A stretch of DNA of 64,000 bases from Mucilaginibacter sp. (GTDB lineage: Bacteria; Bacteroidota; Bacteroidia; Sphingobacteriales; Sphingobacteriaceae): contig JAQBOA010000089.1 in the NCBI GenBank assembly GCA_028288305.1, positions 1-64,000 of the forward strand. Reading direction: 5' to 3'. Made by a program: the position numbers and the translations under genes. Positions 1 to 64,000 of the stretch are shown piece after piece (positions within the stretch are counted from its first letter, which is position 1; each line of letters begins with the position of its first letter). The notes beneath the pieces are model-generated. The model was not told where the DNA came from. It saw only the letters and a program-made list of their open reading frames with translations, and did not search any database.

Positions 1-469
1 GAGTGGCCATCTTTAAATTCGGCTCAAACTTCATGTTCTTGTTCCTGAACAAATCCGAACCGAATATTTTTGGCTTTAACGATGTGCTTACACTATTCTG
101 TTGATTGCTCGTGTCTTTATAATTTAATTTGCGGCTGCTGCTTTGATAACTCGTATCACTCCCACTGCCAGGGCTCCCTAAAATACCGTCTTTTGCACGC
201 ACATCTGCTATGCGCTTCTGCAGCAGCTGTGCCTGGTCGTCTGACATCCCACGAGCCTGGGCCTGCTGGATTACCTGCGCGTCACTCAATCCCGACGACT
301 GCGCCTGTAGCAATAACTGCCGGATCTGCGCATCCGTTAAATCGTTTACGTTTACATTCGATACATTTTGCGGAATCCCTTGTGGTAGGGTTTGTGCAGC
401 GGAAGGGATCGTAATTATAAAAAAAATTATAACTGTTAAAATGTAAAATATAGCTTTAAGATATTTCAT
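1..469 (-). CDS. SLBB/Wza-type polysaccharide export protein, N-terminal part (runs off the window)
   Basis: The minus strand is open from an ATG at 467-469 to base 1, giving about 156 residues with no stop. It starts with a signal peptide (MKYLKAIFYILTV, cleavage near PSAAQ). A stretch with short helical repeats follows (LTDAQIRQLLLQAQ, LSDAQVIQQAQARG, MSDDQAQLLQKRI), then a Ser/Gln-rich linker, then IFGSDLFRNKNMKFEPN. That segment is typical of the region just before the Poly_export and SLBB domains in Bacteroidota capsule/exopolysaccharide export proteins. Those domains would lie outside the window, so the family call rests on the N-terminal pattern. The expected role is an outer-membrane or periplasmic part of polysaccharide secretion. 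Plus-strand ORFs here are shadows of this gene. Confidence 0.75.
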   Translation of the reverse strand, partial: MKYLKAIFYILTVIIFFIITIPSAAQTLPQGIPQNVSNVNVNDLTDAQIRQLLLQAQSSGLSDAQVIQQAQARGMSDDQAQLLQKRIADVRAKDGILGSPGSGSDTSYQSSSRKLNYKDTSNQQNSVSTSLKPKIFGSDLFRNKNMKFEPNLKMAT

Positions 470-585
470 ATAGTTTTGAATCACAGAAAGGTATTTACAA
501 ACTATTCTGCAATTGTTTTATAAATAATTGATTATTAAATAAATTGGCTTTAACAGGTCAGGTTGTTAAAGGATACAGATGATAA

Positions 586-1062
586 TTATTGTTTTTTTTC
601 GCCATCTGGGCCGCCAGCACCGGGAGGGGGGCCGCCAGGGCCTCTTTTTTCACCTTCAGGGACTGTAACTTCCGGATGAGAAGTGCCACGGTGGCAAGTA
701 TAACAGTTAATGCCAGATCTCATCACCATTCCCAACGAATCCTTTTTTGCTTCGAAATACTTTTGATTAATCTTATTCATCATTTTAAACATATGGCGTG
801 CTGCTTCCTTTTCAGGCTTGGCATCACTCGCAAAATCCATCTTCTTTGCCGCTTCATCACGTACATGACAAAAACTACAATGTACACCCAGTGAACGTGA
901 CCATTCACCCATTAAATTTCCCAATTGTGCGTGGGTTACATTTTTAGGCAGAACTTTCAGATTCTTATATTCGGGGTTTTTGGACGTCATTGAGGTTAAC
1001 GCTACTAGTGATACAACGGCAAATAAACCAAGTGTTATTATTATTTTTCTATTGATTAGCAT
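586..1062 (-). CDS. Secreted dihaem c-type cytochrome (reaction-centre cytochrome c subunit-like family)
   Basis: This 158-residue protein has an N-terminal signal/anchor helix (about residues 5-24). It has two covalent haem-attachment motifs, CSFCH at 62-66 and CYTCH followed by RG at 120-124. The spacing and surrounding words (NLKVLPKNVTHAQL, MGEWSRSLGVHC) match the small Bacteroidota cytochromes assigned to the photosynthetic reaction-centre cytochrome c subunit family. In these non-phototrophs the role is an unassigned periplasmic electron carrier. The C-terminus is a Gly/Pro-rich tail (GPGGPPPGAGG). It appears to be a single gene; the neighbour upstream on the same strand is a topoisomerase and no oxidase genes are nearby. 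The haem motifs are certain and the partner is unknown. Confidence 0.85.
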   Translation of the reverse strand: MLINRKIIITLGLFAVVSLVALTSMTSKNPEYKNLKVLPKNVTHAQLGNLMGEWSRSLGVHCSFCHVRDEAAKKMDFASDAKPEKEAARHMFKMMNKINQKYFEAKKDSLGMVMRSGINCYTCHRGTSHPEVTVPEGEKRGPGGPPPGAGGPDGEKKQ

Positions 1063-1311
1063 ATGTCACGTTTAAGTCACCAAAGTAAAGCATTACTTTG
1101 CATGTTTCAATAACTTTTTAACAAATGCGATGGGATTTTTAAAAAAAATAAACAATAACCAATTTGCAAAACGGGAAATAGTCTATTTAATTGCTTGACC
1201 AAAAACAAATTATTAAAAAAATTAAAGTATCACTTAACAGGAATTTAATAAACTAATGAAGCAACCAATATCTGCTTACTAACTTGTATAACTCCATCAA
1301 CCATTAACTAC

Positions 1312-2397
1312 TCAACTTGCCTCGGCCAGTTTTTCGTTTTCCAACAGGTTTAACAGGGCTTTTTCAGCCGTATTTAATTCGACAATATTAACATCCTTTT
1401 CTTCATCCAACTGTTCAATATATTTAAATATAGTCCCTTCTTCATAACTTTTTATTACGGTTGGATGTATATAATATTTTTTACAAACCGTACGGGTATT
1501 GCCCAGGTTTAAGGCAACCTCATCCAAAACGCTTACAATTTTTTTGCGGCACTCGGTTATTGAATTAAATTCGCCTGCTGCTTTAATAGCATAAAGCGCA
1601 CTTACACTGCCTGTCCAGGTACGGAAATCCTTGGCAGTAAAATCCTCACCGGTAGTTTCTTTTAAATAATTATTTACATCTCCCGATCCTATAGTGCATC
1701 GATTTCCCTCGTCATTATAATACTGAAAAAGTTCCTTACCTGGAATTTCCCTGCACCGTTTCACAAGCCTGGCCAGTTTTCTGCTATGTAATGCCACTTT
1801 ATGGTAAACACCCTTTTTTCCTTTAAATTCAAAATTTATGTCTGAACCTTCAACCTTTACATGCTTATTCAATAAAGTGGTTAGTCCAAAAGAGCCGTAT
1901 AATTTTTTGTACGACTCGTTTCCTACCCTAATACTTGTAAGTTCCATTAATCTTACAACCAAGGCAACAACCTTATCATGATCTAAGTTTTTTCGGGCCA
2001 AATCTTTGTCAACCTGTTTGCGGATAGCAGGTAATTTGGCGGCAAATGTTTGTAATCGATGATATTTGGATTGGTTACGGATCTTATTCCAATCAGCGTG
2101 GTAACGATACTGCTTTCTACCGGCAGCATCAGTACCTGTAAACTGTAAATGCCCATTTTCGTAAGGTGAAATCCACACATTTGTATAAGCAGGCGGAATA
2201 ATCAATTTATTGAACCGGCTTATTAATGCTTTGTCTTTTACCAGGTTGCAATCAACATCATAATAGCTCCAGCCTTTTCCATATTTTTTGCGCGTATAGC
2301 CAGGGGAAGAATCTGATACATAACGCAAACCAACGGCTTTAGCAGTAATTTTTGGATCACGGCCTATTTTTTCGAGCTTTTTGAGCAGTCTATTCAT
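1312..2397 (-). CDS. DNA topoisomerase IB (poxvirus/bacterial type)
   Basis: The 361-residue protein has the type IB topoisomerase layout: an N-terminal DNA-binding domain (IIPPAYTNVWISP at about 66-78, GRKQYRYH at 93-100) and a C-terminal catalytic domain. Visible catalytic elements are Arg157 in SIRVGNESY, the Lys-rich KGKKG turn at 192-196, Arg259 in FRTW, and the nucleophile Tyr309 in KKYYIHP. It relaxes supercoils by a 3'-phosphotyrosyl intermediate. It is full length, monocistronic, and flanked by unrelated genes. Such enzymes are common accessory topoisomerases in soil Bacteroidota. The start is the first ATG of the frame and gives the expected N-terminus. Confidence 0.95.
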   Translation of the reverse strand: MNRLLKKLEKIGRDPKITAKAVGLRYVSDSSPGYTRKKYGKGWSYYDVDCNLVKDKALISRFNKLIIPPAYTNVWISPYENGHLQFTGTDAAGRKQYRYHADWNKIRNQSKYHRLQTFAAKLPAIRKQVDKDLARKNLDHDKVVALVVRLMELTSIRVGNESYKKLYGSFGLTTLLNKHVKVEGSDINFEFKGKKGVYHKVALHSRKLARLVKRCREIPGKELFQYYNDEGNRCTIGSGDVNNYLKETTGEDFTAKDFRTWTGSVSALYAIKAAGEFNSITECRKKIVSVLDEVALNLGNTRTVCKKYYIHPTVIKSYEEGTIFKYIEQLDEEKDVNIVELNTAEKALLNLLENEKLAEAS

Positions 2398-2488
2398 TTG
2401 AGATATAACAATAATGAAGATGTTAAGTTTTTTAGCCTGATCATTATAAGGTTATTCTTATTTTTATAAAAATGTAATATAAAGCTGT

Positions 2489-2929
2489 ATGAAGCTTATT
2501 CCAATAAATGAGTACATTCACGAAAACAAAGAATTTACTGACAATCCTGAATGTTTGGATAGTATTTATATAACGGTCGATTATTTTAAAAAGATTGGAT
2601 ATACCCCTCCCTGGATAGGATATTATGTTCAATTAAATGATAATTTAGTTGGAAGTGCGGCTTTTAAAGGTAAGCCCGTTGATGGAAAAATAGAAATTGC
2701 CTATGGTGTTTTCCCTCAATATCAACATAAAGGATTAGGAACACGTATAGCTGCTGAACTGGTGAAATTATCGCTTAAAACTGACCCAACTGTAAAAATC
2801 ACTGCAAGGACATTTACAGAAGAAAATTATTCAACACGGATACTACTTAAAAATAATTTTAAGTTTTTGGGGGCCGTAATTGACGAAGGAGACGGAGAAG
2901 TATGGGAATGGGAATACCAACCAATCTAA
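2489..2929 (+). CDS. GNAT-family N-acetyltransferase
   Basis: The 146-residue single-domain protein carries the acetyl-CoA binding motif A of the GNAT fold, QYQHKGLGTRIAAEL beginning at residue 77. It is preceded by strand IEIAYGVFP and followed by the TFTEENYSTRILLKNNFKF segment that normally contacts CoA and closes the fold. The overall pattern resembles RimJ/RimL-type acetyltransferases. The acceptor (protein N-terminus or small molecule) cannot be told from sequence. It lies alone between divergent topoisomerase IB and a co-directional aldo/keto reductase 124 bp downstream. Confidence 0.85.
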   Translation: MKLIPINEYIHENKEFTDNPECLDSIYITVDYFKKIGYTPPWIGYYVQLNDNLVGSAAFKGKPVDGKIEIAYGVFPQYQHKGLGTRIAAELVKLSLKTDPTVKITARTFTEENYSTRILLKNNFKFLGAVIDEGDGEVWEWEYQPI

Positions 2930-3053
2930 ACCTTTCCTCCAAAGACTTTAACGAATTTGATTTAATAAATCAAGCCGCACCATTTTGACCATTCCCTGAC
3001 CATTATTAGATGATAAAACTTGAATTTTACACTTAATAAAAATCATCAAACTT

Positions 3054-4076
3054 ATGAAATACAATTTTTTAGGAAACACCGGCGTGGTGGTATCCGAATT
3101 ATGTTTTGGCACCATGACCTTTGGTGGAAAGGGCATATGGGAAGCTATAGGAAAAATACAACAACAGGAAGTAAACGACCTAATGAGAGTCGTAGTAGAC
3201 TCGGGTATTAACTTTATTGATACGGCCAATGTTTACTCTTATGGTGAATCGGAAAAATTATTAGGCCAATCTATAAAAGATCTTGGGCTTAACCGCAAGG
3301 AACTGGTAATAGCTACTAAAGTACGTGGCAGGATGAGCGAAGGAGTGAATAATGTCGGTCTTTCACGTTTTCATATTTTTCAGTCGGTCGATGAAAGCCT
3401 GCAGCGTTTACAATTAGATCATATTGATGTTTTATATGTGCACGGTGTTGATCCGAAAACCCCGGTAGAGGAAATAGTACGCTCCCTTAACGATATTGTT
3501 TTAACCGGCAAGGTGCGTTATATAGCCGTTTGCAATTGGCCTGCCTGGATGGTAATGAAAGCTATAGGAATAGCCGAAAAACACGGATGGAACAAATTTG
3601 TGGGTATGCAATATTTTTATGCATTGGCCGGACGGGATATTGAAAGAGAAATTGTTCCGCTTGCGCTTGATCAAAACCTTGCAATTATGCCATGGAGCCC
3701 ATTGGCAGGTGGTTTTCTTTCCGGAAAATATACACGTAATAATGAAAAAGCCGGTGATTCACGCCGGGATACATTTGATTTCCCTCCTATCAATAAAGAT
3801 AAAGCTTATGATATTATTGATGTGATGGCTGAGGTTGCCAAACTGCATAATGCATCAGTAGCGGAAATCGCATTGGCCTGGGTACGTCTGCAAAAAGGGG
3901 TAACAAGTACCATTATAGGTGCTAAAAATGTAGATCAGCTTAATGCAAATATTAAATCAACTGAAATTCAATTATCTGCAGATGATTTGAAAAAGATAGA
4001 CGAGGTAAGCGCATTATCAAGAGAATACCCGGGCTGGATGGTTGAAAGGCAATCAGCAGACAGGGAGTTGAAGTAG
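3054..4076 (+). CDS. Aldo/keto reductase
   Basis: The 340-residue TIM-barrel NAD(P)H-dependent oxidoreductase has the full catalytic tetrad: Asp56 and Tyr61 (FIDTANVYSYGESE), Lys89 (VIATKV) and His130 (DVLYVHGVD). The nucleotide-binding end is also present (SPLAGGFLSGKY, and STIIGAKNVDQL near residue 285). It begins MKYNFLGNTGVVVSELCFGT, the usual family N-terminus, which fixes the start. The closest pattern is the YajO/Tas-like group that acts on aldehydes or sugars. The substrate is unknown. A palindromic word repeat follows immediately and probably ends the transcript. Confidence 0.92.
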   Translation: MKYNFLGNTGVVVSELCFGTMTFGGKGIWEAIGKIQQQEVNDLMRVVVDSGINFIDTANVYSYGESEKLLGQSIKDLGLNRKELVIATKVRGRMSEGVNNVGLSRFHIFQSVDESLQRLQLDHIDVLYVHGVDPKTPVEEIVRSLNDIVLTGKVRYIAVCNWPAWMVMKAIGIAEKHGWNKFVGMQYFYALAGRDIEREIVPLALDQNLAIMPWSPLAGGFLSGKYTRNNEKAGDSRRDTFDFPPINKDKAYDIIDVMAEVAKLHNASVAEIALAWVRLQKGVTSTIIGAKNVDQLNANIKSTEIQLSADDLKKIDEVSALSREYPGWMVERQSADRELK

Positions 4077-4084
4077 GTTTTTTG

Positions 4085-4189
4085 AGTCCGAAGTCGGAAA
4101 AGTCCGAAAGTCCGAAAGTAAAAGAGTGGATTTAAATAAATCAGCTCGATTAAGCTTTTGGACTTTTCTGACTTCCGGACTTTCTGACT
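4085..4189. repeat. Word-type inverted repeat, AGTCCGAAAGTCC family, between convergent genes
   Basis: The left arm (about 4085-4118) repeats the word GTCCGAAAG with variants. The right arm (4155-4189) is its imperfect reverse complement (CTTTTGGACTTTTCTGAC, then TTCCGGACTTTCTGACT). The loop is about 36 nt. It sits between the convergent aldo/keto reductase and threonine aldolase genes and could fold as a two-way terminator. The threonine aldolase stop codon (4188-4190) is at the end of the right arm. Single arms of the same family occur at 47737-47779 and, degraded, at the 3' end of nuoB. Confidence 0.8.
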
Positions 4190-5201
4190 AAAGTGCTTTC
4201 AGCACTTTCACAACATACTCTACCTGCTCAGGATGTATATCTAAATGCAAAACAAAGCGGATGCGGTTCTGAGCAGTTGACAGCGCTTTTATGCCATGCC
4301 CTGCAAGTTTTTGTAGTACTTCAGTTGCAGGTTTCACTGTATCAAAAACAATTATATTAGTTTCAACAGGAAGTACACTTGCTACCCATGAGCATTTGGC
4401 CAACTCACTGGCGAGGATTTGTGCATGAGCGTGATCAATATTTAAGCGTTCCACATGATGATCGAGCGCATAGATGCCAGCTGCAGCTAAAAATCCTGCC
4501 TGGCGCATTCCTCCGCCAAAAACCTTACGTACACGGCGTGCGTACTTTATAGTTTCCTTATCCGCCAAGAAAACTGATCCGACAGGAGCTCCCAAACCTT
4601 TTGAAAGGCAAACAGAGATACCATCAAAATATTTTCCGTAATCCGCCGCCTTGTCACCTGTTTCTATTAAAGCGTTGAATATGCGGGCACCATCTAAATG
4701 AAGTTTTAATCCTTTGACTTTACATAACGTGGCAATTGGTTTAATTTGCTCAAGTGTATAGCAACTTCCTCCTCCCCTGTTAACAGTATTTTCCAATACT
4801 ACTAAACTCGTATGCGGATAATGAATATTTTCGGCATTAATTTCGGGTTCAATCATTTCGGCGCTTAATATTCCTCTCTCGCCATTCAGTAAACGGGTGG
4901 AAACTCCGGAGTTAAAGGCAATGCCACCACCCTCGTAACGATAAACGTGAGCTGTTTGATCCGCAATTAACTCATCCATTGGCTGGGTAAAACATTTAAT
5001 TGCAATCTGGTTGGTCATGGTACCTGACGGACAAAATATCCCTGCTTCCATGCCAAATATTCTGGCAGCTTTTTCTTCCAGTTCATTAATAGTTTCATCC
5101 TCACCAAAAACATCATCGCCAACTTTGGCATTCGTCATTGCCTCCATCATTCCTGGAGTTGGTTTGGTAACAGTGTCGCTTCTTAGATCAACAATCATCA
5201 T
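4188..5201 (-). CDS. ltaE: Low-specificity L-threonine aldolase (beta-eliminating lyase family)
   Basis: The 337-residue PLP fold-type I enzyme splits L-threonine/allo-threonine into glycine and acetaldehyde. It begins MMIVDLRSDTVTKPTPGMM, the family signature. It has the PLP-phosphate loop PSGTMTNQ (about 58-65), the PLP-contacting Asp in LHLDGAR (168-173) and the Schiff-base lysine Lys201 in CLSKGLGAPVGS. The length is normal. The ATG at 5201 and the next ATG at 5198 are both possible starts. The gene is divergent to the secreted Gly-rich protein, with only 16 bp between start codons, so regulatory sites must overlap. The stop codon lies in a palindromic repeat. Confidence 0.93.
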   Translation of the reverse strand: MMIVDLRSDTVTKPTPGMMEAMTNAKVGDDVFGEDETINELEEKAARIFGMEAGIFCPSGTMTNQIAIKCFTQPMDELIADQTAHVYRYEGGGIAFNSGVSTRLLNGERGILSAEMIEPEINAENIHYPHTSLVVLENTVNRGGGSCYTLEQIKPIATLCKVKGLKLHLDGARIFNALIETGDKAADYGKYFDGISVCLSKGLGAPVGSVFLADKETIKYARRVRKVFGGGMRQAGFLAAAGIYALDHHVERLNIDHAHAQILASELAKCSWVASVLPVETNIIVFDTVKPATEVLQKLAGHGIKALSTAQNRIRFVLHLDIHPEQVEYVVKVLKAL

Positions 5202-5217
5202 ATTAAATAAGGTAAAA

Positions 5218-5940
5218 ATGCGTTATTTGTATTTTATAATTATGCGCCCAATTTTAATCATTTTATTTTTTATGCTGATTATAGTATCAGTAAAATCACA
5301 AGCCCAAAAATGGCAGCCCGGTCATTTTACAGATGTTAAAGGCAACAAAGAAGCCGGACTGATCCGCATAAACCCTTCAGGTAAAGCACCGATAAAGGGC
5401 GAAGGCTTTATAGAATTCAGAGAAGATGCTAAAGCTAATCCCTTTAAATTAAGTGCAAGTGATTTGAGGTCCTTTGTTATTGGCAAGGATAGCTTCATAG
5501 TTGCCCATGCACCAAATAATGAATACTGGTCGAACAAAGAATTTGATTTTGTCAAAGTTGCGGTTGATGAAGACCTTAAGTTATATGTTGCCAAAGAAGG
5601 CGGCAGTGGTGGTCGTGGAATTGGATTTGAACCTGACATCGGCGCAGGTATTGGTACAGGAGGTTATGGGGGTGGTTTAGGTGGTGGAATCTCCATTCCT
5701 ATTGGAGGTGGTGGCAGCAAAGAAAAAACTATCTGGTATTTTGGCTCCAACCCCGCCGAAATGCAGCGGCTAACCAACCAAAACTTTGAAGACATTATGA
5801 CCGATATGATGGGTGACTACCCGGATGTGGTTGATAAAATACATGCCAAAGTTTACGTATTAGCCAATATTGATAAATTGGTAGCTTATTTTAAACAGGT
5901 GAAAGAAGGTGAAAGGACAAAGGTAAAAGGTGAAAGGTAA
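5218..5940 (+). CDS. Secreted glycine-rich hypothetical protein
   Basis: I do not recognise a named family. With the start at the ATG of MRYLYFIIMRP (5218) the protein is 240 residues with a signal peptide ending near VKSQAQ. The frame is open further upstream, but that part is antisense to threonine aldolase. The mature protein has a first domain with FTDVKGNKEAGLIRINPSG (a pattern of Bacteroidota secreted proteins with a DUF-like beta fold). It also has a central Gly-rich segment (GIGTGGYGGGLGGGISIP) and a helical C-terminus. The last residues (KEGERTKVKGER) are encoded by the left arm of a palindromic repeat, so the native C-terminus has probably been replaced or extended. Confidence 0.7.
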   Translation: MRYLYFIIMRPILIILFFMLIIVSVKSQAQKWQPGHFTDVKGNKEAGLIRINPSGKAPIKGEGFIEFREDAKANPFKLSASDLRSFVIGKDSFIVAHAPNNEYWSNKEFDFVKVAVDEDLKLYVAKEGGSGGRGIGFEPDIGAGIGTGGYGGGLGGGISIPIGGGGSKEKTIWYFGSNPAEMQRLTNQNFEDIMTDMMGDYPDVVDKIHAKVYVLANIDKLVAYFKQVKEGERTKVKGER

Positions 5941-5977
5941 ATGCCTTTTGCCTTTCACCTTTTACCTTTCACCTCCT
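5901..5977. repeat. Word-type inverted repeat, GGTGAAAGGTAAAAGG family, between convergent genes
   Basis: The left arm repeats AAGGTGAAAGG and AAGGTAAAAGG (to about 5938). The right arm (5943-5977) reads GCCTTTCACCTTTTACC and continues as its reverse complement, with a very short loop (TAAATGCC). The left arm codes the end of the Gly-rich protein and the right arm stops just before the stop codon of the flavoprotein gene. It is probably a bidirectional terminator. A closely matching word occurs inside alaS at 46530-46552. Confidence 0.8.
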
Positions 5978-5978
5978 C

Positions 5979-7193
5979 CTAAAGATTCTGCGCAATTACA
6001 AACCCGCTTGCCCAGGCCCATTGAAAATTATAACCACCTAGCCAGCCGGTAACGTCAACACATTCACCACCAAAGTATAATCCGGGCATTTTTTTAGTTT
6101 CGAGAGTTTTTGAGGATAGTTCGCCCGTAGAAACACCGCCGCGCATTACTTCTGCTTTGTCATAACCCTTGTCCCCTGCTGGCTTTACCGGAAATTCATG
6201 TATAAGGCTGCTGATGTTTTCTATATCTGTTTTGCTCAATGATGCAAGGTTTTTATCAACAGGTAAGTAATCGCTTAAAGCTTCAGCAAACTTGCGGGTA
6301 TATAAACCTGCTAAATAAGCCAGCAGCATTTTTTTGCCGTTTAAAATCCTTTCCTGTTGAATCAGATCTTCAATATTTTGATGCGGTAAAAGATCGATAT
6401 AAATATACTCACCAGGCTTCCAGTAGGAAGATATTTGCAATATGGCCGGCCCGCTTAATCCCCAATGAGTAAATAATATATTTTCTTCAAAGCTGATCCT
6501 GTCATTCCATACCCGGCAAAAAATACTGCTGCCGGATAGCTGCTCATACCATGGCTGATCCTTTCCGGTTATGGTTAACGGTACTAAAGCTGGTGCGGTA
6601 TCATTAATTTTCAAACCGAATTTACGCGCCGTACGTAATCCAAAATCTGTAGCGCCCATTTTAGGGATGGGCAAGCCGCCGGACGCAATTACCACTTTAG
6701 CAGCAAATAGGTTTTCAGTCCTTCCATTTCTTTCCATAGAAACTGTAAAACCATTTTCAAACTTTTCAATGCTTTTAACATCAGCTTCGCACAAAATTTC
6801 TTGCCCTAAATCATTGCACAGATCAGTAAATAGGTTTACTACGTCTTTTGCTTTATCGCTAACCGGGAAAAGCTGGCCAAGTGTTTTTTCTTTACCATCT
6901 ATCCCGTAAGTTTCAAAAAAATTGACAGTATCTTCTACCGACCATTGCGACAGCGTTGATTTACAAAAATGTTCATTTTGCGAAATAAACTGTTGTGGCG
7001 AAGCATACAGGTTAGTATAATTGCACCGGCCTCCGCCACTGATCAATATCTTTGCTCCTACCTTGTCATTTTTTTCCAGTACCAACGTACGCTTTCCCAA
7101 GAACCCGGCCTGCACAGCGCACATAAGGCCGCATGCACCGCCGCCAATAATTATCGCGTCAAAGTCTGTTTGTTTTGTTAATTTTGCTGTCAT
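5979..7193 (-). CDS. NAD(P)/FAD-dependent oxidoreductase, BaiN/HI0933 family
   Basis: The 404-residue flavoprotein has an N-terminal dinucleotide-binding motif (DAIIIGGGACGLMCAVQAG, residues 12-30). It also has the family signatures ISGGGRCNYTN (about 52-62) and, near the C-terminus, GLYFGGECVDVTGWLGGYN with QWAWASG, which bind FAD. The middle domain (EENILFTHWGLSGPAIL) is also typical. The physiological substrate of the family is mostly unknown. It is full length. The start codon at 7191-7193 overlaps the divergent nuoA start at 7192-7194, so the two genes share two bases and each promoter must lie within the coding sequence of the other or in a leader. Confidence 0.92.
   Translation of the reverse strand: MTAKLTKQTDFDAIIIGGGACGLMCAVQAGFLGKRTLVLEKNDKVGAKILISGGGRCNYTNLYASPQQFISQNEHFCKSTLSQWSVEDTVNFFETYGIDGKEKTLGQLFPVSDKAKDVVNLFTDLCNDLGQEILCEADVKSIEKFENGFTVSMERNGRTENLFAAKVVIASGGLPIPKMGATDFGLRTARKFGLKINDTAPALVPLTITGKDQPWYEQLSGSSIFCRVWNDRISFEENILFTHWGLSGPAILQISSYWKPGEYIYIDLLPHQNIEDLIQQERILNGKKMLLAYLAGLYTRKFAEALSDYLPVDKNLASLSKTDIENISSLIHEFPVKPAGDKGYDKAEVMRGGVSTGELSSKTLETKKMPGLYFGGECVDVTGWLGGYNFQWAWASGFVIAQNL
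7179..7186 (+). promoter_or_regulatory. TAnnTTTG promoter box of nuoA, inside the divergent gene
   Basis: TAATTTTG matches the Bacteroidota -7 element TAnnTTTG exactly and ends 5 nt before the nuoA ATG. It lies in codons 3-5 of the divergent flavoprotein gene. A transcript starting the usual few bases after this box would begin at or next to the ATG. This is pattern-based only. Confidence 0.5.
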
Positions 7194-7827
7194 GGCTCAA
7201 GTTTCGCAAATATCAGAATTTGGAAAGATACTCATCTTTATCATTACCGGGATAATAATGGTATGCTTTGCCTTTTTTATCACCAGGTTAATTGCGCCAG
7301 ACAAACCCAATCCTGAAAAGCTAACCTCGTACGAATGCGGCGAAGAGCCAACCGGCAGTGCCTGGATTCCATTTAACTCGCGTTTTTATGTAATAGCACT
7401 GGTTTTTTTGTTGTTTGATGTGGAGATGGTGTTTATTTTCCCATGGGCCATCGTATTTGGCAGTCACGAAATGAATAATTTTGATCCGCGCTGGGGATGG
7501 CTGGCATTAATTGAAATGTTTGTATTTTTAGGTATATTAGTACTTGGCCTTGCTTATGTATGGGTAAAAGGTGACCTTGATTGGATAAAACCAAAACCTG
7601 TCATGCCTACTACAGATAGCTATATTCCCGCATCATTTTATGATAGGGTGAACGTGGAGCAAAGCCTGTATAAGGTAAAAGAATTTGTTGTTGAACCGGC
7701 TGGTTCACCCGGCACACCTGAAACACCTGGCACATCCAGCACACCTGGCACATCCAGCACACCTGGCACAGCCCCAATAAGAAAACCTATGTTTAAACCA
7801 ACCTTTAAAAAGCCTGAGAATGAATAG
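7192..7827 (+). CDS. nuoA: NADH-quinone oxidoreductase subunit A with low-complexity C-terminal tail
   Basis: NuoA is a three-helix membrane subunit of complex I. The ATG at 7192 gives [16 protein letters not shown]; upstream in-frame codons are antisense to the flavoprotein gene. Helices are at about 11-31, 66-90 and 103-125. Conserved features are SYECGEEP (46-53) in the loop and [12 protein letters not shown] (75-86). The core ends near residue 133. A tail of about 75 residues follows, rich in Pro/Thr/Ser and containing [15 protein letters not shown] from an 18-bp tandem repeat, then a basic end. Such a tail is not part of the NuoA fold. nuoB follows with an 8-bp overlap. nuoC-N are not here. 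Confidence 0.95.
7711..7770. repeat. 18-bp tandem repeat in the 3' part of nuoA
   Basis: The unit ACACCTGGCACATCCAGC occurs twice exactly (7723-7740, 7741-7758). A third partial copy (7759-7770) and degenerate copies just upstream (GGCACACCTGAA) extend it. The unit length is a multiple of three, so each copy adds six residues (TPGTSS register) to the NuoA tail without shifting the frame. Copy number could vary between strains. Confidence 0.85.
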
Positions 7828-8347
7828 TGATATGACAAGTGATTCCGATAGCAATCGGGACGGCGGTGTAGTAATCACCAAAATGAACGACCTGCTCAAT
7901 TGGGCACGTTTGTCATCTTTATGGCCTTTAAGTTTTGGTATTGCTTGCTGCGCCATTGAATTTATGGGTGCCTTTGCATCCACCTATGATCTTGACCGCT
8001 ATGGGGTATTCCCCCGGCCATCTGCACGGCAGGCTGATGTACTTATTATTGCAGGTACCGTAACCTTTAAAATGGCCGAACGCATAAAACGCCTATATGA
8101 GCAAATGCCCGAACCAAAATACGTCATCTCCATGGGCTCATGCTCTAACTGCGGCGGACCCTACTGGCAACATGGTTACCATGTGGTAAAAGGTGTTGAC
8201 CGCGTAATACCTGTTGATATTTATGTACAAGGCTGCCCACCGCGTCCCGAAGCTTTGATTGGGGCTATTTTGGAGTTGCAGAAAAAAATTGAAGGGGAGC
8301 GATTGATTGGAGACCGAAAGTCAGAAAAATCCAAAGTCATCTCTTAA
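7820..8347 (+). CDS. nuoB: NADH-quinone oxidoreductase subunit B
   Basis: NuoB is the 175-residue complex I subunit that carries the N2 iron-sulfur cluster. The cluster cysteines are all visible: Cys43-Cys44 ([10 protein letters not shown]), Cys108 (GSCSNC) and Cys139 ([10 protein letters not shown]). It overlaps nuoA by 8 bp, so the two are co-translated. The last residues (about 160-175, [17 protein letters not shown]) fall outside the conserved fold. They are coded by DNA resembling the AGTCCGAAAGTCC intergenic repeat family, so the gene seems to have read through into, or been cut by, a repeat. The operon stops here, whereas in many relatives nuoC follows. Confidence 0.96.
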
Positions 8348-8351
8348 ACTA

Positions 8352-8445
8352 ATGTCCTTTCGAACGATAGTGAGAAATCTTCAACAACATGCATAACGGA
8401 CTATTCAAGTTGTTAAGGTTTTCTCCTCGTACCTCGTTGTATGAC
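8352..8445. repeat. Degraded copy of the 90-bp TGTCATTTCGAC element (opposite orientation to 44188-44277)
   Basis: Read on the plus strand this stretch aligns along its whole length with the reverse complement of the perfect palindrome at 44188-44277. The outer arms match imperfectly (ATGTCCTTTCGAACG, TTTTCTCCTCGTACCTCG). The loop word GCATAACGGACTAT is identical. The arms no longer pair well, so this looks like a decaying copy. It lies in the gap between nuoB and the esterase, where the rest of a nuo operon might have been expected. Confidence 0.65.
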
Positions 8446-8538
8446 AAATTAAAAAGTCCTACTGATGTCAAAAGAAAATATCTTCTTTATAATAAATCAT
8501 GCTACATTTAAGCGCTAATCACAAACAAACTTAATAAA

Positions 8539-9441
8539 ATGAAAAGTTCAACGTTGTTAATTATAATCTGCCTTTCTGTCTTTTCGTTGAATGCCACCGC
8601 CCAATCCACCCCTAAAAAAGATATTTTCCCAGCCGGAACTGTTTTGGAAGAAAACATCCCCTACGCTAACGACACCCTTAAAAAGCACCTGCTGGATATT
8701 TACCTGCCGCCTGTTAAGAAATTAAGCTACCCTTTAATTGTATGGATACATGGAGGCGCCTGGATGCTGAATGATAAACATGCCGACATGGGTTATATGA
8801 CCAATACCCTAAAAGCATTTATGGATAATGGCTATGCTGTTGCTTCTATTGATTACAGGCACAGTACCACCGCCCCATTCCCAGCCCAGATACAGGATTG
8901 TAACCAGGCCATTGAATTTTTATTTGAAAACGGAGCGCAATATAATATAGATGCAAGCAGGATTGCTCTAATAGGCTTTTCGGCGGGCGGTCATTTGGCT
9001 TCATTGCTTGCTTTATCAAACAATAATAATGTTAAAGCCTTTTATCCTAATGGGAAAAAACCAAAATTTAAAATAAACCTGGTATTGGATTTTTATGGTC
9101 CATCGGATTTTTTATCGCTTAAAGATAATGACAGTAAAGATCCCCACAGCCCTGTATCGATATTGCTTGGCGCTACAGCCACAGACCGGCCTGATCTTGC
9201 AAAAAGAGCTAGTCCGATTACTTATGTAGATAAAAATGACCCTCCTTTTTTAATTGTACAGGGCGAAAAAGATGAATCGGTAAATCCGGACCAATCTATT
9301 TCATTAAGCGAGAAATTAAAAAAGGCTGGTGTAAAAAACGAATTGATTATTGTACCCGGCGCGCCACATTACGGACCTATGTTTGATCGGGAATATATCA
9401 GGAAAAGGGTAATTAATTTTTTGAATGAGTATATGCAATGA
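8539..9441 (+). CDS. Secreted alpha/beta-hydrolase (BD-FAE/esterase-lipase type)
   Basis: The 300-residue enzyme has a signal peptide (MKSSTLLIIICLSVFSLNATAQ). It has the esterase oxyanion-hole motif HGGAW (71-75), nucleophile Ser148 in GFSAGGH, an acid in GEKDESVNPDQ, and the catalytic His in PGAPHYGPM. These are the features of hormone-sensitive-lipase/feruloyl-esterase-like carboxylesterases. The likely location is the periplasm or cell surface, with an ester substrate such as acylated sugars. The 3' end overlaps a possible start of the next gene. A diverged second copy of its last 18 codons plus stop lies at 10542-10598, beyond the beta-lactamase-like gene. Confidence 0.9.
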   Translation: MKSSTLLIIICLSVFSLNATAQSTPKKDIFPAGTVLEENIPYANDTLKKHLLDIYLPPVKKLSYPLIVWIHGGAWMLNDKHADMGYMTNTLKAFMDNGYAVASIDYRHSTTAPFPAQIQDCNQAIEFLFENGAQYNIDASRIALIGFSAGGHLASLLALSNNNNVKAFYPNGKKPKFKINLVLDFYGPSDFLSLKDNDSKDPHSPVSILLGATATDRPDLAKRASPITYVDKNDPPFLIVQGEKDESVNPDQSISLSEKLKKAGVKNELIIVPGAPHYGPMFDREYIRKRVINFLNEYMQ

Positions 9442-9448
9442 TTACATA

Positions 9449-10465
9449 ATGGATAATCAAGCTAAGGAGCAGTTTACTTTTAAAAACATTATAGATAACA
9501 TTACTGATAAACTCATTGGGCTACCTGATCAGACGGAATTATCAATTGCTGTGATCAAAAACAAATCACTAAGTTATTTGGGGTTGTTAAATAATGAGAA
9601 CGCTATTAAACAGATAGATAATAAAAACTCCGCATTTGAAATTGGTTCAGTAACCAAAACTTTTACGGCCAACATACTTGCACAAATAGTAATTGAAGGA
9701 AAGGTAAAATTGGATGATCCAATTGAGCAATATATCCCTTTCCAGCTTAAAAACCGGCCTTCTATTACCCTGAAACACCTGGTAAGTCATACTTCAGGTT
9801 TGCCCAGGCTACCAGATAATTTCTTTTCCTATCCGGGTTATCTTGAAGAAAATCCGTACCTGAGCTACAATGAAGATCGGCTAATCACTTACCTGACACA
9901 AAATTTAAAACTCGAAAACTTACCTGGAGTACAATACAACTATTCAAATTTGGGTGCAGGACTGTTAAGTTATGTACTTTCTAAAATAGAAAACAAACGG
10001 TTCTCAGAAGTAGTAAGCCAAAGAATCTTTAAACCATTGAACATGCTGCATTCTGCCTTTAATAAAGATAAAATTAAAACTAATCTTGTTAAAGGAATTG
10101 ATAAGGATGGCAACTTTTCCCATTATTGGGATGGTGGCATTCTCAATGGCTGCCTGGGCATTATCTCTACAGCAGCTGATATGTCGAAATTTGCACTTGA
10201 CGCCTTAAATTCTGAAAATAAGGTTTCTCAATTGCAGATTCGTGAAATCGCTGCCATTCGTCCTGGAGTAATTATGACTATTGGTTGGGCTGGTTCAAGC
10301 GATGTGATTAAGCCAGCTGTTTATTGGCATAATGGAGGAACTGCAGGCTTTGCGGCATCCATGGCTTTTAATAGGCAGAAACAGACAGCAGTGGTTCTGC
10401 TATCTAATATCGAACCCAATAAATACAATGAGTTGATAGAACCGTTCGTAATTAAGCTATTGTAG
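9449..10465 (+). CDS. Serine hydrolase, class C beta-lactamase/D,D-peptidase family
   Basis: The 338-residue protein has the three motifs of the family: SxxK as GSVTK (Ser67, Lys70), YxN as YNYSN (about residue 167) and HNGGT near residue 293 in place of KTG. I chose the ATG at 9449 (MDNQAKEQFTF) over the one at 9425, which lies inside the esterase gene. No clear signal peptide is seen with this start. The substrate could be a beta-lactam, a D-amino acid peptide or an ester. It is probably co-transcribed with the esterase and inserted between that gene and a remnant of the same esterase 3' end. Confidence 0.88.
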   Translation: MDNQAKEQFTFKNIIDNITDKLIGLPDQTELSIAVIKNKSLSYLGLLNNENAIKQIDNKNSAFEIGSVTKTFTANILAQIVIEGKVKLDDPIEQYIPFQLKNRPSITLKHLVSHTSGLPRLPDNFFSYPGYLEENPYLSYNEDRLITYLTQNLKLENLPGVQYNYSNLGAGLLSYVLSKIENKRFSEVVSQRIFKPLNMLHSAFNKDKIKTNLVKGIDKDGNFSHYWDGGILNGCLGIISTAADMSKFALDALNSENKVSQLQIREIAAIRPGVIMTIGWAGSSDVIKPAVYWHNGGTAGFAASMAFNRQKQTAVVLLSNIEPNKYNELIEPFVIKLL

Positions 10466-10502
10466 TGCTTCAAAACTATCGTATCTATTAACTTTTGTAT
10501 TC

Positions 10503-10535
10503 TTTAAGTCTTCGTTAATCTCTTCTTTACAGCCT
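10503..10535 (-). pseudogene. Fragment duplicating the C-terminus of the low-affinity iron permease-like gene
   Basis: Read on the minus strand the bases code for a CKEEINEDLK-like string. This matches the end of the gene at 10989-11480 (AVKEEIDEDLEG) with a few changes; the DNA word CTTCGTNAATCTCTTCTTT is shared. Nothing else of the gene is recognisable here. It abuts the esterase remnant, so the spot records an older duplication or deletion. Confidence 0.55.
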
Positions 10536-10541
10536 ATATGT

Positions 10542-10598
10542 GATGCTGAATATATCAGAAAAAGGGTAATTAATTTATTAAATGGGTATAAGCAATGA
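10542..10598 (+). pseudogene. Remnant of a second esterase 3' end
   Basis: Nineteen codons including the stop align without gaps to 9385-9441, the end of the esterase. The protein strings are DREYIRKRVINFLNEYMQ and DAEYIRKRVINLLNGYKQ, so most codons are identical. No upstream part is left. Either the esterase was duplicated and deleted, or the beta-lactamase-like gene arrived between the two copies of a duplicated end. Confidence 0.7.
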
Positions 10599-10626
10599 TT
10601 AAAATAAAAAGCAATAATATATAAAT

Positions 10627-10791
10627 TTACACTGAAGAAATTAAATCATTTCTAAGATGCTTTGTTGGTTTAGCGGTTACTTCTAAAATATCATCATTAA
10701 GCTGTTTTAACTCCTTTTTTATATTATCAAAGTTAATAATTTGTAAGTGTTCGTCTTGTAATAACATTTGGTATTCTGTCTGATTTTTCAT
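10627..10791 (-). CDS. Small hypothetical protein, 54 residues
   Basis: An ATG at 10791 opens a 54-codon frame (starts MKNQTEYQMLLQDEHLQII, ends NDLISSV). The composition is charged and helical with no membrane segment. It fits a normal small protein more than random AT-rich sequence, but I see no family and no clear promoter. It lies in a 520-bp gap that otherwise holds decayed gene ends, so it could be noise or an accessory gene. Confidence 0.35.
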   Translation of the reverse strand: MKNQTEYQMLLQDEHLQIINFDNIKKELKQLNDDILEVTAKPTKHLRNDLISSV

Positions 10792-10988
10792 GCTGCAATT
10801 TTAATAATTAGTTGTAAGTTTTAAGAAACCAATTAAAACTATTACCAAAATATTACTGTCTTGCTGCCCTTATTGGCATTATCCTGCCCTTGTTTTTGTT
10901 ATTACCAACAAGTAATCTGTCATGTAAATTGAATAATACTGGTTGCTATTTAAATCCGTTATCTTTTAAATGAGTACATCCGGCGAGA

Positions 10989-11480
10989 TCATTTCTGATG
11001 CCCCTCTAAATCTTCGTCAATCTCTTCTTTAACAGCTTCAATAGCATCTTCAACCGAATGGCTCTGGGTATTTGACTGTGCTTTTTGTGTTAATTCCACC
11101 AGTGTTTTATAGTGCTCGTAAAGCGTTTTTAATTCGCTTTCGCTAAGGTCCTGTATATTTAAAAGCCGGTTACTGGCTCCTTTACTTGCTGCAATTAATT
11201 CATTTAACTTCAACTGAACAGCTATAGATTCTTTATTTTGTGATTTCTGGATCAAAAAAACCATCAAAAAAGTAATAATAGATGTCCCGGTATTAACAAT
11301 CAATAACCAAGTATTTGAATAATGAAAAATTGGGCCGGTTATACCCCAAATCAATATCAAACCAACAGCTGTAATAAAAACAGGTGAGCTGCCGCTATAT
11401 AATGTAATAGTATTGCTTACTTTTTCAAATCCTGATGCTTTATTTTCATCTTCTGTGTTCTTTTCATCTTCTGTGTTCAT
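10989..11480 (-). CDS. Low-affinity iron permease-family small membrane protein
   Basis: The 163-residue protein begins with a tandemly repeated acidic stretch (NTEDEKNTEDE). Two transmembrane helices follow (about 34-52, VFITAVGLILIWGITGPIF, and 58-77) and then QKSQNKESIAVQLKLNELIAA. This string is characteristic of bacterial proteins grouped with fungal low-affinity iron permease Fet4. The rest is a cytoplasmic helical tail. Transport by the bacterial members is not established, so membrane protein of unknown role is the safe reading. A copy of its C-terminal codons lies at 10503-10535. Confidence 0.7.
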   Translation of the reverse strand: MNTEDEKNTEDENKASGFEKVSNTITLYSGSSPVFITAVGLILIWGITGPIFHYSNTWLLIVNTGTSIITFLMVFLIQKSQNKESIAVQLKLNELIAASKGASNRLLNIQDLSESELKTLYEHYKTLVELTQKAQSNTQSHSVEDAIEAVKEEIDEDLEGHQK

Positions 11481-11667
11481 AGTGTTACTTGCTTTACAAC
11501 ATAAGCTTTAAATAGTAAAATTGTTTGGCATATGCTATGTAGATATAGAACAGAACACATTACAAAGCAAATGTGATCCTGTTAAACATCCCAAACAACT
11601 TATAGATAATAATCTTGTCCCAACTCAAATTAAAGCCGTAACTTGGCATAACAATTAAAAGACGATA

Positions 11668-11814
11668 ATGATTGAATTATTAAATGCCGAATCTAACGGC
11701 AATTACTTCAAAGATATTTTTAATTGGTGGGATATTACCGAAATAATTGCTTTTCTTTCTCTTATAATTTACTTAATAAAAAGAAAACATAAAAAAAAAG
11801 GTAAATATATTTAG
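11668..11814 (+). CDS. Small single-helix membrane peptide, 48 residues, hypothetical
   Basis: The frame from the ATG at 11668 codes 48 residues. It has one hydrophobic helix (ITEIIAFLSLIIYLI) followed by a strongly basic tail (KRKHKKKGKYI), a positive-inside signature of small bitopic proteins. No family is recognised and there is no close promoter match. It lies in the 570-bp gap between the iron permease-like gene and the fasciclin gene, where I otherwise see only AT-rich sequence. Confidence 0.35.
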   Translation: MIELLNAESNGNYFKDIFNWWDITEIIAFLSLIIYLIKRKHKKKGKYI

Positions 11815-12050
11815 TCCCAGATTGTATATAGTTACAAACCTGAGATACTAATAGCCAAGCTCCGGATAGACTTGGATTATGTATGAACAAATTTCTTATC
11901 GCAACAATCATGCATAGGCAAATGAGATATATACCTTAAACTATATCATTTAGCGATCAAGCTTATATTAATATTATATAGTATATCCAGATATTTATTT
12001 TGTGACCTTCTATAGTTATTTGTTCTACAGAAGGTCGCAAAAAGAAAAAA

Positions 12051-12593
12051 TTATTTTGCCAAAACAGCATTAACACCATTCACAACTCCATTTGTACCTA
12101 TCATATCAAAGGATATAACTTGCGCCTTATTTCCCTGGCTATCTGTTAGCTCAAGGTTTTTCTTTGCATTTACAGACAAGGTAAGTGTTTGGCCGTCCAT
12201 TGTTTTTAATGTTGGAGTTCCGGACGATAAAGTTTTAATAATAGCAGCTTTATCATATCTACCGCTTACTATATGCCCTTTCAAAATAGTAGCAAATTTT
12301 GCAGGATCCTGCATTAAGCTATCCAACTTACCGGATGATAAATTACTAAATGCGGTATTATTAGGAGCAAATATAGTATAAGGACCTGCTCCCTTTAAAG
12401 TACTTCCCAGGTTTGCCGACCTGATGGCCAAAGCAAATGCCTCGTAATCAGGATTGGCAGAAACCGTGGCAACTACATCACCACTTCCGGCAGCAGCAGT
12501 TGCAGGTGCTGCAGTAGTAGTTTGTGCGAATAAATTATTTGATGTTAATCCTATAGCTAGTACAGCTATTACCGTTAAAAACACTTTTCTCAT
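12051..12593 (-). CDS. Secreted fasciclin (FAS1) domain protein
   Basis: The 180-residue protein has a signal peptide (MRKVFLTVIAVLAIGLTSNNLFAQ), a short Ala/Thr linker and a single FAS1 domain. FAS1 features seen are YEAFALAIRSANLGSTLKGAGPYTIFAPNNTAF (first conserved block) and ILKGHIVSGRYDKAAI, with GTNGVVNGVNAVL at the end (second conserved block). FAS1 domains mediate adhesion or carbohydrate/protein binding outside the cell. A second fasciclin gene, less similar, is at 23970. It appears to be monocistronic. Confidence 0.93.
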   Translation of the reverse strand: MRKVFLTVIAVLAIGLTSNNLFAQTTTAAPATAAAGSGDVVATVSANPDYEAFALAIRSANLGSTLKGAGPYTIFAPNNTAFSNLSSGKLDSLMQDPAKFATILKGHIVSGRYDKAAIIKTLSSGTPTLKTMDGQTLTLSVNAKKNLELTDSQGNKAQVISFDMIGTNGVVNGVNAVLAK

Positions 12594-12781
12594 TACAAAT
12601 TTGTTTAATGTTTATAAAATTTAATTAATAAGTATGCTTTTCTCTATAAACTTGCTGCTAAATTAATTTGTTTGAATTTTAACCATTAATTACGCAAATG
12701 GTTTTGAAGGAAATAAAATTATCACTTAAACTATTTATTGTAGAGAATAGTGTGTAAAAAATTGGTGACATAGTGGGAATA

Positions 12782-12817
12782 TGCAGACCTGCAGATGTGG
12801 AAATGTGCAGATGTAGA
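12782..12817. repeat. Single arm of the GTGCAGATG word repeat
   Basis: The stretch reads as near-tandem GCAGATGTG words (CAGACCTGCAGATGTGG, AATGTGCAGATGTAG). The same word builds the larger element at 15141-15316. No inverted partner is nearby. It sits just after the stop codon of the PIN toxin gene, on the downstream side. Confidence 0.6.
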
Positions 12818-12828
12818 ATTATTATAAT

Positions 12829-13254
12829 TTATTGCTTTAAGTAGTTCTGTTTTTCAAGTAATACCTGGAATTCGACTATAGTTAAAACGGGAATATTAGG
12901 AAAATCAATATTTTTCAAGATATTAAAATGGCTGTCATTTGTAATGATAAAATCTGCATTGGCTGCAAATGCACAGTCAACAAATTTATTATCATCCTCA
13001 TCGGCTTTAATTAAGTTTAGATTGTAATAAACTATCATTTGGGCAGCAGTTGAAAGCTCTGCTAGCGCCCGAATTACATTGTTAGCTACCGAAGGATTCC
13101 AGTGTAAAGCCAATTGCTCTTCATATTCGGTGAGAATATCATGGGTGAAGGCTATTCTTATTTTTTTGTCAAGAATAAGCTGGTATAGCCAGTGGTATTT
13201 TGACTTTGAGGATATAGAAATCAAAAGCACATTAGTATCAATAATAACTAACAC
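12829..13254 (-). CDS. PIN-domain toxin, putative toxin-antitoxin ribonuclease
   Basis: The 141-residue PIN-fold protein starts MLVIIDTNVLLISISSKS. Acidic residues expected to bind the metal are Asp6, Glu43/Glu46 (ILTEYEEQL), Asp88/Asp93 (DEDDNKFVDCA) and Asp107 (FIITNDSHF). The arrangement matches the PIN_3 family annotated as the toxin component of a putative toxin-antitoxin system. It would cleave RNA when free of its partner. The partner gene lies 5 bp upstream on the same strand, so the order is antitoxin then toxin. The target RNA is unknown. Confidence 0.85.
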   Translation of the reverse strand: MLVIIDTNVLLISISSKSKYHWLYQLILDKKIRIAFTHDILTEYEEQLALHWNPSVANNVIRALAELSTAAQMIVYYNLNLIKADEDDNKFVDCAFAANADFIITNDSHFNILKNIDFPNIPVLTIVEFQVLLEKQNYLKQ

Positions 13255-13259
13255 GATGC

Positions 13260-13472
13260 TTATGATTTTTCATTAAGCCACTTTTCCATATCCTGATCAC
13301 TTAAGCCTCTCTCATTCCAAATAGCATCGGCTTGTGCAATAGCTTTTTCTGCATAAAACCTGGCTAACACATCCTTTAACTCGATTAGTTCTTTTTCAGA
13401 AAGATTGGTGCTGAATAATTTCATCAACTCTATCTGAACATTACTTAATGGATAATTTAATACGCTCATCAC
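13260..13472 (-). CDS. Antitoxin of the PIN-domain pair
   Basis: The 70-residue helical protein has SEKELIELKDVLARFYAEKAIAQADAIWNERGLSDQDMEKWL, a pattern seen in small proteins paired with PIN_3 toxins. There the C-terminal helices wrap the toxin. No ribbon-helix-helix is evident, so autoregulation is uncertain. It is 5 bp upstream of the toxin and surely co-transcribed. The start may be either of the two adjacent ATGs (13472 or 13469). Confidence 0.75.
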   Translation of the reverse strand: MMSVLNYPLSNVQIELMKLFSTNLSEKELIELKDVLARFYAEKAIAQADAIWNERGLSDQDMEKWLNEKS

Positions 13473-13512
13473 AAATTAATTTATACGAATTTACACAAAA
13501 AGACAGTAAATT

Positions 13513-13550
13513 AAAAGTCTCCCCTACAGGGGGAATTCTAGAGAGGGCCT
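13513..13550. repeat. Partial copy of the AGTCTCCCC repeat family
   Basis: AAAAGTCTCCCCTACAGG, then GGGAATTCTAGAGAGGGCCT, matches the first half of the elements at 20608-20675 and inside alaS (46153-46216, reverse strand). The stem CCCCTACAGGGGG is intact. It lies between icd and the antitoxin gene. Confidence 0.6.
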
Positions 13551-13602
13551 GAATTAAAAGATTTGACTTTTAAAAACATTAAATTTAATCTATATCATAA
13601 CT

Positions 13603-13633
13603 AAGACTTAGAACTAAAGACTTCAGACTTAAT
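13603..13633. repeat. Arm of the AAGACTTAGAACT word repeat
   Basis: AAGACTTAGAACTAAAGAC followed by TTCAGACTTAA is the same word set as the element at 54599-54757. It lies directly against the icd stop codon. Confidence 0.55.
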
Positions 13634-13636
13634 AAT

Positions 13637-15097
13637 CTACTGCCCCTGTGCCAATGTATATCCTATCTTATCCCCAAACTTCATCAAAAATTCAACCGAA
13701 CATACCTTTGCATCTTCCGAAAAATCAGCGGCAATATGTAAGAGTTCCTTCTGAGTAACAGTTTTGCCTTCTTTTTTTTCAAAACGCACGCGATATTCAT
13801 TAACCAGCTCAGTATAAATTGAACCCGTTGGCCAAACTTGTGTGCCACGGTTTGAGATCATTATCAGGTTGAAATTATCGGTCAGTCTTTTCTTAGCCAA
13901 TTCGGCAAGTTCGTTTGGCTGCAAATCACCAGCTTCTACAAAAACATCCACGCCTACCATCTCTTCTTTTATTCCTTTGGTAACCGTTAGTTTATTTTTT
14001 GATAGCTGTTGCTGAAGCCCTACTTTAATATCCTGGTTTTCCTTTCCAATAACACCGCCATCAGAAGGAACTTTGCCTAAATTTGCGATAATTGCATTGG
14101 CAAAACCATTTGTAGTGGCGGCAGGAATCGATTTGTTGCCAAAATCGCCGGTATGTATACCTCTTTCCAAAGTATAAAGCAATGCATTCTCAATTTGAGC
14201 AGCATTTTCAGTAAAGCCTAAATAACGAAGCATTAAAATACCCGATAGCAACAAAGCAGTAGGATTTGCTAATCCCTTACCGGCGATATCAGGAGCTGTG
14301 CCATGAACAGCTTCAAAAATAGAAATGTTATCACCGATATTAGCTGATGGAGCGAAACCTAGTCCGCCCACTAAGCCGGCGCAAAGATCAGATACAATGT
14401 CACCCTGTAAATTAGTTAATACTATCGCCTCAAAATTTTCGGGATGAGTTACCAGTTTCATGCAAAGATCATCCACAATAATGTCGGAAGATTGAATATC
14501 AGGATATTCTTTAGCTATCTCCTGGAAAGTTTCCAGGAAAAGGCCGTCAGTAAGCTTCATAATATTTGCTTTGTGACCGCAGGCTAATTTAGTATAGCCC
14601 TTGCGGCGGGCCATTTCAAAAGCATAACGTATAACTTGTGCCGAACCCGGTCGTGTAATAATGCGGCGTCCTACTGCTACGTCATAAGTTAACAGATGTT
14701 CAATACCACCATAAGTGTCTTCTATATTTTCACGTATTATGGTAAGATTGATTGGAATTCCGGCTTTGGAGAAAACAGTTTCAACACCGTTTAATGTCCT
14801 GAAATCTCGCTGGTTAGCATAAGTGTTCCAAACTTTGCGGGCAGTAACATTTATACTTTTAACGCCCTTACCTTTGGGTGTTTCCATCGGGCCCTTAAAC
14901 AGGATACCCAGTTTTTCAATAGTTTCCTTAGCGGCAGGTGTCATACCTGTAGAATAGCCTGCATCAAAATAGGATTTTCCCATTTCTACAAACTCATATT
15001 CAAGCTGCACATTATTAGCTTCAAAAATCCGCAGAACAGCCTGCATTATCTCGGGGCCTATACCATCCCCATTTGCTACTGCTATTTTTGTCTTCAT
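13637..15097 (-). CDS. icd: Isocitrate dehydrogenase (NADP-type, alpha-proteobacterial/Thermus-like long form)
   Basis: The 486-residue decarboxylating dehydrogenase of the TCA cycle makes 2-oxoglutarate. Features are NGDGIGPEI near the N-terminus, RENIEDTYGGIEH (substrate binding), the metal/substrate block in DIIVDDLCMKLV and TNLQGDIVSDLCAGLVGGLG, and EAVHGTAPDIAGKGLANP for the cofactor. A C-terminal extra domain of about 150 residues (from about 330) is typical of this longer subtype. I start at the ATG at 15097 (MKTKIAVANGDG). The ATG ten codons upstream overlaps the predicted promoter box at 15125-15132. It is monocistronic. Confidence 0.93.
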   Translation of the reverse strand: MKTKIAVANGDGIGPEIMQAVLRIFEANNVQLEYEFVEMGKSYFDAGYSTGMTPAAKETIEKLGILFKGPMETPKGKGVKSINVTARKVWNTYANQRDFRTLNGVETVFSKAGIPINLTIIRENIEDTYGGIEHLLTYDVAVGRRIITRPGSAQVIRYAFEMARRKGYTKLACGHKANIMKLTDGLFLETFQEIAKEYPDIQSSDIIVDDLCMKLVTHPENFEAIVLTNLQGDIVSDLCAGLVGGLGFAPSANIGDNISIFEAVHGTAPDIAGKGLANPTALLLSGILMLRYLGFTENAAQIENALLYTLERGIHTGDFGNKSIPAATTNGFANAIIANLGKVPSDGGVIGKENQDIKVGLQQQLSKNKLTVTKGIKEEMVGVDVFVEAGDLQPNELAELAKKRLTDNFNLIMISNRGTQVWPTGSIYTELVNEYRVRFEKKEGKTVTQKELLHIAADFSEDAKVCSVEFLMKFGDKIGYTLAQGQ

Positions 15098-15124
15098 TAA
15101 AAGAACATTTTGGTAAATATGCCG

Positions 15125-15132
15125 CAAATATA
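15125..15132 (-). promoter_or_regulatory. TAnnTTTG promoter box of icd
   Basis: On the minus strand the bases read TATATTTG, an exact match to the Bacteroidota -7 element, ending 27 nt before the chosen icd ATG. The alternative upstream start codon would lie within the box, which supports the shorter protein. Confidence 0.5.
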
Positions 15133-15140
15133 GATATTAT

Positions 15141-15316
15141 TGAGATGTGCTGATGGAGAAATGTGCAGATGAGAAGATGTGCAGATGTTAGAATAACTGA
15201 TTTAAGAATACACAATTATAATTTGCACATCTGTAATCTGCACATTTGCACATCAAAAAAATCTGTACATCAAAAAAATTTGCACATTTGCACATTAACA
15301 CATCTGCACATTTGTA
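15141..15316. repeat. Large word-type inverted repeat, GTGCAGATG family, between icd and purK
   Basis: The left part (15141-15195) repeats GATGTGCAGATG with variants. The right part (15220-15316) repeats the reverse words CATCTGCACATTTGCACA many times. The two halves can pair. The gap of about 220 bp between the divergent icd and purK genes is filled by it, so promoters of both genes must sit at its edges or in it. A single arm occurs at 12782-12817. Word lengths vary and no constant spacer is present, so it is not a CRISPR array. Confidence 0.75.
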
Positions 15317-16456
15317 ATGAAAGCTTTTTACGGAGATTTAAAATTAGGAATTTTAGGCGGCGGGCAATTGGGCCGCATGCTAATACAACAGGCTATTAAT
15401 TACAATGTAACAGTAAAGGTGCTTGATCCAGACAGGGAAGCCCCGTGCCGTAAACTATGTGATGAGTTTGTTTTGGGGTCATTAAGCGATTACGAAACCG
15501 TTTACAATTTCGGAAAAAAGACCGACCTGCTTACTATTGAAATTGAAAAGGTAAATGTTGATGCCCTTGAGCAGTTAGAAAAAGAGGGGGTTTTAGTATA
15601 TCCCCAACCGCGCATTATAAGATTGATCCAGGACAAGGGCCTGCAAAAACAATTTTTTAAGGAGAATAATATTCCAACTGCCGAATTTCAGATCATATCA
15701 TCAATACAACAGCTCAAACAAAGCCATATCCCATTTCCTTATATACAAAAACTAAGGCGCGACGGCTATGACGGCCGGGGTGTTTATAAAGTGATTGACG
15801 AAACATACCTTGCAAAAGCTTTTACCCAGCCAAGCCTTATTGAACGCTGGATTGATTTTGAAAAAGAAATTGGCGTTATTGTTGCACGTAATGAAAACGG
15901 CGAAGTAAAAACTTTTCCGCTTGTTGAAATGGAATTTAACCCAGATGCAAACCTGGTTGAATTTCTGATCTCCCCTTCTACTCTTCCATTCGAGGTACAT
16001 CAGGAAGCGGCGAAAATTGCGACTAAAATTGCGGAGGACTTAAAAATTGTAGGTTTGCTGGCAGTTGAAATGTTTTTGGGGAAAAACGGTAAAATATTGG
16101 TAAATGAACTTGCTCCCCGTCCGCATAACAGCGGGCACCAATCTATTGAAGGAAATGTAGTTTCGCAATTTGAACAACATCTACGAGCTATATTTAACCA
16201 GCCTTTGGGCGATACAACTTGCCTTAATAATGCCATAATGGTTAATATTTTAGGCGAAGCCGGGTATGAAGGCCCTGCAATTTACCAGGGAATTGAAAAA
16301 GTATTGAAGTGTGCGGGAGTATATGTACATTTATATGGCAAGGCACTAACAAAGCCGTTCAGAAAAATGGGGCATGTAACCATAGTTGATGCAGACAGAG
16401 AGAAGGCGATAGAAAAGGCGAGGTTTGTACAAAGAACCTTGAAGGTAATTAGTTAG
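15317..16456 (+). CDS. purK: 5-(carboxyamino)imidazole ribonucleotide synthase
   Basis: The 379-residue ATP-grasp enzyme of purine synthesis carboxylates AIR to N5-CAIR with ATP and bicarbonate. It has the N-terminal glycine-rich loop LGILGGGQLGRML (about 9-21). It also has ATP-grasp elements PYIQKLRRDGYDGRGVYKV (about 134-152) and EMFLGKNGKILVNELAPRPHNSGH, with the metal-binding Glu/Asn and the Pro-His-Asn-Ser-Gly-His motif. The start ATG directly follows the word repeat. purE lies 114 bp downstream in the same direction with a palindrome between, as expected for partner enzymes. Confidence 0.96.
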   Translation: MKAFYGDLKLGILGGGQLGRMLIQQAINYNVTVKVLDPDREAPCRKLCDEFVLGSLSDYETVYNFGKKTDLLTIEIEKVNVDALEQLEKEGVLVYPQPRIIRLIQDKGLQKQFFKENNIPTAEFQIISSIQQLKQSHIPFPYIQKLRRDGYDGRGVYKVIDETYLAKAFTQPSLIERWIDFEKEIGVIVARNENGEVKTFPLVEMEFNPDANLVEFLISPSTLPFEVHQEAAKIATKIAEDLKIVGLLAVEMFLGKNGKILVNELAPRPHNSGHQSIEGNVVSQFEQHLRAIFNQPLGDTTCLNNAIMVNILGEAGYEGPAIYQGIEKVLKCAGVYVHLYGKALTKPFRKMGHVTIVDADREKAIEKARFVQRTLKVIS

Positions 16457-16466
16457 TTAACCACTA

Positions 16467-16555
16467 TGTCATTGCGAGGAATGAAGCAATCGCGAACTAT
16501 GTAAACGGTAATGCACAATTATGAGATTACTTCATCGTTCCTCCTCGCAATAACG
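16467..16555. repeat. TGTCATTGCGAG palindromic element between purK and purE
   Basis: The left arm TGTCATTGCGAGGAATGAAG, then CAATCGCG, pairs imperfectly with the right arm GATTACTTCATCGTTCCTCC, then TCGCAATAACG. The loop of about 30 nt contains a variant of the GCATTACNG word seen in the loop at 48211-48242. The same arm family recurs at 38978-39116 and 48183-48270. It lies within a purine operon, so it may attenuate purE or process the mRNA. Confidence 0.75.
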
Positions 16556-16570
16556 TTCAAATAAAATAAA

Positions 16571-17056
16571 ATGAGCCAACCAAAAATCGGTATTATAATG
16601 GGCAGCAAGTCTGACCTTAATATTATGCAGGACGCTGCTGATGTTTTAAAAGAGCTTGGGGTAGATTACGAAATTTCTGTCGTATCTGCCCATCGCACCC
16701 CTGATCGCATGTTTAACTACGCCCGTACAGCTGCCGAACGCGGGTTAAAAGTGATTATAGCAGGTGCCGGCGGTGCGGCGCATTTACCTGGGATGGTAGC
16801 CTCTTTAACGCACTTACCGGTTATTGGTGTTCCAGTAAAATCAAGCAACTCTATTGATGGCTGGGACTCTATACTTTCTATATTACAAATGCCAAATGGT
16901 ATCCCTGTTGCAACGGTGGCTCTAAATGCCGCTAAAAACGCGGGCATTTTGGCCGCGCAGATATTATCTACTGCAGATGATAAAATTGTTCAAAATCTCA
17001 TCGCTTATAAAGAAAATTTAAAGAAAAAAGTAGAAGAATCTGATTTAGGAAGTTAG
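16571..17056 (+). CDS. purE: N5-carboxyaminoimidazole ribonucleotide mutase
   Basis: The 161-residue class I PurE moves the carboxylate of N5-CAIR to C4 of the imidazole ring. It has the signature [19 protein letters not shown] (residues 8-26), SAHRTPDRM (about 39-47) with the catalytic His, and [25 protein letters not shown]. Ser/Asp in GSKSDL and His in SAHRTP are the active residues. It is full length and pairs with purK upstream. Confidence 0.97.
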
Positions 17057-17100
17057 AGGCTGAAGTTTAATTGGAAGATATCAAAGTCAATATTTGGCTC

Positions 17101-17979
17101 TTACTCTTCCAATAACTTTTTCTTCGCCTCTTCAAGTTTCGCTTTTTCTTCTTTCGGCAAAACTGGGTACGACAATTTCAAATTTTTTAAAGTATCAAGT
17201 ATTATGGTTGAAATCGCGATCCTGGTGAACCATTTTTTATCAGCTGGAAGTATATACCAGGGACAACGGTCTGTCGCTGTTTCTTTTATAGCCTTTTCAT
17301 AAGCGTCCATATAATCATTCCAAAATTTTCGTTCATATACATCCGATGCCGAAAATTTCCAGTTTTTATCGGGATCTTCAATACGTTTTAAAAAGCGTTC
17401 TTTTTGCTCGTCTTTTGACATATACAGGAAAAATTTAATAATAATGGTGCCGTTACTTGTAAGATGCTTTTCAAAGCAGCGTATACTTTCATACCTGTTA
17501 TCCCAAAACTTTTTATCCACATCTTTTACACTATAAATACCGGGAAGGTGTTCTTTCATAAGCAATTCGGGGTGCACCTTAGTTACCAGCACATTTTCGT
17601 AATGCGAACGGTTGTGTACGCCGATTTGGCCGTACTCGGGTAAAGCTTTAAAATGTCTCCATAAAAAATCATGATCCAGTTCTTCAGTGCTTGGCTGTTT
17701 AAAACTATATACTTCGCAGCCCTGCGGGTTTAATCCTGACATAGTATGTTCTATTGCTCCATCTTTGCCTGCAGCATCCATTCCCTGGAATAAAATCAGC
17801 AAAGCATACCGGTCATCAGCATACATTGCTGATTGTAATGCTGATATCTGTTCAATCAGGTCTTTTAAAACTTCTTCCGAATCCTCTTTTTTAAAATCAG
17901 CTGAATAATCTGTATCAAAATTCTTTAAAGAAAAATTTTTACCATCTGTAACCTTAAATTTATTAATTATGTCTTTCAT
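17101..17979 (-). CDS. Polyphosphate kinase 2 family polyphosphate:nucleotide phosphotransferase
   Basis: The 292-residue protein has the P-loop kinase fold of PPK2. The Walker A is GMDAAGKDG (66-74). The Walker B-like VHNRSHYENVL is at about 121-131. The lid/Arg region is present around KERFLKRIEDPDKNWKFSASDVYER. PPK2 enzymes move phosphate between polyphosphate and nucleoside mono- or diphosphates. The single-domain length and the fixed FKQPSTEELDHDFLWR block fit the PPK2 class close to AMP/ADP phosphorylating enzymes, but the class is not proven. It is convergent with purE (44 bp) and divergent from the PBP gene. Confidence 0.92.
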   Translation of the reverse strand: MKDIINKFKVTDGKNFSLKNFDTDYSADFKKEDSEEVLKDLIEQISALQSAMYADDRYALLILFQGMDAAGKDGAIEHTMSGLNPQGCEVYSFKQPSTEELDHDFLWRHFKALPEYGQIGVHNRSHYENVLVTKVHPELLMKEHLPGIYSVKDVDKKFWDNRYESIRCFEKHLTSNGTIIIKFFLYMSKDEQKERFLKRIEDPDKNWKFSASDVYERKFWNDYMDAYEKAIKETATDRCPWYILPADKKWFTRIAISTIILDTLKNLKLSYPVLPKEEKAKLEEAKKKLLEE

Positions 17980-18178
17980 TATTATAAATGGCTTTAAGCT
18001 ATAGCCTGCCAGCTTTGTGATGAACTGTAATTTTCATTTTTTGTTTTTGGAGGCAGCTTATGTTATTTTACAGAAATTATGCAGGTTAAATTAACCTAAA
18101 ATTTACCCGCAAAATTTACGTTCTTAGTTTTTGCTTTACCGGCTATGATTTAGGGCCATAATTTTACATCTTTACCGC

Positions 18179-20476
18179 ATGTTCAGACGCATAAAAAACC
18201 GATTTCTAAGATATTTCGTCATCTTCATTTATTTTATTATCATTTTTTTCTGCTCTATTGAATTAAATTTTCTTTGGCTATTTGGCTATTCTCCTGATAT
18301 GCAGGACATTAAAAGTCCTTCACTTTCCCTATCATCAGAAGTATATTATGCCGATGGAACATTAATAGGCCGTTATTATAAAGAAAACCGTTCGCCTGTT
18401 GAGTTTAAAAATATCTCACCCTATATAATAAATGCCTTAGTAGCTACCGAAGATATAAGATTTTACAAACATCACGGGGTCGACTTTTATTCCTTTTTTA
18501 CCAGTATGCTTTCGACCGCAAAAGGCGACAGGCGCGGCGCCAGTACTATTACCCAGCAGTTGGCAAAGAACCTGTTCGAAACCAGGAAAAAGAAATCGCA
18601 GGGCATAATAAAGCACATTCCTTTTATAAGAACTATTGTTTATAAATGTAAAGAATGGCTTACCGCATTTAAAATTGAGCATGTTTATAACAAGCAGCAA
18701 ATACTTACCCTTTATTTAAATACAGTACCATTTGGCAATAATTCATTTGGAGTTAAAACAGCGTCGTTAAAAATTTTCAACAAAACACCCGATAAGGTAA
18801 ATCCTGCCGAAGCTGCAACGCTTGTTGGAATGCTGAAGGCCACTTCTACCTACAATCCAATAAATAACCCTGAACATGCCATGGAGCGGCGAAATGTTGT
18901 ACTGGGACAAATGCAAAAATATGGTTATCTGACTAAAGCCGATTACAATACCTATGTGCAAATGCCTATTAAACTTGATTTAAGTTATGTCGAAAATGAA
19001 GGGCAGGGTGACTCTTACCTGCGACAGGCAGTGGAAAGGTGGTTAAAAAAATGGTGTCATGATAATGATTATGACTTATATGAGGACGGTTTAAAAATAT
19101 ATACCACTATTGATCCCCGGCTACAGCAATATGCGGAAGAAGCTGTTGCCGAAAAAATGAAAATGCTGCAAAAACGCTTTGATAACCTTTGGGGCAATAA
19201 AAACCCATGGCGTGATTCTAACGGAAATGAAATACAAGATTTTTTATTAAAAGCCGAAGAGCATTTACCAATTTATGACTTGCTGAAAAAGAAATACAAT
19301 AATAATACAACTCTAATCAATGAGTATTTTGAGAAGCCAAAACGAATGACGGTATTTACATGGAACGGTGAAAAGGATACCACATTTTCGAGCGTAGATT
19401 CTATTAAATATTACACCAAAATTTTAAATACCGGTATGATGACCATTGAGCCAACATCAGGTAAAATAAAAGTATGGGTTGGCGGTATTGATTATAAGCA
19501 TTTTAATTATGATCACGTAAACCAGGCAAAGCGGCAGGCTGGCTCAACCTTTAAACCTTTTGCCTATTTAACCGCATTGGATAATGGTTTTACACCTTGC
19601 GATAAGTTTACGGATAAACCTGTATCCATTAAATACACCGACGGCGGCAGGGAACAAGTATGGGAACCGAAAAATGCTGATTTCAAGTTCTCATACCAGG
19701 ATATGTCATTACGCTGGGCAATGGGCAAATCGGTAAATTCAATCACTGCGCAGGTGACCGAAGCGGTTGGATGGGATAAAGTTGTTGACTATGCACATAA
19801 ATGCGGTATTGAAAGCCCTTTAAAATCGGTTCCGTCAGTATCGTTAGGTTCTAACGATGTTTCTGTTTATGAAATGGTTCGTGCATACAGTACATTTTTA
19901 AATAAAGGCAAAAAAATCGACCCTTTATTGGTAACAAAGATCACTGATCAAAACGGCAATGTATTAGATGAGTTTACGTTGAAATCAGAACAGGTTATCA
20001 GTGAAGAAACTGCCTGGTTAATGCTGTACATGTTTAGGGGTGGTATGGAAGAACCGGGAGGCACTTCCCTGGCTTTATGGGATTATCCCGGTTTATGGAA
20101 AAAAGACAACCAGATAGGCGGCAAAACAGGTACATCATCAGGGTATGTTGATGGTTGGTACATGGGCATCACCAAAGACCTGGTAACCGGTATCTGGGTG
20201 GGCGCCGATGACCGCAGCGTACATTTCACTACATCAGAAACCGGAGAAGGATCTCATACTGCACTCCCCATTTTTGGGGCCTTTATGCAAAAAGTTTATG
20301 CCGATAAAAAATCTGGTTATACCTACGGGTTATTTCCAAAGCCATGGGTAAAGATCACCAAAAATTATAATTGTCCTTCGCCGCACATAGAAACGGATAC
20401 AGCCGCGACAGACAGTTTGCTTATGCCGGCAGATACTACTTTGCTCAAACCTGATACAGGGAAAACTGAACAATAG
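18179..20476 (+). CDS. Class A penicillin-binding protein 1A (glycosyltransferase/transpeptidase)
   Basis: The 765-residue bifunctional murein synthase has one N-terminal membrane helix (about 10-30). A GT51 glycosyltransferase domain follows, with catalytic Glu91 in EDIRFYKHHGVD and RRGASTITQQLAKN (119-131). The penicillin-binding transpeptidase domain has SxxK at Ser456-Thr-Phe-Lys459, SVNS as the SxN motif, and KTG at 649-651. The C-terminus is a short Asp/Thr-rich tail. It polymerises glycan and cross-links peptides in the periplasm. The gene appears to be monocistronic, followed by a repeat. The length is typical. Confidence 0.96.
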   Translation: MFRRIKNRFLRYFVIFIYFIIIFFCSIELNFLWLFGYSPDMQDIKSPSLSLSSEVYYADGTLIGRYYKENRSPVEFKNISPYIINALVATEDIRFYKHHGVDFYSFFTSMLSTAKGDRRGASTITQQLAKNLFETRKKKSQGIIKHIPFIRTIVYKCKEWLTAFKIEHVYNKQQILTLYLNTVPFGNNSFGVKTASLKIFNKTPDKVNPAEAATLVGMLKATSTYNPINNPEHAMERRNVVLGQMQKYGYLTKADYNTYVQMPIKLDLSYVENEGQGDSYLRQAVERWLKKWCHDNDYDLYEDGLKIYTTIDPRLQQYAEEAVAEKMKMLQKRFDNLWGNKNPWRDSNGNEIQDFLLKAEEHLPIYDLLKKKYNNNTTLINEYFEKPKRMTVFTWNGEKDTTFSSVDSIKYYTKILNTGMMTIEPTSGKIKVWVGGIDYKHFNYDHVNQAKRQAGSTFKPFAYLTALDNGFTPCDKFTDKPVSIKYTDGGREQVWEPKNADFKFSYQDMSLRWAMGKSVNSITAQVTEAVGWDKVVDYAHKCGIESPLKSVPSVSLGSNDVSVYEMVRAYSTFLNKGKKIDPLLVTKITDQNGNVLDEFTLKSEQVISEETAWLMLYMFRGGMEEPGGTSLALWDYPGLWKKDNQIGGKTGTSSGYVDGWYMGITKDLVTGIWVGADDRSVHFTTSETGEGSHTALPIFGAFMQKVYADKKSGYTYGLFPKPWVKITKNYNCPSPHIETDTAATDSLLMPADTTLLKPDTGKTEQ

Positions 20477-20607
20477 TGGCTTTAATTGGCCTATAAGTAA
20501 ATGGAGATTGACTAATTGTAAAAGTTGAGTCAATTAATTCAATATATTAACGTGAGTTTGGTATAATCTTATATTTGCCTCATTCTAGCCCAAATGGAAC
20601 CGGAAAT

Positions 20608-20675
20608 AAAAAGTCTCTCCGCCTGCTGGCGGAGGAGGTATAGAGGGGGCTTCCCTTGGAGAGGATTAGATAAGG
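20608..20675. repeat. AGTCTCTCC...AGAGGGGGCTTCCC repeat element
   Basis: The order of words (AAAAAGTCTCTCC, a GC-rich hairpin CCGCCTGCTGGCGG, TAGAGGGGGCTTCCCTTGG, AGAGGATTAGATAAGG) is the same as the minus-strand reading of 46153-46216 within alaS. A shorter copy is at 13513-13550. The internal stem CCGCC/GGCGG is strong. It lies in the 249-bp gap between the PBP gene and the next gene. Confidence 0.75.
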
Positions 20676-20725
20676 CTATTAATCATCTTTTTAACTAAAT
20701 TGCGTCCATTCTATTTAATCGTTAT

Positions 20726-23700
20726 ATGAATAAACATATCCCCATTCTGATTAAAACGAAAAGAAATTTCCTTGGATCACTCTATATTTTTAGTTTATTA
20801 TTAATCAGTCTGCAAACACAGGCACAATATTTCGGGCAAAATAAGGTAAGGTATAAGAATCTTAAATTTCAGGTTTATAAAACACCCCATTTTGAAATCT
20901 ACTATTATTTAAAAAATGATAGCATGATAAAGCGCTTTGCCCAGGAAAGTGAGCTTTGGTATACTTTACATCAGCAAGTTTTCAGGGATACCTTTAAAAA
21001 ACCAAACCCCATTATATTATATGCCAATCATCCCGATTTTCAGCAAACTACTGCTATTGATGGTGAGATAGATGTGGGTACTGGCGGTATTACCGAAGGG
21101 TTAAAAAACCGTGTGGTTATGCCGGTAATGGAGACTAATCAAACTACAAGGCACGTAATTGGCCACGAACTGGTACATGCTTTTCAGTACCACCTGCTGC
21201 TTGGAAAAGATTCAGCCAATTTTGAAAATATAAATAATTTGCCCTTATGGATGATAGAAGGTATGGCCGAATATTTATCGTTAGGTAAAAATGATTCATA
21301 CACAGCAATGTGGATGCGTGATGCTTACCTGAATCATGATATCCCGACCATAAGAGACCTAACCAATAGCAATAAATATTTTCCTTACAGGTATGGCGAA
21401 GCCTTCTGGGGATTTATCGGATCAACTTATGGCGATACGGTAATTGTGCCTTTCTTCAAAAATACAGCACGTTTCGGGTTGCAATATGGTATAAGGCGTA
21501 CCTTTGGATATGATGAAAAAACATTATCCAGCCTCTGGAAAAACGCTATTGAAACAACTTATAAACCTTATTTAAAAGATACAGCCCAAATACCTGTAGG
21601 TCACCGGTTAATTGACGACAAAAATTCTGGTAAATTAAACGTTGCCCCTGCTATTAGTCCTGATGGTAAATACCTTGCATTTTTATCTGAAAAGAATTTA
21701 TTTACCATTGACCTTTTTTTAGCAGATGCAAAAACCGGGCAGATATTAAGAAAGCTAACCAGTAAAGTATCGAACACTCATATTGATGAATTTAACTTTA
21801 TTGAGTCGGCAGGTACGTGGTCGCCAGATGGCAAACGATTTGCTTTCAGTGTGTTTAATAAAGGCCGCAATCGGATGCTGGTAGTTAATGTCGCAAACGG
21901 GCGTATTCTTGACGATGTTTCCATGGGTAAAGCTGAGCAATTCAGTAACCTTTCCTGGTCACCCGATGGAAAAAATATTGTATTTCAGGGTTTGTCGGAA
22001 GGGCAGGGTGATTTATACCTGTATAACTTTGATACAAAACAGGTTAGGCAATTAACGAACGATAAATATTCGGACTATCAGCCCAGCTTTTCCCGTGATG
22101 GAAAAAAGATCATTTTTGCAAGTGACAGGACAACTTATGACCGTTCATCAGGACAGTCTATAACTTTTAATCTGGCTGAATTAGACCTGGCAACCGGAAA
22201 AATAACAGATATTAAACTATTTAACGGAGCAAATAATTTAAATCCCCAATATTCATCAGACGGGACACAAATTTATTTTCTTTCCAATCGTGATGGTTTC
22301 CGGAACATGTACCGATATACTCCGGCAACGGGTAAAGTTGAACAAATGACCGACTTGTTTACCGGTGTTTGTGGTATTACGGAGTATTCGCCAGCTTTAA
22401 GCATCTCAGACAATAATGATATTGTTTATTCCTATTATCGTGCCCAAAAGTATTCTATTTATAATGCTAAATCAGCTGACTTTACTGCAAAACCTGTTGA
22501 TGGACAGGATGTTAATTTTAGTGCAGGAACATTGCCCCCTGTGCGCTCAGTTGGAGTTGACCTGATCAATTCAAACTTAAATAACTACCTGGCTTATCCA
22601 AAAATACCTTCTGATTCAGTAAAAAATGTGCCCTATAAGCCACAGTTTAAGCTTGATTACCTGGCAAGCAGTGGCGTAGGCGCATCAGTAAGCCAGTTTG
22701 GCGCCGGTTTATCAAGCGGGGTACAAGGTGTTTTCAGTGATATTTTAGGCCGCAATCAAATATACGCCGGGGTGGCTATAAATGGGGAAATTTATGATTT
22801 TGGTGGGCAGTTTACTTACATCAATCAGCAAGGGCGCTGGAATTTTGGAGTCAGTATATCTCATATACCATTTCAAACAGCAAATTATAGTACAGTATCA
22901 ACAACTTACCCTGTAAATGGTAAAACTGTACCTGCAATTAACGAAAATTTTGATTTGATCCGTATTTTTCAAGACCAGCTTTCAGTGTTTACCTCCTACC
23001 CTATAACCAAAAAAACCAGGGTTGAGCTTGGCACAGGACTAGCAAAGTATTATTATCGGGTTGATAGGTATACAACCACCTTTGATACTCTTGGCAACCA
23101 ACTTAATTATACGCATAATCACATAACCAATTCACAATATAACTCCGAAACTACAAATAATGGTATCACTTTAACACCGTTTACACTTTACAATGTAAAC
23201 ACAGCATTGGTAGGTGATAATTCTTTTTTCGGGGTTGCCTCGCCTCTTAACGGTTACCGGTACCGCATACAAGCCGAATATGATTTTGGTACATATCAGT
23301 TTTTTGCCCCAACAATTGACCTGCGCAAGTATGTACGTATTGCGCCTTTTACTTTAGCTGCTCGTTTATACGGCTACGGACGTTTTGGTAATACCGGTAA
23401 CCTTTATCAGTTGTATGTAGGTTATCCATTTTTAATACGCGGATATGAAGCGCAAACATTTAACACAACCAACAACAAAACCCCAACAAACGGATTTACA
23501 ATAAATCAGTTATCGGGGAATCGTATAGCAGTTGCAAATTTTGAAGTACGTTTACCTTTTACAGGACCGGAAAGATTATCACAAATTAAATCGAAAATTT
23601 TATTTACCGAACTTAACTTATTTTTTGATGCAGGTTTAGCCTGGAATGCCGGTGATCAGATCAAGTTTCAATCCGGCCCTGATGCAATTGGTAAGGATGC

Positions 23701-23875
23701 AACCGGGCAAACCATTTATAATACTAACCAGCGTGTACCGGCAACAAGTGCAGGTATCTCACTTCGTGTAAACATGTTTGGTTATTTTGTTTTGGAACCA
23801 TATCTGGCTGTTCCTTTTAACCGGACGGATGTAAGTAAACCTGTATTTGGGTTAGGATTTACTCCCGGCTGGTAA
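20726..23875 (+). CDS. Large surface protein: gluzincin-like domain, TolB/WD40-like propeller and Omp85-like barrel
   Basis: The 1049-residue protein has a signal peptide ending near LQTQAQ. Residues about 45-290 form a peptidase-MA-like domain with the zinc motif HELVH (147-151) and a following acidic WMIEGMAEYL (175-184). About 300-620 holds PD40/TolB-type propeller blades, each with a DG(K)-type turn: ISPDGKYLAF, WSPDGKRFAF, WSPDGKNIVF, FSRDGKKIIF, YSSDGTQIYF. The C-terminal third is rich in aromatic beta strands (GYGRFGNTGNLYQLYVGYPFLIRGYE) and ends in an outer-membrane-type strand, like BamA/TamA surface-antigen barrels. It should sit in the outer membrane with periplasmic or surface enzyme domains. 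The proteolytic role is inferred from motifs. Confidence 0.82.
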   Translation: MNKHIPILIKTKRNFLGSLYIFSLLLISLQTQAQYFGQNKVRYKNLKFQVYKTPHFEIYYYLKNDSMIKRFAQESELWYTLHQQVFRDTFKKPNPIILYANHPDFQQTTAIDGEIDVGTGGITEGLKNRVVMPVMETNQTTRHVIGHELVHAFQYHLLLGKDSANFENINNLPLWMIEGMAEYLSLGKNDSYTAMWMRDAYLNHDIPTIRDLTNSNKYFPYRYGEAFWGFIGSTYGDTVIVPFFKNTARFGLQYGIRRTFGYDEKTLSSLWKNAIETTYKPYLKDTAQIPVGHRLIDDKNSGKLNVAPAISPDGKYLAFLSEKNLFTIDLFLADAKTGQILRKLTSKVSNTHIDEFNFIESAGTWSPDGKRFAFSVFNKGRNRMLVVNVANGRILDDVSMGKAEQFSNLSWSPDGKNIVFQGLSEGQGDLYLYNFDTKQVRQLTNDKYSDYQPSFSRDGKKIIFASDRTTYDRSSGQSITFNLAELDLATGKITDIKLFNGANNLNPQYSSDGTQIYFLSNRDGFRNMYRYTPATGKVEQMTDLFTGVCGITEYSPALSISDNNDIVYSYYRAQKYSIYNAKSADFTAKPVDGQDVNFSAGTLPPVRSVGVDLINSNLNNYLAYPKIPSDSVKNVPYKPQFKLDYLASSGVGASVSQFGAGLSSGVQGVFSDILGRNQIYAGVAINGEIYDFGGQFTYINQQGRWNFGVSISHIPFQTANYSTVSTTYPVNGKTVPAINENFDLIRIFQDQLSVFTSYPITKKTRVELGTGLAKYYYRVDRYTTTFDTLGNQLNYTHNHITNSQYNSETTNNGITLTPFTLYNVNTALVGDNSFFGVASPLNGYRYRIQAEYDFGTYQFFAPTIDLRKYVRIAPFTLAARLYGYGRFGNTGNLYQLYVGYPFLIRGYEAQTFNTTNNKTPTNGFTINQLSGNRIAVANFEVRLPFTGPERLSQIKSKILFTELNLFFDAGLAWNAGDQIKFQSGPDAIGKDATGQTIYNTNQRVPATSAGISLRVNMFGYFVLEPYLAVPFNRTDVSKPVFGLGFTPGW

Positions 23876-23956
23876 CAGTGATGTAAATAAACATGATAAA
23901 AATTGACTTTGTATCATAAATGTATTTGTTATATTAATAGTTAAATATATTTATGG

Positions 23957-23964
23957 TAGCTTTG
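23957..23964 (+). promoter_or_regulatory. TAnnTTTG promoter box close to the second fasciclin gene
   Basis: TAGCTTTG ends 5 nt before the ATG at 23970. By the usual distance to the start site of this box, the mRNA would have little or no leader. Confidence 0.5.
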
Positions 23965-23969
23965 CCGCC

Positions 23970-24578
23970 ATGAAAAAAGGGGTCATATTTATTTTTTTTG
24001 TTTTAAATGGCTTTTTTGTATTTGCACAAAAAACAGTTGTTGTTACTCCTGTAGTTGATTCGATAAAAGCTAAATGGGGTAAAACAAAGATTGTTGATGG
24101 AGCATCAATGAAATCTTCGAATGATTTTATTGAAAATATGACTTGTTCAAAAGATTATACCTTGCTTGTTAATGCTATTGAAGGTGCCGGATTGACCCAA
24201 ACATTTAAAAGCAAAGGCCCCATTACTGTTTTTGCCCCCACTAACCAGGCATTTGAAAAATTACCTCCGGGTAAACTTGATACGCTTTTAAAACCAGATC
24301 ATAAACTAGACCTGAGTTACCTCCTTACATACCATGCAATTGCTGGCAGAATAACTGCAAAGGACATTGAAAAGAAAATTAATTCAAACAATGGGCAGGC
24401 CACATTTACAACAATTGCTGGAAGTAAATTAACCGCTAAAATTGACTCCAACCGCAATATTGTTTTAATTGATGAAAGTGGCGGTGAAAGCATTATCAGC
24501 AAATTTAATATTCCACAAAGCAACGGATTAATGCATATAGTGAGTTCGGTATTGGTACCCAAAATAAAAGCAATATAA
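23970..24578 (+). CDS. Secreted fasciclin (FAS1) domain protein
   Basis: The 202-residue protein has a signal peptide (MKKGVIFIFFVLNGFFVFAQ) and one FAS1 domain from about 60 to the end. FAS1 blocks are LLVNAIEGAGLTQTFKSKGPITVFAPTNQAF, YLLTYHAIAGRITAKDI and QSNGLMHIVSSVLVPK. Between signal and domain lies a short unique stretch (WGKTKIVDGASMKSSNDF). It is the second such gene in the window. It probably acts outside the cell in adhesion or binding. The msrB gene follows in the same direction after 94 bp. Confidence 0.92.
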   Translation: MKKGVIFIFFVLNGFFVFAQKTVVVTPVVDSIKAKWGKTKIVDGASMKSSNDFIENMTCSKDYTLLVNAIEGAGLTQTFKSKGPITVFAPTNQAFEKLPPGKLDTLLKPDHKLDLSYLLTYHAIAGRITAKDIEKKINSNNGQATFTTIAGSKLTAKIDSNRNIVLIDESGGESIISKFNIPQSNGLMHIVSSVLVPKIKAI

Positions 24579-24672
24579 AGACCTCCGTTGACAACCGCCC
24601 AGTAAAATATTTCGTAGTTAGTATTGTAAGGATATTAAACTTCCTTCGTCTAAATTGAAAAAACTTTATAGA

Positions 24673-25164
24673 ATGAAAAAATCAATTTTAACATTGATCT
24701 TACTAAGTGTTATTACAGCATTTGGATGTCAACAAATTAGCGGGCAGCAGTTAAAAAAATATGATCCTAAAAGGAAAATGAGCAAGGCACCTGCTGAATG
24801 GAAAAAAATACTTACTACTAATCAGTATTACATAATGGTTGAGAGCGGAACTGAGCCTCCTTATCATAATGCTTACTTTGAAAATCACCAAAAAGGTATT
24901 TATGTTAGCGCGGCTACCGGCGAAGTTTTATTTAGTTCTGATGATAAATATGACAGCGGTACCGGCTGGCCAAGTTTTGTAAAACCGGTTGATCCTAAAA
25001 AGGTTGAAATAGTAACGGATAACAGCGATGGTATGACCCGCGATGAAGTTATTGAACGAAGCACAGGCTTACACTTGGGCCATATTTTTGACGACGGCCC
25101 TGCCGACAGGGGAGGCAAAAGATACTGCATGAATTCCGGGGCGTTGAAATTTATTAAAAAGTAA
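24673..25164 (+). CDS. msrB: Lipoprotein peptide-methionine (R)-S-oxide reductase
   Basis: The 163-residue MsrB reduces methionine-R-sulfoxide in proteins. The ATG at 24673 gives a lipoprotein signal with lipobox AFGC (MKKSILTLILLSVITAFGCQQ region). The TTG six codons earlier would add nothing useful. MsrB motifs are SGTGWPSFVKP, HLGHIFDDGPADRGGKRYCMNSGALKF, with the catalytic Cys in RYCMNS. The zinc-binding CxxC pairs of many MsrBs are missing: the first site reads AATGEVLFSS, so this is the zinc-free kind. The membrane anchor suggests repair of periplasmic or outer-membrane proteins. The 3' end overlaps the convergent GIY-YIG gene by 11 bp. Confidence 0.95.
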   Translation: MKKSILTLILLSVITAFGCQQISGQQLKKYDPKRKMSKAPAEWKKILTTNQYYIMVESGTEPPYHNAYFENHQKGIYVSAATGEVLFSSDDKYDSGTGWPSFVKPVDPKKVEIVTDNSDGMTRDEVIERSTGLHLGHIFDDGPADRGGKRYCMNSGALKFIKK

Positions 25165-25510
25165 CTGCTTTTCTCAATGAATTGATGGATGGTCGCAACT
25201 GCGGCCTTACCCTTATCCCGCTTTCAAAATTTAATCCAATGGTCAGATCTACCCAGTCAGGGTTTACAGGTCTGATCATTTTTTCTTTTTGAGGCCTTGT
25301 ATAAGTACTTATTATTTTAAACCGCTCCATTGCTTGTTCTTCTGTATTTATCTCTTCAAAATAAACCAACCGGTTAAGCTGCTGTGAGCTGTCAAAAAAT
25401 AATGTAGGCATTTTTTTGTAAAAATCAAGCGTTTTTAAAAGATCAGAACATAAGCCTACATGAAGGTTTTTACGGTTTCTGTCAGTAATAATATAAATAA
25501 AGCGTTTCAT
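25154..25510 (-). CDS. GIY-YIG-like domain protein
   Basis: The 118-residue protein resembles the single-domain GIY-YIG group (UPF0213-like) in its opening FIYIITDRNRKNLHVGLCSDL. A later LVYFEEINTEEQAMERFKIIS resembles the usual LVYYE and AIxREKxIK elements. The G-I-Y and Y-I-G words are degenerate (YIIT, LHVG) and the catalytic Arg/Glu are not clear, so nuclease activity is doubtful. It overlaps the 3' end of msrB and its start lies 84 bp from that of the divergent S24 repressor. Confidence 0.65.
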   Translation of the reverse strand: MKRFIYIITDRNRKNLHVGLCSDLLKTLDFYKKMPTLFFDSSQQLNRLVYFEEINTEEQAMERFKIISTYTRPQKEKMIRPVNPDWVDLTIGLNFESGIRVRPQLRPSINSLRKAVTF

Positions 25511-25565
25511 TTGATATTAAATTTTGCTGTTTAAAAAATAATTACTAATTTTATGAGCATAAAAA

Positions 25566-25582
25566 TACTAATAATTTTAGTA
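25566..25582. promoter_or_regulatory. Palindromic operator candidate upstream of the S24 repressor
   Basis: TACTAATAATTTTAGTA is a perfect 6-bp inverted repeat with a 5-bp spacer. An extra half-site TTACTAAT lies at 25542-25549. It is 12 bp before the ATG at 25595. XRE/LexA-type repressors commonly bind such sites in their own leader, so autoregulation is the simplest reading. Confidence 0.5.
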
Positions 25583-25594
25583 ATTCCAAATTTT

Positions 25595-26368
25595 ATGTCA
25601 AATATTCCATCAAATATTAAATTTCTTAGAAAGAAAAAGGGACTTACTCAACAGGAGTTTGCAGATCAATTAGGTATAAAAAGGTCACTTGTGGGTGCCT
25701 ATGAAGAGGAAAGGGCCGATCCCAAGTATGATTTACTAAAAAAGATAGCATTATTTTTTGATGTTTCAATTGATGACTTTATCAATGAAATAATTGATGA
25801 AAAGTGGTCCCCAAAACCAAAAGGCAACCCTGCTAACCTCCGTGTTCTGAGTATTTCAGTTGACAAGGAAGATAATGAGAACATTGAGCTGGTACCTTTA
25901 AAAGCCAGTGCCGGTTATTTGAACGGTTATGCCGACCCGGAATATGTAGCCAAGCTGCCGAAGTTTAGTTTGCCTATCTTTAACCAGGGTACCTACCGGG
26001 CTTTTGAAATAAAAGGTGATTCTATGCTTCCTTTGGAGTCTGGTTCTATTATTATCGGAGAGTATGTAGAAAATTGGGCAGATGTAAAAACTGCTGAAAC
26101 CTACGTAATCATATCTAAAAACGATGGCGTAGTTTATAAACGCATTGGCAATAAATTCAAGGAAAATAAAAAGTTAAAGTTAGTATCCGACAATCCTGTA
26201 TATGAACCTTATGAAATTGACGGAGAGGATGTACTAGAAATTTGGAAAGCTAAGGCTTATATTTCAACACACTTACCATCACCCCCACCGGAACCTACAT
26301 TAGAAAGCTTAACCACCATGATGACTCAAATGCAACGCTCAATTGCAAATTTGCAGAATAATAATTAG
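25595..26368 (+). CDS. LexA-like transcriptional repressor: XRE helix-turn-helix plus S24 peptidase domain
   Basis: The 257-residue protein has an N-terminal XRE domain (about 5-62: KFLRKKKGLTQQEFADQLGIKRSLVGAYEEERADP) and an S24 autoprotease domain (about 98-230). The expected cleavage Ala106-Gly107 is in LKASAGYLNG. The catalytic Ser143 is in IKGDSMLPLESG and Lys182 in VVYKRI. The C-terminal 30 residues are a Pro-rich hinge and coiled helix. I start at MSNIPSNIKFL; the upstream ATG at 25553 adds a hydrophobic 14-residue stretch that overlaps the palindrome. Self-cleavage in response to DNA damage (SOS) is the family role. Its targets are not known here. Confidence 0.88.
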   Translation: MSNIPSNIKFLRKKKGLTQQEFADQLGIKRSLVGAYEEERADPKYDLLKKIALFFDVSIDDFINEIIDEKWSPKPKGNPANLRVLSISVDKEDNENIELVPLKASAGYLNGYADPEYVAKLPKFSLPIFNQGTYRAFEIKGDSMLPLESGSIIIGEYVENWADVKTAETYVIISKNDGVVYKRIGNKFKENKKLKLVSDNPVYEPYEIDGEDVLEIWKAKAYISTHLPSPPPEPTLESLTTMMTQMQRSIANLQNNN

Positions 26369-26478
26369 TTCATTGGTTCACTAGTTCATTTGTTCATTGG
26401 TTGGCTAGACGAGAAAACTGATGGATAAAGGTATCGCATACTTCCACCAATGAACTAGTGAACCAATGAACCAATGAC
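26366..26478. repeat. Word-type inverted repeat, TTCATTGGTTCACTAG family
   Basis: The left arm (26369-26404) repeats TTCATTGGTTCACTAGTTCA with variants. The right arm (26444-26478) reads CCACCAATGAACTAGTGAAC and then CAATGAACCAATGA. The loop is about 40 nt. It begins at the stop codon of the S24 repressor gene and could end its transcript. Confidence 0.75.
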
Positions 26479-26565
26479 TATCCTCCTAAAGCAACAATTA
26501 AGTTACATCATCGTTATTAAACCATTAGGGGTTATCTTTATCAAACCAATAAAAAATTGAAAACT

Positions 26566-26925
26566 ATGAAAAGAATTTTGTTAATATGCTGTTTCCTTCT
26601 GGGGATTTCAGCGGTAAGCCATGCACAAGGCGGCGGCCAGAGAATGAGTGCGGCAGATAGGGCGAAACAATTGCAAACACAACTTAGTCTTAATGATGAT
26701 CAAACAGCTAAAATAACTGCCATTTTGCAAACCCAGCAAACAAAAATGGATAGTGTTAGAACGGCTTCAAATGGGGATAGAGATGCCATGAGGGCTGCCA
26801 TGACGCCAATCAGGCAATCTATCAATGCCCAGATTAAGGCTGTTTTAAATCCTGACCAGGCTACGGCTTATCAAAAAATGCTTGATGAACAGCGAGCCAG
26901 GATGCAAGGCGGCGGTGGTAATTAG
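26566..26925 (+). CDS. Small secreted Spy/CpxP-like helical protein
   Basis: The 119-residue protein has a signal peptide (MKRILLICCFLLGISAVSHAQ), a Gly-rich linker and a helical core. The core carries SAADRAKQLQTQLSLNDDQTAKITAILQTQQ and a later LNPDQATAYQKMLDEQRARMQGGG. The repeated LxxDQxxK(I) pattern, with a charged helix between the two copies, is typical of Bacteroidota Spy/CpxP-like (LTXXQ) periplasmic proteins. A chaperone or metal-stress role is only suggested by this. I begin at the ATG at 26566, since the upstream frame starts at a TTG. A GC-rich hairpin follows. Confidence 0.8.
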   Translation: MKRILLICCFLLGISAVSHAQGGGQRMSAADRAKQLQTQLSLNDDQTAKITAILQTQQTKMDSVRTASNGDRDAMRAAMTPIRQSINAQIKAVLNPDQATAYQKMLDEQRARMQGGGGN

Positions 26926-26946
26926 TCTGCACAAAGTTAAATTTAA

Positions 26947-26975
26947 AAAGCGCTCGATTAAAACCCGGGCGCTTT
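26947..26975. terminator. Rho-independent terminator after the Spy-like gene
   Basis: The stem AAAGCGCTCG pairs with CGGGCGCTTT (one G-T pair), with a 9-nt loop and then CTTATTTTA. It stands between the Spy-like gene and bioF. Confidence 0.75.
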
Positions 26976-27000
26976 CTTATTTTAGCAGAAATTTCAAACT

Positions 27001-28122
27001 TTGAAACCCTCGGAAATATTTATTGAAAATAAATTAGCGGAAAGACGTTTGACAGGTTCTTACAGAACATTAAAACCAGAAAACAAACTGGTAGATTTCT
27101 GTTCAAACGATTATCTGGGGTTTGCCCGGTCAAACCGGCTAAAAAATAATATTGATGAAGAAATAAAAACCCGTGGATTAACTTCAAATGGTTCTACAGG
27201 TTCAAGGTTATTATCAGGAAACTCTCTCTACCTGGAAGAAACGGAGCAATATATTGCCGGTTTACACAAAAGTGACGCCGGCCTGATATTTAATTCAGGT
27301 TACGATGCAAACCTCGGCTTATTTTCATCCCTTCCCCAACGCGGAGATACCATTATTACTGACGAATTTATTCACGCCTCAATTATTGATGGGTCGCGTT
27401 TAAGCTTTGCAAACCGTTATACCTTTATCCATAATAACCTGGATAGCCTGGAAGATAAATTAAAGATGGCTAAAGGAATTTGCTACGTAGCAATTGAAAG
27501 CATTTATTCAATGGATGGTGATTCGTCACCAATAACACAAATATTAGAATTAACAGATAAATACGGCGCTAATTTAATAGTTGATGAAGCACACGCTGTT
27601 GGTTTATATGGTTTTGGATTAATCGATGAATCATTTCAAAACCGGATTTTTGCCAGAATTGTTACATTTGGGAAAGCATTAGGCTGTCATGGCGCAATTG
27701 TATTAAGCAGCAATTTGCTAAGAGAATATTTAATTAACTTTGCCCGCCCATTCATTTATACTACTGCCGCCTCACCTCACAATATCGCCGCTGTAAAAAT
27801 TGCCTATCAACTTTTGCAGGGATCGCAAAAAGAAGTTGAACTTTTAAAAAACAACATCAAGCTGTTCAAACAAAAAATAAAACAAAATGACAATTATACC
27901 TTAATAAACAGTGAGAGCACTATTCAATGCCAAATATTAAAGGGTAATGAAAAAGCAAAGGAAATTTCAATCCAATTGCAAAATTCCGGTTTGGATGTAC
28001 GTCCAATTCTTAGTCCGACTGTACCTAAAGGAAGTGAGCGGATCAGGATATGCCTGCATTCATTTAATACAGAAAAAGAAATATCTTTATTAACGGATAT
28101 TATAAATAATTATAACCTATAG
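27001..28122 (+). CDS. bioF: 8-amino-7-oxononanoate synthase (biotin synthesis)
   Basis: The 373-residue PLP alpha-oxoamine synthase joins pimeloyl-thioester and alanine. Signatures are DFCSNDYLGFARS (about 32-44), NGSTGSRLLSGNS, the PLP His in DEFIHASIIDGSRLS, IVDEAHAVGLYG (about 197-208), and the Schiff-base Lys in VTFGKALGCHG. The start codon appears to be TTG at 27001, since no ATG precedes the conserved region. bioD follows after 27 bp. The length is normal. It is a paralogue of the serine palmitoyltransferase at 63078; GSTGSRLLSGN and a DFCSNDY start assign it to BioF, not SPT. bioA is 24 kb away and bioB is not seen. Confidence 0.9.
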   Translation: MKPSEIFIENKLAERRLTGSYRTLKPENKLVDFCSNDYLGFARSNRLKNNIDEEIKTRGLTSNGSTGSRLLSGNSLYLEETEQYIAGLHKSDAGLIFNSGYDANLGLFSSLPQRGDTIITDEFIHASIIDGSRLSFANRYTFIHNNLDSLEDKLKMAKGICYVAIESIYSMDGDSSPITQILELTDKYGANLIVDEAHAVGLYGFGLIDESFQNRIFARIVTFGKALGCHGAIVLSSNLLREYLINFARPFIYTTAASPHNIAAVKIAYQLLQGSQKEVELLKNNIKLFKQKIKQNDNYTLINSESTIQCQILKGNEKAKEISIQLQNSGLDVRPILSPTVPKGSERIRICLHSFNTEKEISLLTDIINNYNL

Positions 28123-28149
28123 TAACGAATATTATAAATACATTAGCAG

Positions 28150-28764
28150 ATGCCGAATAAACTAATATTTGTTACCGGAATCGGTACCGGGGTCGGTAAA
28201 ACTGTAGTGTCAACAGTTTTAGTTCAAAAGTTAAGAGCTGATTATTGGAAACCTATACAATCTGGCGACCTTGATGAAAGCGATACCTCCAAAGTAAAAA
28301 ACCTGGTAAGCAATTCAATATCCATTTTTCATCCGGAAACATATAGATTATCACAGCCATTTTCGCCGCATAAATCGGCAGCAATTGATGGCATAACCAT
28401 TCAGCCTGAAAAAATTATACTTCCCAAAACCAACAATACTTTAATAATTGAAGGTGCTGGCGGTTTAATGGTTCCATTAAATAATAATTTTTTAATGATC
28501 GACCTTGTTAAACAGCTTAATGCGGAAGTTATACTTGTTTCACAAAATTATCTGGGCAGTATTAACCACACACTATTATCAATTTATATCTTAAATCAGT
28601 ATAAAATACCAGTAAAAGGACTTATTTTCAACGGATTAAAAGACTTTTATTCCAAAGAATTTATATTGAATTATACCAAAATTGAGCCATTGGGACATAT
28701 ACCAGAATACAATGTTTTGGATAAGAAAGCGATTATTGACGCGGGAAATTATATAACGCTTTAA
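28150..28764 (+). CDS. bioD: Dethiobiotin synthase
   Basis: The 204-residue P-loop enzyme closes the ureido ring of dethiobiotin with ATP and CO2. It has the P-loop FVTGIGTGVGKTVVSTVL (about 7-24), the substrate site KPIQSGD (about 36-42) and LIIEGAGGLMVPLNNN with the Glu that binds the nucleotide/diamine, and the C-terminal LGHIPEY. It is 27 bp behind bioF in the same direction, so the two form an operon. It is slightly shorter than the E. coli enzyme, but all motifs are present. Confidence 0.94.
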   Translation: MPNKLIFVTGIGTGVGKTVVSTVLVQKLRADYWKPIQSGDLDESDTSKVKNLVSNSISIFHPETYRLSQPFSPHKSAAIDGITIQPEKIILPKTNNTLIIEGAGGLMVPLNNNFLMIDLVKQLNAEVILVSQNYLGSINHTLLSIYILNQYKIPVKGLIFNGLKDFYSKEFILNYTKIEPLGHIPEYNVLDKKAIIDAGNYITL

Positions 28765-28768
28765 TTTT

Positions 28769-28863
28769 AGAGACAAGAGCCAAGAAACAAGAATCAAGTA
28801 ATCCCCGATCTATTTTTCCTGGTTCTTAACTCTTGTTTCTTGACTCTTATTTCTTGACTCTTT
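28769..28863. repeat. Word-type inverted repeat, AAGAAACAAGA family
   Basis: The left arm (28769-28798) reads AGAGACAAGAGCCAAGAAAC and AAGAATCAAG. The right arm (28822-28863) repeats CTTGTTTCTTGACTC twice. The loop is about 24 nt. It starts right after the bioD stop and could end the bio transcript. Confidence 0.75.
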
Positions 28864-28925
28864 TTATCATCCTTATTTTGCCAAGCAAAGAATTTCCCTG
28901 ACTTTAGTATTTTATAAGCACTAAT

Positions 28926-29816
28926 ATGAAAAATATTACCGTAATAGGCTCCGGGACAATGGGTAATGGAATTGCACACACTTTTGCCCAACATGGGTTT
29001 GATGTTGCTTTGGTTGATATAAGCCAGGAGGCTTTAAACAGGGCTTTACAAACTATAACCGGTAATCTTGACAGGCAAATAAAAAAAGGTGTTATAGATG
29101 AATATCTTAAAACAGTTACATTAAGTAATATCAAAGCATTTACTGACCTTAAGACAGCAGTTGTAAATGCTGATCTTGTAGTTGAAGCCGCTACAGAAAA
29201 CCGTGATATTAAACTTAACTTATTTAAGCAATTAAGCGAATTTTGCAAAGACAGTGCAATATTGGCCTCAAATACTTCCTCCATATCAATCACGCAGATC
29301 GCCTCGGTGACAAAAAATCCAGGCAACGTAATAGGGATGCATTTTATGAACCCCGTACCGGTAATGAAACTGGTTGAAGTTATACGGGGTTATTCTACTA
29401 CGGATGAAGTTACCCAAACCATTATGGAATTATCCAGGCAGTTGGATAAAATTCCGGTTGAGGTAAATGATTATCCGGGCTTTGTTGCAAACCGCATACT
29501 AATGCCGATGATAAATGAAGCCATTTATACATTTTATGAAGGCGTGGCCGGTGTCGAAGAAATTGATACAGTAATGAAATTAGGCGTGGCTCACCCTATG
29601 GGTCCGTTGCAACTGGCAGATTTTATTGGTTTGGATGTGTGTCTGGCTATTTTACAGGTATTATACAATGGTTTTGGCAATCAAAAATATGCACCATGCC
29701 CCTTGTTGGTTAACATGGTTACAGCCGGACATACGGGTATTAAATCGGGAAACGGATTTTATAAATATCTTCCTGGCGGTAAAGATTTGATAGTATCAGA
29801 TAAGTTCCAAAAGTGA
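28926..29816 (+). CDS. 3-hydroxybutyryl-CoA dehydrogenase
   Basis: The 296-residue NAD(P)-dependent enzyme oxidises or reduces 3-hydroxyacyl-CoA. It has the Rossmann loop ITVIGSGTMGNGIAHTFAQHG (4-24) and ASNTSSISITQIA. The catalytic His is in IGMHFMNPVPVMKLVEVI, and DYPGFVANRILMPMINEA fits the family. The C-terminal part (about 185-290) is the helical dimerisation domain. The single-domain length is that of Hbd-type enzymes of butyrate/PHB or fatty-acid metabolism. It is monocistronic here. Confidence 0.95.
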   Translation: MKNITVIGSGTMGNGIAHTFAQHGFDVALVDISQEALNRALQTITGNLDRQIKKGVIDEYLKTVTLSNIKAFTDLKTAVVNADLVVEAATENRDIKLNLFKQLSEFCKDSAILASNTSSISITQIASVTKNPGNVIGMHFMNPVPVMKLVEVIRGYSTTDEVTQTIMELSRQLDKIPVEVNDYPGFVANRILMPMINEAIYTFYEGVAGVEEIDTVMKLGVAHPMGPLQLADFIGLDVCLAILQVLYNGFGNQKYAPCPLLVNMVTAGHTGIKSGNGFYKYLPGGKDLIVSDKFQK

Positions 29817-29880
29817 TATTTTAAACCTTTTTTACGATCAATTGTCAATATGATAATGTTAATAACAAAATCATATACCG

Positions 29881-30174
29881 ATGAAAACATTAATAAAATT
29901 AGGACTGCTGATTACATTAGCTGTATCCTTATTCCTGTCATCTTGTGCAGGGAGTTACTATGTAGCTGATCAGCCTGTAGAACCAGTTTATGAAAGACCG
30001 GTTGCACCTTATGATGGCGCTATTTGGATAGATGGTGATTGGGGATGGTACGGCGGCAGGTATGCTTACACACGCGGTCATTGGGAAAGGCCAAGACCAG
30101 GTCGCGCTTATTCACGAGGATCGTGGGAGCATTCAAACCGTGGCTACAGATGGCACAAAGGAGGCTGGAGATAA
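29881..30174 (+). CDS. Small lipoprotein with YXWGXW/WXXGXW-type repeats
   Basis: The 97-residue protein has a lipoprotein signal (MKTLIKLGLLITLAVSLFLSSC, lipobox LSSC). A mature part rich in Trp, Tyr, Arg and Gly follows: DGDWGWYGGRYAYTRGHWERPRPG, YSRGSWEHSNRGYRWHKGGW. The repeated W-x-(x)-G-x-W-type units match the WXXGXW repeat family of secreted proteins, whose function is not known. It is close to Hbd (64 bp) but separately placed. A hairpin terminator follows. Confidence 0.75.
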   Translation: MKTLIKLGLLITLAVSLFLSSCAGSYYVADQPVEPVYERPVAPYDGAIWIDGDWGWYGGRYAYTRGHWERPRPGRAYSRGSWEHSNRGYRWHKGGWR

Positions 30175-30176
30175 GC

Positions 30177-30402
30177 CCAGCCCCCTAACCCCCTAAAGGG
30201 GGAATATCTAAATTGTAGAGGTCCCTGGCTTAAAAGGTTAGGGACTTTATTTTTAACAAACACCTCAAGTTAAAAAAATAATATCGAACATCGAATTTTG
30301 AATAACGAATGATGAAGTTAAAAACTTCAAAATTCATTATTCGATATTAAAATTTTTAAACTTTTTCCTTGATAACACCCCCTTTAGGGGGCTTGGGGGT
30401 TT
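30177..30402. repeat. Composite intergenic element with AGCCCCCTAACCCCCTAAAG ends
   Basis: The left end (30177-30202) reads AGCCCCCTAACCCCCTAAAG, then GGGGA. The right end (30377-30402) reads CACCCCCTTTAGGGGGCTTG and continues with GGGG, its reverse complement. Inside lies another palindrome (about 30284-30347: TCGAACATCGAATTTTGAAT against ATTCATTATTCGATATT). The right end stops at the argS stop codon. It is about 226 bp long with terminal inverted repeats and no gene. Confidence 0.7.
30221..30252 (+). terminator. Hairpin terminator of the WXXGXW lipoprotein gene
   Basis: GTCCCTGGC pairs with GTTAGGGAC (two G-T pairs), with a 7-nt loop, then TTTATTTTT. It lies within the composite element. 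Confidence 0.65.
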
Positions 30403-32170
30403 ACATTCGCTCCGGTACTTCAATTCCCAACAAACCCATCCCTTTTTTAATTACTTTACCAGATGCTATAGAAAGCTGAAGTCTGAATTGCTTTGTTGTT
30501 TCATCTTCAGCCTGTAATATTGATTTTTCGTGATAGAACTTATTATAGTTTTTTGCAAGATCATATACATAATTTGCAACTACAGCTGGGCTATATCCTT
30601 CGGCTGCTAATTTAATTACTTCGGGAAATTGCGTTAAAGAAACAATCACATCGCGTTCTTCCGGGGCAAGGTTGCCCGGTATTGCTATTTTAGATATTGA
30701 TAAAACATCGGCTCTATTTAAAACAGACCTGATACGTGCATGGGTATATTGAATAAATGGTCCGGTATGCCCCTGAAAATCAACAGATTCATTAGGGTCG
30801 AACAATAATCTTTTTTTAGGGTCGACTTTTAACAAAAAGTATTTTAAAGCGCCCATCCCAATAGTATGATATAAATGCAGTTTTTCCTCTTCACCAAAAC
30901 CGTCTACTTTGCCCATGGCTTCTGTTTGCTCTTTAGCAGTCTGTTCCATTTCGTCCATCAGGTCATCTGCATCAACAACAGTTCCTTCGCGGGATTTCAT
31001 TTTACCTGATGGCAAATCAACCATCCCATATGATAAATGAAATAAACCATCTGCGCCGGGTTTTCCCAACTTTTTCAGGATAGTAAACAACACCTTAAAA
31101 TGATAATCCTGCTCATTACCAACCACATAAATAGATTTATCCATGTGAAAGTCATTATATTTTAACTGCGCGGTACCCAAGTCCTGGGTCATATAGACGG
31201 ATGTGCCGTCTGAACGAAGAACCAATTTTTCATCAAGTCCATCAGCCGTCAGGTCTATCCACACAGAGTTATCTTCTTTTCTGAAAAACACTCCTTTTTG
31301 TAACCCTTCTTCAATTACATCCTTACCTAATAAATAAGTGTTAGATTCATAGTAGAATTTATCAAAGCTTACGCCAAGCTTTTTATAGGTTTCAGCAAAG
31401 CCCGCGTAAACCCAGGTGTTCATGGTTTTCCAAAGACTTTTAACATTCTTATCCCCTGCCTCCCATTTTTGAAGCATTTCCTGCGCTTCTTTTATTAACG
31501 GTGCATTTTTTTTTGCTTCTTCTTCGGTTTGGCCGCTTGTTTTTAAATCTTCTATCTGTTTTTTGTATTCCTTGTCAAATAGCACATAATATTTCCCCAC
31601 TAAATGGTCCCCCTTTAAACCGGATGATTCTGGGGTTTCACCCTTACCAAACTTTTGCCAGGCCAGCATGGATTTACAAATATGGATACCGCGGTCGTTA
31701 ACCAAATTGGTTTTAACTACCTCATATCCGGCAGCAGCCAAAATTTCAGCTACTGAAAAACCTAATAAATTATTACGGATATGCCCTAAATGCAAGGGTT
31801 TATTGGTGTTTGGTGAAGAGTATTCAACCATTACCTTTTTGCCATTGGGCTTAAAAACGGCAAATTCCTCCGGTAAAATCTCTTTATATAATTTATTTAC
31901 CCAATAATCATCAGTTAATGAAATATTTAAGAAGCCTTTAATAACATTAAAACCTGCAATTTCTTTCAACTCATTTTGCAGGTATGTTCCTATTTCATTG
32001 CCGGTTTGTTCAGGTGACTTTTTTGAAAATTTGGTGAACGGGAAAGTAACAACAGTAACCTGGCCTTCAAATTCTTTACGTGTTTCCTGTAAGCTTATAT
32101 CTGCAGTAGCAATATCAGTATTATAGAGGTGTTTAACAGCTTTAAGAGTAGCTTCAATAATAAAATCCAT
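30401..32170 (-). CDS. argS: Arginyl-tRNA synthetase
   Basis: The 589-residue class I synthetase has the N-terminal Add-1 tRNA-binding domain, the HIGH-like motif HLGHIRNN within SSPNTNKPLHLGHIRNNLLG (about 118-137), and GKMKSREGTV in place of KMSKS (about residue 397). The C-terminal DALR anticodon-binding domain ends in GMGLLGIEVPERM, the usual family end. A TAnnTTTG box lies 4 nt before the start. The gene leads (divergently) into a cluster of arginine-related genes on the other strand. Confidence 0.97.
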   Translation of the reverse strand: MDFIIEATLKAVKHLYNTDIATADISLQETRKEFEGQVTVVTFPFTKFSKKSPEQTGNEIGTYLQNELKEIAGFNVIKGFLNISLTDDYWVNKLYKEILPEEFAVFKPNGKKVMVEYSSPNTNKPLHLGHIRNNLLGFSVAEILAAAGYEVVKTNLVNDRGIHICKSMLAWQKFGKGETPESSGLKGDHLVGKYYVLFDKEYKKQIEDLKTSGQTEEEAKKNAPLIKEAQEMLQKWEAGDKNVKSLWKTMNTWVYAGFAETYKKLGVSFDKFYYESNTYLLGKDVIEEGLQKGVFFRKEDNSVWIDLTADGLDEKLVLRSDGTSVYMTQDLGTAQLKYNDFHMDKSIYVVGNEQDYHFKVLFTILKKLGKPGADGLFHLSYGMVDLPSGKMKSREGTVVDADDLMDEMEQTAKEQTEAMGKVDGFGEEEKLHLYHTIGMGALKYFLLKVDPKKRLLFDPNESVDFQGHTGPFIQYTHARIRSVLNRADVLSISKIAIPGNLAPEERDVIVSLTQFPEVIKLAAEGYSPAVVANYVYDLAKNYNKFYHEKSILQAEDETTKQFRLQLSIASGKVIKKGMGLLGIEVPERM

Positions 32171-32174
32171 CGGG

Positions 32175-32182
32175 CAAAATTA
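32175..32182 (-). promoter_or_regulatory. TAnnTTTG promoter box of argS
   Basis: On the minus strand the bases read TAATTTTG and end 4 nt before the argS ATG. This is too close for a normal 5' leader and suggests a leaderless or nearly leaderless mRNA. Confidence 0.5.
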
Positions 32183-32200
32183 GTGAATTAAGTCTGAAAA

Positions 32201-32298
32201 TTGTCTGAATCAGGATTTTCTGGATTAATGGATGAACAGGATTCAAAATCGAATGCATACTGAATATCCTTTAATCCTGTAAATCCTGATCCAGACAA
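32201..32298. repeat. TGTCTGAATCAGGATT palindromic element
   Basis: The left arm TTGTCTGAATCAGGATTTTC continues with a TGGATTAATGG word. The right arm (32264-32298) is its reverse complement and ends GATCCAGACAA. The same family is at 33816-33931 (both arms) and 47144-47186 (one arm). Here it separates the divergent argS and deiminase-family genes. Confidence 0.8.
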
Positions 32299-32368
32299 AC
32301 AAATCCGAAATCGAAATTCCGAATTCCGAAATTAAAATGAATAGATTTGCTCTATCTACAAACCATTT

Positions 32369-33814
32369 ATGATATTAAATAGTAGCGATTTTAAATTAGA
32401 TGTAACTTCCGAAATAGGCGATCTGCGTACACTATTGATTCACAGTCCGGATAACGGGTTGGGTAAAGTTGTACCTTCAAAAGCACAAGACTGGCTATTT
32501 GAAGATATAGTGCACCTGGATACTATGCGTAAAAATGAGTACGATTACTACGTTAAATTGTTAATGTATTTTCTTGATCCGGATAAAATTAAAGGAAAAC
32601 TTAAGCAAATAGATTCCGATGCCAGTAAACGTTCGTTTTTTAAACCTGATAATAAGGATTTTCATTCCTCAAATAAAGTAATAGAAATTCAAACTCTGTT
32701 AGAAGACATTTTATTAGAAGCTGATATACGTAAAAAATTAGTTGCTTCGGTTTGTGCTATTGAAAGCTGCAATTACCGTTTACAGCAGAAGTTAATTGAT
32801 ACTGATCCATGTGAGCTTGCTAAGATCATTATATCGGGATCATTAAATGATGAGGAAATGATATTTGCTCCCATTCCAAACCTGATATTTTCGAGAGATA
32901 TAGGCGTTGCAGTTAATAACTATATGCTGTTAAACAAACCCGCTAAAAAGGCACGGGCCCGGGAAACTTTACTGGCCCGGTATATATTTTTTAATCATCC
33001 TTTATTTGCTGGCTATAGAGATAATATTTTAGAAATACCCGAAACTGTACAGCACTTTTTACGGCCCGGCGAGGAGCATGATGAAAAAACAACCCTGGAA
33101 GGCGGTGATGTAATGATGGTTAGTCCGCAGCATTTAATAATAGGATGCAGTGAGCGCACATCAGTAAGCGGCGCCAATGAAGCGATTAAACTATTGTTCG
33201 ATAATAATGTTGTAAGAAAAATAACTGTAGTAAAGATTCCGCATAAGCGTGATTATATGCATATCGACACCGTTTTTACCCAGGTAAAACGTAATATGTG
33301 GGTATTACTGCGTTCATTGTCTATAACTGAAAGTCCCCTTGAAAAACATGGACCTATAACCTGGTTTGCAGATAAAAAATCTAAAGACCGGCCCGAAATT
33401 GTTCAGTTTGAACAAGGAAAAAAACCAAAAACGTTTGATAGCATTGAAGATTTGCTTAGCGATATAAGTGAGAACGATTTACAAAGCAAAGAGAAAACTC
33501 AATTTATTTACTCGGGCAATGATACCTTCCCTTTTGATGCACGTGAACAATGGACTGATTCGTGCAACTTGCTGGCGTTAAAAGAAGGAGTAGTATTGGG
33601 ATATGACCGTAATGATAAAACTATGGATGCTTTTAAACAGCATGGTTTCGCAGTAATTAAGGTAAATGAGTTACTTCAAAAATTTGAAAACAATGAACTT
33701 GATCCGCAAAAGATGGAAAACACATTAATATTAATGCCATCATCAGAACTTTCGAGGGCACGCGGCGGTTTTCATTGTATGAGTATGCCGATTTTAAGAG
33801 ATAAGATTTTATAA
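32369..33814 (+). CDS. Arginine deiminase-family protein
   Basis: The 481-residue guanidino-group-modifying enzyme resembles arginine deiminase (ADI, arginine to citrulline plus ammonia). It has SEIGDLRTLLIHSPDNGL at the start. Later it has IPNLIFSRDIGVAV (the FTRD-like motif), TLEGGDVMMVSP, the catalytic His in YMHIDTVFTQV, and the catalytic Cys (about residue 470) in ARGGFHCMSMP. It is longer than a classical ADI (about 410) because of additions between these motifs. No arcB/arcC follows; instead ctlX and an arginine decarboxylase do. It could be catabolic or produce citrulline for CtlX. Confidence 0.85.
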   Translation: MILNSSDFKLDVTSEIGDLRTLLIHSPDNGLGKVVPSKAQDWLFEDIVHLDTMRKNEYDYYVKLLMYFLDPDKIKGKLKQIDSDASKRSFFKPDNKDFHSSNKVIEIQTLLEDILLEADIRKKLVASVCAIESCNYRLQQKLIDTDPCELAKIIISGSLNDEEMIFAPIPNLIFSRDIGVAVNNYMLLNKPAKKARARETLLARYIFFNHPLFAGYRDNILEIPETVQHFLRPGEEHDEKTTLEGGDVMMVSPQHLIIGCSERTSVSGANEAIKLLFDNNVVRKITVVKIPHKRDYMHIDTVFTQVKRNMWVLLRSLSITESPLEKHGPITWFADKKSKDRPEIVQFEQGKKPKTFDSIEDLLSDISENDLQSKEKTQFIYSGNDTFPFDAREQWTDSCNLLALKEGVVLGYDRNDKTMDAFKQHGFAVIKVNELLQKFENNELDPQKMENTLILMPSSELSRARGGFHCMSMPILRDKIL

Positions 33815-33815
33815 T

Positions 33816-33931
33816 TGTCTGAATCAGGATTTACAGGATTTTAGGATTTACAAGATGGAAATTTGCAATTTAATGATGTAAAAAAAATAAATCCTAAAAT
33901 CCATTAATCCTGTAAATCCTGATTCAGACAA
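33816..33931. repeat. TGTCTGAATCAGGATT palindromic element, full copy
   Basis: The left arm (33816-33850) begins TTGTCTGAATCAGGATTTAC and goes on as repeated AGGATTT words. The right arm (33889-33931) is nearly its reverse complement, ending CTGATTCAGACAA. It lies between the deiminase-family gene and ctlX, which point the same way, so any terminator effect would split the cluster. Confidence 0.85.
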
Positions 33932-33949
33932 AAAATGACTCAATGACCA

Positions 33950-34876
33950 ATGACTAACAACCAATCCACCTCCCACATATTAATGATCCGGCCGGTAAAC
34001 TTCGGTTTTAATGAAGAAACTGCCGGTAGCAATGCTTTTCAAAACAGGAATGCTGATAAAACCGGTATTAAACAAAAAGCCAGACAAGAATTTGACACCA
34101 TGGTAAATATCCTCCGTGAAAACGGCGTTGATGTTATCACTATAGAAGATACGCCAGAGCCTTATACGCCTGATTCAATTTTCCCGAACAATTGGGTGTC
34201 CTTCCATGCGGATGGGGATGTTTTTCTATATCCTATGCAAGCCGAAAATCGCAGGCTTGAACGCCGTGAAGATATTATTAACCAGTTGGAAGATCGTTTT
34301 GTGGTAAAGCATGTTATTGATCTTAGCCGTTATGAATCGGAGAATAAATTTTTGGAAGGTACGGGCAGTATGGTGCTCGACAGGGAAAATAAAATTGTTT
34401 ATGCCTGTATTTCCCCACGTACAGACCGTGAGCTACTGGCTTTATTTTGTGAACAAACAGGGTATAAAGAAGTTAGTTTCCACGCTTTTGATGAATATCA
34501 CCAGGCTATATATCATACGAATGTTTTGATGTGTATAGGAAGCGAATTTGCCGTTGTTTGTTTGGATAGTATTACTGATGAAGATGAAAAAAATGCCATA
34601 GTAACTATTCTTAAGCTAACTCATAAAGAAATTATAACTATTTCTTTTAATCAAATGAACAACTTTGCAGGCAATATGCTTGAAGTTAAAAATATGGAAG
34701 GCGAAAATCTGATAGTAATGTCGCAAAGCGCCTTCAATGCTTTAGATCAATCACAAAGAACTAAATTAGACAAATATGGTAAACTGGTATATGCTGATAT
34801 AAAAACAATTGAAAGTAACGGAGGCGGCAGCGCAAGATGCATGATGGCAGAAGTGCATTTACCGGTTGGCGGATAG
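33950..34876 (+). CDS. ctlX: CtlX-type citrulline utilisation hydrolase (amidinotransferase fold)
   Basis: The 308-residue guanidino-modifying-enzyme-fold protein begins TSHILMIRPVNFGFNEETAG, the signature of the CtlX group. It has NNWVSFHADG (about 85-94), YHTNVLMCIG with the catalytic His, and the catalytic Cys (about residue 297) in GGGSARCMMAEVHLP. CtlX proteins are linked to citrulline catabolism in Gram-negative bacteria that lack other routes. Its place behind the deiminase-family gene fits a citrulline flow. The stop codon directly enters the next palindrome. Confidence 0.9.
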   Translation: MTNNQSTSHILMIRPVNFGFNEETAGSNAFQNRNADKTGIKQKARQEFDTMVNILRENGVDVITIEDTPEPYTPDSIFPNNWVSFHADGDVFLYPMQAENRRLERREDIINQLEDRFVVKHVIDLSRYESENKFLEGTGSMVLDRENKIVYACISPRTDRELLALFCEQTGYKEVSFHAFDEYHQAIYHTNVLMCIGSEFAVVCLDSITDEDEKNAIVTILKLTHKEIITISFNQMNNFAGNMLEVKNMEGENLIVMSQSAFNALDQSQRTKLDKYGKLVYADIKTIESNGGGSARCMMAEVHLPVGG

Positions 34877-34954
34877 TCCATGGCCCATGGTCGATAGACC
34901 ATAGTCAAACATAATTCCAAAAACCATGGACTATGGGCCATAGACCATGGGCCA
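34874..34954. repeat. Word-type palindrome, CCATGGCCCATGG family
   Basis: The left arm (34876-34906) reads AGTCCATGGCCCATGGTCG, then ATAGACCATAG. The right arm (34923-34953) reads ACCATGGACTATGGGCC and ATAGACCATGGGCC. It spans the ctlX stop codon. The loop is 16 nt and the stem very stable. The family is seen only once in the window. Confidence 0.8.
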
Positions 34955-35044
34955 AAAATAAATTACATTTCAACCATAAAAATTCTATCAGCAAATAGGG
35001 TATTATTCCGTTTAAAAATTACATTTTTGGCAAAATTTTAAATA

Positions 35045-36439
35045 ATGCAGAGTTACCAGGAATTTCTTGACCTGAGCGTAGGTTTTCCACAGGAAGGTTT
35101 TGAGATCATAGAGGATGAATTATATTTTCACGACCTTAATTTAATGGAGATGATTGAAACGTACGGCACTCCGCTTCGTTTCACTTATTTGCCCATGATC
35201 ACTAAAAAAATTCAACAGGCAAAATTATTGTTTCAGCAGGCTATAGTAAAAAACAATTATCGCGGCAGCTATAAATATTGTTATTGCACAAAAAGCTCGC
35301 ATTTTAAGCACGTTGTTGAAGAAGCGCTTAAAAATGAAATACACCTGGAAACATCTTCGGCATTTGATATGCCAATGATTGATATCCTTGAAAAAAAAGG
35401 TGTGCTAAATAAAGATATTACTGTAATATGCAACGGGTTTAAAACTTTTCAATACAAAACTTATATTATCGATATGCTGCATGATGGCTTTAAAAACATC
35501 ATCCCGGTATTGGATAATAAAGAAGAGTTTAACCTTTACGATGACGAGATTGAAATGGATACCCCCTGTAACCTTGGTATCCGTATAGCGGCTGAGGAAC
35601 AGCCCGATTCTCAATTTTATACCTCCCGTTTAGGCATACGTATGGAGGATATTATTGATTTTTATTATAACAAGATCGAAGGTAATCCTAATTTTCAGGT
35701 TAAGATGCTGCATTTCTTTATCAATTCAGGAATATCAGATACGCCTTATTACTGGAATGAGCTGGAAAAATATGTTACCCTATACTGCAAGTTTAAAAAA
35801 ATCAACCCGGCTTTAGATACGCTTGATATAGGCGGCGGTATGCCTTTTAAGGATTCTCTGGTTTTTGATTTTGATTATGAATACATGATCAATGAGATAG
35901 TGAGTCGTATAAAAGAGATCTGTGCCGATAATGATACCGTTGAACCGGATATTGTAACCGAATTTGGCAAATATACCGTTGCCGAAGCGTCAGGTATTTT
36001 GTATAAAGTTTTGGGGCGTAAACAGCAAAACGACCGCGAAAGGTGGCTGATGCTGGATGGCTCGTTCATTACTAACCTACCAGATGTATGGGCGCTTAAC
36101 CAAAAATATATTTTACTCCCTATAAACAACTGGGACTCCGAATATGAACGTGTCAACTTAGGCGGTATTACCTGCGACGGACAGGACTATTATAATCAGG
36201 AAGCACATATGAACAGTGTTTTTATGCCCAAAACGCGTAAAGTGCAATATATAGGTTTCTTTAATACCGGCGCTTACCAGGAAGTATTGAGTGGTTATGG
36301 CGGAATCCACCATTGCTTGCTGCCTTCTCCAAAACACGTGATCATCAGACGTAATAGAGATGAAACCTTTAATTTCGAAGTTTTTGGTGAAGAACAGAAT
36401 AGCAAGCAGGTTATGAAATTGCTGGGATACACGACCTAG
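35045..36439 (+). CDS. speA: Biosynthetic-type arginine decarboxylase (PLP, alanine-racemase fold)
   Basis: The 464-residue enzyme makes agmatine from arginine. The alanine-racemase-fold barrel starts with TYGTPLRFTYLPMI. The PLP lysine is probably Lys83 in YKYCYCTKSSHFKH. Also visible are LDIGGGMPFKDS, TEFGKYTVAEASGILYKV (PLP phosphate region) and the C-terminal ITCDGQDYYN, the CDSxD-like active-site loop of the neighbouring subunit, with FFNTGAYQEVLSGYGGIHHC. It is shorter than E. coli SpeA (about 630), as in Bacteroidota where ADC/CANSDC-like enzymes have this size. Arginine is the best guess; other basic substrates are possible. Confidence 0.85.
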   Translation: MQSYQEFLDLSVGFPQEGFEIIEDELYFHDLNLMEMIETYGTPLRFTYLPMITKKIQQAKLLFQQAIVKNNYRGSYKYCYCTKSSHFKHVVEEALKNEIHLETSSAFDMPMIDILEKKGVLNKDITVICNGFKTFQYKTYIIDMLHDGFKNIIPVLDNKEEFNLYDDEIEMDTPCNLGIRIAAEEQPDSQFYTSRLGIRMEDIIDFYYNKIEGNPNFQVKMLHFFINSGISDTPYYWNELEKYVTLYCKFKKINPALDTLDIGGGMPFKDSLVFDFDYEYMINEIVSRIKEICADNDTVEPDIVTEFGKYTVAEASGILYKVLGRKQQNDRERWLMLDGSFITNLPDVWALNQKYILLPINNWDSEYERVNLGGITCDGQDYYNQEAHMNSVFMPKTRKVQYIGFFNTGAYQEVLSGYGGIHHCLLPSPKHVIIRRNRDETFNFEVFGEEQNSKQVMKLLGYTT

Positions 36440-36508
36440 GGTAATGGTTAAGACTATTTATCCATATTTTGCCGTAATGGTATAGGAACCGAGTATCCAT
36501 TGTAATAT

Positions 36509-37972
36509 TTAATCATCAAGCTTTTGCGAAATGTTTTTTATTGCCTCGTCAAGTTGCTCGGCCGAGGAAAGCAAGTAGTCTTCGGCCAGGAGGTATTCTT
36601 TCTCTTTATTTTCACTGAGTTTGATCACCTCAATTAAACCTAATATGTTTGTAAGGTATCTGCGCACATCATGTGAGTTTAAGAAAGCCAGTTCTTCCTT
36701 TGTAGTCGTAAATAAAAGTTTTTCATAATGCCTTTTTTGTTTGATTGTCCTATAAAACATCGCTATTATCAATATGATGAGTAAAGCAAAAACTATTGCA
36801 ACTATCAGCCAGGTACGCTCTGTTCTGTAAGTTTCATTTTTTTGTGAATAATAGCCTTCAATTTCATCAGCCTTAATCAGCGACGAAATGTTACCTACCT
36901 GGTTCAGCCTGTTCATATTATCCTCTGATTGCTGTAACGATAATTTAAAATAGTTGGATGCTGATTTATAATGACTTTTTTTCTCAGCAATTTCACCTAA
37001 AACATTATAAAGATGATATTTAATTTCTGGATGATTAGTTTCTGATGGCTTGGATAATAACTGATTAATTATAAATTTCGCTGAATCCAGCTGCCCATTT
37101 TTATAATAAGCATCCGAAAGATTTTGCAGATCCGCATCCTCAAATTTATATCCTTCATCTTTTCGCATTGTATAGATCAGGCTTATAGCTTTTCTATAAT
37201 TATGCTGAAGCAGATATAGGTAGCAATCGGTTCTACTTTTATAGGTATACAATTTGTAGGTGTTTGCTTTTGAATTCTTCAGTTTTTCATTATAAACCAC
37301 TAAAGAATCAATCATATTCATCCTAAAAAAATTTTCAGATTTATTATAGTAAATACTATTCTTTACCCGCTGATCATCCGGCCAAAATTTATTGGCTATT
37401 GCCTCGGCCTGGTTCAGGTAAAATAATGAAAGACTATAGAAATTATTCTTATAATATACATCTGAAATATCTATATCTGTTATCATCTGCAAATTAGTGT
37501 CGTTCAGTTTAATCGCGTTCCTTTTCGCAAGCCGATAACTTGATATGGCACCAACTACATTACCTTCTTCCGTTTGTATATTAGCCAGGTAGCTTAAGAA
37601 AGTGTAGGATAAAAAATAGTTTCCATTTTTATCTGTCGATTGAATAGCTTTGATAAGGTTATTTTCGCAAGCGTCAACATGGAATAAACGCTGTTGATAT
37701 ATACTTTCATTAAAATATTTATAGGCATCCTTATCCTCTATATTATATTTATTAAGGAATCCCTCGATCTCAATTTTAGAAGCGTAAAGTTCATTATATG
37801 GCGAATTCAGCAAATTATCTTTGATATATTTCACTAAAAGTTTTACTTTTAAATTACTTTCTTTTACTTCTAAAATACTTAAAAGGCTATCTGTTTTAAA
37901 AAAAGACCGGGCATTTGCCGAGTTGACTAGAATAAAAAAAAACAAAAAGGGGAAGTATCGTTTCTTTTGCAT
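36509..37972 (-). CDS. TPR sensor-like membrane protein ending in a histidine-kinase DHp-like segment without ATPase domain
   Basis: The 487-residue protein (start chosen at MQKKRYFPFLFFFILVNSANA, a signal peptide; an ATG ten codons upstream is also open) has about 350 residues of TPR-like helices in the periplasm. One transmembrane helix follows (LIVAIVFALLIILIIAMFY), then a basic coiled linker. The last 60 residues read EELAFLNSHDVRRYLTNILGL, then a second helix ending SSAEQLDEAIKNISQKLDD. That two-helix hairpin looks like the HisKA dimerisation/phosphotransfer domain, with SHDVRR in the place of the SHELRTP H-box. Nothing follows for a HATPase domain, so it cannot phosphorylate itself. Whether the His (about 434 from the chosen start) is used is not known. 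I know no name for it. Confidence 0.75.
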   Translation of the reverse strand: MQKKRYFPFLFFFILVNSANARSFFKTDSLLSILEVKESNLKVKLLVKYIKDNLLNSPYNELYASKIEIEGFLNKYNIEDKDAYKYFNESIYQQRLFHVDACENNLIKAIQSTDKNGNYFLSYTFLSYLANIQTEEGNVVGAISSYRLAKRNAIKLNDTNLQMITDIDISDVYYKNNFYSLSLFYLNQAEAIANKFWPDDQRVKNSIYYNKSENFFRMNMIDSLVVYNEKLKNSKANTYKLYTYKSRTDCYLYLLQHNYRKAISLIYTMRKDEGYKFEDADLQNLSDAYYKNGQLDSAKFIINQLLSKPSETNHPEIKYHLYNVLGEIAEKKSHYKSASNYFKLSLQQSEDNMNRLNQVGNISSLIKADEIEGYYSQKNETYRTERTWLIVAIVFALLIILIIAMFYRTIKQKRHYEKLLFTTTKEELAFLNSHDVRRYLTNILGLIEVIKLSENKEKEYLLAEDYLLSSAEQLDEAIKNISQKLDD

Positions 37973-38166
37973 ATTACCGGATTTATAGCTATAGCGCTGC
38001 ATTATTTTATGAAAAAAACATGCCCGCTCCGCTGTCAGTATTACAGTTAATAGTTTGTTTTAAACGATGAATTAATAATATAAGTATTAAAGATATAAAT
38101 AAAAAAATGCCTTTTAAATTAATAAAACTATCGTCAAAAAGAACTATTGTGTATTTACAATTTTAC

Positions 38167-38913
38167 ATGTATCTACGCACGACGCAAAAGTTTAAATTTT
38201 TTTTCCTGAAAGTTTTTTTGATTTTTTGTTTATTTATTCCGTCAGCGAAAAGCAAACAACTACAACAACTAAAAGATACAATATACACCTATAAAAATCC
38301 AACACCGGGCGGCACTGGTAAAGTTTATAAAGGCCGGGAAATAGCACAAATAATGAGTTTTGAGGGCGTCGATTGGCTTGAGCGTAGTACAAGACCAGGA
38401 GAAGAAAACACCGATTTAGCCATTGCAAAGTTACCCATTACCAAAAACAGTGTGGTTGCCGATATTGGTGCCGGTTCTGGCTATTACACTTTTCGCATTT
38501 CCCCAAAGGTAGCATTGGGAAAAGTATACGCTGTTGAAATACAGGATGACGCCATAAAATATCTAAAAGAACGCAGCGAAAAGCTACAACAAAATAATGT
38601 CATCGTAATAAAAGGCGGTGAGCAATCCCCTAACCTGCCTGATAATGCCATTGATCTTGCTATAATGGTTGATGTTTATCATGAGCTACTATACCCGCAT
38701 GAAATGCTGCAAGCTATCCGTCGTTCATTAAAACCTAATGGAAAACTGCTTTTAATAGAATACCGCGCCGAAGACCCGAAAGTTGAAATTAAGGAATTGC
38801 ACAAAACAAGTGTTGCACAAGTAAATAAAGAATTAACTGCCAATGGTTTTCATTTAGTTGAGGACGGAGAATTTTTGCGGATACAGCATTTTTTGGTGTT
38901 TCAGAAAGATTGA
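38167..38913 (+). CDS. Exported class I SAM-dependent methyltransferase
   Basis: The ATG at 38167 (codon 21 of the open frame) gives a 248-residue protein with a convincing signal peptide (FKFFFLKVFLIFCLFIPSAKS). The methyltransferase fold has motif I VVADIGAGSGYYTFRISPKV, the acidic motif II VYAVEIQDDAIKYL and DLAIMVDVYHELLYPHEML (motif IV). SAM is normally not available outside the cytoplasm, so an exported methyltransferase is odd. It could be an N-terminal anchor and not a cleaved signal. A short direct duplication of the gene end follows (38903-38989). Confidence 0.82.
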   Translation: MYLRTTQKFKFFFLKVFLIFCLFIPSAKSKQLQQLKDTIYTYKNPTPGGTGKVYKGREIAQIMSFEGVDWLERSTRPGEENTDLAIAKLPITKNSVVADIGAGSGYYTFRISPKVALGKVYAVEIQDDAIKYLKERSEKLQQNNVIVIKGGEQSPNLPDNAIDLAIMVDVYHELLYPHEMLQAIRRSLKPNGKLLLIEYRAEDPKVEIKELHKTSVAQVNKELTANGFHLVEDGEFLRIQHFLVFQKD

Positions 38914-38989
38914 TTAAGGACTAATTAACACTCGTAACTGTCCTTGTGAGAAAGATTGATTGATGGCTAATTAACGCCGTCTTTGCGAG
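38903..38989. repeat. Direct duplication of the methyltransferase gene end
   Basis: AGAAAGATTGATTAAGGACT with AATTAACACTCG (copy 1, from 38903) is followed by AGAAAGATTGATTGATGGCT with AATTAACGCCG (copy 2, from about 38949). Copy 1 contains the gene's stop codon. The second copy runs into the palindromic element. Confidence 0.65.
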
Positions 38990-39116
38990 GAACGAAGCAA
39001 TCACTACATACGCAAATCATGAAACGTAAACATTGTTGTTAAGATATTCCGCCCGAAACAACATTTACCTGTTTGATTAGCACAGCTTATAGATTGCTTC
39101 GTTCCTCGCAACGACG
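38978..39116. repeat. TGTCATTGCGAG-family palindrome, long-loop copy
   Basis: The left arm CGTCTTTGCGAGGAACGAAG, then CAATC (38978-39002), and the right arm GATTGCTTCGTTCCTCGC, then AACGACG (39092-39116), pair almost perfectly. The loop is about 90 nt and AT-rich. Relatives are at 16467-16555 and 48183-48270. It lies between the convergent methyltransferase and rluA genes. Confidence 0.8.
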
Positions 39117-39149
39117 CGGTGGTAACAATTCTAGAAATTTGTAATTAGA

Positions 39150-39182
39150 AAACTTACGAAGTTTTTAAAACTTCGTAAGTTT
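39150..39182. terminator. Perfect hairpin between the methyltransferase and rluA genes
   Basis: AAACTTACGAAGTTTT and AAAACTTCGTAAGTTT form a perfect 16-bp inverted repeat with one base between. It lies just before the rluA stop codon on the minus strand and could end transcription from both sides, or be another dispersed word (it resembles the intergenic repeats in composition). Confidence 0.55.
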
Positions 39183-39188
39183 GAAACG

Positions 39189-39908
39189 TTAGCTATCAAA
39201 CTTCTCCAACAACTTCAACAATGTTTCAAAATCCTTAGGATAAGGCGCGTGGATAGTAATGTCCTCACCATTCAATAATTTGAAGCTTACCTCATAGGCA
39301 TGCAGGGCAAAGCGTTTCATAATAGGCTGCTCCTCCTGGTCTTTGCCTAAATGATATTTACGTTTAAGCTTTGACAGGAAAACCGGTTCGCCTTTATACA
39401 TGTCATCTCCTGCTATAGATGCCTTTTGTGTGGCCAGGTGAATACGGATTTGGTGCATTCGGCCGGTTACTGGCCGGCATTCCACTAAAGTATAATGCTT
39501 AAAATATTTTAACGACTGGAACCAGGTTTCTGCCCTTTTACCCTCCTGCCGGCTTATGGTTACGTTTCCTTTACCTATGTTTAGTATGGGTAAATCAATG
39601 AGCAGGTTTTCAAAAACATGAATGCCATCAATAATGGCATGATATACTTTTTTAACCTTTCGTTTTTCAAACTGTATAGATACTTCGCGATAAGCTTCCG
39701 GGTTTTTAGCTATAATTAGCGCCCCTGACGTCTCTTTATCCAACCGGTGACAAATCTGTGCATCTGCAGAATAACTTTTCGCCAGTCGCAGCATATTGAT
39801 TTCTCCGCCTTCACGTTCATCCAACGAACTTATAAACGGCGGCTTGTTTACTACAATAATATCATCATTTTCGAATAATATCAGGTCAGAAAATTTAGGA
39901 AGCTTCAT
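39189..39908 (-). CDS. RluA-family pseudouridine synthase
   Basis: The 239-residue enzyme isomerises uridine to pseudouridine in rRNA or tRNA. The catalytic Asp57 is in CHRLDKETSGALII. Other conserved blocks are NKPPFISS near the N-terminus, KKVYHAIIDG, and RPVTGRMHQIRIHLA with GDDMYKGEP. There is no S4 domain, unlike RluC/D. The target site is not known. A TAnnTTTG box lies 17 nt before the start codon (39926-39933). Confidence 0.93.
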   Translation of the reverse strand: MKLPKFSDLILFENDDIIVVNKPPFISSLDEREGGEINMLRLAKSYSADAQICHRLDKETSGALIIAKNPEAYREVSIQFEKRKVKKVYHAIIDGIHVFENLLIDLPILNIGKGNVTISRQEGKRAETWFQSLKYFKHYTLVECRPVTGRMHQIRIHLATQKASIAGDDMYKGEPVFLSKLKRKYHLGKDQEEQPIMKRFALHAYEVSFKLLNGEDITIHAPYPKDFETLLKLLEKFDS

Positions 39909-39925
39909 ATTTAACTAATAGGCGG

Positions 39926-39933
39926 CAAAAATA
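39926..39933 (-). promoter_or_regulatory. TAnnTTTG promoter box of the RluA-family gene
   Basis: The minus-strand bases read TATTTTTG and end 17 nt before the ATG. This is the ordinary short leader of this clade. Confidence 0.45.
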
Positions 39934-40062
39934 CAGTTATTAAATTAAACCAAAGTTTAATGGCGCCATCATTAAATAACAATTTATTAATAGAAATAAA
40001 ACAAACATTTATTGTAATGGTTAAATAAAAAAATATTAATCAACAATCCAATTAATACTACC

Positions 40063-40473
40063 ATGAGCAATAAATCAACCAAGCCTGAAGAAAAAGGATT
40101 TTTCGAAAAGGTAAAAGAAACTATTGAAGAACTTTGGGATGGAACCAAAGATAAAGCAGAAGACATAAAAGATTCGGCCGAAGAAACCTTTGATCATTTA
40201 AAAGACAAGGTTACTGCTAAAAAGGCTGCCCCTGCAAAAAAGACAACTACAGCTAAAAGGACTGTTGCTGCTAAAACTGCGGCGCCAGCAGCTAAAGCAA
40301 AAACTGCCGCCACAACCTTAAAAAATAAAGCTGAAAATAAAGGAAAGACAACCGCAGCTAAAGTAAAGACGGAAACTGCAAATGCAAAAAAAGCAGTTAC
40401 TTCAAAATCTGCGGCAGCAAAAACTCCGCGAAAGACTACAACTGTAAATAAAAAGGCTCCAGTTGCAAAGTAG
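40063..40473 (+). CDS. Histone H1-like Lys/Ala-rich protein
   Basis: The 136-residue protein has an acidic N-terminal helix (GFFEKVKETIEELWDGTKDKAEDIKDSAEETFDHLKD). A long basic, unordered tail of Lys, Ala, Thr and Pro follows (AKKAAPAKKTTTAKRT, KAPVAK). The tail composition is that of bacterial histone H1-like proteins that coat DNA. The N-terminal helix resembles YtxH/CsbD-type stress proteins. A stress-linked DNA or membrane role is possible, and function is inferred from composition only. A hairpin terminator separates it from the convergent regulator gene. Confidence 0.72.
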   Translation: MSNKSTKPEEKGFFEKVKETIEELWDGTKDKAEDIKDSAEETFDHLKDKVTAKKAAPAKKTTTAKRTVAAKTAAPAAKAKTAATTLKNKAENKGKTTAAKVKTETANAKKAVTSKSAAAKTPRKTTTVNKKAPVAK

Positions 40474-40492
40474 GTTTTGCATATTTATATAG

Positions 40493-40527
40493 AAAAAGGC
40501 GGCTACTTTTTTGTGTAACCGCCCTTT
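40493..40527. terminator. Hairpin terminator between convergent H1-like and OmpR-type genes
   Basis: AAAAGGCGGCTAC and GTGTAACCGCCCTTT form a stem, with T-runs on both sides (CTAAATTTTT on plus). It serves both genes. Confidence 0.65.
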
Positions 40528-40535
40528 CTAAATTT

Positions 40536-41228
40536 TTATGCCTCAAATTTATATCCTACACCCTTTACCGTTGCAACACAATCGTCGCCAAGTTTTTCAC
40601 GGAGCTTACGTATGTGAACATCAATAGTACGGTTGGTAACCACTACAGAATCTTCCCATATATTCTTTAATATGACTTCGCGGGTATAAACCTTACCTGG
40701 TTTTGAAGCAAGCAGATAAAGCAGCTCAAATTCTTTTTTAGCTAAAACCACTTTGTTGCCTCTTTGATAAACAAGATAGGCTTCGCGGTCAATAACTAAA
40801 TCGCCTATTTCCAGCTTATTATCCACAATATCTTCAGAAGGTGCGTTTCTGCGTAATATGGCATTGATACGGCTTACTAATGCCCTTGGCTTTATAGGTT
40901 TGGCAATATAATCATCAGCACCTACATTAAAACCGGCAATTTCTGAGTACTCTTCACTCCTGGCAGTTAAAAATACCATAAAGGTGTTTTTAAATTCGGG
41001 CATGGTACGCATAATACGACAAGCTTCAATACCATCCATTTTAGGCATCATAATATCTAAAACGATAAGGTCTGGCAATGATCTTTTTGCTTCGGCTACT
41101 GCCTCTTGTCCGTTACGAGCCAAAAATACCTGGTAGCCTTCCTTTTTCAGATTATATTCAATCAGCTCCAAAATATCTGGTTCGTCGTCAACAATAAGAA
41201 TTTTCTGTTTAGTAGAGTTACTCATCAA
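40536..41228 (-). CDS. OmpR/PhoB-family response regulator
   Basis: The 230-residue two-domain regulator has a receiver domain (about 9-125) with acidic pocket IVDDEPD, phospho-acceptor Asp58 in IVLDIMMPKMDG, Thr in FLTARSEE and the conserved Lys in DDYIAKPIKP. The C-terminal winged helix has SKPGKVYTREVILKNIW and TNRTIDVHIRKLREKLGDD. No histidine kinase lies next to it. The neighbour is a TlpA gene 74 bp upstream on the same strand. The target genes are unknown. Confidence 0.95.
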   Translation of the reverse strand: MMSNSTKQKILIVDDEPDILELIEYNLKKEGYQVFLARNGQEAVAEAKRSLPDLIVLDIMMPKMDGIEACRIMRTMPEFKNTFMVFLTARSEEYSEIAGFNVGADDYIAKPIKPRALVSRINAILRRNAPSEDIVDNKLEIGDLVIDREAYLVYQRGNKVVLAKKEFELLYLLASKPGKVYTREVILKNIWEDSVVVTNRTIDVHIRKLREKLGDDCVATVKGVGYKFEA

Positions 41229-41302
41229 GGTTGAATTTTTGCATAAAAGTATGCGAACAAATGAAGGAAATAGTAAATCTAATATTAATTAATTGTTAAG
41301 TT

Positions 41303-42442
41303 TTATTTTATTTTAACGATTTGTTGAGACTTATTAAATGTTTTGTTTAAAAATTCTTCAAGATCGGCTCCCGTAATGTTCTTTGCAATGATAATTCCCT
41401 GCGGATCAATTATAAAATTTGAGGGAATTGCCTCAATATGGTATAGTCTTTCTACCGGCCCTTCAAAATTTTTCAGGTCTGAGGCATGCTTCCATGAAAG
41501 ACCATCCGCATTAATTGCCTGTTGCCATTTAGCTTTATCAACATCTAATGAAATACCTAATATATTAAAGCCTAATGGTTTATAAATTGCATATTGCTTA
41601 ACCACATTAGGGTTTTCATGCCTGCAAGGAGCACACCATGAGGCCCAAAAATCGAGCATTACATATTTGCCTTTATAATCCGATAATTTAACTGGATTGC
41701 CATCAATACCGCCAATAGTAAAATCAGGCGCTTTATGACCTATAGATACAGGTTTTATATATTGCATTTGTTTAATAAAACGCTGTACAGCCATATTATT
41801 TTTAAAATTTCCATTAATGGAATCTGCGTAGGCTATCAGTTGGGGCTCATACCTCATTTGATCCAGTGAAGTAGCTGCATAAAAGGCAGCAAGCGATTTT
41901 TTATTTGCATTAATAAATTTCAAAATAGCAGTACTATATTCGTCAAAATTCTTTTGAAACATAGGCCTGTATATGTTGATTAAAGAGTCTGACTCTTTAC
42001 CAATAGCTTGTACCTTATTCTGATATTCTTCACTAAGCTTACCGCTTTTATCGCTGTAAAAATTACTGATCTTATTGAAATCTTTAATCTTCTCTGATTC
42101 ATCCGAACCTGATACCTGGTAAGCATGTGAGTTATCAGTAAGGCTGGTGGTAAATTTAATATCATCGCCGTTTTTTGCAATAAGGTCAAATATGCTTCCA
42201 CCAACACGTATTTTATACAGGTTAGCAAAAGGCGCCTGCTCCTTAAACTGAAATTTACCCTGGTCGCTTAGGTTAGTAGAATCTATAACAGCTATCCGGG
42301 TGCTGTCTGCCACGAGCAGGTATATTTTTTTTAAACTTCCCGGATTGTTTATCGTACCGGATATGGTAAAAGTGCTATTGTCTTTGCATGAAAATATCAA
42401 TAAAGACAAAAAGATAATGCTGTATGAAAATAAGCGGTTCAT
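41303..42442 (-). CDS. TlpA-like thioredoxin lipoprotein with N-terminal DUF4369
   Basis: The 379-residue protein has a lipoprotein signal (Cys19 in LLIFSCKD). A DUF4369 domain spans about 25-115 (FTISGTINNPGSLKKIYLLV, FANLYKIRVGG), followed by a helical linker. The thioredoxin/AhpC domain runs from about 233, with the redox pair Cys269-Ala-Pro-Cys272 in DFWASWCAPCRHENP and the cis-Pro in EAIPSNFII. It probably reduces disulfides on the periplasmic side of the cell envelope, as is common in Bacteroidota. A weak palindrome lies upstream. Confidence 0.92.
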   Translation of the reverse strand: MNRLFSYSIIFLSLLIFSCKDNSTFTISGTINNPGSLKKIYLLVADSTRIAVIDSTNLSDQGKFQFKEQAPFANLYKIRVGGSIFDLIAKNGDDIKFTTSLTDNSHAYQVSGSDESEKIKDFNKISNFYSDKSGKLSEEYQNKVQAIGKESDSLINIYRPMFQKNFDEYSTAILKFINANKKSLAAFYAATSLDQMRYEPQLIAYADSINGNFKNNMAVQRFIKQMQYIKPVSIGHKAPDFTIGGIDGNPVKLSDYKGKYVMLDFWASWCAPCRHENPNVVKQYAIYKPLGFNILGISLDVDKAKWQQAINADGLSWKHASDLKNFEGPVERLYHIEAIPSNFIIDPQGIIIAKNITGADLEEFLNKTFNKSQQIVKIK

Positions 42443-42462
42443 AAGATGTGTTATTAGTTGAT

Positions 42463-42529
42463 GGAGATTAAAGGGTCGGAGGTTAGTTGGGATTTGTTTG
42501 ATCTCTAATCACAAACCTCTAATCTCTAA
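42463..42529. repeat. Weak word-type palindrome, AATCTCTAATC family
   Basis: GGAGATTAAAGGGTCGGAGG, then TTAG, can partly pair with CTCTAATCACAAACCTCTAA, then TCTC. It fills the gap between gatB and the TlpA gene on the same strand. The match is imperfect and only suggests the same sort of element. Confidence 0.45.
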
Positions 42530-42531
42530 AA

Positions 42532-44001
42532 TTATTTCGATTCTAATTCTTTAATTAACAATTGATTAGTTTTTTGCGGGTCGATCTTACCTTTTGAACT
42601 TTTCATAATCTCGCCCATAAACAAGCCTAAAACGCCCTTTTTACCCTTTTGGTATTCTTTTACCTTATCCGGAAATTTAGCAATGGCATCATGAATATAC
42701 TTGTTTAAATCTGTATTATCCTGGTTAATAAGTAAATTTAATTCATTTGCTATATCAGCGGCACTTTTATTACCATTTTTTAACAAAGCGGGGAAAAGTC
42801 TTTGAGCCGCCACTGAATTATTGAGCATCCCGGAATCTACAAGTTTTATCAATCCGGCTAAGGCTTCAGGTTTAAGGCGGATGTTGGTAATAGATACACC
42901 ACTCTCATTAAGATATGATTTAACTGAGCCCATTAACCAGTTTGCTGCCGATTTATAATTATCGGTATTTTTTATTAAATCTTCAAAATATAACGCAAAA
43001 TCCTTGTCTGCTGTTATAACCGAAGCGTCATAATCTGAAAGCCCTAATTGAATAGTATATTTTTGATATAGTTCATTGGGTAAAACCGGCAGGCTTTCGC
43101 GTATTTTATTGACAAACTCCCTGGTTAAAACCAGTGGCGCAATATCGGGCTCGGGAAAATAGCGGTAATCATTAGCCATTTCTTTGGAACGTAAAACAGA
43201 TGTTTCACCAGTATCTGCATTAAAATTCAATGTATTCTGATCAATATGTCCACCGCTTTCAATTACGTTGATTTGCCTTTCAAATTCATGTTCAATAGCT
43301 CTTTGTACATTGCGGATAGAATTTAAATTTTTCACTTCGCAACGGTTGCCATAAGCTTTTTCACCTTTAAGCCGAACAGAAATATTGGCATCACAACGCA
43401 AACTGCCTTCTTCCATATTACCATCGCAAATATCAAGGTAACGAACCAATTTACGAATCTCAGTAAGAAATTGGCCTGCCTCCTCTCCACTGCGCATATC
43501 CGGCTCTGATACTATTTCAATAAGGGGCACCCCTGCCCTGTTCAAGTCTATAAACGAATCTGCGTGATGCTGGTCATGCATACTTTTTCCGGCATCCTCT
43601 TCCATATGTATATGATGGATTGCGATGCTTTTTGAAGTACCATCGGATAGCCGTACTAATACAGCCCCCCCCAAGCACACCGGCATTTGATCCTGTGTAA
43701 TCTGGTAGCCCTTAGGTAAATCGGCATAAAAGTAATTTTTACGGGCAAAAGTATTGTGCAAATTGATACTGCAATTACATGCAAGTCCTATTTTTATAGC
43801 GTACTCTACCATTTTTTTATTTATCCGCGGCAATGTACCAGGGTGGCCTAAAGAAACCGGACTAACATGCTGGTTTGGCCCGGCGCCAAAAGCAGCCGAA
43901 TCTGATGAAAACGATTTACTTAAAGTAGATAATTGTACATGTACCTCTAACCCAACAACTAATTCATATTTGTCACTTATCCCGTCTGTAAGAATTGTCA
44001 T
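42532..44001 (-). CDS. gatB: Aspartyl/glutamyl-tRNA(Asn/Gln) amidotransferase subunit B
   Basis: The 489-residue GatB works with GatA and GatC to amidate mischarged tRNA. It has YELVVGLEVHVQLSTLSKSF (10-29), HPGTLPRINK, YFYADLPKGYQITQ, and the zinc/tRNA site around MEEGSLRCDANISVR. The C-terminal YqeY-like tail domain has GKKGVLGLFMGEIMK. gatA and gatC are not in the window. A TAnnTTTG box is 40 nt before the start. It follows alaS on the same strand. Confidence 0.97.
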   Translation of the reverse strand: MTILTDGISDKYELVVGLEVHVQLSTLSKSFSSDSAAFGAGPNQHVSPVSLGHPGTLPRINKKMVEYAIKIGLACNCSINLHNTFARKNYFYADLPKGYQITQDQMPVCLGGAVLVRLSDGTSKSIAIHHIHMEEDAGKSMHDQHHADSFIDLNRAGVPLIEIVSEPDMRSGEEAGQFLTEIRKLVRYLDICDGNMEEGSLRCDANISVRLKGEKAYGNRCEVKNLNSIRNVQRAIEHEFERQINVIESGGHIDQNTLNFNADTGETSVLRSKEMANDYRYFPEPDIAPLVLTREFVNKIRESLPVLPNELYQKYTIQLGLSDYDASVITADKDFALYFEDLIKNTDNYKSAANWLMGSVKSYLNESGVSITNIRLKPEALAGLIKLVDSGMLNNSVAAQRLFPALLKNGNKSAADIANELNLLINQDNTDLNKYIHDAIAKFPDKVKEYQKGKKGVLGLFMGEIMKSSKGKIDPQKTNQLLIKELESK

Positions 44002-44041
44002 AAAAATAATATTCGGCTATCGCAAGCAGCCTATTGAAGCT

Positions 44042-44049
44042 CAAATATA
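44042..44049 (-). promoter_or_regulatory. TAnnTTTG promoter box of gatB
   Basis: The minus-strand bases read TATATTTG and end 40 nt before the gatB ATG. This implies a separate promoter for gatB behind the palindromic element that follows alaS. Confidence 0.45.
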
Positions 44050-44187
44050 AAGTTATTACTTATAAATGAAATATATTTTGCATTTAGCTGTTAAATCGCA
44101 TTTTATGCTTTTAAAAAAGAATGGAAGTAAAGAAAATCTATTTGCTTCGGGTGATTTATAGGTGGATCAACTACAAATAACCACAAA

Positions 44188-44277
44188 TGTCATTTCGACC
44201 GCAGGGAGAAAACTTGAACTCTTTGCATAGTCCGTTATGCGCAACGTTTAAGTTTTCTCCCTGCGGTCGAAATGACA
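44188..44277. repeat. Perfect 28-bp palindromic element with structured loop (TGTCATTTCGACCG family)
   Basis: TGTCATTTCGACCGCAGGGA, then GAAAACTT (44188-44215), is exactly complementary to 44250-44277. The 34-nt loop contains a smaller hairpin GCATA/TATGC around GTCCGT. It lies 11 bp past the alaS stop codon, on the way to gatB. A degraded copy in reverse, with the same loop word, is at 8352-8445. It may end or process the alaS mRNA. Confidence 0.9.
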
Positions 44278-44287
44278 ATATTTTTAA

Positions 44288-47113
44288 TTAAACAATAAAA
44301 TTCTTTGCTTTTTCAAGTGCACGACCCAACCCACTAACATCACTCCCCCCTGCTGTAGCAAAAAACGGCTGACCACCTCCACCACCTTTTATTTCTTTAG
44401 CAAGTTCGCGGACAATACTGCCTGCGTTCATATTTTTTTCTTTTACCAGGTTTTCGGCAATCATTACTGTTAAACCGGGTTTACCGTCGATCTCAACAGC
44501 CAGTACCAGGAAAAGATTAGGTACAATATCCTTAATCTGATAGGCTAAATTTTTAACAGCATCGGCATTGGGTAGTTCCACCTTTTGAGCAATAAAGCTA
44601 ATTCCGTTAATTTTCTCAGCTTTTTGGGCAAGCTCATTTTTTAAACCTGACGATTTTTCGAGTATTGATTTTTCAATTTCCTTTTTAAGCTTGTTGTTTT
44701 CATCAAGCAAGCTTTCTACGCTTTTTGAAATATCTTTCGGATTTTTAAGCAGTTCTTTTAATTGATTAACCAATTTACTTTGTTCGTTAATATAATTTTC
44801 CGCAGCTATGCCGGTAATAGCTTCAATACGGCGCACCCCGGCAGCTACAGCGCTTTCAGCAATTATTTTAAAGAAACCGATATGTCCGGTAGCTTTAATA
44901 TGCGTACCACCGCAAAGCTCTTTGGAGAATTCGTCGTCGAAAGTTATTACACGTACAAAATCGCCATACTTTTCGCCAAACAGCGCGGTTACCCCACTGT
45001 CTATTGCTTCCTGGTAAGGCACATTGCGTTCTTCTTTTAAACCAATATTGTCACGAACCTTTTCATTAACAATGGCTTCTATATGCGCCAATTCATCATC
45101 GGTCACTTTTGCGAAATGTGAAAAATCAAAGCGCAGATATTCAGCATTAACCAACGAGCCTTTTTGATTTACATGACTGCCCAATACTTGTTTTAAAGCC
45201 GCATGAAGCAAATGGGTAGCGCTATGGTTATTCTCAATGCTTTCCCGCCGTTCTTTGTCGACAATAGCTGTAAGTGCATCACCAATAGCTTCGTTATCTG
45301 GCAGTTTATCAACATAATGAACAATCAGGCCATTTTCTTTTTTGGTATCGGTTACTTCTATAATCTCACCATCGGGAAAAACCAGCTCGCCGGTATCCCC
45401 TACCTGTCCGCCGCTTTCAGCATAAAAAGGTGTTTTGTCTAATACAATTTGGTATTGCTCTTTTCCTTTGGCAGTTACTTTGCGGTATTTTATAATGTGG
45501 GCAATAGTTTCCGTTTCATCGTAACCGGTAAACTCAACAGTATCATCGTCTTTTAAAACTATCCAGTCGCCGGTATCAATGGCAGTGGCGGCACGGGAGC
45601 GGGATTTTTGTTGTTGGAGTTCGATTTCAAAACCATCCAAATCGACAATCCATCCATTTTCTTTTGCTATTAACTGTATCAAATCGAGAGGAAAGCCATA
45701 TGTATCATATATTTCAAATGCAACTTTTCCATTAATAAGATAAGGCTGATTTAAGACTTTACTTAAATCGTATTCGTTTTTATTAAGCTTGCCAATTACT
45801 TTAAATCTTTCAGCGGCTCTTTCTAATTCATTTAAATTCAAACGTTCAAGTCCTTTTTCAAGAGTTCTCAAAAAAGAATTCTCTTCTTCCAAAACCACCT
45901 TCTGCACAAAATCCTTCTGGTTGTATAATTCATGAAACACCCCTTTAAACTGATCCGCCAATAATGGCACCAACTGGTTTAAAAATGGTTCTTTGAATCC
46001 TAAATATTGATAAGAATACCTAACCGCCCTGCGTAAAATACGGCGAATAACGTAACCGGCTTTATTATTAGATGGTAGTTGACCGTCAGCAATAGCAAAA
46101 CTGATTGCTCGGATGTGGTCGGCCATTACACGCATGGCAATGTCTGTTTTCGCCTCACCTAAATCCTCTCCAAAGGAAGCCCCCTCTAAATCTCCCCCGG
46201 TTGGGGAGACTTTTTTGTTTTGGGTTTCATTTTCAGTTTCCACATTAGAACCTTCTCCTTTGGAGAGGGCAGGGTGAGGCACTTGAGGCGCTTGATAAGG
46301 TATTCCGCTTTTCTCCGCAATAAACTGTATCAACGGCTGAAATACATCTGTATCATAGTTAGAAGTTTTCCCTTGCAGTACCCTTACCAACCGCTCAAAG
46401 CCCAAACCAGTATCCACATGTTTTGCAGGTAAAGATTGTAATGATCCATCCTTCAACCGGTTAAACTGCATAAACACGTTATTCCATATCTCAATCACCT
46501 GGTCATGGTCCGCATTAACCAAACTTTGGCCTTTCACTTTTAACCTTTCACCTTCTTCCCTACTATCGTAATGTATCTCTGAGCAAGGACCGCAGGGTCC
46601 AGATTCGCCCATTTCCCAAAAATTATCTTTTTTGTTACCCGGTAAAATATGTGATTCGTCAACATATTGTTTCCATAGATTGTAGGTTTCTGTATCTTTT
46701 TCAAGCCCTTCTTTTTCATCGCCTTCAAAATAGGTTACATAAAGTCTGTCTTTAGGCAGTTTATAAACTTCCGTCAGCAGTTCCCAGCTCCAGGCAATGG
46801 CTTCCTTCTTAAAGTAGTCGCCAAAGCTCCAGTTACCCAGCATCTCGAACATGGTATGGTGATAGGTATCAATACCCACCTCTTCCAAATCGTTATGCTT
46901 GCCTGATACGCGCAGACAGCGTTGCGTGTCAGCAACACGGGGAAATTTCGCGGCTTCCTCACCCAAAAAAATGGACTTGAATTGGTTCATACCCGCATTG
47001 GTGAACATCAATGTAGGGTCGTTTTTTACAACAATAGGTGCTGAGGGAACAATAACATGTCCTTTTGATGCAAAAAAATCAAGAAAAGCCTGGCGTATTT
47101 CGGTAGCTGTCAT
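44288..47113 (-). CDS. alaS: Alanyl-tRNA synthetase with in-frame repeat insertion
   Basis: The 941-residue class II synthetase has the catalytic domain beginning EIRQAFLDFFASKGHVIVPSAP and FTNAGMNQFK. The editing domain has HSATHLLHAAL and the zinc site CGGTHIKATGHIG. The C-Ala domain ends GGGGGQPFFATAGG. Many bacterial AlaRSs are about 870-880 residues. The excess is partly explained by about 43 residues between PYQAPQ and AKTDIAMRVMADH (VPHPALSKGEG to FGEDLGE), which are coded by a dispersed palindromic repeat (46153-46279). The gene is probably still functional because all conserved motifs remain. A TAnnTTTG box ends 7 nt before the start. Confidence 0.96.
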   Translation of the reverse strand: MTATEIRQAFLDFFASKGHVIVPSAPIVVKNDPTLMFTNAGMNQFKSIFLGEEAAKFPRVADTQRCLRVSGKHNDLEEVGIDTYHHTMFEMLGNWSFGDYFKKEAIAWSWELLTEVYKLPKDRLYVTYFEGDEKEGLEKDTETYNLWKQYVDESHILPGNKKDNFWEMGESGPCGPCSEIHYDSREEGERLKVKGQSLVNADHDQVIEIWNNVFMQFNRLKDGSLQSLPAKHVDTGLGFERLVRVLQGKTSNYDTDVFQPLIQFIAEKSGIPYQAPQVPHPALSKGEGSNVETENETQNKKVSPTGGDLEGASFGEDLGEAKTDIAMRVMADHIRAISFAIADGQLPSNNKAGYVIRRILRRAVRYSYQYLGFKEPFLNQLVPLLADQFKGVFHELYNQKDFVQKVVLEEENSFLRTLEKGLERLNLNELERAAERFKVIGKLNKNEYDLSKVLNQPYLINGKVAFEIYDTYGFPLDLIQLIAKENGWIVDLDGFEIELQQQKSRSRAATAIDTGDWIVLKDDDTVEFTGYDETETIAHIIKYRKVTAKGKEQYQIVLDKTPFYAESGGQVGDTGELVFPDGEIIEVTDTKKENGLIVHYVDKLPDNEAIGDALTAIVDKERRESIENNHSATHLLHAALKQVLGSHVNQKGSLVNAEYLRFDFSHFAKVTDDELAHIEAIVNEKVRDNIGLKEERNVPYQEAIDSGVTALFGEKYGDFVRVITFDDEFSKELCGGTHIKATGHIGFFKIIAESAVAAGVRRIEAITGIAAENYINEQSKLVNQLKELLKNPKDISKSVESLLDENNKLKKEIEKSILEKSSGLKNELAQKAEKINGISFIAQKVELPNADAVKNLAYQIKDIVPNLFLVLAVEIDGKPGLTVMIAENLVKEKNMNAGSIVRELAKEIKGGGGGQPFFATAGGSDVSGLGRALEKAKNFIV
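46153..46279. mobile_element. 127-bp palindromic repeat lying in frame inside alaS
   Basis: The element has imperfect inverted ends: CCTCACCTAAATCCTCTCCA from 46153 and the reverse complement of CCTCACCCTGCCCTCTCCAA ending at 46279. Its left half, read on the minus strand, has the same word order as the intergenic element at 20608-20675 (AAAGTCTCCCC, GGGGGAGATTTAGAGGGGG, CTTCCTTTGGAGAGGATTTAG, GTGAGG). It codes about 43 extra residues of polar sequence in AlaRS. No target-site duplication was measured. Confidence 0.8.
46530..46552. repeat. CCTTTCAC word of the 5901-5977 family inside alaS
   Basis: CCTTTCACTTTTAACCTTTC and ACC match the right arm of the intergenic element at 5950-5973 with a few changes. 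It codes GERLKVKGQ in AlaRS, in a region where the protein length is otherwise normal. It may be a replaced stretch or a chance similarity. Confidence 0.4.
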
Positions 47114-47120
47114 AATTGGG

Positions 47121-47128
47121 CAAAGTTA
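47121..47128 (-). promoter_or_regulatory. TAnnTTTG promoter box of alaS
   Basis: The minus-strand bases read TAACTTTG and end 7 nt before the alaS ATG, predicting a leaderless or very short-leader mRNA. Confidence 0.5.
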
Positions 47129-47143
47129 ATTAATAGAATGAAA

Positions 47144-47186
47144 TTGTCTGAATCAGGATTGACAGGATTTAAGGATTTTCAGGATT
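47144..47186. repeat. Single arm of the TGTCTGAATCAGGATT family
   Basis: TTGTCTGAATCAGGATTGAC and AGGATTTAAGGATTTTCAGG match the left arms at 32201 and 33816. No right arm is present. It lies between the divergent alaS and antitoxin genes, next to both promoters. Confidence 0.75.
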
Positions 47187-47205
47187 ACTTTTAAAATTAA
47201 AATAC

Positions 47206-47213
47206 TAAATTTG
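47206..47213 (+). promoter_or_regulatory. TAnnTTTG promoter box of the ParE-type toxin-antitoxin pair
   Basis: TAAATTTG ends 3 nt before the ATG at 47217. The TTG of the box is in frame with the gene but is not likely to be a start codon. Confidence 0.5.
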
Positions 47214-47216
47214 TTT

Positions 47217-47435
47217 ATGGAGACTCTAAAAATAGATATTCAAAGCGAACAAGAAAAGAAAGTTCTTTTAGCTTTCCTGGATAGTTTGAATTATCACTAT
47301 AGAACTGATAGTGATGATTACATATTGACCGATGAGCAAATAAAAAAAATGGTTGACCGTAAAGCTGATTTTCTCTCCGGTAAAACAACTTCCCGCCCAT
47401 GGAGTGAAATCAAACAGAGATACGAAGGTGTTTAA
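47217..47435 (+). CDS. Antitoxin of a ParE/RelE-type pair
   Basis: The 72-residue protein (starts METLKIDIQSEQEKKVLLAFLDSLNY) has the shape of small antitoxins paired with RelE/ParE toxins. An N-terminal helix-rich part is followed by a flexible C-terminus (DRKADFLSGKTTSRPWSEIKQRYEGV) that would wrap the toxin. It has the SGKTTSRPWSEIKxR block that many Bacteroidota addiction-module proteins end with. The stop overlaps the toxin start by 8 bp. The ATG at 47217 is chosen over the TTG six bases earlier. Confidence 0.8.
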   Translation: METLKIDIQSEQEKKVLLAFLDSLNYHYRTDSDDYILTDEQIKKMVDRKADFLSGKTTSRPWSEIKQRYEGV

Positions 47436-47718
47436 AATTGAATTATTAGCAGAAGCAGAGGATGAATTATCTGATGCTTATGATTGGTATGAAGATCAGC
47501 AAACATCATTAGGAAATAAATTTTATAATGAAGTAAATCATTATTTAAACCTTATTGAACACAATCCACACCAATTTCCGATTAAATATATTGAAGAATT
47601 ACGTTCTGCTTCATTAAATAAGTTTCCTTATGTTATCATTTATTGGATTGATGACATAAACCTCAATGTTTTTGTTGTGTCCATTTTCCATACCAGCAGG
47701 AACCCTAAATATTACTGA
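47428..47718 (+). CDS. ParE/RelE-family toxin
   Basis: The 96-residue protein has the plasmid-stabilisation fold: FKIELLAEAEDELSDAYDWYEDQ, LGNKFYNEVNHYLNLIEHNP, then FPYVIIYWIDDINLNVFVVSIFHTSRNPKYY. The last string is the usual RelE/ParE C-terminus. The start is a GTG at 47428 inside the last codons of the antitoxin gene; the ATG at 47353 of the open frame lies within the antitoxin and is unlikely. RelE-like members cleave mRNA on ribosomes and ParE-like members inhibit gyrase. The sequence leans to the ParE side, but the target is not settled. Confidence 0.85.
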   Translation: MFKIELLAEAEDELSDAYDWYEDQQTSLGNKFYNEVNHYLNLIEHNPHQFPIKYIEELRSASLNKFPYVIIYWIDDINLNVFVVSIFHTSRNPKYY

Positions 47719-47736
47719 TATTAATAATACAGTTAA

Positions 47737-47779
47737 AACTTTCGGACTTTTCCGACTTTCGGACTCCCTGACTTTCCAA
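47737..47779. repeat. Arm of the AGTCCGAAAGTCC word family
   Basis: ACTTTCGGACTTTTCCGACT, TTCGGACTCCCTGACTTTCC uses the same words as 4085-4189 (reverse strand). Only one arm is present. It is between the toxin and merR genes. Confidence 0.65.
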
Positions 47780-47788
47780 CTTAAAGTA

Positions 47789-47796
47789 TATCTTTG
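47789..47796 (+). promoter_or_regulatory. TAnnTTTG promoter box of merR
   Basis: TATCTTTG ends 3 nt before the ATG at 47800. The in-frame TTG inside the box should not be used as the start. Confidence 0.5.
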
Positions 47797-47799
47797 CAT

Positions 47800-48135
47800 A
47801 TGCCTTACAAAGAACGCGAAATCAGCAAGATGTACTATACTATGGGTGAGGTAGCTGCTCTTTTTGATGTAAACCAATCGCTGATCAGGTTTTATGAAAA
47901 AGAATTTGATATACTTCAGCCAAAAAAAAATAAAAAAGGCAACCGTTACTTTACCCCGGAAGATATTGATAACCTGAAAATTATTTTTAACCTCATCAGG
48001 GAAAAAGGCTACACTTTAAACGGCGCAAAAGAGTATCTGAAAAGTAATATATCCGGTACTAAAGACAATCAGCGGGTGATCAGTTCGCTGGAAAACCTAA
48101 AAAAATTCCTTATCGAAGTGCGCGACGAGTTGTAA
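47800..48135 (+). CDS. MerR-family transcriptional regulator
   Basis: The 111-residue protein has an N-terminal winged helix typical of MerR: YYTMGEVAALFDVNQSLIRFYEKEFDILQPKKNKKGNRYFTPEDIDNLKIIFNLIREKGYTLNGAKEYL. It then ends after a short helix, so there is no metal- or drug-binding C-terminal domain. Many Bacteroidota have such short MerR proteins near comEC or in housekeeping loci. The start is MPYKEREISKM at 47800. comEC follows in the same direction with a palindrome between. Confidence 0.92.
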   Translation: MPYKEREISKMYYTMGEVAALFDVNQSLIRFYEKEFDILQPKKNKKGNRYFTPEDIDNLKIIFNLIREKGYTLNGAKEYLKSNISGTKDNQRVISSLENLKKFLIEVRDEL

Positions 48136-48182
48136 TTGTTGATTGAAAGCCTATCTTTATTTTTTACATATTTTAAAAAATA

Positions 48183-48270
48183 TGTCATTGCGAGCGATAG
48201 CGTGGCAATCTCCGCCATGCATTACGGCTATGCAAAGTTCGCGATTGCCACGCTATCGCTCGCAATGACA
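48183..48270. repeat. Perfect 28-bp palindromic element across the 5' end of the comEC frame
   Basis: TGTCATTGCGAGCGATAGCG, then TGGCAATC (48183-48210), is exactly complementary to 48243-48270. The 32-nt loop contains GCATTACGGCTATGC. The comEC frame is open through the element and would code VIASDSVAISAMHYGYAKFAIATLSLAMT, a string forced by the palindrome and not by a protein family. Family members are at 16467 and 38978. Confidence 0.9.
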
Positions 48271-48282
48271 ATTGAGTCACCT

Positions 48283-50385
48283 ATGCTCGCAAATCACAAA
48301 GGGGAAATACCTGTTGTTATATTACTGCTTCCTTTTTTGATGGGCATTGGGCTTGGGTTTAATTTGTTATCGGGCGCAAATACAATCTGGCTAATAGCCT
48401 CATTCTTTTTCCTGACCCTTGTATTTGTCCTGTTAAATTTCAATTACAATAAGTTTAAGCTGTATAAATTCAGGTGGATTGGCGGCTTACTCATTACCTT
48501 AATGTTATTTTTATTTGGTTGGTTAAACGTTGTAAGTTATAAAGAGCTTAATAACGGCAATCACTTTTCAAAAATCCCCGCTCAATACCTTGTTGTAAAA
48601 ATCAGTAACGAACCAAATATAAAAAACGGCCTAACGCGCTTTACTGCTGATATAATTGAAAATGTAAATACCGGCAAAAAATCCAGCGTAAGCGGAACAT
48701 TGCTCGTAACCACAAAAGATAGTTCTGCTAAGGATCTTTACTACGGCGATGAGTTACTGATCCCTGCAAAATATAACACGATTGAGCCTCCTTTAGTCCC
48801 GGCAGCTTTTAATTATAAGCAATACCTCGCTAATCAAAACATTTTCTACCAGGCTTATTTGCTTCCCAAACAGTATGTAATAGTAAATACCAATGTCGGA
48901 AACCCCATTATTGCTTATTCGTTACGCTTAAGGCAGCGCCTTGTTGAAAAACTAAAACACAACATGCGGGATACCGACGCCATTGCGGTTGCATCAACCT
49001 TGATTTTAGGTTATAAAGCTGATTTAAGCAGTGATGTTTTGCAGGCTTATTCCAAAACGGGTACTATTCATGTACTTTCAGTTTCGGGCGCACATGTGGC
49101 AATAATTTATATTCTGCTTACCCTTATTTTTGGGTTTTTGGATCGTTATAAACATGGCAAACTGCTAAAAGCAATCATTATTATTGCCATCATCTGGTAT
49201 TATTCACTGCTTTCAGGATTTTCACCGGCGGTTTGTCGTGCAGCGGTAATGATTAGTATGGTTATTATTGGTAAAACCTATAGCCGATACATTAACACAT
49301 TAAATATACTGGCAATTTCGGCTTTCTTACTTTTATTGTACGATCCCTTTTTTATAACCGATGCAGGTTTTCAATTATCATACCTCGCTGTTTGCGGCCT
49401 TATCGTTTTTCAGCCTATCGTGTACAAATGGTTTAAGTTCAAAAATAAATGGGCCGATAAATTATGGGCGCTCAGTTCTGTTTCTTTAGCCGCCCAGGTA
49501 ATTACTTTTCCTTTAAGTGCCTTCTATTTCCACCAATTCCCGGTTTATTTTTTAATCAGCAACCTGTTCATTATCATTCCTTCAACAGTAATCATGTATT
49601 CGGGTATACTTTTTTTATTGCTGCCGCAAATACCAATAATTTCTAAGTCCTTAGCATATATTCTGGAAAGATCCATTATAATAATGAACAAAACACTGAC
49701 TATTATTGAGCATACACCTTATGCCAGTATTAGTAAAATATGGCTTACCACATCCGAATATTTGCTATTATATGCTATGATCATTAGCCTTTTTTATTTT
49801 TTGTATGATAAAAAATTGTGGCTACTTAAGGCGAGCTTAATTTGTACCTTATTATTTTGCCTGAGTATTAGCATAAAAAGGATCCGTTTATCAGGGTCAG
49901 ATAATATTGCATGGTTAAATCTTAAAAAGCATAAAGGGGTAGTTTTTAAAAATGGAAATAACGCAATTGTACTATCTGATCTCAAGTCGACCGATAAAAA
50001 TTACCAATATTCCATACAACCTTATCTTGATAGCTGCCAGGTAAGCAATGTCAAACTGCTGGATTTAAACCAGGATATTAAAACTGATTGGATGATGAAA
50101 AAATATAATCTTATTCAGTTTTTGAATAAAAAAATATTTATTTATAATCGTAAACTTAGAAATAATTTATTCTCTCAAAAATTAAAAACCGACTATATTT
50201 ATCTCACCGGCGATAAGGATTTAGGATTAAATGAAATAAATAGTAACTTCAATTACCAAATACTTATTTTAGATGGAAGCAATTCAGATTATTTAATAAG
50301 CAATGTAAAACAATTAAATAAAAATAAACGCGACAGTTATATTATATTAAAAAGTAACAAATCGTTCATTTCCGTATCTAACTAA
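48283..50385 (+). CDS. comEC: ComEC/Rec2-family DNA-uptake membrane protein
   Basis: The protein is 700 residues from the ATG at 48283 (MLANHKGEIPVVILLLPFLMGIGLGF). The open frame begins at a TTG at 48136, but its first 49 codons are mostly the palindromic element, so I place the start after it (an ATG at 48265 is a further option). It has the N-terminal DUF4131 region with two helices, then the Competence domain with about 9 helices including TGTIHVLSVSGAHVAIIYILL and SGFSPAVCRAAVMISMV. The C-terminal part (about 170 residues) is diverged and without a clear metallo-beta-lactamase motif. ComEC forms the inner-membrane DNA channel. Natural competence is not shown. Confidence 0.9.
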   Translation: MLANHKGEIPVVILLLPFLMGIGLGFNLLSGANTIWLIASFFFLTLVFVLLNFNYNKFKLYKFRWIGGLLITLMLFLFGWLNVVSYKELNNGNHFSKIPAQYLVVKISNEPNIKNGLTRFTADIIENVNTGKKSSVSGTLLVTTKDSSAKDLYYGDELLIPAKYNTIEPPLVPAAFNYKQYLANQNIFYQAYLLPKQYVIVNTNVGNPIIAYSLRLRQRLVEKLKHNMRDTDAIAVASTLILGYKADLSSDVLQAYSKTGTIHVLSVSGAHVAIIYILLTLIFGFLDRYKHGKLLKAIIIIAIIWYYSLLSGFSPAVCRAAVMISMVIIGKTYSRYINTLNILAISAFLLLLYDPFFITDAGFQLSYLAVCGLIVFQPIVYKWFKFKNKWADKLWALSSVSLAAQVITFPLSAFYFHQFPVYFLISNLFIIIPSTVIMYSGILFLLLPQIPIISKSLAYILERSIIIMNKTLTIIEHTPYASISKIWLTTSEYLLLYAMIISLFYFLYDKKLWLLKASLICTLLFCLSISIKRIRLSGSDNIAWLNLKKHKGVVFKNGNNAIVLSDLKSTDKNYQYSIQPYLDSCQVSNVKLLDLNQDIKTDWMMKKYNLIQFLNKKIFIYNRKLRNNLFSQKLKTDYIYLTGDKDLGLNEINSNFNYQILILDGSNSDYLISNVKQLNKNKRDSYIILKSNKSFISVSN

Positions 50386-50447
50386 AAATAATAAAATTTA
50401 TCCGAATTAATAAAAACCTTAAATTGTACTAAAACAAATCTTTATTT

Positions 50448-51080
50448 ATGAATTTTAAACTTTTTAACGTTGCCCTGGGCATAGTGCTTACTGCAACTAC
50501 TATGGGCGCCAGCGCACAAAAAACCTATACATCAGGTATGGTTTCTTATCCTACACAAATGCAGGGACAAACGGTTGATGTTAAAGAATACTTTACTTCT
50601 GATTCAAGTGCTGCGGTAATGACTATGGGTCCTGCAAATATCAAAGTATTGACCACTGCTAAACATGATTATTTAGCTGTTATAGTTGACGTACCTGTTG
50701 CTTCCATTAAAAAAGCCGGAATTGCATCACCGTCAGAACTTGAAGAAGCAATGGCTGCTGTACCTACTTTTACCTTCACACCAACTACTGAAACAAAACA
50801 GATTTCGGGTTTTAATTGCAAAAAAGTAGTAGCTAAGGATTCAAAAAGCGGCAAAACATATGATGTATGGATAACTAACGACGTAAGTGTACCGCCAACT
50901 GCTTTCCCGTTTTATTATGCATCTATCGGTGGTTTCCCTGTACAATTCACAGCTTTTCAACAAGGACAGGAAATAAATATTACTGTCGCATCAGTATCAG
51001 ATCAGAAAGCTCCAGCCGGAACCTTTGCAATCCCCAAAGATTTTGAAAAAGGAACATTAGCCGATCTTAGACCTCAATAA
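50448..51080 (+). CDS. Secreted DUF4412-like protein
   Basis: The 210-residue protein has a signal peptide (MNFKLFNVALGIVLTATTMGASAQ). The beta-rich domain has QTVDVKEYFTSDSSAAVMTMGPANIKVLTTAKHDYLAVIVDV, followed by ISGFNCKKVVAKDSKSGKTYDVWITNDVSV. The string KxxGFxCxKxVxxD, with the following W in VWIT, is the mark of DUF4412/GLPGLI-like secreted proteins of Bacteroidota. Function is unknown. It ends in a strong two-way terminator shared with the ferritin-fold gene. Confidence 0.75.
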   Translation: MNFKLFNVALGIVLTATTMGASAQKTYTSGMVSYPTQMQGQTVDVKEYFTSDSSAAVMTMGPANIKVLTTAKHDYLAVIVDVPVASIKKAGIASPSELEEAMAAVPTFTFTPTTETKQISGFNCKKVVAKDSKSGKTYDVWITNDVSVPPTAFPFYYASIGGFPVQFTAFQQGQEINITVASVSDQKAPAGTFAIPKDFEKGTLADLRPQ

Positions 51081-51094
51081 TATAAAGTTCTTAC

Positions 51095-51137
51095 AATCTT
51101 AAAAGGGATTAGCTAAATGTTTATCCCTTTTAAGATT
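51095..51137. terminator. Perfect 15-bp stem terminator between convergent genes
   Basis: AATCTTAAAAGGGAT (51095-51109) is exactly complementary to ATCCCTTTTAAGATT (51123-51137) around a 13-nt loop. It ends at the first base of the next gene's stop codon (minus strand). Confidence 0.8.
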
Positions 51138-51751
51138 TACAACAAAATTAAGTTTTGAGCTAAAGCTCCTACCCATTTTATAAATAAAGAGGATTCCAAT
51201 TCTACCGCTTTATTTGCATGCACTTCCCAATCAGGCGAAAAGTTTTTGAGCTGGTTTAGCATTTCTTCCAAATGCCCTTCTTCCTCTAAAATGATCGATT
51301 TTACATTTACCTTACTTCCTGCTTTTTCAAGCGCTTCCTGGTAAACCGGGTAAAGTTCATCAGCACGTACTTCAATGGCATAAGTAACCAACAGGTATGC
51401 AGCAAAACGCAATTCTTTTCCGGTAAGCTTAAGTTCATTTTTCAAATAGCGGCATACATCTATATCTAATTGGTTCAAATAATACCGGCTGTAAGCAGGA
51501 GCTAATAAATACTCTGCAGCATAAGTTGGGCACAAGCCTTCACCCTCTTTTTCAATTTGTTTTTTCAGATAAAAAGCATGACGGTGTTCTTCGGCAGCGT
51601 GTTTTAATATAATATAAGTAACAGTAAGCGGATCTTCACTGGCCGATATTTTACGCGCACCGGTATTTTCCATTAATGACAATGTATTTAACCAGCGCGC
51701 ATGCAGTTGATCATCAGCAATAATTTGTGGTAATAGGGTATTTAGTTCCAT
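51137..51751 (-). CDS. Ferritin-fold (diiron-type) protein next to bioA
   Basis: I do not recognise a named family. The 204-residue all-helical protein has the residue pattern of a four-helix diiron bundle: Glu28 (LMENTG), Glu55-x-x-His58 (AAEEHRHAF), Glu127 (YAIEVRADELYP) and Glu157-x-x-His160 (LEEEGHLEEM). That is a one-Glu, ExxH, one-Glu, ExxH arrangement as in ferritin-like oxidases. The pattern is seen; metal binding and chemistry are inferred. It lies on the same strand as bioA, 125 bp downstream, with a palindrome between. A link to biotin is possible, not shown. Confidence 0.65.
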   Translation of the reverse strand: MELNTLLPQIIADDQLHARWLNTLSLMENTGARKISASEDPLTVTYIILKHAAEEHRHAFYLKKQIEKEGEGLCPTYAAEYLLAPAYSRYYLNQLDIDVCRYLKNELKLTGKELRFAAYLLVTYAIEVRADELYPVYQEALEKAGSKVNVKSIILEEEGHLEEMLNQLKNFSPDWEVHANKAVELESSLFIKWVGALAQNLILL

Positions 51752-51765
51752 ATTTATATCTTTTG

Positions 51766-51878
51766 GATTTCACCGATTTTTGAACGATTACACTGATTTG
51801 GATTAACGAAGTAATGATCCCTAAAAATCGGTGAAATCTTTTTCTAATCAGTGTAATCTTTATCTAATCGGTGAAATC
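51766..51878. repeat. Word-type element, GATTTCACCGATT family
   Basis: The left arm GATTTCACCGATTTTTGAAC and GATTACACTGATT (51766-51798) faces three right words: AATCGGTGAAATC (51827), AATCAGTGTAATC (51846) and AATCGGTGAAATC (51866). The last runs into the bioA stop codon (51877-51879). It lies between bioA and the ferritin-fold gene and could fold in two ways. Confidence 0.8.
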
Positions 51879-53142
51879 ATATCTCCTCCAGAGCTTGCTC
51901 AATTTTGCTGTAAATGTAGTACAGCTCTTCTGTTGTAATGCAATATGGCGGTAAAATGTAAATAATATTTCCAAGGGGCCGTAAAATGATGCCGGCATCT
52001 AAAAAGTAATTGTATAAAGTATCGCGCAGCGAATCAAAATAAGAGGTATTATTACCAGTTTGCCATTCCATCGCTAAAATGGTCCCTGTTTGTCTTGTGG
52101 TTTTAATTTTAAGATGATTTTTGATTTTCAGCGCAAATTCCTTGTGTAATTTTTCAATTCTTTGTATATTTTCAATTGTCGACGTCTCCAAAAAAAGGTC
52201 TAAACTTGCCAATGCAGCTGCGCAGGCAACAGGGTTGGCAGTAAATGAATGCCCATGGAACAGCGTTTTTAAACGATCGTCAGATAAAAAGGCATCATAT
52301 ATTTGTTGTGTACAGGTTGTTAAACCCAAGGCCATGGTACCTCCTGTTAAGCCCTTGGAAAAACACATAATATCGGGCAGCTCATTCAAATGATTGCAGG
52401 CAAAACACTTGCCTGTGCGTCCAAACCCAGTAAACACTTCATCAGCTATCATCAAAACACCCTCATTACGGCAATGAGCCATCAATTCGTTAAGGTATTG
52501 GGCTTCATACATCAGCATCCCCCCCGCTCCCTGCACCAGGGGTTCAAATATAAAACAGGCCAGTTCGGATTTACGATTTACGATTTTAGATTTTAGATTT
52601 TCAAGATTTGTCTTATCTGGCAAATCAATAAACTCAACATCGAACAATAAAGAATCAAATGGTGCGGTAAATGCGCTGCGGCCACTTACGGCCATGGCTC
52701 CAAATGTATCGCCATGATAGGCGTTTTTAAAAGCCAGTATTTTAGTACGGCTTTCCCCCTTATTGTTCCAGTATTGAAGGCACATTTTTATAGCTACCTC
52801 AACTGCTGTTGAGCCATTATCAGAATAAAAAGCTTTTTGCTGATTAACTGGTAATATTTTAAGTAATCTTTCGGCTAATTCTACAGCACCCTCATGGGTA
52901 AAGCCCGCAAAAATTACATGCTCCAGCTTGCTTAGCTGTTCTGAAACTTTTTTAGCGATGTAAGGATGCGCGTGACCATGAATATTTACCCACCATGATG
53001 AAACCGCATCAATATATTTTTTACCATCTTCATCAAAAAGACAGGCTCCTTCTCCCCTTATTATTGGAACAGGCAGTTGTGCCGTTTTCATTTGCGTATA
53101 TGGATGCCATATTACTTTTAAATCTCTTTCAGCCAAACTCAT
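51877..53142 (-). CDS. bioA: Adenosylmethionine-8-amino-7-oxononanoate aminotransferase
   Basis: The 421-residue class III PLP aminotransferase makes 7,8-diaminopelargonate, using S-adenosylmethionine as the usual amino donor. It begins DLKVIWHPYTQMKTAQLPVPI and has SSWWVNIHGHAHP (about 48-60), SDNGSTAVEVAIKM, and YHGDTFGAMAVSG. The catalytic Lys is in MCFSKGLTGGTMALGL. Residues around ENLKSKIVNRKS are coded by a repetitive DNA word (52566-52609), replacing a variable loop. The start overlaps the NUDIX stop by 4 bp. bioF and bioD are 24 kb upstream. Confidence 0.95.
   Translation of the reverse strand: MSLAERDLKVIWHPYTQMKTAQLPVPIIRGEGACLFDEDGKKYIDAVSSWWVNIHGHAHPYIAKKVSEQLSKLEHVIFAGFTHEGAVELAERLLKILPVNQQKAFYSDNGSTAVEVAIKMCLQYWNNKGESRTKILAFKNAYHGDTFGAMAVSGRSAFTAPFDSLLFDVEFIDLPDKTNLENLKSKIVNRKSELACFIFEPLVQGAGGMLMYEAQYLNELMAHCRNEGVLMIADEVFTGFGRTGKCFACNHLNELPDIMCFSKGLTGGTMALGLTTCTQQIYDAFLSDDRLKTLFHGHSFTANPVACAAALASLDLFLETSTIENIQRIEKLHKEFALKIKNHLKIKTTRQTGTILAMEWQTGNNTSYFDSLRDTLYNYFLDAGIILRPLGNIIYILPPYCITTEELYYIYSKIEQALEEI
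52566..52609. repeat. Low-complexity GATTT word run inside bioA
   Basis: GGATTTACGATTTACGATTT, TAGATTTTAGATTTTCAAGA is a run of near-repeats of GATTTA/TAGATTT in the style of the intergenic elements. It encodes a Lys/Asn/Leu stretch in BioA. No sister copy with high identity is in the window. Confidence 0.4.
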
Positions 53143-53579
53143 ATTTTATTCATTAAAAGCTTAACCACATGCTTATCTGTAGGGAAAAGAAAATTATCAG
53201 GCTGCAAATCGGTTAAATTTACCCACCTGAAAGATTGTAAGATGTCCCCTTCCCCATCAAAATCAAATACAAGGGTTTTTATAGTTAAATCTAAGTTATT
53301 TAAATTCTTAACTTTATAATATATACTGATCACCTGTGAGTCGTTAAAAGCCGACTTTACGAAAAAATCAGTGGTGTAAAAATGGCTGATTACTTCAATC
53401 TCAGCATTACATTCCTCTATAAATTCACGCTTTAATCCTTCAATAAGGCCTTCGCCATATTCTAACCCTCCTCCCGGAAATTTGGTAAAACGCATTCCAT
53501 ATTCCTGTTCGTCACTGATCAATATTTCATTATTATCATTAATCAGCAACCCATAAACACGGACGTTAAATTGATACAT
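53139..53579 (-). CDS. NUDIX hydrolase
   Basis: The 146-residue protein has the Nudix box GGLEYGEGLIEGLKREFIEEC: Gly37, Glu43, Arg51-Glu52 and Glu55-Glu56 fit GX5EX7REUXEEXGU, with Cys57 where Gly is usual. The N-terminal strand and the C-terminal LQPDNFLFPTDKHVVKLL are typical of small MutT/ADP-ribose-type members. The substrate is a nucleoside diphosphate derivative of unknown kind. It overlaps the neighbour genes on both sides (bioA by 4 bp, the CDF gene by 1 bp), so it is in one operon with them. Confidence 0.92.
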   Translation of the reverse strand: MYQFNVRVYGLLINDNNEILISDEQEYGMRFTKFPGGGLEYGEGLIEGLKREFIEECNAEIEVISHFYTTDFFVKSAFNDSQVISIYYKVKNLNNLDLTIKTLVFDFDGEGDILQSFRWVNLTDLQPDNFLFPTDKHVVKLLMNKI

Positions 53580-54550
53580 TATTCAAAGTGTTTTTTATTA
53601 CGGATTACTATATCCATTGTCCATTCTATTTGTTCAGTTTTAGGTTCTGATCTGATGGGACAATTGGGCATACTGCAATAGTGACAACAATAAGGAACGC
53701 AGGGATCTGTATGTATAAACAATTCGGTTTTTGTTACCTCATCATTTATTAATTTATCAACCAATTTTACCTCTTCATGCACCCTGTTGAGGTCAAAATA
53801 ATTAGGGAGGGTTAAATGACAATCAATATGAAGTTCATTACCATATTTTTGAGCCCGGAAGTTATGTACATCAATCCATTCATCACGTCTTTTTTCGTTT
53901 AAAACTTTTACAACATCAGTAACAACATCGAAATCGGCTTCGTCCATTAAACCTGATACAGATTGGCGCACCAGTTTATACCCGCTATATAAAATATACA
54001 ATGCAACTAAAATTGATAAAGCGCTATCCAGCCATGTTATTTTTGTGAAATGGATTAATAATAATCCTAATACCAAACCAATGCTGGTAACCATATCAGC
54101 CAGCAGATGTTTACCATCTGCATTAAGTGTGATAGATTTCAGTGATTTTCCTTTGTTGATCAGGTAATAACCTAATAAACCGTTAACCATCCCAGTGAGG
54201 CCAATTATTACTGCTCCAGTTAACAAATTGTGTATATGGGTGGGATAAATTATACCAAATACAGATTTAATAATAACAGCGATTGCTGCAATACCAATTA
54301 ATGAGCCTTCAATAAAAACTGAAAAATATTCAACTTTCCCATGCCCGTAAGGATGATTAGCGTCCCGTGGCTGGGCGGAAAGGTATATACTGAAGAAGGC
54401 AAAAGAGCTTGCGAGTACATTTACAATACTTTCGGCCGCATCTGTAAGCACAAAATTAGATGCAGTTAAAAAGTATGCCCCAAATTTTGCAAGCATAAGG
54501 ATAATACCAGTAATAAGGGCTAGGAGTATGATCCTTTTCTGTTCTTTCAA
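53579..54550 (-). CDS. Cation diffusion facilitator transporter with Cys-rich tail
   Basis: The 323-residue CDF protein has six helices (about 8-30, 38-58, 77-97, 113-131, 150-168, 176-190). The metal site residues are in VLTDAAESIVN and in the helix with LNADGKHLLADMVTSIG (Asp/His pairs), as in zinc/iron exporters. The cytoplasmic domain holds LHIDCHLTLPNY. The end is unusual: HTDPCVPYCCHYCSMPNCPIR has five Cys and one His and may bind metal. The last gene of the operon in transcription is bioA, so this is the first of a CDF-NUDIX-bioA unit. A TAnnTTTG box is 19 nt before the start. Confidence 0.93.
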   Translation of the reverse strand: MKEQKRIILLALITGIILMLAKFGAYFLTASNFVLTDAAESIVNVLASSFAFFSIYLSAQPRDANHPYGHGKVEYFSVFIEGSLIGIAAIAVIIKSVFGIIYPTHIHNLLTGAVIIGLTGMVNGLLGYYLINKGKSLKSITLNADGKHLLADMVTSIGLVLGLLLIHFTKITWLDSALSILVALYILYSGYKLVRQSVSGLMDEADFDVVTDVVKVLNEKRRDEWIDVHNFRAQKYGNELHIDCHLTLPNYFDLNRVHEEVKLVDKLINDEVTKTELFIHTDPCVPYCCHYCSMPNCPIRSEPKTEQIEWTMDIVIRNKKHFE

Positions 54551-54569
54551 AACGATATTGTTTGGGGTG

Positions 54570-54577
54570 CAAATTTA
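54570..54577 (-). promoter_or_regulatory. TAnnTTTG promoter box of the CDF-NUDIX-bioA operon
   Basis: The minus-strand bases read TAAATTTG and end 19 nt before the CDF ATG. Confidence 0.45.
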
Positions 54578-54598
54578 TAAATAATTGTTTAGCCGGGA

Positions 54599-54757
54599 GT
54601 CTTAAGTTCTAAGTCTTAAGCTTTATTTAAAAAAAGGGAAACCTATAACTTGCTTTGGCTCATAAGAGCCTCCTGATAGGAGTTTGCATATCTTACGTCA
54701 TTTAATGCATTCTCGATGTTTTTTGGCTTAGAACTTTCGACTGAAGACTTAAGACTT
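54599..54757. repeat. Word-type palindrome, AAGTCTTAAG family
   Basis: The left arm AGTCTTAAGTTCTAAGTCTT, then AAGC (54599-54621), pairs with GGCTTAGAACTTTCGACTGA, then AGACTTAAGACTT (54725-54757). The inside (about 100 nt) has a further imperfect hairpin with AAGAGCCTCCTGATAGGAG. It lies between the divergent CDF operon and the aminotransferase gene. A related single arm is next to the icd stop (13603-13633). Confidence 0.75.
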
Positions 54758-54761
54758 TTTA

Positions 54762-54769
54762 TATATTTG
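54762..54769 (+). promoter_or_regulatory. TAnnTTTG promoter box of the aminotransferase gene
   Basis: TATATTTG ends 17 nt before the ATG at 54787. It lies right behind the right arm of the word repeat. Confidence 0.5.
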
Positions 54770-54786
54770 CCGCAATTAACAATTAT

Positions 54787-55980
54787 ATGAATACATTAAG
54801 TAACAGGATTAACAACCTGTCGGAATCCGCAACAATTAAGATGGCCAAAATGGGCCGCGAACTTGCCGCAAAAGGTGTTGATGTGATCAGCCTTAGCTTC
54901 GGCGAGCCAGATTTTCATACACCTGAGCACATTAAAGAGGCTGCTAAACAGGCAATGGATAAAAATTTTACCTATTATACTCCTGTATCCGGTTACCCTG
55001 ATTTAAGAAAAGCAGTAGCAAATAAATTAAAGAACGAAAATGGCCTGGATTATGATTTTAGTCAGATAGTTGTTTCAACAGGCGCTAAGCAGGCAATAGC
55101 CAATGCAGTGTTATGTTTGGTAAATCCAGGCGAAGAAGTCATCATACCAACTCCTTACTGGGTTTCCTATTCGGAAGTGGTGAAGCTGGCCGAAGGTATA
55201 AGCGTTTTTATTGACGCCCCTGTTGAGCAGGATTTTAAAATTACGCCCGCGCAATTAGAAGCTGCCATAACACCTAAAACAAAGCTGTTTATGTTCTCTT
55301 CGCCGTGTAACCCAACAGGAAGTGTTTACAGTAAAGCTGAATTAGAAGGCCTGGCAAAGGTATTTGAGAAACACCCCAATATTTATATCCTTTCGGATGA
55401 AATTTATGAGCATATCAATTTTGTAGATAAACACGAATCGATTGCCCAGTTTGCATCTATAAAGGACCGCGTAATTATCATCAATGGTTTTTCAAAAGCC
55501 TTTGCCATGACCGGCTGGCGCATTGGTTATACCGCTTCAAACACAGAGATAGCCAATGCTTGCGATAAAATGCAGGGACAGATTACTTCAGGAACTTGTT
55601 CTATAACACAAAAAGCTGGTGTAGCAGCTTTAGAAGGTGGGTTAGAATCAGTTTTGCAAATGCGCAAAGAATTTAAAAAACGCAGGGATTTAGTATATGG
55701 CTTATTAAAAGAGATTAAAGGAATAAAAGTAAACCTTCCCGAAGGTGCTTTCTATTTTTTCCCTGATGTGACTTCATTTTTTGGAAAAAGCTATAATGGT
55801 AAAACCATAAATGATGCCGATGAGTTGAGTATTTTTCTGCTGGAAGAAGCCCATGTGGCAACCGTTGGCGGCGATTCATTTGGCGATAAAAAATCAATCC
55901 GTATCTCCTATGCCGCTGCTGAAGACAAATTAATAGAAGCTATGGAGCGGATTAAAGAAGCTTTAGGAAAATTGAAATAA
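54787..55980 (+). CDS. PLP-dependent aminotransferase, aspartate aminotransferase family (class I)
   Basis: The 397-residue fold-type I aminotransferase has ISLSFGEPDFHTPEHIK near the N-terminus, VVSTGAKQAIANAVL, FSSPCNPTGSVYSKAEL (the NPTG motif), SDEIYEHINF, and the PLP Lys in INGFSKAFAMTGWRIGY. The C-terminal Arg is in KSIRISYA. This is the layout of AspC/AspB type enzymes (class Ib). It probably moves amino groups between aspartate and 2-oxoglutarate, though other donors such as phenylalanine are possible. The ends are clear and a strong terminator follows. Confidence 0.94.
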   Translation: MNTLSNRINNLSESATIKMAKMGRELAAKGVDVISLSFGEPDFHTPEHIKEAAKQAMDKNFTYYTPVSGYPDLRKAVANKLKNENGLDYDFSQIVVSTGAKQAIANAVLCLVNPGEEVIIPTPYWVSYSEVVKLAEGISVFIDAPVEQDFKITPAQLEAAITPKTKLFMFSSPCNPTGSVYSKAELEGLAKVFEKHPNIYILSDEIYEHINFVDKHESIAQFASIKDRVIIINGFSKAFAMTGWRIGYTASNTEIANACDKMQGQITSGTCSITQKAGVAALEGGLESVLQMRKEFKKRRDLVYGLLKEIKGIKVNLPEGAFYFFPDVTSFFGKSYNGKTINDADELSIFLLEEAHVATVGGDSFGDKKSIRISYAAAEDKLIEAMERIKEALGKLK

Positions 55981-55989
55981 AACTTTAGA

Positions 55990-56007
55990 GACGCAATGCA
56001 TTGCGTC
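55990..56007. repeat. 18-bp perfect palindrome GACGCAATGCATTGCGTC
   Basis: The palindrome has no loop. It lies between the aminotransferase stop and the terminator. Similar words are spread across many bacterial genomes in intergenic positions. It may also be a protein-binding site. Confidence 0.7.
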
Positions 56008-56015
56008 ACTATATC

Positions 56016-56058
56016 AAAAGGAAAGCCCCTTGTCAAATCGACGAGGGGCTTTCCTTTT
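56016..56058. terminator. Strong hairpin terminator after the aminotransferase gene
   Basis: AAAAGGAAAGCCCCT (56016-56030) is exactly complementary to AGGGGCTTTCCTTTT (56044-56058), with a 13-nt loop. It lies between convergent genes. Confidence 0.85.
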
Positions 56059-56098
56059 GACCGTTATTGGTCGCACATTTTTGTTGTGTTTGTCTCTT

Positions 56099-56638
56099 TT
56101 ATAATCCAAACCCATAGGCTATACGTAAAGCTACCGTGCCATAGCTATCGCTCTGGCCCGAAAGACTTTCATAACGTACACCCACATCCCATGATTTAGT
56201 TGCGTAGCCAAGACCGGGCGACAAAAGTAATTTAGTATTCTTGGCATAGTTTGTTTCTAAACCAGCACCGGCTTCTGCACCAAAATAAAGGTTTTGGGTA
56301 AAAAAAGCTTTAATACCTAATTTTATAGGAATAAGGCCCTGACCGCTTGGCTTAGTAGCATAATTTACACCGGCAATTGTATTGCCCTTAGCAAAGAAAT
56401 TGTAATAACCAGAGGTTAATGTAAGTGCAAGGTTATTACTTAAACCGTATTGCAGTCGGGCTGTTCCGCCAAGTTCGAAATTTGAAAAGTTAGTGATACT
56501 TCCTGTTGGTATACCGCCTTCAACTCCAATACCTAAGCGTAACGCATTTACTGGTGTTGTTTGAGCTTTAACATTACTTGTTAAAAATAAAGCAGTCGCT
56601 GTGAATGCTACAGCTAATAATTTTGTTACTTTTTTCAT
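56099..56638 (-). CDS. Outer-membrane beta-barrel protein (porin-like)
   Basis: The 179-residue protein has a signal peptide (MKKVTKLLAVAFTATALFLTSNVKAQ). Alternating aromatic and small residues of an eight-strand barrel follow: LRLGIGVEGGIPTG, NFELGGTARLQYGLSNNLALTLTSGYYNF, IPIKLGIKAFFTQNLYFGAEAGAGLE, KSWDVGVRYESLSGQ. It ends VALRIAYGFGL, a C-terminal beta signal with a final hydrophobic residue. The function is structural or transport-like and unknown. The following 386 bp to 57025 hold AT-rich sequence and two hairpins. Confidence 0.85.
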   Translation of the reverse strand: MKKVTKLLAVAFTATALFLTSNVKAQTTPVNALRLGIGVEGGIPTGSITNFSNFELGGTARLQYGLSNNLALTLTSGYYNFFAKGNTIAGVNYATKPSGQGLIPIKLGIKAFFTQNLYFGAEAGAGLETNYAKNTKLLLSPGLGYATKSWDVGVRYESLSGQSDSYGTVALRIAYGFGL

Positions 56639-56931
56639 AGTTGTGATTTTTTGTTAAACAATAATTAAATTGTATTAATAGCTGATTAACAAATATTTTG
56701 CCACTTCTGCCAATCATATGGAATTGTGACATAAAGGAGATTTTAAATTAACAAAGCTTTTCAACAATTGTTAATATCCTAACTGATTATCAGTAAACTT
56801 TTTAAGCTTTTTTAATTTGCTTAAATACAACTCGAAATCAAAGACCTTAAAAGAAATAGCTGTCTGATTAATTTTTATAACAAATAACGATTTTTTGACT
56901 GTTAAACAGGGCAAAAAATCATTGGCAAACA

Positions 56932-56955
56932 AAAAGCCGGTAAGCACTGGCTTTT
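56932..56955. terminator. Hairpin in the 386-bp gap between the barrel gene and the RND operon end
   Basis: AAAAGCCGG and CTGGCTTTT form a 9-bp stem with one G-T pair around TAAGCA. It may be a terminator for a small transcript or of the RND operon. The rest of 56639-56996 shows no gene or repeat that I can support. Confidence 0.5.
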
Positions 56956-56996
56956 ATAAAATGACATAAGTTAGTTGTTTTCAAGATTATAAAAAC

Positions 56997-57022
56997 AAAT
57001 AGCTCCAAATAAGGAGCTATTT
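56997..57022 (-). terminator. Terminator of the tolC-MFP-RND operon
   Basis: AAATAGCTCC is exactly complementary to GGAGCTATTT with a 6-nt loop. On the minus strand it is followed by GTTTTTATAA. It begins 4 bp past the RND stop codon. Confidence 0.85.
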
Positions 57023-57025
57023 GTT

Positions 57026-60000
57026 TTATGACTGCGGATCGTGTTCAGGATCCGGCTTATAGTTTTTCTGTAATTCTTCCAGCTTTTCCTTTCCATAAGC
57101 AAAACGGGTGATCAGAAAAAATAAAACCGGCACTATGAAAATAGCCAGTGAAGTAGCTGCAAGCATACCACCAAAAACCGTCCAGCCTATGGTTTGCCGT
57201 GCCTGTGCCCCGGCGCCTGTTGCGAATACAAGGGGCAACACGCCAAATATAAATGCCAGCGACGTCATTAGAATTGGCCTTAAACGTAATCTTACCGCCT
57301 CCAAAACGGATTTTTCGAGTTCAATGCCTCTATCTACTCTTTCTTTAGCAAACTCTACAATCAGGATGGCGTTTTTGGCTGCCAAACCGATCAACGTGAT
57401 CAAGCCAATTTGTGCGTAAATGTTATTTGCTATATTAGGTTGAAAAGTTAAAAATAAAATCGCACCAAAAGCGCCCAATGGTACAGCCAGAAGAACAGAA
57501 AATGGTACCGACCAGCTTTCGTATAATGCGGCAAGGAATAAAAATACAAAGCCTATAGAAAGCATAAAAATATAAATCGTTTTTGAGCCAGATAACAATT
57601 CTTCGCGGCTTAACCCCGAAAATTCATAGCCAAAGCCCTGTGGTAAAGTTTTATCTGCAACTTCTTTCAAAGCGGTTAAAGCATCGCCACTACTATAGCC
57701 AGGTTTAGAGCTGCCATCAATTTCTGCCGACCTGAATAAATTAAAGTGTGAAATTAAAGGGGCATTTTCGATAACTTTATAGGATGTAAGCGTACTTAAT
57801 GGTACCATAACACCAGCCTGGTTCCGCACAAAATACTGCCCTATATTTTCAATATTTGTTCTGTAATTTGTATCAGCCTGTTCCAAAACGTGGAAAGTTC
57901 TTCCATAAAGGGTAAGATCATTAACATAAAGACTACCCATAAAAGTTTGTAAGGCATTATTAATATCACTTATAGACACACCAAGCTTTTTGGCCTTTTC
58001 ACGGTTAATAGTTAACTGATAAGCGGGTGTACTGGCGGTAAAGAAGGAGAATGCCTTTGCTATTTCAGGTCTTTTATTTACTTCAGTAATAAAGTTTCTC
58101 AATGTTTTTTCAAAAACTTTAATATTTCCCCCCGCTTGTTTTTCTTCCAATATAAATGAAAAACCACCCGTACTACCTAAACCAGGTATAGCTGGCGGCT
58201 GTATGGCTACTACACTAGCTTCTTTAAACCTTCCAAGCCGTTTTTGTATCGCAGCAATTATTGCCCCTATCTGTTCATTTTTACTTGTCCGCTCATCCCA
58301 TGGTTTTAACTGAACAAATATGGTAGCGCTGTTTGATTTACTTGCAAAACTAACAGCATTCAATCCGCCAAGCGCAGCATAATGCAGTATACCCGGGATA
58401 CTATCCATCACACTCATCATTTGATGTAAAACTGCAACTGTTCTTTGGGTTGATGACGCTTCGGGCAGGTCGTAAGTAACATAAATACGTCCGTCGTCTT
58501 CAAGCGGAATAAAACCTGAGGGTTTCTTTTCAAATAAAATTATTGTACCTGCTATTATACAAACTAAAATAATAACAATAAACTTTGAATTTTTTATGCT
58601 CTTATCAACAGCATTGCGGTACCTGCCGGTTACACGCCCAAACCATTCATTAAATTTAAAAAAGAACTTATCAAGCCCTTTTGAATTTTCATCCAACTTG
58701 CGCGGGCGCAGTATCAATGTACAAAGGGCCGGGGTTAACGAAAGCGCCACAAATGCTGATATTAATACGGATATTGCAATAGTGATAGCAAATTGCTGGT
58801 ACAGCCGCCCAACAATACCAGGTATAAAACCTACCGGTACAAACACCGCAGCCAATATCAGTGCGATAGCGATTACCGGTGCAGATATATCCTGCATAGC
58901 ATGTGAAGTCGCCTCCTTAGGCGACATTCCCTGCTCATCCATATAATGCTGTACAGATTCAACAACCACAATCGCATCATCAACCACAATACCAATAGCC
59001 AGTACAAAACCAAATAAGGTAAGCGTGTTAATTGTAAAGTGTAAGGGTATAAAAAATATGAACGTACCTATTATTGATACAGGAATAGCCAAAACCGGAA
59101 TAAGCGTTGTTCGCCAGCTTTGCAAAAACAGGAATACCACAATTATAACAAGCACCAATGCAATGATAAGCGTTTTAATAACCTCGCTAACAGAAACTTT
59201 TACAACAGTTATAGACTCAAATGGAACTACATAATCAACATCAACCGGGAATGCCTTTTTGAGTTCGTTCATGGTAGCATAAACATTGTCAGCAGTTGCA
59301 ACCGCGTTACTGTTAGGCGCCTGGTATACTAAAAGATATGATGCCCGTTTGCCGTCAACAAAGGAGTTACCAGCATAATTAAACTTTCCCAGTTCTACAC
59401 GTGCCACATCTTTTAAGTGAACAACCGCCCCATTGCCCGGGGTTGTTTTTACAATTACATTTGCAAATTCTTCTGGCTTTGAAAGTCTTCCCTGCACCAG
59501 CACAGTATATTCAAATGGCTGTGCTTTTTCCTGGGGTGGTACGCCGACAACTCCTGCTGCAACCTGGGCATTTTGTTCAGTTAAGGCACTGGTAACATCC
59601 GCAGCGGTCATACCCAGGGCTGCCAGTTTATCGGGTTTAAGCCAAATGCGCATACTAAAATCATCAGCACGGGTAAAAACATCACCAACACCTTTGGTAC
59701 GGGTTAACGCGTCTTTTACAATAACGTTGGTATAGTTATCCATAAAGGTAACATCATGAGTGCCTTTAGGGGCAAACAGGGCCACCAGCATTAGAATACT
59801 GGGATTACGTTTACGTGTTATTAACCCTAAACGCTGTACGTCTGAGGGTAAGGCAGGTGTTGCTATACCCACCCTGTTCTGCACATCAAGGGCGGCAATA
59901 TTTATATCGGTACCTACTTCAAAGTTTGCAGTCATGGTCATTTGTCCATTGCTGGTACTGTTACTTTGCAAGTAGGTCATGCCGGGCGTACCGTTAACCT

Positions 60001-60205
60001 GAACTTCAATAGGTGTGGCTACTGTTTGTTCAACTGTTATGGCATCGGCACCGCTATAAGTACCGGTTATTTGCACGGTTGGCGGTGTAATTTCGGGATA
60101 TTGGCCTATTGGTAAACTGGTAATAGCCAAAATACCCACCACTACAATTACAATTGAAATAACAATTGCCGTAACCGGCCTTCGTATAAAAGTATCTGCG
60201 ATCAT
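57026..60205 (-). CDS. RND-family efflux permease (HAE1/AcrB type)
   Basis: The 1059-residue inner-membrane pump of a tripartite efflux system has twelve helices in two halves. The first starts IADTFIRRPVTAIVISIVIVVVGILAI. Helix four has GFVLAIGIVVDDAIVVVESVQHYM with the two Asp of the proton relay (VVDD at about 404-407). The periplasmic domains have VEQTVATPIEVQVNGTPGM and LTPALCTLILRP. The second half has LIGLAAKNAILIVEFAKER. It pairs with the upstream MFP and TolC genes. The substrates are hydrophobic or amphiphilic compounds, not identifiable from sequence. Confidence 0.97.
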   Translation of the reverse strand: MIADTFIRRPVTAIVISIVIVVVGILAITSLPIGQYPEITPPTVQITGTYSGADAITVEQTVATPIEVQVNGTPGMTYLQSNSTSNGQMTMTANFEVGTDINIAALDVQNRVGIATPALPSDVQRLGLITRKRNPSILMLVALFAPKGTHDVTFMDNYTNVIVKDALTRTKGVGDVFTRADDFSMRIWLKPDKLAALGMTAADVTSALTEQNAQVAAGVVGVPPQEKAQPFEYTVLVQGRLSKPEEFANVIVKTTPGNGAVVHLKDVARVELGKFNYAGNSFVDGKRASYLLVYQAPNSNAVATADNVYATMNELKKAFPVDVDYVVPFESITVVKVSVSEVIKTLIIALVLVIIVVFLFLQSWRTTLIPVLAIPVSIIGTFIFFIPLHFTINTLTLFGFVLAIGIVVDDAIVVVESVQHYMDEQGMSPKEATSHAMQDISAPVIAIALILAAVFVPVGFIPGIVGRLYQQFAITIAISVLISAFVALSLTPALCTLILRPRKLDENSKGLDKFFFKFNEWFGRVTGRYRNAVDKSIKNSKFIVIILVCIIAGTIILFEKKPSGFIPLEDDGRIYVTYDLPEASSTQRTVAVLHQMMSVMDSIPGILHYAALGGLNAVSFASKSNSATIFVQLKPWDERTSKNEQIGAIIAAIQKRLGRFKEASVVAIQPPAIPGLGSTGGFSFILEEKQAGGNIKVFEKTLRNFITEVNKRPEIAKAFSFFTASTPAYQLTINREKAKKLGVSISDINNALQTFMGSLYVNDLTLYGRTFHVLEQADTNYRTNIENIGQYFVRNQAGVMVPLSTLTSYKVIENAPLISHFNLFRSAEIDGSSKPGYSSGDALTALKEVADKTLPQGFGYEFSGLSREELLSGSKTIYIFMLSIGFVFLFLAALYESWSVPFSVLLAVPLGAFGAILFLTFQPNIANNIYAQIGLITLIGLAAKNAILIVEFAKERVDRGIELEKSVLEAVRLRLRPILMTSLAFIFGVLPLVFATGAGAQARQTIGWTVFGGMLAATSLAIFIVPVLFFLITRFAYGKEKLEELQKNYKPDPEHDPQS

Positions 60206-60232
60206 TCTGTTGTCTTTTTTGAAAAAAGTATT

Positions 60233-61420
60233 TTATTTCCCACGGCCCGGTCCTCCGCCTGGCTGTTTTGATTGGCCGCCTGCAGGGGATGAACTTTTAT
60301 TATCAGAGCCACCCTGTTCTGCCGGGCTGCCAAGTGTTATCTTACCTCCATCGCGGAGGCGCTGAAAACCATCAGTTATTACTTTATCTCCAGCATTAAG
60401 ACCCGACATAATCACTACATCAGTTCCAACACGCGGACCTAATTTTACTTTATGCTGTTTAGCAATAGTGTCTTGCGAAACAAAAACAAAAAATTCACCC
60501 ATTTGCTCTGATACAGCTTTATATGGAATTTGTATCCGTTCTCCCGATGCGCTGTTCAATACATTTAACACACAGCTCATACCATCCTTAAGCACATCAG
60601 TTTCATTTGGGAATTGTACCCTCACTTTCATGGTGCCAGTCCCGCTTGCTACACCTCTGTCAATAGCTAAAACTTTTCCGGGCTTATTGTAAAAGCTCCC
60701 ATCGGGTAATTGAAGTTTGAATGTTGAATCAGTACTTCGTTTTTGAAGGTCATAAAACCTGTTTATTTCTTGTTCATTTATAACTACATCAACACCAATA
60801 GGGTGTTCGGCAGATATCGTATTTAATAAAGTTGTACCCGGTGTAACCTGTGTCCCAAGCTTAACCTGCGAAATACCTATGCGGCCGGTAAAGGGAGCAG
60901 TAATTATAGAATAAGAAAGATCTGTTTTTGCTGACAATACACCGGCTTTTGCAACAGCTACCTGCGCTTTACTGGTTTCATAAGTAGCCTCGGCCTGATC
61001 AACTGTTTGTCGTGCAACGGCGTCATTTTTAAGCAGCATAGTGTACCTGTCAATATCTTTTTGCGCTTTTACCAGGTTTGCATTAGCGCTTAACAAATTT
61101 GCCTGGGCCTGCTCATAGGCTGCTGCATATTTACGGCGGTCAATTTCATATAATTCTTTGCCTTTACGTACCACATCACCATCTCTAAAAAATATGCCGG
61201 TAATAAAACCAGTTACCTGGCTTCTTAACTCAACGGTATTTATAGCTACAACAGTTCCCTGGTACTGATCATAATAAACGGCATCGGCTATTTTAGCTTG
61301 TGTAACATTTACCGGTGTTGGCGGCGGGGCTGCATTTTGATTTTTTGGGTTATGGCATGAAGTCCATGCTAACATAACAACCGGCCCCAGCCAAAGTATA
61401 TTTCTCGTTTTCATATTCAT
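60233..61420 (-). CDS. Periplasmic membrane-fusion adaptor of the RND pump
   Basis: The 396-residue MFP starts at ATG 61420 (MNMKTRNILWLGPVVMLAWTSC), a lipoprotein signal with Cys after LAWTS. The open frame continues 24 codons into tolC and those are rejected. Domains in order are a barrel-sandwich half with DAVYYDQYQGTVVAINTVELRSQVTG, a coiled hairpin (YEQAQANLLSANANLVKAQKDI), the second lipoyl half (ITAPFTGRIGISQVKLG), then beta-barrel and membrane-proximal domains, and a Gly/Ser/Lys-rich tail. It joins RND and TolC. Its start is 1 bp past the tolC stop. Confidence 0.95.
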   Translation of the reverse strand: MNMKTRNILWLGPVVMLAWTSCHNPKNQNAAPPPTPVNVTQAKIADAVYYDQYQGTVVAINTVELRSQVTGFITGIFFRDGDVVRKGKELYEIDRRKYAAAYEQAQANLLSANANLVKAQKDIDRYTMLLKNDAVARQTVDQAEATYETSKAQVAVAKAGVLSAKTDLSYSIITAPFTGRIGISQVKLGTQVTPGTTLLNTISAEHPIGVDVVINEQEINRFYDLQKRSTDSTFKLQLPDGSFYNKPGKVLAIDRGVASGTGTMKVRVQFPNETDVLKDGMSCVLNVLNSASGERIQIPYKAVSEQMGEFFVFVSQDTIAKQHKVKLGPRVGTDVVIMSGLNAGDKVITDGFQRLRDGGKITLGSPAEQGGSDNKSSSPAGGQSKQPGGGPGRGK

Positions 61421-61421
61421 T

Positions 61422-62732
61422 TTATTGTACAGTAAGAATACCAAGTGATCTTTCCAGGTCAATTTTGCTGGATAACAACTGGAACAGCGCATTATAATAA
61501 TTTAATTCAGCCGTCCGCAAATCTGATTGTGCTACTATAACATCAAGGTAAGTTTTAATACCTTCCCTGTATTGAAGGCTTATAACTTTATACACGTCTT
61601 TTGCAAGATCAACATTTTGTTTAATTATTACCCAACTGGTATAATTACTTTTATAGCCTCCCAACGCCTGCACATATTCGGTATTAATTGTATTCTCCGA
61701 ATTAATAATGTCCAAGTCAGTACGGTTAACTTGTAACTGGGCCTTGCTTAAATTTTGTAAACGCTTTGTACCCTGGAAAATTGGAAGGTTCAATGTAAGG
61801 CCAGCATAAGCATTCGGATAAGGTTTATCGTACAGATTAGAAAGTTTATTACTTAAATAATACCAGTTATAGCTGCCAACAGCCGACAACGAAGGTAAAA
61901 AACCCCACTTATAATAGTTTACATTCACATTAAGCAAGTTTTTTTGTGTTTGCAGTAAGCGGTATTCAATTCGGTTATTTACATCTAATTTTTGATTGGT
62001 ATCAATGTTGGCATCCTTCTCATAATTGGTAGAATCATAAGCTAACTGTAAATTGTGATTGCGTGATATACCCATTATTTGTTTAAGATAAGCTAACTTA
62101 CTATTAATAGCTTCTGCCGTTTGCTTTCGGGTGGCAATGGAATTATTTAAAGATATCGTAGCCTGCTTATAATCAGTTTTATCAGCAACACCGGCCTGGT
62201 ACCTGTTATAAGCGTCTTTTAAACTTCTTTGCAGCCGTATTATATCCTCATTCAAAATATCAAGTTGTTTTTGTGACAAAAGCACATCAAAAAACGCTTT
62301 GCTAACATCTGATACTACGTTAATCTGGCTGCTTACCGTATTTTGTTGATAATACTGGCGTGAGTATTTAGCTGCCTTTGCTGCCTGCAGTACATCGTTA
62401 TTATAAATTACCTGGTTAGCCTGAAGGCCTAGCGCTGAAAATTCATGACGATTATTGTCGGTTGCTCCTGGTACTAAAGGGCCTCCTTTAAAATAATGGT
62501 CGTATAGGTCTGATGAACTAACTTGCGGAAGCCACGCAGAAAGGCCGATCCGTATATCCCTTTCATTAATTTGCTGGTCGATTGAAGCCTGTTTTACTGC
62601 CGGCTGATTACGTAAAGCATAATCAATACATTGTTTTAATGTAACAATTGTATCAGTATTGGTTTGTGCAAAAAGAACAGAAGGTAAAATTAATGTCAAA
62701 TTAATTAATACAAGGTATACAGGTTTTTTCAT
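61422..62732 (-). CDS. TolC-family outer-membrane efflux protein
   Basis: The 436-residue protein (start at ATG 62732, MKKPVYLVLINLTLILPSVLFAQ, a signal peptide; the frame extends 37 codons upstream) has the two OEP repeats. It opens with TLKQCIDYALRNQPAVKQASID and GLSAWLPQVSSS. It also has long helices (RLQRSLKDAYNRYQAGVADKTDYKQATISLNNS) and a second repeat (VYKVISLQYREGIKTYLDVIVAQSDLRTAELNYYNALFQLLSSKIDLERSLG). It is the outer-membrane duct of the efflux system. The gene order tolC, MFP, RND on the minus strand is that of a single operon. Confidence 0.95.
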   Translation of the reverse strand: MKKPVYLVLINLTLILPSVLFAQTNTDTIVTLKQCIDYALRNQPAVKQASIDQQINERDIRIGLSAWLPQVSSSDLYDHYFKGGPLVPGATDNNRHEFSALGLQANQVIYNNDVLQAAKAAKYSRQYYQQNTVSSQINVVSDVSKAFFDVLLSQKQLDILNEDIIRLQRSLKDAYNRYQAGVADKTDYKQATISLNNSIATRKQTAEAINSKLAYLKQIMGISRNHNLQLAYDSTNYEKDANIDTNQKLDVNNRIEYRLLQTQKNLLNVNVNYYKWGFLPSLSAVGSYNWYYLSNKLSNLYDKPYPNAYAGLTLNLPIFQGTKRLQNLSKAQLQVNRTDLDIINSENTINTEYVQALGGYKSNYTSWVIIKQNVDLAKDVYKVISLQYREGIKTYLDVIVAQSDLRTAELNYYNALFQLLSSKIDLERSLGILTVQ

Positions 62733-63077
62733 ATAGCAGAACAGGTAATGCACACTATTATTAATGTAAATATCAGTTAAAAATGGCCAATAATTCTTTT
62801 TTAGTTTATAATAGGGTACTAATATGTTATATTTATACGTCATATTAAATCAGCAACAAAATTGTTACGTAACTGTGTCAAAAACCATCAATAAGTGCTT
62901 GTTTTTTATTTTTTATAAAAAAATGAAAAAAAGTGGCCTTAAATAAATAAAAAAATTAATTAATTTGCCGATTGGTAGCTGGTCTGGTTTAACAGCAGTT
63001 CAAAAAATTTAAATACTAAATATACGTTATTACCTAATTCATGGTATTTTTACAAAAAATTTAAGCTTGGTTAATAG
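62733..63077. other. 345-bp intergenic region between the tolC operon and the SPT gene (divergent)
   Basis: It is AT-rich with runs of A and T (about 62910-62960). It must hold the promoters of both divergent units, but I see no exact TAnnTTTG box at the usual spacing, no palindromic word repeat and no small gene. Confidence 0.5.

Positions 63078-64000
<923 letters not shown>

Follow-up and report, generated by a model that had tools for sequence, protein, structure and literature searches.

A palindromic repeat apparently read as protein inside alanyl-tRNA synthetase of Mucilaginibacter suggests a selfish element that survives in genes unspliced

Introduction

How does a dispersed palindromic repeat come to lie in frame within the gene of an essential enzyme, alanyl-tRNA synthetase (AlaRS), and what could have carried it there? 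A preliminary description of the window (the whole 64,000-nucleotide stretch of Mucilaginibacter sp. DNA analysed here) had placed such an element, 127 bp long, at 46153-46279 inside alaS. We find that a palindromic repeat is apparently read as protein in AlaRS; this translation is inferred, without proteomics. Repeats in the same loop of relatives, sometimes accompanied in other host genes by a whole nuclease, suggest a selfish element that survives in genes without being spliced. New here is the finding that, in the leuS and icmF loops that hold repeats in this genome, related species have inverted REPs on either side of an in-frame DUF559 domain.

Results

A composite repeat lies within an intact alaS

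alaS is a single, intact open frame on the minus strand (44288-47113, 941 aa). Its product scored 904.8 bits against the alanine--tRNA ligase model TIGR00344 (cut-off 457) and was the sole match to this model in the genome at E≤1e-50, confirming that the element lies in frame within the only alaS found. Comparison with empty alleles (e.g., SGIPYGKEE joined directly to KTDIAMRV) delimited an inserted segment of 44 codons, V278-A321, at 46151-46282 on the minus strand. With pLDDT <50 at residues 276-320, the segment is predicted to be disordered. The earlier view that an essential gene tolerates the repeat when the frame is kept is supported.

The outer ends of the element are inverted (GCCTCACC/GGTGAGGC at 46152-46159/46273-46280), its arms at 46165-46177 and 46256-46268 are complementary at 13/13 positions, and an inner hairpin lies at 46188-46212. 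As a single strand it folded at -29.3 kcal/mol, compared with -16.2 +/- 3.0 for shuffles (z -4.4), none of 200 shuffles folding as well. The inverted ends reported previously are thus real, but the element is not a simple palindrome. It is a composite, an inverted REP-A pair in which a REP-B unit replaces part of one arm.

The truncated REP-A arm (GCCTCACCTAAATCCTCTCCAAAGGAA; 46152-46178, plus strand) reads SFGEDLGEA in the alaS frame and is 100% identical, over query bases 103-127, to several copies elsewhere in the genome. It is followed at 46179-46213 (plus strand) by the REP-B unit, a hairpin GTCTCCCC-AACC-GGGGGAG then ATTTAGAGGGGGC (minus strand), with the alaS-frame reading KVSPTGGDLEGA; this unit scored 55.7 bits (E 9e-12) against the repeat model and has 100% identical copies on contigs C55 and C57. 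Beyond the spacer between the arms (46214-46246, minus strand), here SNVETENETQNK and hypervariable across species, the REP-A left arm (GCCTCACCCTGCCCTCTCCAAAGGAGAAGGTTCT; 46247-46280, minus strand) reads PHPALSKGEGS, and its query bases 1-35 have a 100% identical copy at C76:6771-6805. The sequence and frame of the insert are directly observed. The target-site duplication for which a search had been proposed was not recognised at the alaS junctions. Inspection of a second length-variable AlaRS region (residues about 424-459) gave no convincing REP match, and Rfam searches yielded nothing.

The repeat is dispersed in the genome, mostly outside long frames

Used as a query, the 127-bp element had 68 matches in its own genome (E≤10), the next-best at E 9e-14 to about 1e-11, and a 34-position repeat model had 133 (E≤1). 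The element is therefore dispersed, as originally proposed, and its words do recur elsewhere in the genome, an absence of which would have refuted that proposal. The two copies previously placed at 20608-20675 and 13513-13550 are real but weaker: a degenerate relative outside alaS at 20592-20667 (plus strand; 77% identity, E 7e-9), within which the model matched 20610-20649 (22.3 bits, E 0.017), and a degenerate REP-B copy, also outside alaS, at 13514-13547 (minus strand; 27.7 bits, E 5e-4). The repeat consensus starts CCCCCTCTAAATCTCCCCC... and ends ...GACTTT; neither a GTAG-like tag on the 5′ side of the hairpin nor a terminal CGTC tag is present.

Clustering of the 111 strongest of the 133 model matches (the 22 weaker ones were omitted) gave 93 clusters, 75 of them outside any open frame of at least 180 codons and 18 inside one. 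The genome-wide count of copies inside genes, also called for earlier, came to 10/93 clusters in 7 genes, among them leuS with two, icmF with three, and miaB. In these ten the frame extends for 90 codons or more both before and after the repeat; the remaining 8/18 were near frame ends or doubtful. The REP-bearing alaS, leuS, icmF and miaB products all still scored above curated cut-offs. In a search of the phylum, which considered the best 23 candidates at most per genome, 15/296 genomes matched: four in the genus and two in the family (1 to 23 matches each), and nine beyond the family, uninspected (1 to 4 each).

Different repeats recur in the same alaS loop

Of 149 genus genomes searched for alaS, 143 matched and 133 yielded loci. 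The loop was read in 128 (127 by script, plus G130), five being lost to contig ends or a missed pattern. Thirteen of the 128 loops carried a REP, of differing subtypes and orientations: a REP-A pair in five genomes (G098, G133, G087, G103 and G130), a REP-A pair with REP-B in G000, REP-B in G120, a lone REP-A in G139, a REP-A arm of opposite orientation, recognised by eye, in G011, and a REP-C type in G035, G091, G085 and G147. The other 115 had no recognised REP; alignment with relatives did reveal the empty site. A 9-edit scan recovered 12/13 carriers and 0/115 of the rest. Other insertions in the loops of G015, G117, G134 and G078 were not counted as REPs; the one in G015 might be a decayed REP.

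On a tree of alaS (124/128 rows, 480 columns; G089, G071, G117 and G105 were too short and left out), 11 gains or losses were needed, at least nine of them forced by well-supported branches. Among the five REP-A pairs, mean identity was 95.9% in the arms, compared with 78.0% over the alaS flanks as a whole and 53.1% over their third positions; for each pair compared, the most similar 69-nt window within the flanks averaged 90.3%. Comparisons that involve G130 count against such an excess, the arms (90-91%) being no more alike there than the best flank window (88-93%). Recurrence in this loop is thus observed, and what is shared is a DNA repeat of differing subtype and orientation, not the genus-wide amino-acid pattern that would have refuted the preliminary description.

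Inverted REPs flank an in-frame nuclease in leuS, icmF and other genes

The nuclease found between inverted REPs is DUF559 (PF04480, E 1e-32), whose domain also matched the endonuclease-like PDB entry 3hrl (1.5e-18). DUF559 may be kin to the EDxHD (Vsr-related) homing endonucleases. In a set of 30 genomes (carriers of a REP in alaS, genomes neighbouring these, and others rich in REPs), DUF559 was in frame at leuS site 2 in 6/31, at leuS site 1 in 1/30 and in icmF in 10/21 read, the remaining species having REPs only, or no REP, in those loops. Since these genomes were chosen, not drawn, the fractions give no estimate for the genus. For leuS and icmF, the chosen genomes do show that related species differ at a conserved site in whether it is occupied or empty. 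Reading of icmF site 3 succeeded in 21/22 genomes; the G147 row began from a false anchor, but its DUF559 is plain. REP peptides in leuS and icmF, counted by a strict pattern, were present in at least 11/30, at least 15/31 and at least 14/21. The single stops in the icmF matches of G120, G098 and G038 lay just before the start or past the end, none being internal. DUF559 was also in frame in further icmF genes, in truB and in an Lhr-like helicase, and it runs into hisF.

Inverted palindromes around DUF559 beat all 20 mononucleotide shuffles at 28/30 loci (among the matches listed, one genome each), every score being at least 14.5; the maximum at 80 control alaS loci was 14.0. Purifying selection acts on the nuclease (pN/pS medians 0.23-0.30, uncorrected), and its acidic and His residues are conserved. 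The DUF559 tree tracked host sites, so that movement between hosts is argued mainly from G087, whose leuS-site-1 nuclease was nested in the icmF group (support 89/84). Comparison of G130 leuS with its relative G120 identified a 351-bp in-frame deletion within the element, with its junction in near-matching CCgACCG/CCtACCG. No target-site duplication was seen. The open-licence PMC literature contained nothing on the peptide word PLSFGEG, and titles and abstract openings there that combine DUF559 with 'homing endonuclease' revealed nothing on such elements.

Discussion

A probable translated relic of a nuclease element

The reading that we prefer, with a probability of roughly 0.6, is that the alaS segment is a relic, translated but non-autonomous, of REP-DUF559-REP elements, which would resemble homing endonucleases but lack splicing. 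A full element would consist of a REP, DUF559 and an inverted REP, roughly 0.5-0.75 kb in all; as one frame is stop-free, it could reside within a host gene, whose translation would then include it as an extra domain with linkers encoded by the REPs. By inference, the nuclease would cut the empty allele at its site and repair would copy the element in, in the manner of homing endonucleases but without an intron or intein; rare ectopic events, likewise inferred, would seed new loops. Internal deletion would leave REP pairs or single REPs behind, which would persist in tolerant loops as long as they leave the frame intact; the alaS remnant may have been renewed when REP-REP insertion or conversion took place later. 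The in-frame position, the empty alleles, recurrence in one loop, DUF559 between inverted REPs in the corresponding loops of relatives, the selective constraint on this nuclease and one deletion derivative were all observed; translation, cleavage, homing, movement and any action of DUF559 on REPs are inferred.

The alaS element is itself an inverted pair of short palindromes with a variable spacer, and we think it rather probable that it is REPIN-like, with a second repeat inside, and belongs to a genus-wide family that also forms the ends of DUF559 elements. For the broader proposal the balance is even: DUF559 with inverted REPs would represent a novel class of selfish elements that are translated, splicing-free homing nucleases whose palindromic ends encode flexible linkers, the REPs and REPINs of the genus, including that in alaS, would be deletion derivatives, and DUF559 would join the RAYTs as a second family of REP-associated nucleases. 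Allelic homing leaves unexplained the spread of the 75/93 clusters outside frames of at least 180 codons. The order of events might also be the reverse, the REPs being landing sites that captured a nuclease.

What else could have moved the repeats

The alternative that survives best, although we judge it unlikely, makes DUF559 a passenger: an unknown enzyme moved REPs into tolerant loops, and recombination later captured the nuclease between them. No DUF559 was present in any of the 128 alaS loops read, so that the link from alaS to DUF559 is based on shared end sequences, and the nuclease at each host site is mostly a lineage of its own. REP and DUF559 counts did correlate across 61 genomes (rho 0.47, p 1.4e-4, without phylogeny correction; REP counts were the best 115 at most per genome, and DUF559 counts included types with other palindromes). 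The exceptions G060 (67 REPs, 99% complete, no DUF559 or RAYT match) and G042 (51 REPs, no DUF559 match) indicate that many REPs are possible without either enzyme. Against a passenger role, stand-alone DUF559 genes of unrelated sequence (L502, L505, L506) are also flanked by inverted palindromes, and the hisF-type and truB-type nucleases have palindrome types of their own, which suggests joint evolution of nuclease and ends.

Spread by a REP-associated tyrosine transposase (RAYT), the enzyme with which REPs are usually paired, as in an ordinary RAYT-type REPIN whose in-frame copies are accidental survivors, is more doubtful still. The inverted pairs and variable spacers do resemble REPINs, as far as the available part of PMC3116915 describes them. 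Y1_Tnp was surveyed in 20 REP-rich genomes (the genome studied here has 7 matches), and RAYT-like proteins were sought in 61 with a profile built from five of them; RAYT-like genes were present in 55/61, and inverted flanks scoring at least 22 surrounded 23/27 RAYT loci, compared with 14/30 DUF559 loci. However, this repeat lay within about 1.5 kb of only 1/30 RAYT loci, REP and RAYT counts in the 61 genomes were not correlated (rho 0.12, p 0.36), the consensus lacks the GTAG tag, and G057 (103 REPs), G060, G053 (33) and G036 (26) had no RAYT match at E≤1e-10. With the examined loci not linked and counts uncorrelated, RAYTs were rejected as mover of these REPs.

A functional role for the 44 residues, as an extension of AlaRS selected as protein and only secondarily like the repeats, is barely credible: loop length varies across the genus even in REP-less genes, so extensions are possible, but the same loop holds different repeats, orientations and readings, the arm DNA is conserved beyond the flanks with near-identical copies elsewhere in the genome, and the segment is predicted to be disordered. 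We give just as little weight to loss of the segment from the mature protein by RNA or protein splicing or ribosome bypass: splicing elements are the usual partners of nucleases in conserved genes (available part of PMC3943268), but the inserts read stay in frame and stop-free, which splicing or bypass would not need (sampling via open frames is biased towards such cases), no intein (Hint) domain was found in 6 fusion proteins scanned (Pfam, E≤1e-4), and no group I/II intron matched Rfam at gathering score at 8 loci.

Homing nucleases have been described as requiring introns or inteins within conserved genes; in this case a nuclease, or its palindromic remnant, appears to be translated by the host as part of the surrounding LeuRS, AlaRS, IcmF, TruB or helicase. 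If the relic reading is true, a bacterial group would have a possible non-RAYT mover for its REP sequences, the origin of disordered linkers and domain insertions in essential enzymes would be explained, and the occupied and empty alleles of 149 genus genomes would form a natural experiment on the rate at which selfish DNA enters proteins. Annotators are warned that REP-encoded residues in housekeeping proteins are not of host origin.

Comparison with known systems

Organellar parallels exist in fungal mitochondrial GC clusters, double-hairpin elements and the Allomyces atp6 insertion, which are in-frame palindromic or endonuclease-coding inserts. We know of no earlier case in which several housekeeping genes of bacteria contain a nuclease enclosed by inverted palindromes. 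The palindromic elements of Rickettsia (RPE), a member of another phylum, are also in-frame palindromic inserts in protein-coding genes; they are not known to belong to the same sequence family and, to our knowledge, lack an associated nuclease. Both systems have housekeeping-gene hosts, including truB, as cited in the part of PMC3733652 available. Framing the alaS element by RPEs alone, as was done at first, is too narrow, since intragenic translated palindromes are known outside Rickettsia too (PMC3733652, in the same part), and it overlooks the main lead, the DUF559 nuclease flanked by the same repeats in leuS, icmF and others.

The accessible text of PMC3733652 reports intragenic REPs in several species, with tRNA synthetases, truB and repair genes among the hosts, and CGTC repeats from Bacteroidetes; the word 'homing' does not occur in it. 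Those GTAG/CGTC REPs are likewise short palindromes, single or paired, within bacterial genes. The Mucilaginibacter repeats differ in having neither tag in their consensus, in turning up at the same loop of a host protein across many species while their subtype varies, and in flanking a DUF559 nuclease. REPIN/RAYT systems share inverted REP doublets with a spacer and enzyme genes flanked by REPs, and RAYT subclass 2.6 is mostly from Bacteroidetes with atypical flanking structures (PMC6006769, as far as available); in contrast, Mucilaginibacter REPs enclose a DUF559 nuclease instead of a Y1 transposase, and the examined RAYT loci show no linkage to these REPs. EDxHD homing endonucleases and inteins, in what is available of PMC3943268, feature nuclease genes within conserved hosts, alleles with and without the insert, lineages particular to each site, and conserved acidic and His residues, all as found here. 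Unlike them, the DUF559 inserts had no self-splicing partner that we could find, and the nuclease appears to stay as an inserted domain, joined to its host by REP-encoded linkers.

An apparently translated palindromic repeat in alaS

The alaS gene of the Mucilaginibacter genome (a 4.9-Mb draft, ~91% complete, in which the window is positions 1-64000 of contig C82) runs over 44288-47113 on the minus strand as a single 941-codon frame. It passes the curated alaS model, scoring 904.8 bits where 457 is the cut-off. The preliminary description placed a palindromic element with inverted ends in frame inside this gene. Both parts hold: the inverted arms and hairpin are present at 46153-46279, and 44 codons at 46151-46282 are missing in relatives with empty alleles, for instance SGIPYGKEE-KTDIAMRV or SGKKYNSAAKPGDADWNDAVAMRV. 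AlphaFold2 modelling of AlaRS with 40 AlaRS rows gave a mean pLDDT of 81.8 and a pTM of 0.56. Residues 276-320 form the longest stretch with pLDDT below 50 (four more, of 4 to 10 residues each, lie within 31-90), so a disordered loop is predicted for the segment, between helices 259-269 and 319-342. Comparison with the best solved AlaRS chains puts the gap between query residues 273 and 323.

The 127-bp element, used as a query on its own genome, splits into a left arm (1-35), a middle module (66-103) and a right arm (103-127). The arms are paired elsewhere too, as an 82-bp inverted pair of short palindromic repeats (REPs) termed REP-A (loci L011 and L022); the middle module is a separate unit, REP-B, found elsewhere alone or as inverted pairs. 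Their common architecture comprises an outer CC(C/T)C-type end, an unpaired CTAAAT, an 8-bp hairpin and ACTTT. Since five relatives (G098, G133, G087, G103 and G130) carry the REP-A pair without REP-B in the same alaS loop, part of the right REP-A arm appears to have been replaced by REP-B in the window. At L011 (C76:6771) and L022 (C51:6541), the REP-A pairs are nested in a longer unit, whose inverted ends are near AATGTCGTTTACTTAAG and which may be a further miniature element.

AlaRS varies in length at other places. Residues ~424-459 form a second strongly length-variable region across the genus, longest in L161, L162 and L163, and no convincing REP matches were found in this region in the genus. 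The REP loop is occupied by a Glu-rich or Gly-rich stretch in L257 (G078) and L385 (G134), and alaS of G004 (L040) has an additional insertion of ~44 residues near residue 222; these are other kinds of AlaRS insertion.

REPs within other genes and genomes

The preliminary description also named intergenic copies elsewhere. A 34-position model of the repeat found 133 matches in the genome at E≤1. Clustering of the strongest 111 of these gave 93 clusters, 18 with two units. Ten of the clusters have at least 90 codons of open frame on either side; they are in alaS, leuS (two), icmF (three), miaB, an NRPS-like adenylation protein, a DUF255/thioredoxin-like protein and a protein without family match. 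The window's alaS is therefore one among several REP-decorated genes. LeuS, IcmF and MiaB pass their curated model cut-offs, and a single Pfam domain extends across the insert in miaB, the NRPS gene and the first leuS insert. In-gene readings are few, chiefly KVSPTGGDLEGA or KVLSFGEDLGEA, and APSKSPPVGET or ASPKSSPKERT; further frames are nevertheless open as well.

Weak REP-like matches occur as inverted pairs on contig C55 (among others at 8351-10951 and 55380-57953); at two places such pairs are spaced ~2.5 kb from each other, perhaps in repeated genes. Within the window, a further inverted pair (GTCATTGCGAGCGATAGCGTGGCAATC...GATTGCCACGCTATCGCTCGCAATGAC; 48184-48275), which we take to resemble CGTC-type REPs, lies at the start of a long ORF (48136-50385).

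At least one match at E≤0.001 was present in 57 of 61 genus genomes, with numbers per genome ranging from 0 to at least 115. Among the matches listed in a phylum survey, 15/296 genomes matched at E≤1e-6: four of the genus, two of the family and nine elsewhere. Those nine (G337, G195, G256, G263, G359, G381, G382, G416 and G439) have 1 to 4 listed matches each; transfer and a wider repeat family are both possible.

Recurrence at the alaS loop

Reading the loop in 128 genus genomes identified a recognisable REP in 13: a REP-A pair in five, a REP-A pair with REP-B in one (the window), REP-B in one, a single REP-A in one, an oppositely oriented REP-A arm in one (read by eye) and a REP-C type in four. 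A scan allowing up to 9 edits recovered 12 of these 13 loops and none of the 115 others. No REP was found in the loop of the 46 readable genes among 80 named alaS genes, mostly from other genera.

Mapped onto a tree built from 124 alaS segments, this distribution needs 11 changes, at least nine of them forced by well-supported branches, and REP loops are hardly more clustered than shuffled labels (53/500 shuffles as low). Across the five REP-A pairs, the two arms average 95.9% identity, compared with 78.0% for adjacent alaS (53.1% at third positions) and 90.3% for the best 69-nt flank window per genome pair. In pairs involving G130, arm identity does not exceed the best flank window. Among the other four genomes it reaches 98.6-100%, and on sequence grounds these arms are too similar for plain inheritance along with alaS; either they arrived recently and independently, or conversion or selection has kept them alike.

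A nuclease domain between inverted REPs

When leuS was compared with that of 30 chosen relatives, REPs turned up again in the same pair of loops, with 32 matches in 31 frames and none after each frame had been codon-shuffled once. In leuS loop 2 of six genomes, and in loop 1 of G087, a REP, a domain of ~110 residues and an inverted REP follow one another in frame. This domain is DUF559 (E 1e-32), a nuclease domain; a solved relative, 3hrl, is named endonuclease-like protein (E 1.5e-18). The same arrangement occupies the third icmF loop in 10 of 21 genomes read, and occurs in other genomes too. DUF559 also lies in frame in truB (G036) and an Lhr-like helicase (G035, G046, G027). The leuS and icmF loops of other genomes hold REPs only, or no REP.

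A related DUF559 form continues in frame, without a stop, into the beginning of hisF (L484, L485, L486, L490, L495, L497, L498) or hisH (L489) by way of SPFRGRGG-like palindromic sequence. These are either fusion proteins or a repeat overlapping a gene start, and the hisF cases may be a mere effect of a downstream start codon.

Positions common to 36 DUF559 domains are E, RRQH, D-F, E-DG-H, D--R and RF-N. Median uncorrected pN/pS is 0.27 (icmF), 0.23 (leuS loop 2) and 0.30 (hisF); synonymous sites are close to saturated. In the domain tree, copies group by host site. The exception is the loop-1 copy of G087 leuS, which is placed among the icmF domains (support 89/84), suggesting one putative move between host genes.

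Inverted palindromes surround DUF559 at 28 of 30 loci, each beyond the best of 20 mononucleotide shuffles; these loci score at least 14.5, and 80 alaS control loci at most 14.0. The five DUF559 genes of the set that stand alone are palindrome-flanked as well, with palindromes of different sequence. At a score of at least 22, inverted flanks were found at 23/27 RAYT (REP-associated tyrosine transposase), 10/30 Y1 transposase and 14/30 DUF559 loci. The present REPs convincingly match only 2/37 Y1 loci and lie near 1/30 RAYT loci, the same G046 gene being in both sets. DUF559 elements of the icmF and leuS types elsewhere (L483, L487, L488, L492) have ends closely resembling the REP-A and REP-B words in the alaS segment of the window. 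In G130 leuS, both REPs and the domain start are kept, while an in-frame stretch of 351 bp present in G120 is absent and near-matching heptamers mark the junction; we interpret this gene as a deletion derivative of a REP-DUF559-REP element.

In leuS loop 2 of G098 (L432), the REP right of DUF559 stands four times in frame (KVSPPVGGGDLEEA, KVSPTGGDLEGA and twice KVSPAGGDLEGA), so ends can expand by themselves. Just outside the window (C82:78543-78878; L127), a stand-alone DUF559 gene is flanked by two unlike palindromes, which end in ACTCACCC and GGGGTGAGT.

Proposed mode of movement

No intein domain was found in 6 fusion proteins and no intron in 8 loci; conservation of the frame speaks for the insert being simply translated, itself an inference. 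We consider it most probable (about 0.6 for all steps taken together) that these are homing-like elements residing in frame in genes, with translation, cleavage and movement all inferred. The nuclease would open an empty allele and repair would copy the element into it. The element would persist because its REP ends are read as hydrophilic linkers, letting the host enzyme fold around it, and deletion would leave REP pairs and single REPs.

RAYT-like genes are present in 55 of 61 genomes, and their number does not follow that of REPs (rho 0.12, p 0.36). DUF559 number correlates with REP number (rho 0.47, p 1.4e-4; rho 0.46, p 9e-4 in the 48 genomes at least 95% complete), uncorrected for phylogeny. 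Two genomes run counter to this: G060, with 67 REPs, matches neither DUF559 nor RAYT, and G042, with 51, lacks a DUF559 match. Either the mover can therefore be lost or another exists. Sampling through open frames favours in-frame cases, and allelic homing alone fails to explain the many REPs outside long frames.

Comparison with known systems

Rickettsia RPEs, Vsr-like EDxHD enzymes and fungal mitochondrial GC clusters offer parallels. Intragenic translated REPs are already known, tRNA synthetases included (PMC3733652), and the same paper reports CGTC repeats in Bacteroidetes; compared with the GTAG and CGTC REPs described there, the present consensus has neither tag. PMC3943268 ascribes the freedom of homing endonucleases to invade conserved genes to self-splicing partners. 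Among the open-licence papers listed, judged mostly by titles and the start of abstracts, none was found that links REPs with DUF559 or describes such in-frame elements. The initial observation is confirmed, and its interpretation, a spreading repeat tolerated when the frame is kept, is supported. Alone, the alaS element is a fresh case of a known kind, the intragenic translated REP; the nuclease element that forms its setting, with palindromic ends coding for linkers, goes beyond that kind.
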